9,433 bases of DNA from the NCBI GenBank assembly GCA_030043505.1, contig JASHXN010000092.1:1-9433 (forward strand), read 5' to 3'. Each line of letters begins with the position of its first letter. Within the stretch, counting starts at the first letter, position 1. Positions 1 to 9,433 of this stretch are shown here, piece after piece. The notes beneath the pieces were generated by a model. That model did no database searches. It was not told the DNA's origin and saw nothing but the letters and a program-made list of their open reading frames with translations. A program made the translations under genes and the position numbers. This DNA is from Thermoplasmata archaeon (lineage in GTDB: Archaea; Thermoplasmatota; Thermoplasmata; UBA184).

Positions 1-425
1 TTGAGCGCCTGGGTCGGCTCCTGGAAGATCATCGAGATGTGGCGGCCTCGGACCGCCTCCATCCGCTCGTTCGCGCGGTGGATCTTCCGGTACCTCCGCG
101 TGACCTTGACCCGCGGGGAGTTCTTCATCGGGCGGAACTTCGCCTCCTGCTCCAGCCCGGTCAGCAGGTCCGCGCCGCCGAGCCGCACGTGGCCGCCCAC
201 GATCCGCCCGGGAGGGTCCGGGATCAGGCGCGTGACCGAGAACGCGGTGACGCTCTTGCCGCAGCCGGTCTCGCCGACGAGGCCCAGCGTCTCGCCGCGC
301 CGCAACTGGAACGAGACGCCGTCCAGCGCCTTCACGACTCCTTGATAGGTGTAAAAGTACGTCCGAAGGTCCTCGATCTCGAGTACGACGGGGGGATCGC
401 TCGTCGCCGGGGCAGGGGTCTCCAC
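1..425 (-). CDS. dppD: Peptide ABC transporter ATP-binding protein, DppD/OppD-like (C-terminus beyond left edge)
   Basis: Cytoplasmic ATPase that would power peptide import through the two permeases encoded upstream on the same strand. Only the first 141 residues are in the window. The protein opens [20 protein letters not shown], followed by an aromatic A-loop region (YFYTYQG), a Walker A motif GETGCGKS at residues 51-58 and a Q-loop [12 protein letters not shown] with Gln135. Signature, Walker B and switch motifs lie off the edge. The start is GTG at 425: it is the only ATG, GTG or TTG in frame between the DppC stop and the first beta strand, and no strong Shine-Dalgarno precedes it, so the start is reasonable but not certain. 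The 83-nt gap to the permease (426-508) shows no other feature. Oddity: Walker A Lys57 to the Q-loop Gln is 78 residues, against about 50 in typical DppD proteins. The extra stretch (about 95-122) is rich in Arg and Lys. Substrate class is inferred from family and context. Confidence 0.93.
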
Positions 426-508
426 CGTCGGGTCGAATGCCGCCCCTGGGACGGAGCCCGCGGAGGGGACCGCCTCCGAGGCGACCTGTATCGGTCGGAC
501 GGCGGCGC

Positions 509-1681
509 TCAGCGCCGCAACCTGGGGTCCAGGGCGTCTCGGATGCCGTCGGAAAGCAGATTCACGCTGATCGCGAACAGGAACAGTGCGATACCCGGGA
601 ACAGAAGCTGCCACCAGGGGATCACGCAGCCGGTCGCGGGGGTGTAGCACGAGTTCACGAAGTCCGCCGCGAGGTCGGTGACCGAGGCGGCGGCCGTCGC
701 CCCCCACTCGGGAAATGGGCTCGAGGGGAACAGGAGCGAACCGAACCCGAGGAATGCCAAGCTGCCGATCAGCAGCGGGATCGTTCCCACGTCCAGAGAG
801 AACTGGATGAACACCGGGTACACGCTGTTGGGGATGATGTGCCGCAACAGGGTCCGATGCCTGGGTGATCCCGACGCGGTCGCCGCCTCCACGAACTTCT
901 GCTCTCGCACCACGAGGACCTGCCCTCGAACGATGCGCGCGTAGAAGGGCCACCAGACGATCGTGAAGCCGAGGATCATCGCTCCGAGCTTCGTGGAGAC
1001 GGCCGCCGCCGGGGGTGGATGCAGGTCGACCGCGAGGACTGCCACGACGACGATGACGAACAGAATGGTCGGGATGGACAGGAAGATGTCGACGATTCGC
1101 ATCAGAACCTCGTCGACGACACCCCCGTAATAGCCGGCGATCGCGCCGAGCAGGAGCCCGAGGGCGGCACCCGCGCCGACAATCGAGACAGAGAAGATGA
1201 GGCTCCAATCGGCGCCGCGCGCGAGCATTCCGGCGACGTCGTACATCGGCGTCTGCGCACTGGCGGACGTGGAGAGTGCCCCCAACGGCAGGGGGCCTGG
1301 AGCGAACGGCGATAGGCTGAGGGTCGGTGGGATGATGGACGGGAATGCGATGCCGGCACGATACGTGTCACGGAACCATACGCCCCCACAGTACCTCGCC
1401 GCGTTGGGCGGAGGATGGATCTCGTACGTGCAGACGATCGGCCCCGTGGTAGGGCAAGTCTGGACGTACGGGCCGGGGTAGCCGGAGTTCGAGTTTCCGG
1501 GTCCGTAGTCTGTTGAGCACCAGATCGGGGTGCTGCTCCACGGAAGCGGCAGGGTGGCGGCGTACACCGCGACGCCCGCTATTCCGATCAGGATGCCGAG
1601 CCCGACCATCGCGAGCGTGTTGCGTCGGAAGAAGTACCACGTCCGTTGCCACTGCTCGAGCCTCGGGCGAGGGGGCCGCAA
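509..1681 (-). CDS. dppC: Peptide ABC transporter permease, DppC/OppC-like, with enlarged cysteine-containing outer loop
   Basis: Inner-membrane permease of a peptide/nickel-type ABC importer, 390 residues (typical DppC about 280-300). The N-terminus has the usual cytoplasmic RRN-type lead-in, then a first membrane helix near residues 23-45. A long outer loop (about 46-155) contains Cys55, Cys76, Cys84 and Cys98. The core helices lie at about 158-183, 196-220, 230-250, 287-316 and 356-376. The ATPase-coupling EAA loop is clear at 263-285 (FVEAATASG, then HIIPN). A second outer loop carries Cys345 and Cys352. The end, [14 protein letters not shown], is the classic DppC C-terminus. The start is TTG at 1681, 34 nt after the DppB stop; the next candidate, ATG at residue 25, would cut into the first helix. 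No convincing Shine-Dalgarno is seen, so translation may be coupled to DppB. The added loop is not part of the normal family fold; docking or stabilisation is inferred. Confidence 0.93.
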
Positions 1682-1715
1682 CCTACGCGGAGGAGCCGCA
1701 CTAGCGGTCGTAGGG

Positions 1716-3005
1716 TTACCCCAGCCGAACGCGCGGGTCCAGCCAAGCGTAGATCACGTCGACCACCAGGTTCGCGATCACGATGATGAACGTGAACAGG
1801 AGAGTCGACCCAAAGAGAACCCCGAAGTCGAGGGCCGGCGACGGGTTGGCGGCGTAGGCGAGCATCGCACCGACCCCGTTCAACTGGAACACCGCTTCGA
1901 TCACGGGAAAGCCTCCGAGGAAGCCTGCGAAAGTCAAGCCAAGAACCGTCACCGTGACGTTGAGCGAGTTCCGGCCGGCGTGACGGTGGACTACGGTAGA
2001 TTCGGGTACGCCGCCGGCACGCGCGGTTCGCACAAAATCGAGATTCATCACTTCGAGCATGCTGTTGCGGACGAAGCGGAGCAGCCCGGCGACCGTGCCG
2101 TAAGCGATGAGGAGCGCGGGGAGAAGGATCCGTAGAACTGAGTCGACGGCGAGCCAGTCGTCATGATGGATGAGGGCATCGATGGTGAGGAACCCCGTCG
2201 GAGTCGAGTGGACCCCATTCCAAATCCACGGTGGGTAGGTTCCGCCGAGGGGAAGCCCCGTGTAACAGGCCGACGAAGGGGGGAGCGAGAAGGTGAACTC
2301 CCAGTCGATGGCCTCCCCCTTCGGGCACCAGGGTGTGTGAACGTTGTACCCCGTATGGGGGAGGAAAACGAGGATGACCCCCATCACCATCAGCGAACCT
2401 AACAGGAACGCCGGGAGCGCGTAGCCCGAGAAGGACAGGACTCGGGCAACTTGGTCGATCGGGCGATTTCGATTCACGGCCGAAGCTGTCCCGAGCGGGA
2501 TCGCAATCGCGAGGATGAGCACGAGCGATAGTCCCGCGAGTTCGATCGTGTAGGGGAGTTCCCACGCGATGGCCGTGGCAACCGGCTTGGCCTCGATCTG
2601 AGGAATCTCCTTGGCAAGATCGCTGCTGTTGGAGACGTTTCCCCACTGGAACGTGAAGCTGCGATAGACGAAGGCGCCCCACTGTTCGATCACGGGCCGG
2701 TTCAGGCCCAGCTGATGTACAAACTCCTCGTAGATCGGATTTTGGCACAACCCCCTCGGGGTGGTGTTGACCGGGGGGGAGATGCATTGGCACGTGTCGT
2801 TCCCCAGCGAACCAGGGTTCAGCGTCTCGCAACTGCAGCTGGGCGCGTAGCCGCACCGCTCCTTCTGAGTTGGACTCCCGAAATGCGAGATCAGCTCGTA
2901 CTGGACCGGTAACGCAGAGAATAGGACGAAAGTGATCGTGACGACCCCGAGCAGTACCGGCAGCAGGAGGAGGGCGCGCCGGGCCACGTAGGTGATCATC
3001 CGCAT
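1716..3005 (-). CDS. dppB: Peptide ABC transporter permease, DppB/OppB-like, with cysteine-rich outer loops
   Basis: First gene of the transporter operon, 429 residues against roughly 310-340 for usual DppB proteins. The N-terminus (ARRALLLLPVLLGVVTITFVLF, residues 8-29) is a textbook DppB first helix. The following outer loop, about 31-145, is expanded and holds six cysteines (51, 57, 59, 72, 74, 87). A second expanded outer segment, about 215-288, adds Cys227 and Cys247. Further helices lie near 150-177, 190-215, 290-312, 347-372 and 398-420. The EAA coupling loop is at 323-346 (DFVRTARAGG, then HAGRNS), and the C-terminus WLDPRVRLG is typical. The start is ATG at 3005, with a second ATG two codons in (2999); a GGGAGAGGGG stretch directly upstream could serve either. 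Extra length and all eight cysteines are on the predicted outer side, consistent with disulphides; that reading is inferred. Confidence 0.94.
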   Translation of the reverse strand: MRMITYVARRALLLLPVLLGVVTITFVLFSALPVQYELISHFGSPTQKERCGYAPSCSCETLNPGSLGNDTCQCISPPVNTTPRGLCQNPIYEEFVHQLGLNRPVIEQWGAFVYRSFTFQWGNVSNSSDLAKEIPQIEAKPVATAIAWELPYTIELAGLSLVLILAIAIPLGTASAVNRNRPIDQVARVLSFSGYALPAFLLGSLMVMGVILVFLPHTGYNVHTPWCPKGEAIDWEFTFSLPPSSACYTGLPLGGTYPPWIWNGVHSTPTGFLTIDALIHHDDWLAVDSVLRILLPALLIAYGTVAGLLRFVRNSMLEVMNLDFVRTARAGGVPESTVVHRHAGRNSLNVTVTVLGLTFAGFLGGFPVIEAVFQLNGVGAMLAYAANPSPALDFGVLFGSTLLFTFIIVIANLVVDVIYAWLDPRVRLG

Positions 3006-3017
3006 GGCCCCTCTCCC

Positions 3018-3037
3018 CGCACCCTCCCGAGGGTGCG
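3018..3037 (-). promoter_or_regulatory. Perfect 8-bp hairpin in the leader of the permease operon, abutting the ribosome binding site
   Basis: On the minus strand CGCACCCT pairs exactly with AGGGTGCG around a four-base CGGG loop. If transcription starts about 25 bp from the TATA-like box at 3064-3070, the hairpin lies in a short leader of about 35 nt and ends right next to the purine-rich GGGAGAGGGG before ATG 3005. It could stabilise the message or affect ribosome access. Function is inferred; the pairing itself is seen directly. Confidence 0.5.
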
Positions 3038-3063
3038 AGACGTTCAGACTAGGGCGGGCCGCT

Positions 3064-3070
3064 CTATTTA
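3064..3070 (-). promoter_or_regulatory. TATA-like box for the permease operon
   Basis: Read on the minus strand this is ATAAATA, the only strongly AT-rich stretch in a GC-rich region and a good match to an archaeal TATA box. A start site about 25 bp downstream would fall near 3041, giving a leader of about 35 nt before the DppB ATG at 3005. Start site and TFB element were not determined. Confidence 0.6.
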
Positions 3071-3101
3071 TGCCGTGGCTTCGAGGAGGGAGAATCTACC
3101 T

Positions 3102-3121
3102 CCCGCTCCCGCCCGCTCCCG
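3102..3121. repeat. Perfect tandem 10-bp direct repeat CCCGCTCCCG x2 between the divergent promoters
   Basis: Two adjoining identical 10-mers (3102-3111 and 3112-3121). The CTCCCG core also occurs once more immediately before, at 3100-3105. The repeat sits about 32 bp upstream of the permease TATA-like box and about 77 bp upstream of the box for the binding-protein gene. One helical turn spacing and position suit a regulator site serving both promoters, but GC-rich DNA can produce such repeats by chance. Confidence 0.4.
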
Positions 3122-3197
3122 AGCGACCGTCGCGATTCGCCGCCCCCGCGCGACCCCTCCGGACGCCATTTCTGACACGCCTCCTCTAACGGAAGGG

Positions 3198-3203
3198 ATA
3201 AAA
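3198..3203 (+). promoter_or_regulatory. TATA-like box for the substrate-binding protein gene
   Basis: ATAAAA preceded by a purine-rich GGAAGGG that resembles an archaeal TFB-recognition element. A start about 25 bp downstream would fall near 3225-3230, giving a leader of about 45-50 nt before ATG 3276. That leader would contain the hairpin at 3234-3257 and the Shine-Dalgarno at 3264-3271. Confidence 0.6.
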
Positions 3204-3233
3204 CGGACTCCGGACAGTACATTCTTTTCGAGG

Positions 3234-3257
3234 ACGGGGGGCCGGGTAGGCCCCCGT
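3234..3257 (+). promoter_or_regulatory. GC-rich hairpin in the leader of the substrate-binding protein gene
   Basis: AC(G)GGGGGCC pairs with GGCCCCCGT around a GGGTA loop, giving nine base pairs with one bulged G (3236). A slipped form (ACGGGGG with CCCCCGT) is also possible. The stem ends six bases before the Shine-Dalgarno. It is not followed by a long T run, so an attenuator is not obvious. The position mirrors the hairpin ahead of the divergent DppB gene. Confidence 0.5.
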
Positions 3258-3263
3258 TTCACG

Positions 3264-3271
3264 GAAGAGGT
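3264..3271 (+). promoter_or_regulatory. Shine-Dalgarno site that fixes the start of the substrate-binding protein
   Basis: GGAAGAGGT ends four bases before ATG 3276 and contains GAGGT, complementary to the archaeal 16S 3' end. It decides the start at 3276 over an in-frame ATG at 3033, which lies upstream of the TATA-like box at 3198 and would place 81 non-signal residues before an obvious signal peptide. Confidence 0.7.
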
Positions 3272-3275
3272 TGGA

Positions 3276-6200
3276 ATGGGAGCGCAGCGTGGGAAGTGGT
3301 CGCACAACGTAGTTGCAATCGCCGCGGTCGTCCTGATGGTCGCCGGCACGTGGCAAGCCGGCACCGCCCTCGCCGCGATGTCCTCGGCGTCGTCCCCTGC
3401 GGCGGCCGCCGCGTCCACGCCGACCGCGGCGCCGGCCGTCACGGTCCAGACCTCCTCCCACGTAGAAGCTCCCAGCCTCCTGCGGCAGTCGGCCGCCACC
3501 CCGAGTTCCTCGGTCGCTCCTCTCGCGAGCGGTCCGCACCCGGGCACGATCCAGGCGTACGAACCGGTACCGGGCGGGGCGACCACCGTGGACCCCGCTC
3601 TCGCCTACGACACGACCAGCTACGAAGTGATCCTCAACGTCTACGAGACGCTGGTGAGCTACAACGGTAGCTCGACGTCGTCGTTCGTCCCCACCCTCGC
3701 GACGTGCGTCCCCGGCCAGGGTCCGCAGTGCGCCGAGGATTACGGCACCGGTTTCACCGGGATCTTCAACACGTCCGGCAAGAACTTCACCGGCTCGAAC
3801 GGCGTGCCGCTCTACTGGACGTTCGTCATCGACCCGACGGCGCACTTCTACGACCCGTCGACGTCGAAGTCGTGGGGCGTCTACCCCAGCGATGTGATGT
3901 TCTCGATCGCCCGGACCCTCGCGTTCAGCGACATCCCCTACGCGACCAAGACCTCGGGCTGGATCATGGCCCAGGCGCTGCTGCCGCCCGGCAAGTCGTC
4001 GTTCGACAAGGACCTCCACTTCCCGTACGACACGACGCCCGGGAACATCCTCGGTTCGATGCTCGTCAACGACAGCGCCTACTGTCCGGCGAAGGCGATG
4101 GACGGCGTCCACGGCCACGGATGCATCACGTTCGTCGCGAACGGAAGCGCGCAGTACTGGCCCGAATTCCTGGACTTCGTGGAGGACAACCTCGGCGCGA
4201 GCGTCGTCCCATGCGGCTGGTTCACTTACGAGGACGCCGGCATCCCGGGCTGGAGCGGCACCTCCGCCGCGAACGGCGACGGTTCGTGCAAGCTCCCCGA
4301 CGGCCAGACGAGCACGACCGGCTCGACCTGGACGAACTATCTCAAGTCGCTGGCCCCCACCTCGTGGGACACTTTCGAGAAGCTCAACAAGCGCTGGCCC
4401 GCCACCCAGCCGAACGTCCGCTGGAGCATGGTCGGCTCGGGCCCGTACTACGGGGCCGTCACCCCGGGCATCAGCTACGCGCTCGCGGCCAACCCGGCGT
4501 ACGTGCAGCCCGCGGGCTGCTCCGGCGCGGAGGGGCTCGCGAAGTACACGGGCTACTGCGACCCGGCGCCGGGCGGCTACATCCCCAACGTCGACGTGAC
4601 GTGGGAGAACGAAGAGGAAGGCGACAGTCTCGGCACCAGCGCCATCCTGGCGGGGACCGCTGACTTCGCGGGCATCTACACGACCGAGACGAGCACGCTC
4701 CTCGGCTTCGTCCACTCGGGGCTGTGGCAGTACAATCTGTTCCCGACGTTGAGCACCGCCTTCACGCCGATTAACCTCGGGGTCAGCGACACGGCGTACA
4801 ACACGACCTTCGCCGGCACGCCGCTGGAGGCGAACCCGATCCCCGAAGAGCTGTTCACCGACCTCGGGCTCCGGAACTTCTACATCAACGCCTACCCGTA
4901 CACGACCGTCGAGGACACGATCAACACCGTCGACAACATCCAGTTCGCGTTCAACGCGGGCGGGCCGATCCCGGAGGGGATGGGCAGCTACTACCCGTCG
5001 AACGTCTCGTGGCCGTACGAGCGGGGCGATCCGACGCAGCCGGCGACGAGCGTCGGCAGCGCGGCGTGGTGGTGGGCCGAGCTGACGACCGTCGGCTCGC
5101 CGTACTACAACTCCACCCTCGTCACGACGTGCACCACGTCGCACCCGTGCACCTGGCCGATCGGCTACTTCGACGGGGCTCCCGCGAACCTCGCGCTGGT
5201 CGACGACTGGTCGGCCGAGATCTACCGGCTGAGCGGCCACACGCTCGACCCGTGGCCGCTGGCCGAGACGTTCACCCAGTTCCTCGCGTCGACCCTGATC
5301 GGGCCGTACGAGTCGCCGTTGGCGAGCGTCGTCGGCTTCGGCTGGGCGCCCGACTATCCGGACCCGACCGACTACGTCGCGCCGATCGTCCAGCCGGACG
5401 GGAGCTACACCGCGCCGGACACGGTCGGCAACCAGCTGTTCCTCCCGCAGTACAGCGACAACGCGACCTGCGGCCACGGCGCCGCCACGTTCGCCGACCT
5501 CGCCTACTGGGCGAAGCAGGCGAACGACCCCGCGGACGGCGACCTGAACTCGACCTGCCAGGGCGTCGCCTACGGCGTCGCGAGCGCGTACATGAAGATC
5601 GCCGGAGCGCTCCCGTCCGGGGCGCAGCGGATCCTCGACTACGACCTGATCGAGCAGATCACCAACGCGCTCGGGCTGTACGTCTGGAACGGCCAGAGCA
5701 ACGAACTGGTCGGCTTCGCGCCGTGGATCAAGGCGTCCTCGATCAACGAGAACCCGGTGATCGGCGGCGGCGGCGACAGCGTTTGGTTCCACGTCGAGTA
5801 CAACACGGTCTACGCGGTGAGCGTCACCGAGCACGGGCTCCCGTCCGGCACGTCGTGGTCGGCGACCCTGGGCCCGACGACCCTCACCTCGACCTCCGCG
5901 ACGATCGCGTTCGCCGACCAGCCGAACGGGACGTACAACTACAGCGTCTCGTTCCAGGCGGGCTACGGCGTGAGCCCGTCGAACGGGACGATCACCGTCG
6001 CGGGCGCGGCGATCGACCAGTCCGTCACCTACACCGCCGTCACCGGACCGACCGCGACGCTCTCGTTCAACGAGACCGGGCTCGTCAGCGGCACGACGTG
6101 GGCGGTCGACGTGGAAGGGTACGGGGAGGTCTCGTCGGACCAGCCGTCGATCTCGTTCGCCCTCCCGCAGAGCACGACGTACCACTACCAGGCGCTGCTC

Positions 6201-7457
6201 GTGCTGGACTACCTGCCGCCGCCGTCCGGCGGCGTCGCCCTCGGTACCGTGCCGGCGACCGTCGCGCTCGCCTACACCCCGACCGTCGCGCCGACGTACA
6301 AGGTGACGTTCACCGAGACCGGCCTCGCGCCCGGCGCCAGCTGGTCGGTCTCGATCGACCCGGCGCACGTCGCGTTCTCGATCTCGACGACGAGCACGAA
6401 CATCAGCTTCTACGAGACGAACGGCAGCTATCCGGTGACGTTCACGCTGCCGGACGGCTACGTCGGTCCGGCAACGACGGCCACCGTGGGCATCAACGGC
6501 AGCGCGCTCTCGGTAACGGTCCCGTGCGCCACGACCGCGGCGGCGTTCGCCGTCACGTTCAGCGAGAAGGGGCTGACGACGGGGATCTCCTGGGCGATCA
6601 CGATCGACAACCTGACGGTCCCCAGTACGACCCCGAGCCTCGGCTTCACGCTGCCGAACGCGGCGTACCCGTGGACGCTCACGCCGATTCCCGGCTGGGT
6701 CGCGACGAACACCTCCGGTGTTGCGACCGTCGCCGGGAAGGCGCTGGCGGTCTCGACGAAGTTCCACCAGTACACCTTCGGAGTGACGTTCCTGGAGGGC
6801 GGGCTCCCCGGCGGCACGGTCTGGAACGTCACGCTGGTGAACGGCACCGTGACGACGAAGCTGGGCGGCTCGTCGACGACGCTCTCCTCGGCGCTGCCGA
6901 ACGGGTCGTTCAGTTACACGGTGAGCTCGGCGGCGGACTTCACGCCGACCCCGGGGACTGCGATGGGCACCGTGGCCGCGGGCGCGACCGAGGTCGTGGT
7001 CGTCTTCAGCCAGAACTACAACGTCTCGTTCGCCCCGAGCGGTCTCAAGTCGGGGACGAGCTGGACCGTCTACTTCGGCGGCACGTCGCTCACGGAATCG
7101 AACCTGACGCCGATGAACTTCAGCGTCCCGAACAACACGTGGGCGTTCAGCGCCTCCGCGAGCGGCTACGCGGCCTCGCCGGCCGGCGGGCTCGTCCACG
7201 TCAACGGCCAGGCGATGAACGTGACGATCTCCTTCAGCGCGACCAAGGCGTCGTCGACGTCCCTGAGCACGCTCGCCTACGCGATCATCGGCGTCTTCGC
7301 GTTCCTGACGCTGCTCGGCTTCGGCCTCGCCGCGCACTACGCCGGCCGTCGACCGCCCGCGACCCCGCCCTCGTCGTGGAGCGGCGAGAAGGGCGCGGAC
7401 GGCGGGACGTCGGGCGACGCGGGCGGATCGACCGCCCCGGAGTCGAAGTCGCCGTAA
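3276..7457 (+). CDS. Membrane-anchored peptide-binding protein (SBP_bac_5) with six stalk repeats and a C-terminal membrane helix
   Basis: Extracytoplasmic peptide-binding component, 1393 residues, presumed partner of the divergent permeases. Order: basic start and hydrophobic core (10-33), cleavage near Ala33/Ala34; Ala/Ser/Thr/Pro linker (35-90); SBP_bac_5 domain (about 92-835); six repeats of 77-83 residues starting at 846, 927, 1008, 1091, 1168 and 1248; membrane helix (1330-1357); hydrophilic tail rich in Gly, Ser and charged residues. Family marks in the binding domain include GGATTVDPALAYD, then VYETLV near 122, YPSDVMFSIARTL near 203, a GSGPYY motif near 388 and APDYPDPTDY near 691. 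No lipobox is seen, so anchoring is by the C-terminal helix. The binding domain is about 750 residues, well above the usual 450-550. It has 12 cysteines in six close pairs (144/152, 270/283, 313/338, 415/428, 619/625, 732/761); one more lies at 1084. There are many N-x-S/T sites, suggesting glycosylation. Exact ligand is unknown. Confidence 0.92.
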   Translation: MGAQRGKWSHNVVAIAAVVLMVAGTWQAGTALAAMSSASSPAAAAASTPTAAPAVTVQTSSHVEAPSLLRQSAATPSSSVAPLASGPHPGTIQAYEPVPGGATTVDPALAYDTTSYEVILNVYETLVSYNGSSTSSFVPTLATCVPGQGPQCAEDYGTGFTGIFNTSGKNFTGSNGVPLYWTFVIDPTAHFYDPSTSKSWGVYPSDVMFSIARTLAFSDIPYATKTSGWIMAQALLPPGKSSFDKDLHFPYDTTPGNILGSMLVNDSAYCPAKAMDGVHGHGCITFVANGSAQYWPEFLDFVEDNLGASVVPCGWFTYEDAGIPGWSGTSAANGDGSCKLPDGQTSTTGSTWTNYLKSLAPTSWDTFEKLNKRWPATQPNVRWSMVGSGPYYGAVTPGISYALAANPAYVQPAGCSGAEGLAKYTGYCDPAPGGYIPNVDVTWENEEEGDSLGTSAILAGTADFAGIYTTETSTLLGFVHSGLWQYNLFPTLSTAFTPINLGVSDTAYNTTFAGTPLEANPIPEELFTDLGLRNFYINAYPYTTVEDTINTVDNIQFAFNAGGPIPEGMGSYYPSNVSWPYERGDPTQPATSVGSAAWWWAELTTVGSPYYNSTLVTTCTTSHPCTWPIGYFDGAPANLALVDDWSAEIYRLSGHTLDPWPLAETFTQFLASTLIGPYESPLASVVGFGWAPDYPDPTDYVAPIVQPDGSYTAPDTVGNQLFLPQYSDNATCGHGAATFADLAYWAKQANDPADGDLNSTCQGVAYGVASAYMKIAGALPSGAQRILDYDLIEQITNALGLYVWNGQSNELVGFAPWIKASSINENPVIGGGGDSVWFHVEYNTVYAVSVTEHGLPSGTSWSATLGPTTLTSTSATIAFADQPNGTYNYSVSFQAGYGVSPSNGTITVAGAAIDQSVTYTAVTGPTATLSFNETGLVSGTTWAVDVEGYGEVSSDQPSISFALPQSTTYHYQALLVLDYLPPPSGGVALGTVPATVALAYTPTVAPTYKVTFTETGLAPGASWSVSIDPAHVAFSISTTSTNISFYETNGSYPVTFTLPDGYVGPATTATVGINGSALSVTVPCATTAAAFAVTFSEKGLTTGISWAITIDNLTVPSTTPSLGFTLPNAAYPWTLTPIPGWVATNTSGVATVAGKALAVSTKFHQYTFGVTFLEGGLPGGTVWNVTLVNGTVTTKLGGSSTTLSSALPNGSFSYTVSSAADFTPTPGTAMGTVAAGATEVVVVFSQNYNVSFAPSGLKSGTSWTVYFGGTSLTESNLTPMNFSVPNNTWAFSASASGYAASPAGGLVHVNGQAMNVTISFSATKASSTSLSTLAYAIIGVFAFLTLLGFGLAAHYAGRRPPATPPSSWSGEKGADGGTSGDAGGSTAPESKSP
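5811..7238 (+). repeat. Six tandem protein repeats of about 80 residues forming a predicted beta-rich stalk
   Basis: Each unit opens with an aromatic or small residue, then V/L-S/T-F/V, E-x-GL, x-x-G, x-x-W and a beta strand, as in YKVTFTETGLAPGASWSVSI. Units start at residues 846, 927, 1008, 1091, 1168 and 1248 of the protein. Unit 6 (YNVSFAPSGLKSGTSW) has lost the Glu. A second conserved spot, LPNGSF/LPNAAY/QPNGTY, lies about 45-55 residues into a unit. Such repeats are familiar in archaeal surface proteins and probably fold as Ig-like or PEGA-like beta domains. The units differ in DNA sequence, so they are old duplications or strongly diverged rather than fresh tandem copies. Confidence 0.85.
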
Positions 7458-7466
7458 CGCGGACCC

Positions 7467-7505
7467 GCGGCGAGCGCGCCGGAGCCCCCCCGGCGCGTTC
7501 GCCGC
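7467..7505. terminator. 16-bp hairpin between convergent genes, candidate two-way transcription end
   Basis: Positions 7467-7482 pair with 7490-7505 around a seven-base loop, with a single G-T(U) wobble at 7474/7498. The stem begins nine bases after the binding-protein stop and ends directly against the pth2 stop codon, filling nearly the whole 48-nt gap. There is no T run on either side, so it is not a classical intrinsic terminator; it may mark 3' ends or protect both messages. Confidence 0.55.
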
Positions 7506-7886
7506 CTACAGCAGCTCGAGCGCGCCGGTCACCGGTTCCAGCGTACGGTCCGGCGCCGGGCCCAGGCCGAGGCACGTTCGGGTCCCGGCCGGCACCTCGG
7601 TCAGGCCCGCGTCCTCGACCCACACGGTCGGGATGCCGGCGTCGCGCGCCCGCCGTTCGACCTCCTCGAGATCGCGGAGCGTCGGGACGACCAGGGCGAT
7701 CTTTCGCTGGCCCTCCGCGTACCACGCCTCGAACTCGCGGTGGTCGTGCTCTTCCGCGCGCCGGGCGAGCATCACCGCGGCGTGCGCCACCTGCACCGCC
7801 GCCTTGCCGGCGGTGAGGCGCAGCTCGCTCCGGACCACGACCACGAGCTTGTGCCCGGTCCCGGGAGCCCCCCCGCGCCTAGGCAA
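7506..7886 (-). CDS. pth2: Peptidyl-tRNA hydrolase, Pth2 family
   Basis: Cytoplasmic enzyme that cleaves the ester bond of peptidyl-tRNAs released from stalled ribosomes, recycling the tRNA; 126 residues, usual family size about 115-125. Family marks run the whole length: KLVVVVRSEL (13-22), the active-site segment AGKAAVQVAHA (26-36, Lys28, Gln32 and His35 conserved), W55 with GQRKIAL (59-65), and EDAGLTEVPAGTRTCLGLGPAP (91-112) with Asp92 and the GT motif, then a typical VTGALELL end. The usual Arg in DAGRT is Leu95 here. The start is TTG at 7886, overlapping the end of the upstream gene by eight bases and giving a 12-residue Gly/Arg/Pro-rich lead before the first strand. No ATG is available; GTG at residue 15 would remove part of that strand. 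The overlap suggests coupled translation with the upstream membrane protein. Confidence 0.95.
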   Translation of the reverse strand: MPRRGGAPGTGHKLVVVVRSELRLTAGKAAVQVAHAAVMLARRAEEHDHREFEAWYAEGQRKIALVVPTLRDLEEVERRARDAGIPTVWVEDAGLTEVPAGTRTCLGLGPAPDRTLEPVTGALELL

Positions 7887-8412
7887 AGTACGATGCCTCC
7901 TGCCGTTCGCGCAGGCTGCGCTCCTGCCGCCGGAGTTCCTCCAGCCGCCCCTCGATCTCGGGCGCGGCGGCGCCCGCGCCGCGGGCGAGCTGGCGCTCCA
8001 GGCGGAGGCGCTGGCGCTGGAGCCGGTCGAGGTCGACGCTCAGCTGCCACGGGTCCTGCTCGGGAGGGAGTTCGGAGGCCCGAGGCGGAGGCGCCGTCCG
8101 CGCGTAGGCGCCCTGGAGCCAGCCGGCCACGAAGGCGACCGCCGCGATCCCGGCCAGCGCCTCCTCCAGCAGCGGATCGCTCCAGCTCGCGTGGAAGCCG
8201 CCGGGCGCCACCGTGAGCAACAGCTCCCCCACGAGCACCGTCAAGACCACGCTCAGGACGAGGCCGAGCGCGGCGAGCTCGAGCGCCCAGCGGAGACCGT
8301 TCGGGCCCCGGACCCTCCGCTCGGGGAAGACCGCCTTCGCGACGAGCGCGCCGGGGAGGACGAAGAGGAGCAGGAGGCCGCCCGCGGCTTGTGCGACCGA
8401 CGCCGGGCCCAT
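7879..8412 (-). CDS. Small membrane protein with three predicted helices and a C-terminal coiled coil, weakly DUF1616-like
   Basis: A 177-residue protein of unknown function, encoded one base after the SRP54 stop and overlapping pth2 by eight bases, so almost surely co-transcribed with both. The first helix (about 9-29) carries LLLLFVLPGALVAKAVFP, and the second lies at 43-68. These resemble the start of archaeal DUF1616 proteins (a PG then FP pattern); the match is by eye and weak. A third helix lies at about 84-103. A Pro-rich link (106-121) leads to a very charged Arg/Glu/Leu/Gln helix (about 123-172) expected to form a coiled coil. An Ala/Gly break near 145-150 splits it into two helical halves. 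DUF106 (EMC3/YidC-like) was considered because of the SRP54 neighbour, but there the coiled coil lies between helices 1 and 2. A link to membrane-protein biogenesis is only suggested by position. Confidence 0.85.
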   Translation of the reverse strand: MGPASVAQAAGGLLLLFVLPGALVAKAVFPERRVRGPNGLRWALELAALGLVLSVVLTVLVGELLLTVAPGGFHASWSDPLLEEALAGIAAVAFVAGWLQGAYARTAPPPRASELPPEQDPWQLSVDLDRLQRQRLRLERQLARGAGAAAPEIEGRLEELRRQERSLRERQEASYFA

Positions 8413-8413
8413 G

Positions 8414-9433
8414 CTAGGTCCCGGGGTTGGCGTCCGGCATTCCGCCGGCGAACTGCTTCTCGAGCTGGCGGCGGAGCCGACGGTTGGAGACGAGACCGTG
8501 CGCCGCCTTGCGGGTCCCTTCGTACTGCTTGAGCAGCATCCGGACCTCCTGCGGCTTCTGCCCGCTCCCGCGGGCGATCCGGTGCACCCGTTCGGCCTTG
8601 ATCAGCTGGGCGTCGTCCAGCTCCTCGGACGTCATCGAGTCGAGGATCGCCCGGTAGCGGAGCAGCCGCCGTTGCGACTCGTCGAGCTGCTTCTCGTCGA
8701 GCTTCGCCGGGCCGAGCGTCGGGAACATCGAGACGAGCTTCGAGAACGGGCCCATCTGCCCGAGCGACTCGAGCTGGGTGCGCATGTCGCGCAGCGTGAA
8801 CCGGCCGCTGAGCAACTTCTGGGCGGCCTCCTCGGCCGCTTCCTTGTTCGACAGCTCCTCGAACCGCTCCAGCAGCGTCTGGATGTCGCCCATCCCGAGG
8901 AGCCGGGAGACGAAGCGGGTCGGCTCGAACCGCTCCAGCTCGTCCAGATGCTCGCCGGTGCCGAGGAACACGATCGGGGCGCCGCTCGCCGCGACCGCCG
9001 AAAGGGCGCCGCCGCCTTTCGCCGACCCGTCCAGCTTCGTGAGGATCACGCCGGTGAGACCGACCGCCTTGTGGAACGCCTCCGCGCTCCGCCCGGCCGT
9101 CTGGCCCATGGAGGCATCCAGAACGAGGAACACCTCGTCCGGTGCGAGCACCTCCTTGACGCGCTTCAACTCGGCGATCAGCTCTTCGTCGAGGCCGCTG
9201 CGTCCGGCCGTGTCGACGATCGTCGCGACGTGCGGGGCGACCTGCGCGAGCGCGCGCTCGACGATCCGCTCCGCCCGACGCTCGGCCCGGTCGGAGTAGA
9301 AGTCAGCGCCGATCTTCTTGGCGAGCTGCTCCAGCTGGTCGATCGCCGCCGGTCGGTGGATGTCCGCGCCGACGAGGGCGACGCGGATCCCCTTCTTCTG
9401 AAGGTGCCGCGCGAGCTTCGCCGCGGTCGTAGT
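8414..9433 (-). CDS. srp54: Signal recognition particle protein SRP54 (N-terminus beyond right edge)
   Basis: GTPase that binds signal sequences and 7S RNA and delivers ribosomes to the membrane through its receptor FtsY. The window holds the last 339 residues, beginning TTTAAKLARHL just after the P-loop GKT; about 108 residues (the N domain and P-loop) are missing, giving about 447 in total, normal for the family. Visible marks, in window numbering: GADIHRPAAIDQL (insertion-box region, about 24-36), DTAGR at 74-78, TKLDG near 132-136 followed by SAKGGGALS, and GTGE near 159. The M domain follows at about 195-335, with a conserved FTLRDMRTQLESLGQMGPFSKL helix, and ends in the RNA-binding signature RIARGSG then VRMLLKQYE. 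The stop is one base from the next gene's ATG. Internal TTG at 9169 is not the start, because conserved G-domain motifs lie upstream of it. Confidence 0.97.
   Translation of the reverse strand, partial: TTTAAKLARHLQKKGIRVALVGADIHRPAAIDQLEQLAKKIGADFYSDRAERRAERIVERALAQVAPHVATIVDTAGRSGLDEELIAELKRVKEVLAPDEVFLVLDASMGQTAGRSAEAFHKAVGLTGVILTKLDGSAKGGGALSAVAASGAPIVFLGTGEHLDELERFEPTRFVSRLLGMGDIQTLLERFEELSNKEAAEEAAQKLLSGRFTLRDMRTQLESLGQMGPFSKLVSMFPTLGPAKLDEKQLDESQRRLLRYRAILDSMTSEELDDAQLIKAERVHRIARGSGQKPQEVRMLLKQYEGTRKAAHGLVSNRRLRRQLEKQFAGGMPDANPGT

Follow-up and report, generated by a model that had tools for sequence, protein, structure and literature searches.

The window, that is the whole 9,433-nucleotide stretch of DNA from a Thermoplasmata archaeon analysed here, carries on its plus strand a gene (3276..7457, ATG start) encoding a C-anchored, stalked, predicted peptide-binding protein of 1393 residues, as recognized by sequence, hydropathy and structure prediction. 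This protein is probably the substrate receptor of a DppBCD/F-type peptide ABC importer, with a binding head set on a six-domain rod that would serve as an evolvable spacer and deliver the substrate by swinging. The head fold, the six folded repeats, the membrane helix, the permease neighbours and the gain and loss of repeats come from sequence or prediction. Importers described in textbooks rely on a binding protein that is either free or held on a short tether. Here, similar heads are found on a series of 1 to 6 repeats (at least 15 in one cut-off relative) within a head family anchored at either end, which makes it possible to test directly over what distance, and how tightly, a binding protein can be bound to its permease.

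Genomic context

The importer genes lie on the minus strand of the window. A dppB/oppB permease gene (1716..3005), displaying a long Cys-bearing loop after the first helix, is divergent from the binding-protein gene and is accompanied by a dppC/oppC permease gene (509..1681) and by the N-terminal part of a dppD/oppD ATPase (3..500; Walker A GETGCGKS), which is cut by the window edge and for which a GTG start at 500 is assumed. PF00528 matches the two permeases at 3.8e-30 (dppB) and 3.7e-25 (dppC), and linked permease genes of the oppB/oppC type, a mark of SBP family 5 (OppA/DppA), are present. On the other side of the binding-protein gene, positions 7506-9433 of the minus strand encode PTH2, a protein weakly like DUF1616, and SRP54.

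The nearest loci in the genome collection belong to Thermoplasmata MAGs (79 loci, two labelled 'bacterium' and two 'Euryarchaeota'). The survey proposed in the earlier note, for a binding protein, repeats and helix encoded beside dppB, retrieved this arrangement with a divergent, adjacent dppB in 10 of the 17 complete C-anchored loci, window included; dppBC is co-directional in one more, and dppB is thus beside the gene in 11/17 overall. No dppB is seen nearby in the remaining six, of which L003 has 102 bases upstream only and the other five 1.7 kb, 2.1 kb and, in three cases, 4 to 8 kb. Among 46 complete N-anchored loci, a convergent dppC lies downstream in 18 (17 of them at 3.4-3.9 kb) and none is seen in 28, several of which are cut by contig ends.

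Both permeases have a long stretch between their first two hydrophobic segments, of about 120 residues in each case: roughly residues 30-155 with six Cys in DppB and 42-160 with four Cys in DppC. If located outside the cell, these stretches could provide an elevated surface for docking. Permease frames of comparable length also adjoin N-anchored relatives, and this feature is therefore linked to the large head and not to the stalk.

Signal peptide and binding head

All features of the protein given below are on the plus strand. Sequence and hydropathy delineate a signal peptide of residues 1-33 (3276..3374; hydrophobic core 12-30, with putative cleavage after AxA at 31-33), which is followed by an Ala/Ser/Thr/Pro-rich linker of residues 34-84 (3375..3527). 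The binding head, residues 85-842 (3528..5801), was assigned to the OppA/DppA fold by fold matches and alignment. It is predicted to adopt the two-lobe cluster-C fold of SBP family 5, and the fold matches stop at residue 845. In sequence comparisons, the window protein has no PF00496 match at E<=1, searches of Pfam and PDB sequences with the protein or its profiles returned no significant SBP match, and the two models retrieved from NCBIfam are weak (an OppA model at E 0.068, the other at E 0.22). Among five scanned head-bearing relatives, PF00496 is above its cut-off in three (P0038, P0045 and P0095, 39-45% identical to the window protein) and below it in P0062 and P0065.

OppA/DppA proteins of SBP family 5 (PF00496; solved structures 8are, 8ay0, 1dpp and 8z1z) have chains of about 460-520 residues (VIA matches), whereas the present head spans about 755; the window protein further adds a membrane stalk and 12 Cys of the head that are conserved in a 36-sequence alignment. 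Asp693 (5352..5354), within GWAPDYPDP, is a candidate, by equivalence of motif, for the Asp holding the peptide amino group, a role ascribed to Asp419 in OppA and Asp408 in DppA in PMC9967938 and PMC5736914. The GW..D motif of peptide-binding SBPs is retained in 53 of 60 C-anchored heads under a strict pattern and in 57 under a loose one. The close family is narrow: with at most two candidates scored per genome, the head profile matches 91 of the 292 genomes of a phylum sample at 1e-3 and just 14 at 1e-80 or better.

Stalk repeats

Residues 844-1324 are filled, according to structure prediction, by six folded repeats, whose boundaries were also set by repeat comparison: residues 844-922 (5805..6041), 925-1003 (6048..6284), 1006-1087 (6291..6536), 1089-1165 (6540..6770), 1165-1246 (6768..7013) and, next to the membrane, 1246-1324 (7011..7247). 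The closest known candidates for comparison are the CnaB/prealbumin-like stalk domains of surface proteins (TIE 6fwv, SpaA 3htl, SdrD 8vdk, CnaB2 8bdw, SlaB 8qox). Fold matches, structure prediction and hydropathy agree with the earlier note in that binding head and stalk are separate and a helix lies at the C-terminus. The note had also considered that the repeats might fold back into the head, and they lie outside it. A role as part of the head was ruled out, as the fold matches end at 845 and the number of repeats varies while the heads are alike; repeat 1 may still touch the head. A recent tandem duplication of all six was rejected as well, since repeats at the same position in different proteins are on average 43.3% identical, versus 33.9% for repeats at different positions.

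The stalk contains 17 N-X-S/T sequons, compared to 5.8 in shuffled sequences. This excess is a hint of glycosylation but may only reflect the NGT turn of the repeat. A head lifted through an S-layer or glycan coat, as proposed in the earlier note, is a conjecture for the organism of the window, for which the analysis gives this glycosylation hint only.

Membrane anchor and cytosolic tail

A short Ser/Thr hinge of low pLDDT (residues 1325-1332; 7248..7271) leads to a predicted transmembrane helix (residues 1329-1355, hydrophobic core 1333-1351; 7260..7340), and hydropathy and the predicted helix concur that the C-terminal stretch probably spans the membrane, as had been proposed. Behind Arg1358-Arg1359, sequence and alignment delineate the cytosolic tail motif PPATPPSSW (residues 1360-1368; 7353..7379). 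This tail is predicted to be disordered; tails behind the helix have a median length of about 40 residues. The helix is absent from 31 of 78 repeat-bearing proteins with a complete head, some of which are cut records, and the anchor is therefore not universal. That the unanchored forms are pure assembly artefacts was rejected in part: several share a C-terminal ending, yet P0022 looks frame-shifted and some records are cut. By eye, P0039, P0043, P0046, P0051, P0054, P0055 and P0058, as well as P0035, P0041 and P0057, have common endings of the kind L.A...GR or LA.VP.RGG. Some stalk-helix proteins, such as P0065 and L133, terminate in a zinc ribbon located after the helix, according to weak Pfam matches.

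A conserved tail motif would be superfluous for a purely passive anchor. When 18 six-repeat proteins are aligned, P1365 and W1368 do not vary, and the pattern PP(0-9)W occurs within 45 residues in 40 of 51 helix-bearing P rows versus 3 of 18 other stalk-helix proteins (Fisher p 5.8e-6, for rows that are related and not independent). These observations could be accommodated by a receptor that is a lasting part of the transporter, its PPxxPPxxW tail binding the ATPase or a permease from the inside, so that the head, despite the length of its arm, would always stay with one and the same permease. Such an arrangement seems unlikely: the tail, predicted to be disordered, has no known partner, a second stalked SBP (L139) lacks the Trp whereas L130, L134 and L141 display the pattern, and the unanchored family members compared have no such tail. 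It is likewise improbable that the helix is a sorting signal or cleavage site, the receptor being released or transferred to an outer layer and held there by its repeats. Sorting tails are usually short, unlike the tail with its conserved motif found here, although the share of helix-less forms lends this reading a little weight.

Variation of stalk length

The homology search yielded 103 proteins, 49 of which were found by script to possess both a complete head and a C-terminal helix. Their repeat counts are 0 in two, 1 in two, 2 in three, 3 in 12, 4 in 12 and 6 in 18 proteins. In the one-repeat forms, head identity to the window protein amounts to 70.3% (P0020) and 69.4% (P0023), and a stalk of about 480 residues is therefore not essential to the family. 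Repeats are recognizable by position: in the 18 six-repeat proteins, the best match of a repeat is the repeat at the same position in 670 of 918 comparisons. Although some margins are small, eight of the 12 four-repeat helix-bearing forms read as classes 1, 2, 3 and 6; class 4 was assigned in none of these 12 and class 5 in one. Both one-repeat forms read as class 1, as does the first repeat in 27 of 31 shorter helix-bearing relatives (some margins again being small). The statement that repeat 1 is always kept was dropped, the first repeat being of another class in P0063, P0073, P0074 and P0076. This pattern, together with the likeness of the heads, implies that whole domains have been gained or lost and that stalk length is not tied to the head. 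The occurrence of stalks of different length under similar heads suggests, from sequence, that the stalk is an adjustable spacer.

Several family members deserve separate mention. An ORF in a MAG labelled 'bacterium' (L045:293-6235) contains at least 15 repeats in a protein cut by the contig end. The MAG JOPF098 encodes two heads that are 84.2% identical (L002 2102-6418 and L010 3049-6336), one on six repeats with a helix and the other on two repeats without; P0030/P0043 and P0029/P0054 are similar pairs, for which a common genome is not assumed. A second family member in G002 (G002:C6:21914-25160) has internal stops and is perhaps a decaying copy or an assembly error.

The stalk as a surface cassette

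The stalk is not special to the transporter, as many surface proteins of related archaea stand on the same cassette. The family profile has 22 to 67 matching stretches in each of eight related genomes, and most of the matches listed are repeats in other proteins. Twenty such ORFs were taken from these listed matches, 18 of which have a C-terminal helix by hydropathy. The 17 that were scanned with Pfam comprise four proteins with thermopsin, three with the kumamolisin pro-domain, four with propeller-like matches (some of the latter under Pfam's cut-off), two with beta-helix/NosD, one with a canonical SBP_bac_5 head (L139, 2.7e-38) and three without clear head. The SBP_bac_5 protein (L139:807-4040, plus strand) is of canonical size and carries four stalk repeats and a C-terminal helix. 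In published Lutacidiplasmatales genomes, too, a peptide/nickel ABC system occurs together with peptidases of the thermopsin, S53 and A4 kinds (PMC9287336).

The spread of these repeats over proteins of many kinds, and the extra PEGA, propeller or zinc-ribbon parts of some relatives, would also fit a head that serves in peptide sensing or adhesion instead of transport, with repeats that bind polymers. This is very improbable given the position of dppB beside the gene in most C-anchored loci and the retention of the GW..D motif in nearly all C-anchored heads. For the importer receptor favoured here, the cassette opens a broader and still doubtful perspective: a single exchangeable stalk-helix unit might build a surface layer for peptide harvesting, in which acid proteases, propellers and receptors stand on rods of the same domain, repeat number acts as an evolutionary dial matching receptor height to the proteases, and the conserved Trp tail in the cytosol holds receptor and importer together. 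The findings also hint that protein-eating archaea may digest their food in a layer of stalked surface proteins.

Proposed mode of action

The working of the receptor can be pictured as follows. The head would close on a peptide outside the cell while resting on a rod of six putative beta-sandwich domains, which a single helix anchors in the membrane. With stalk domains of 3.5-4 nm each, the rod would measure about 20-25 nm if straight. It would act as an evolvable spacer, keeping the head level with the stalked acid proteases of such cells; this co-display is drawn from related genomes. Most forms retain repeat 1, probably as a fixed neck, and the later repeats would be the adjustable part. 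By swinging about its domain joints and the short hinge next to the membrane, the rod would allow the head to descend on a permease within reach. We infer both the spacer role and the swinging delivery, and the contact of the head with DppBC is a proposal. Given the one-repeat forms, a long stalk is dispensable, and an advantage of six repeats is presumed.

Comparison with known systems

C-anchored archaeal SBPs form a class named 'di/oligopeptide', and Sulfolobus cases exist. C-terminal anchoring itself is already known in archaea (PMC3189178). Two of the 15 Thermoproteus tenax SBPs described there carry, after a Ser/Thr linker, a helix at the C-terminus, and the combination of class I signals with such helices is a recognized anchoring mode (PMC2910488). 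A Sec-type signal peptide, an outside SBP, one C-terminal helix and ABC permeases are common to the T. tenax proteins (PMC3189178) and to the window protein, in which the signal peptide and helix are supported by hydropathy, the AxA motif and the predicted helix. In place of the Ser/Thr linker of the former, the latter has about 480 residues of folded repeats, variable in number, and some 8-10 linker residues; it therefore works like the C-anchored class without being filed in it. Our literature search, which covered mainly openly accessible journals, recognized no description of an SBP on such a stalk.

Class III (type IV pilin-like) Sulfolobus SBPs of the bindosome (PMC2910488) are anchored at the opposite end, and the window protein has no such N-terminus. 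The tetrabrachion of Staphylothermus (PMC5744192) carries a protease on a surface stalk in a peptide user, but is made of different proteins and fold and has no binding protein on its stalk in that account.

History of the anchor

In N-anchored family members, a helix precedes the head but none follows. The 20 distant relatives that were hand-chosen from the weaker profile matches of the phylum search are all N-anchored and without repeats. PKD labels were attached to nine of the 103 proteins and confirmed in P0095; two of the nine, P0098 and P0099, also have a C-terminal helix. In a 72-row tree, hand-picked from 160 rows, IQ-TREE groups the repeat-bearing heads as one clade (SH-aLRT 99), and the AU test does not reject a single clade of N-anchored family members (p 0.241). 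This tree omits, among others, P0098, P0099 and the truncated P0042, L018 and L034, the latter three being automatically labelled N and nested within the repeat clade of a FastTree built from all 160 rows.

C-anchoring as the ancestral state is not favoured, considering the N-anchored distant relatives and the single clade of repeat-bearing heads. The most parsimonious history is a single change from anchoring at the N-terminus to repeats at the C-terminus, and its direction would remain unchanged with an N-anchored outgroup even if the N-anchored members form their own clade. P0098 and P0099, distant PKD proteins without stalk repeats, stand on long branches outside the repeat clade and are unexplained exceptions; a C-terminal helix therefore also arose, or was kept, outside that clade.

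The N-anchored relatives may represent a bindosome-like case in Thermoplasmatota, judging from their N-termini. In the 12 compared (L024, L026, L036, L050, L064, L076 and others), a helix comes after a start of the form RRG[IL]S or R[AG]LS, which we take to resemble the archaeal type IV pilin (class III) signals of the Sulfolobus SBPs.
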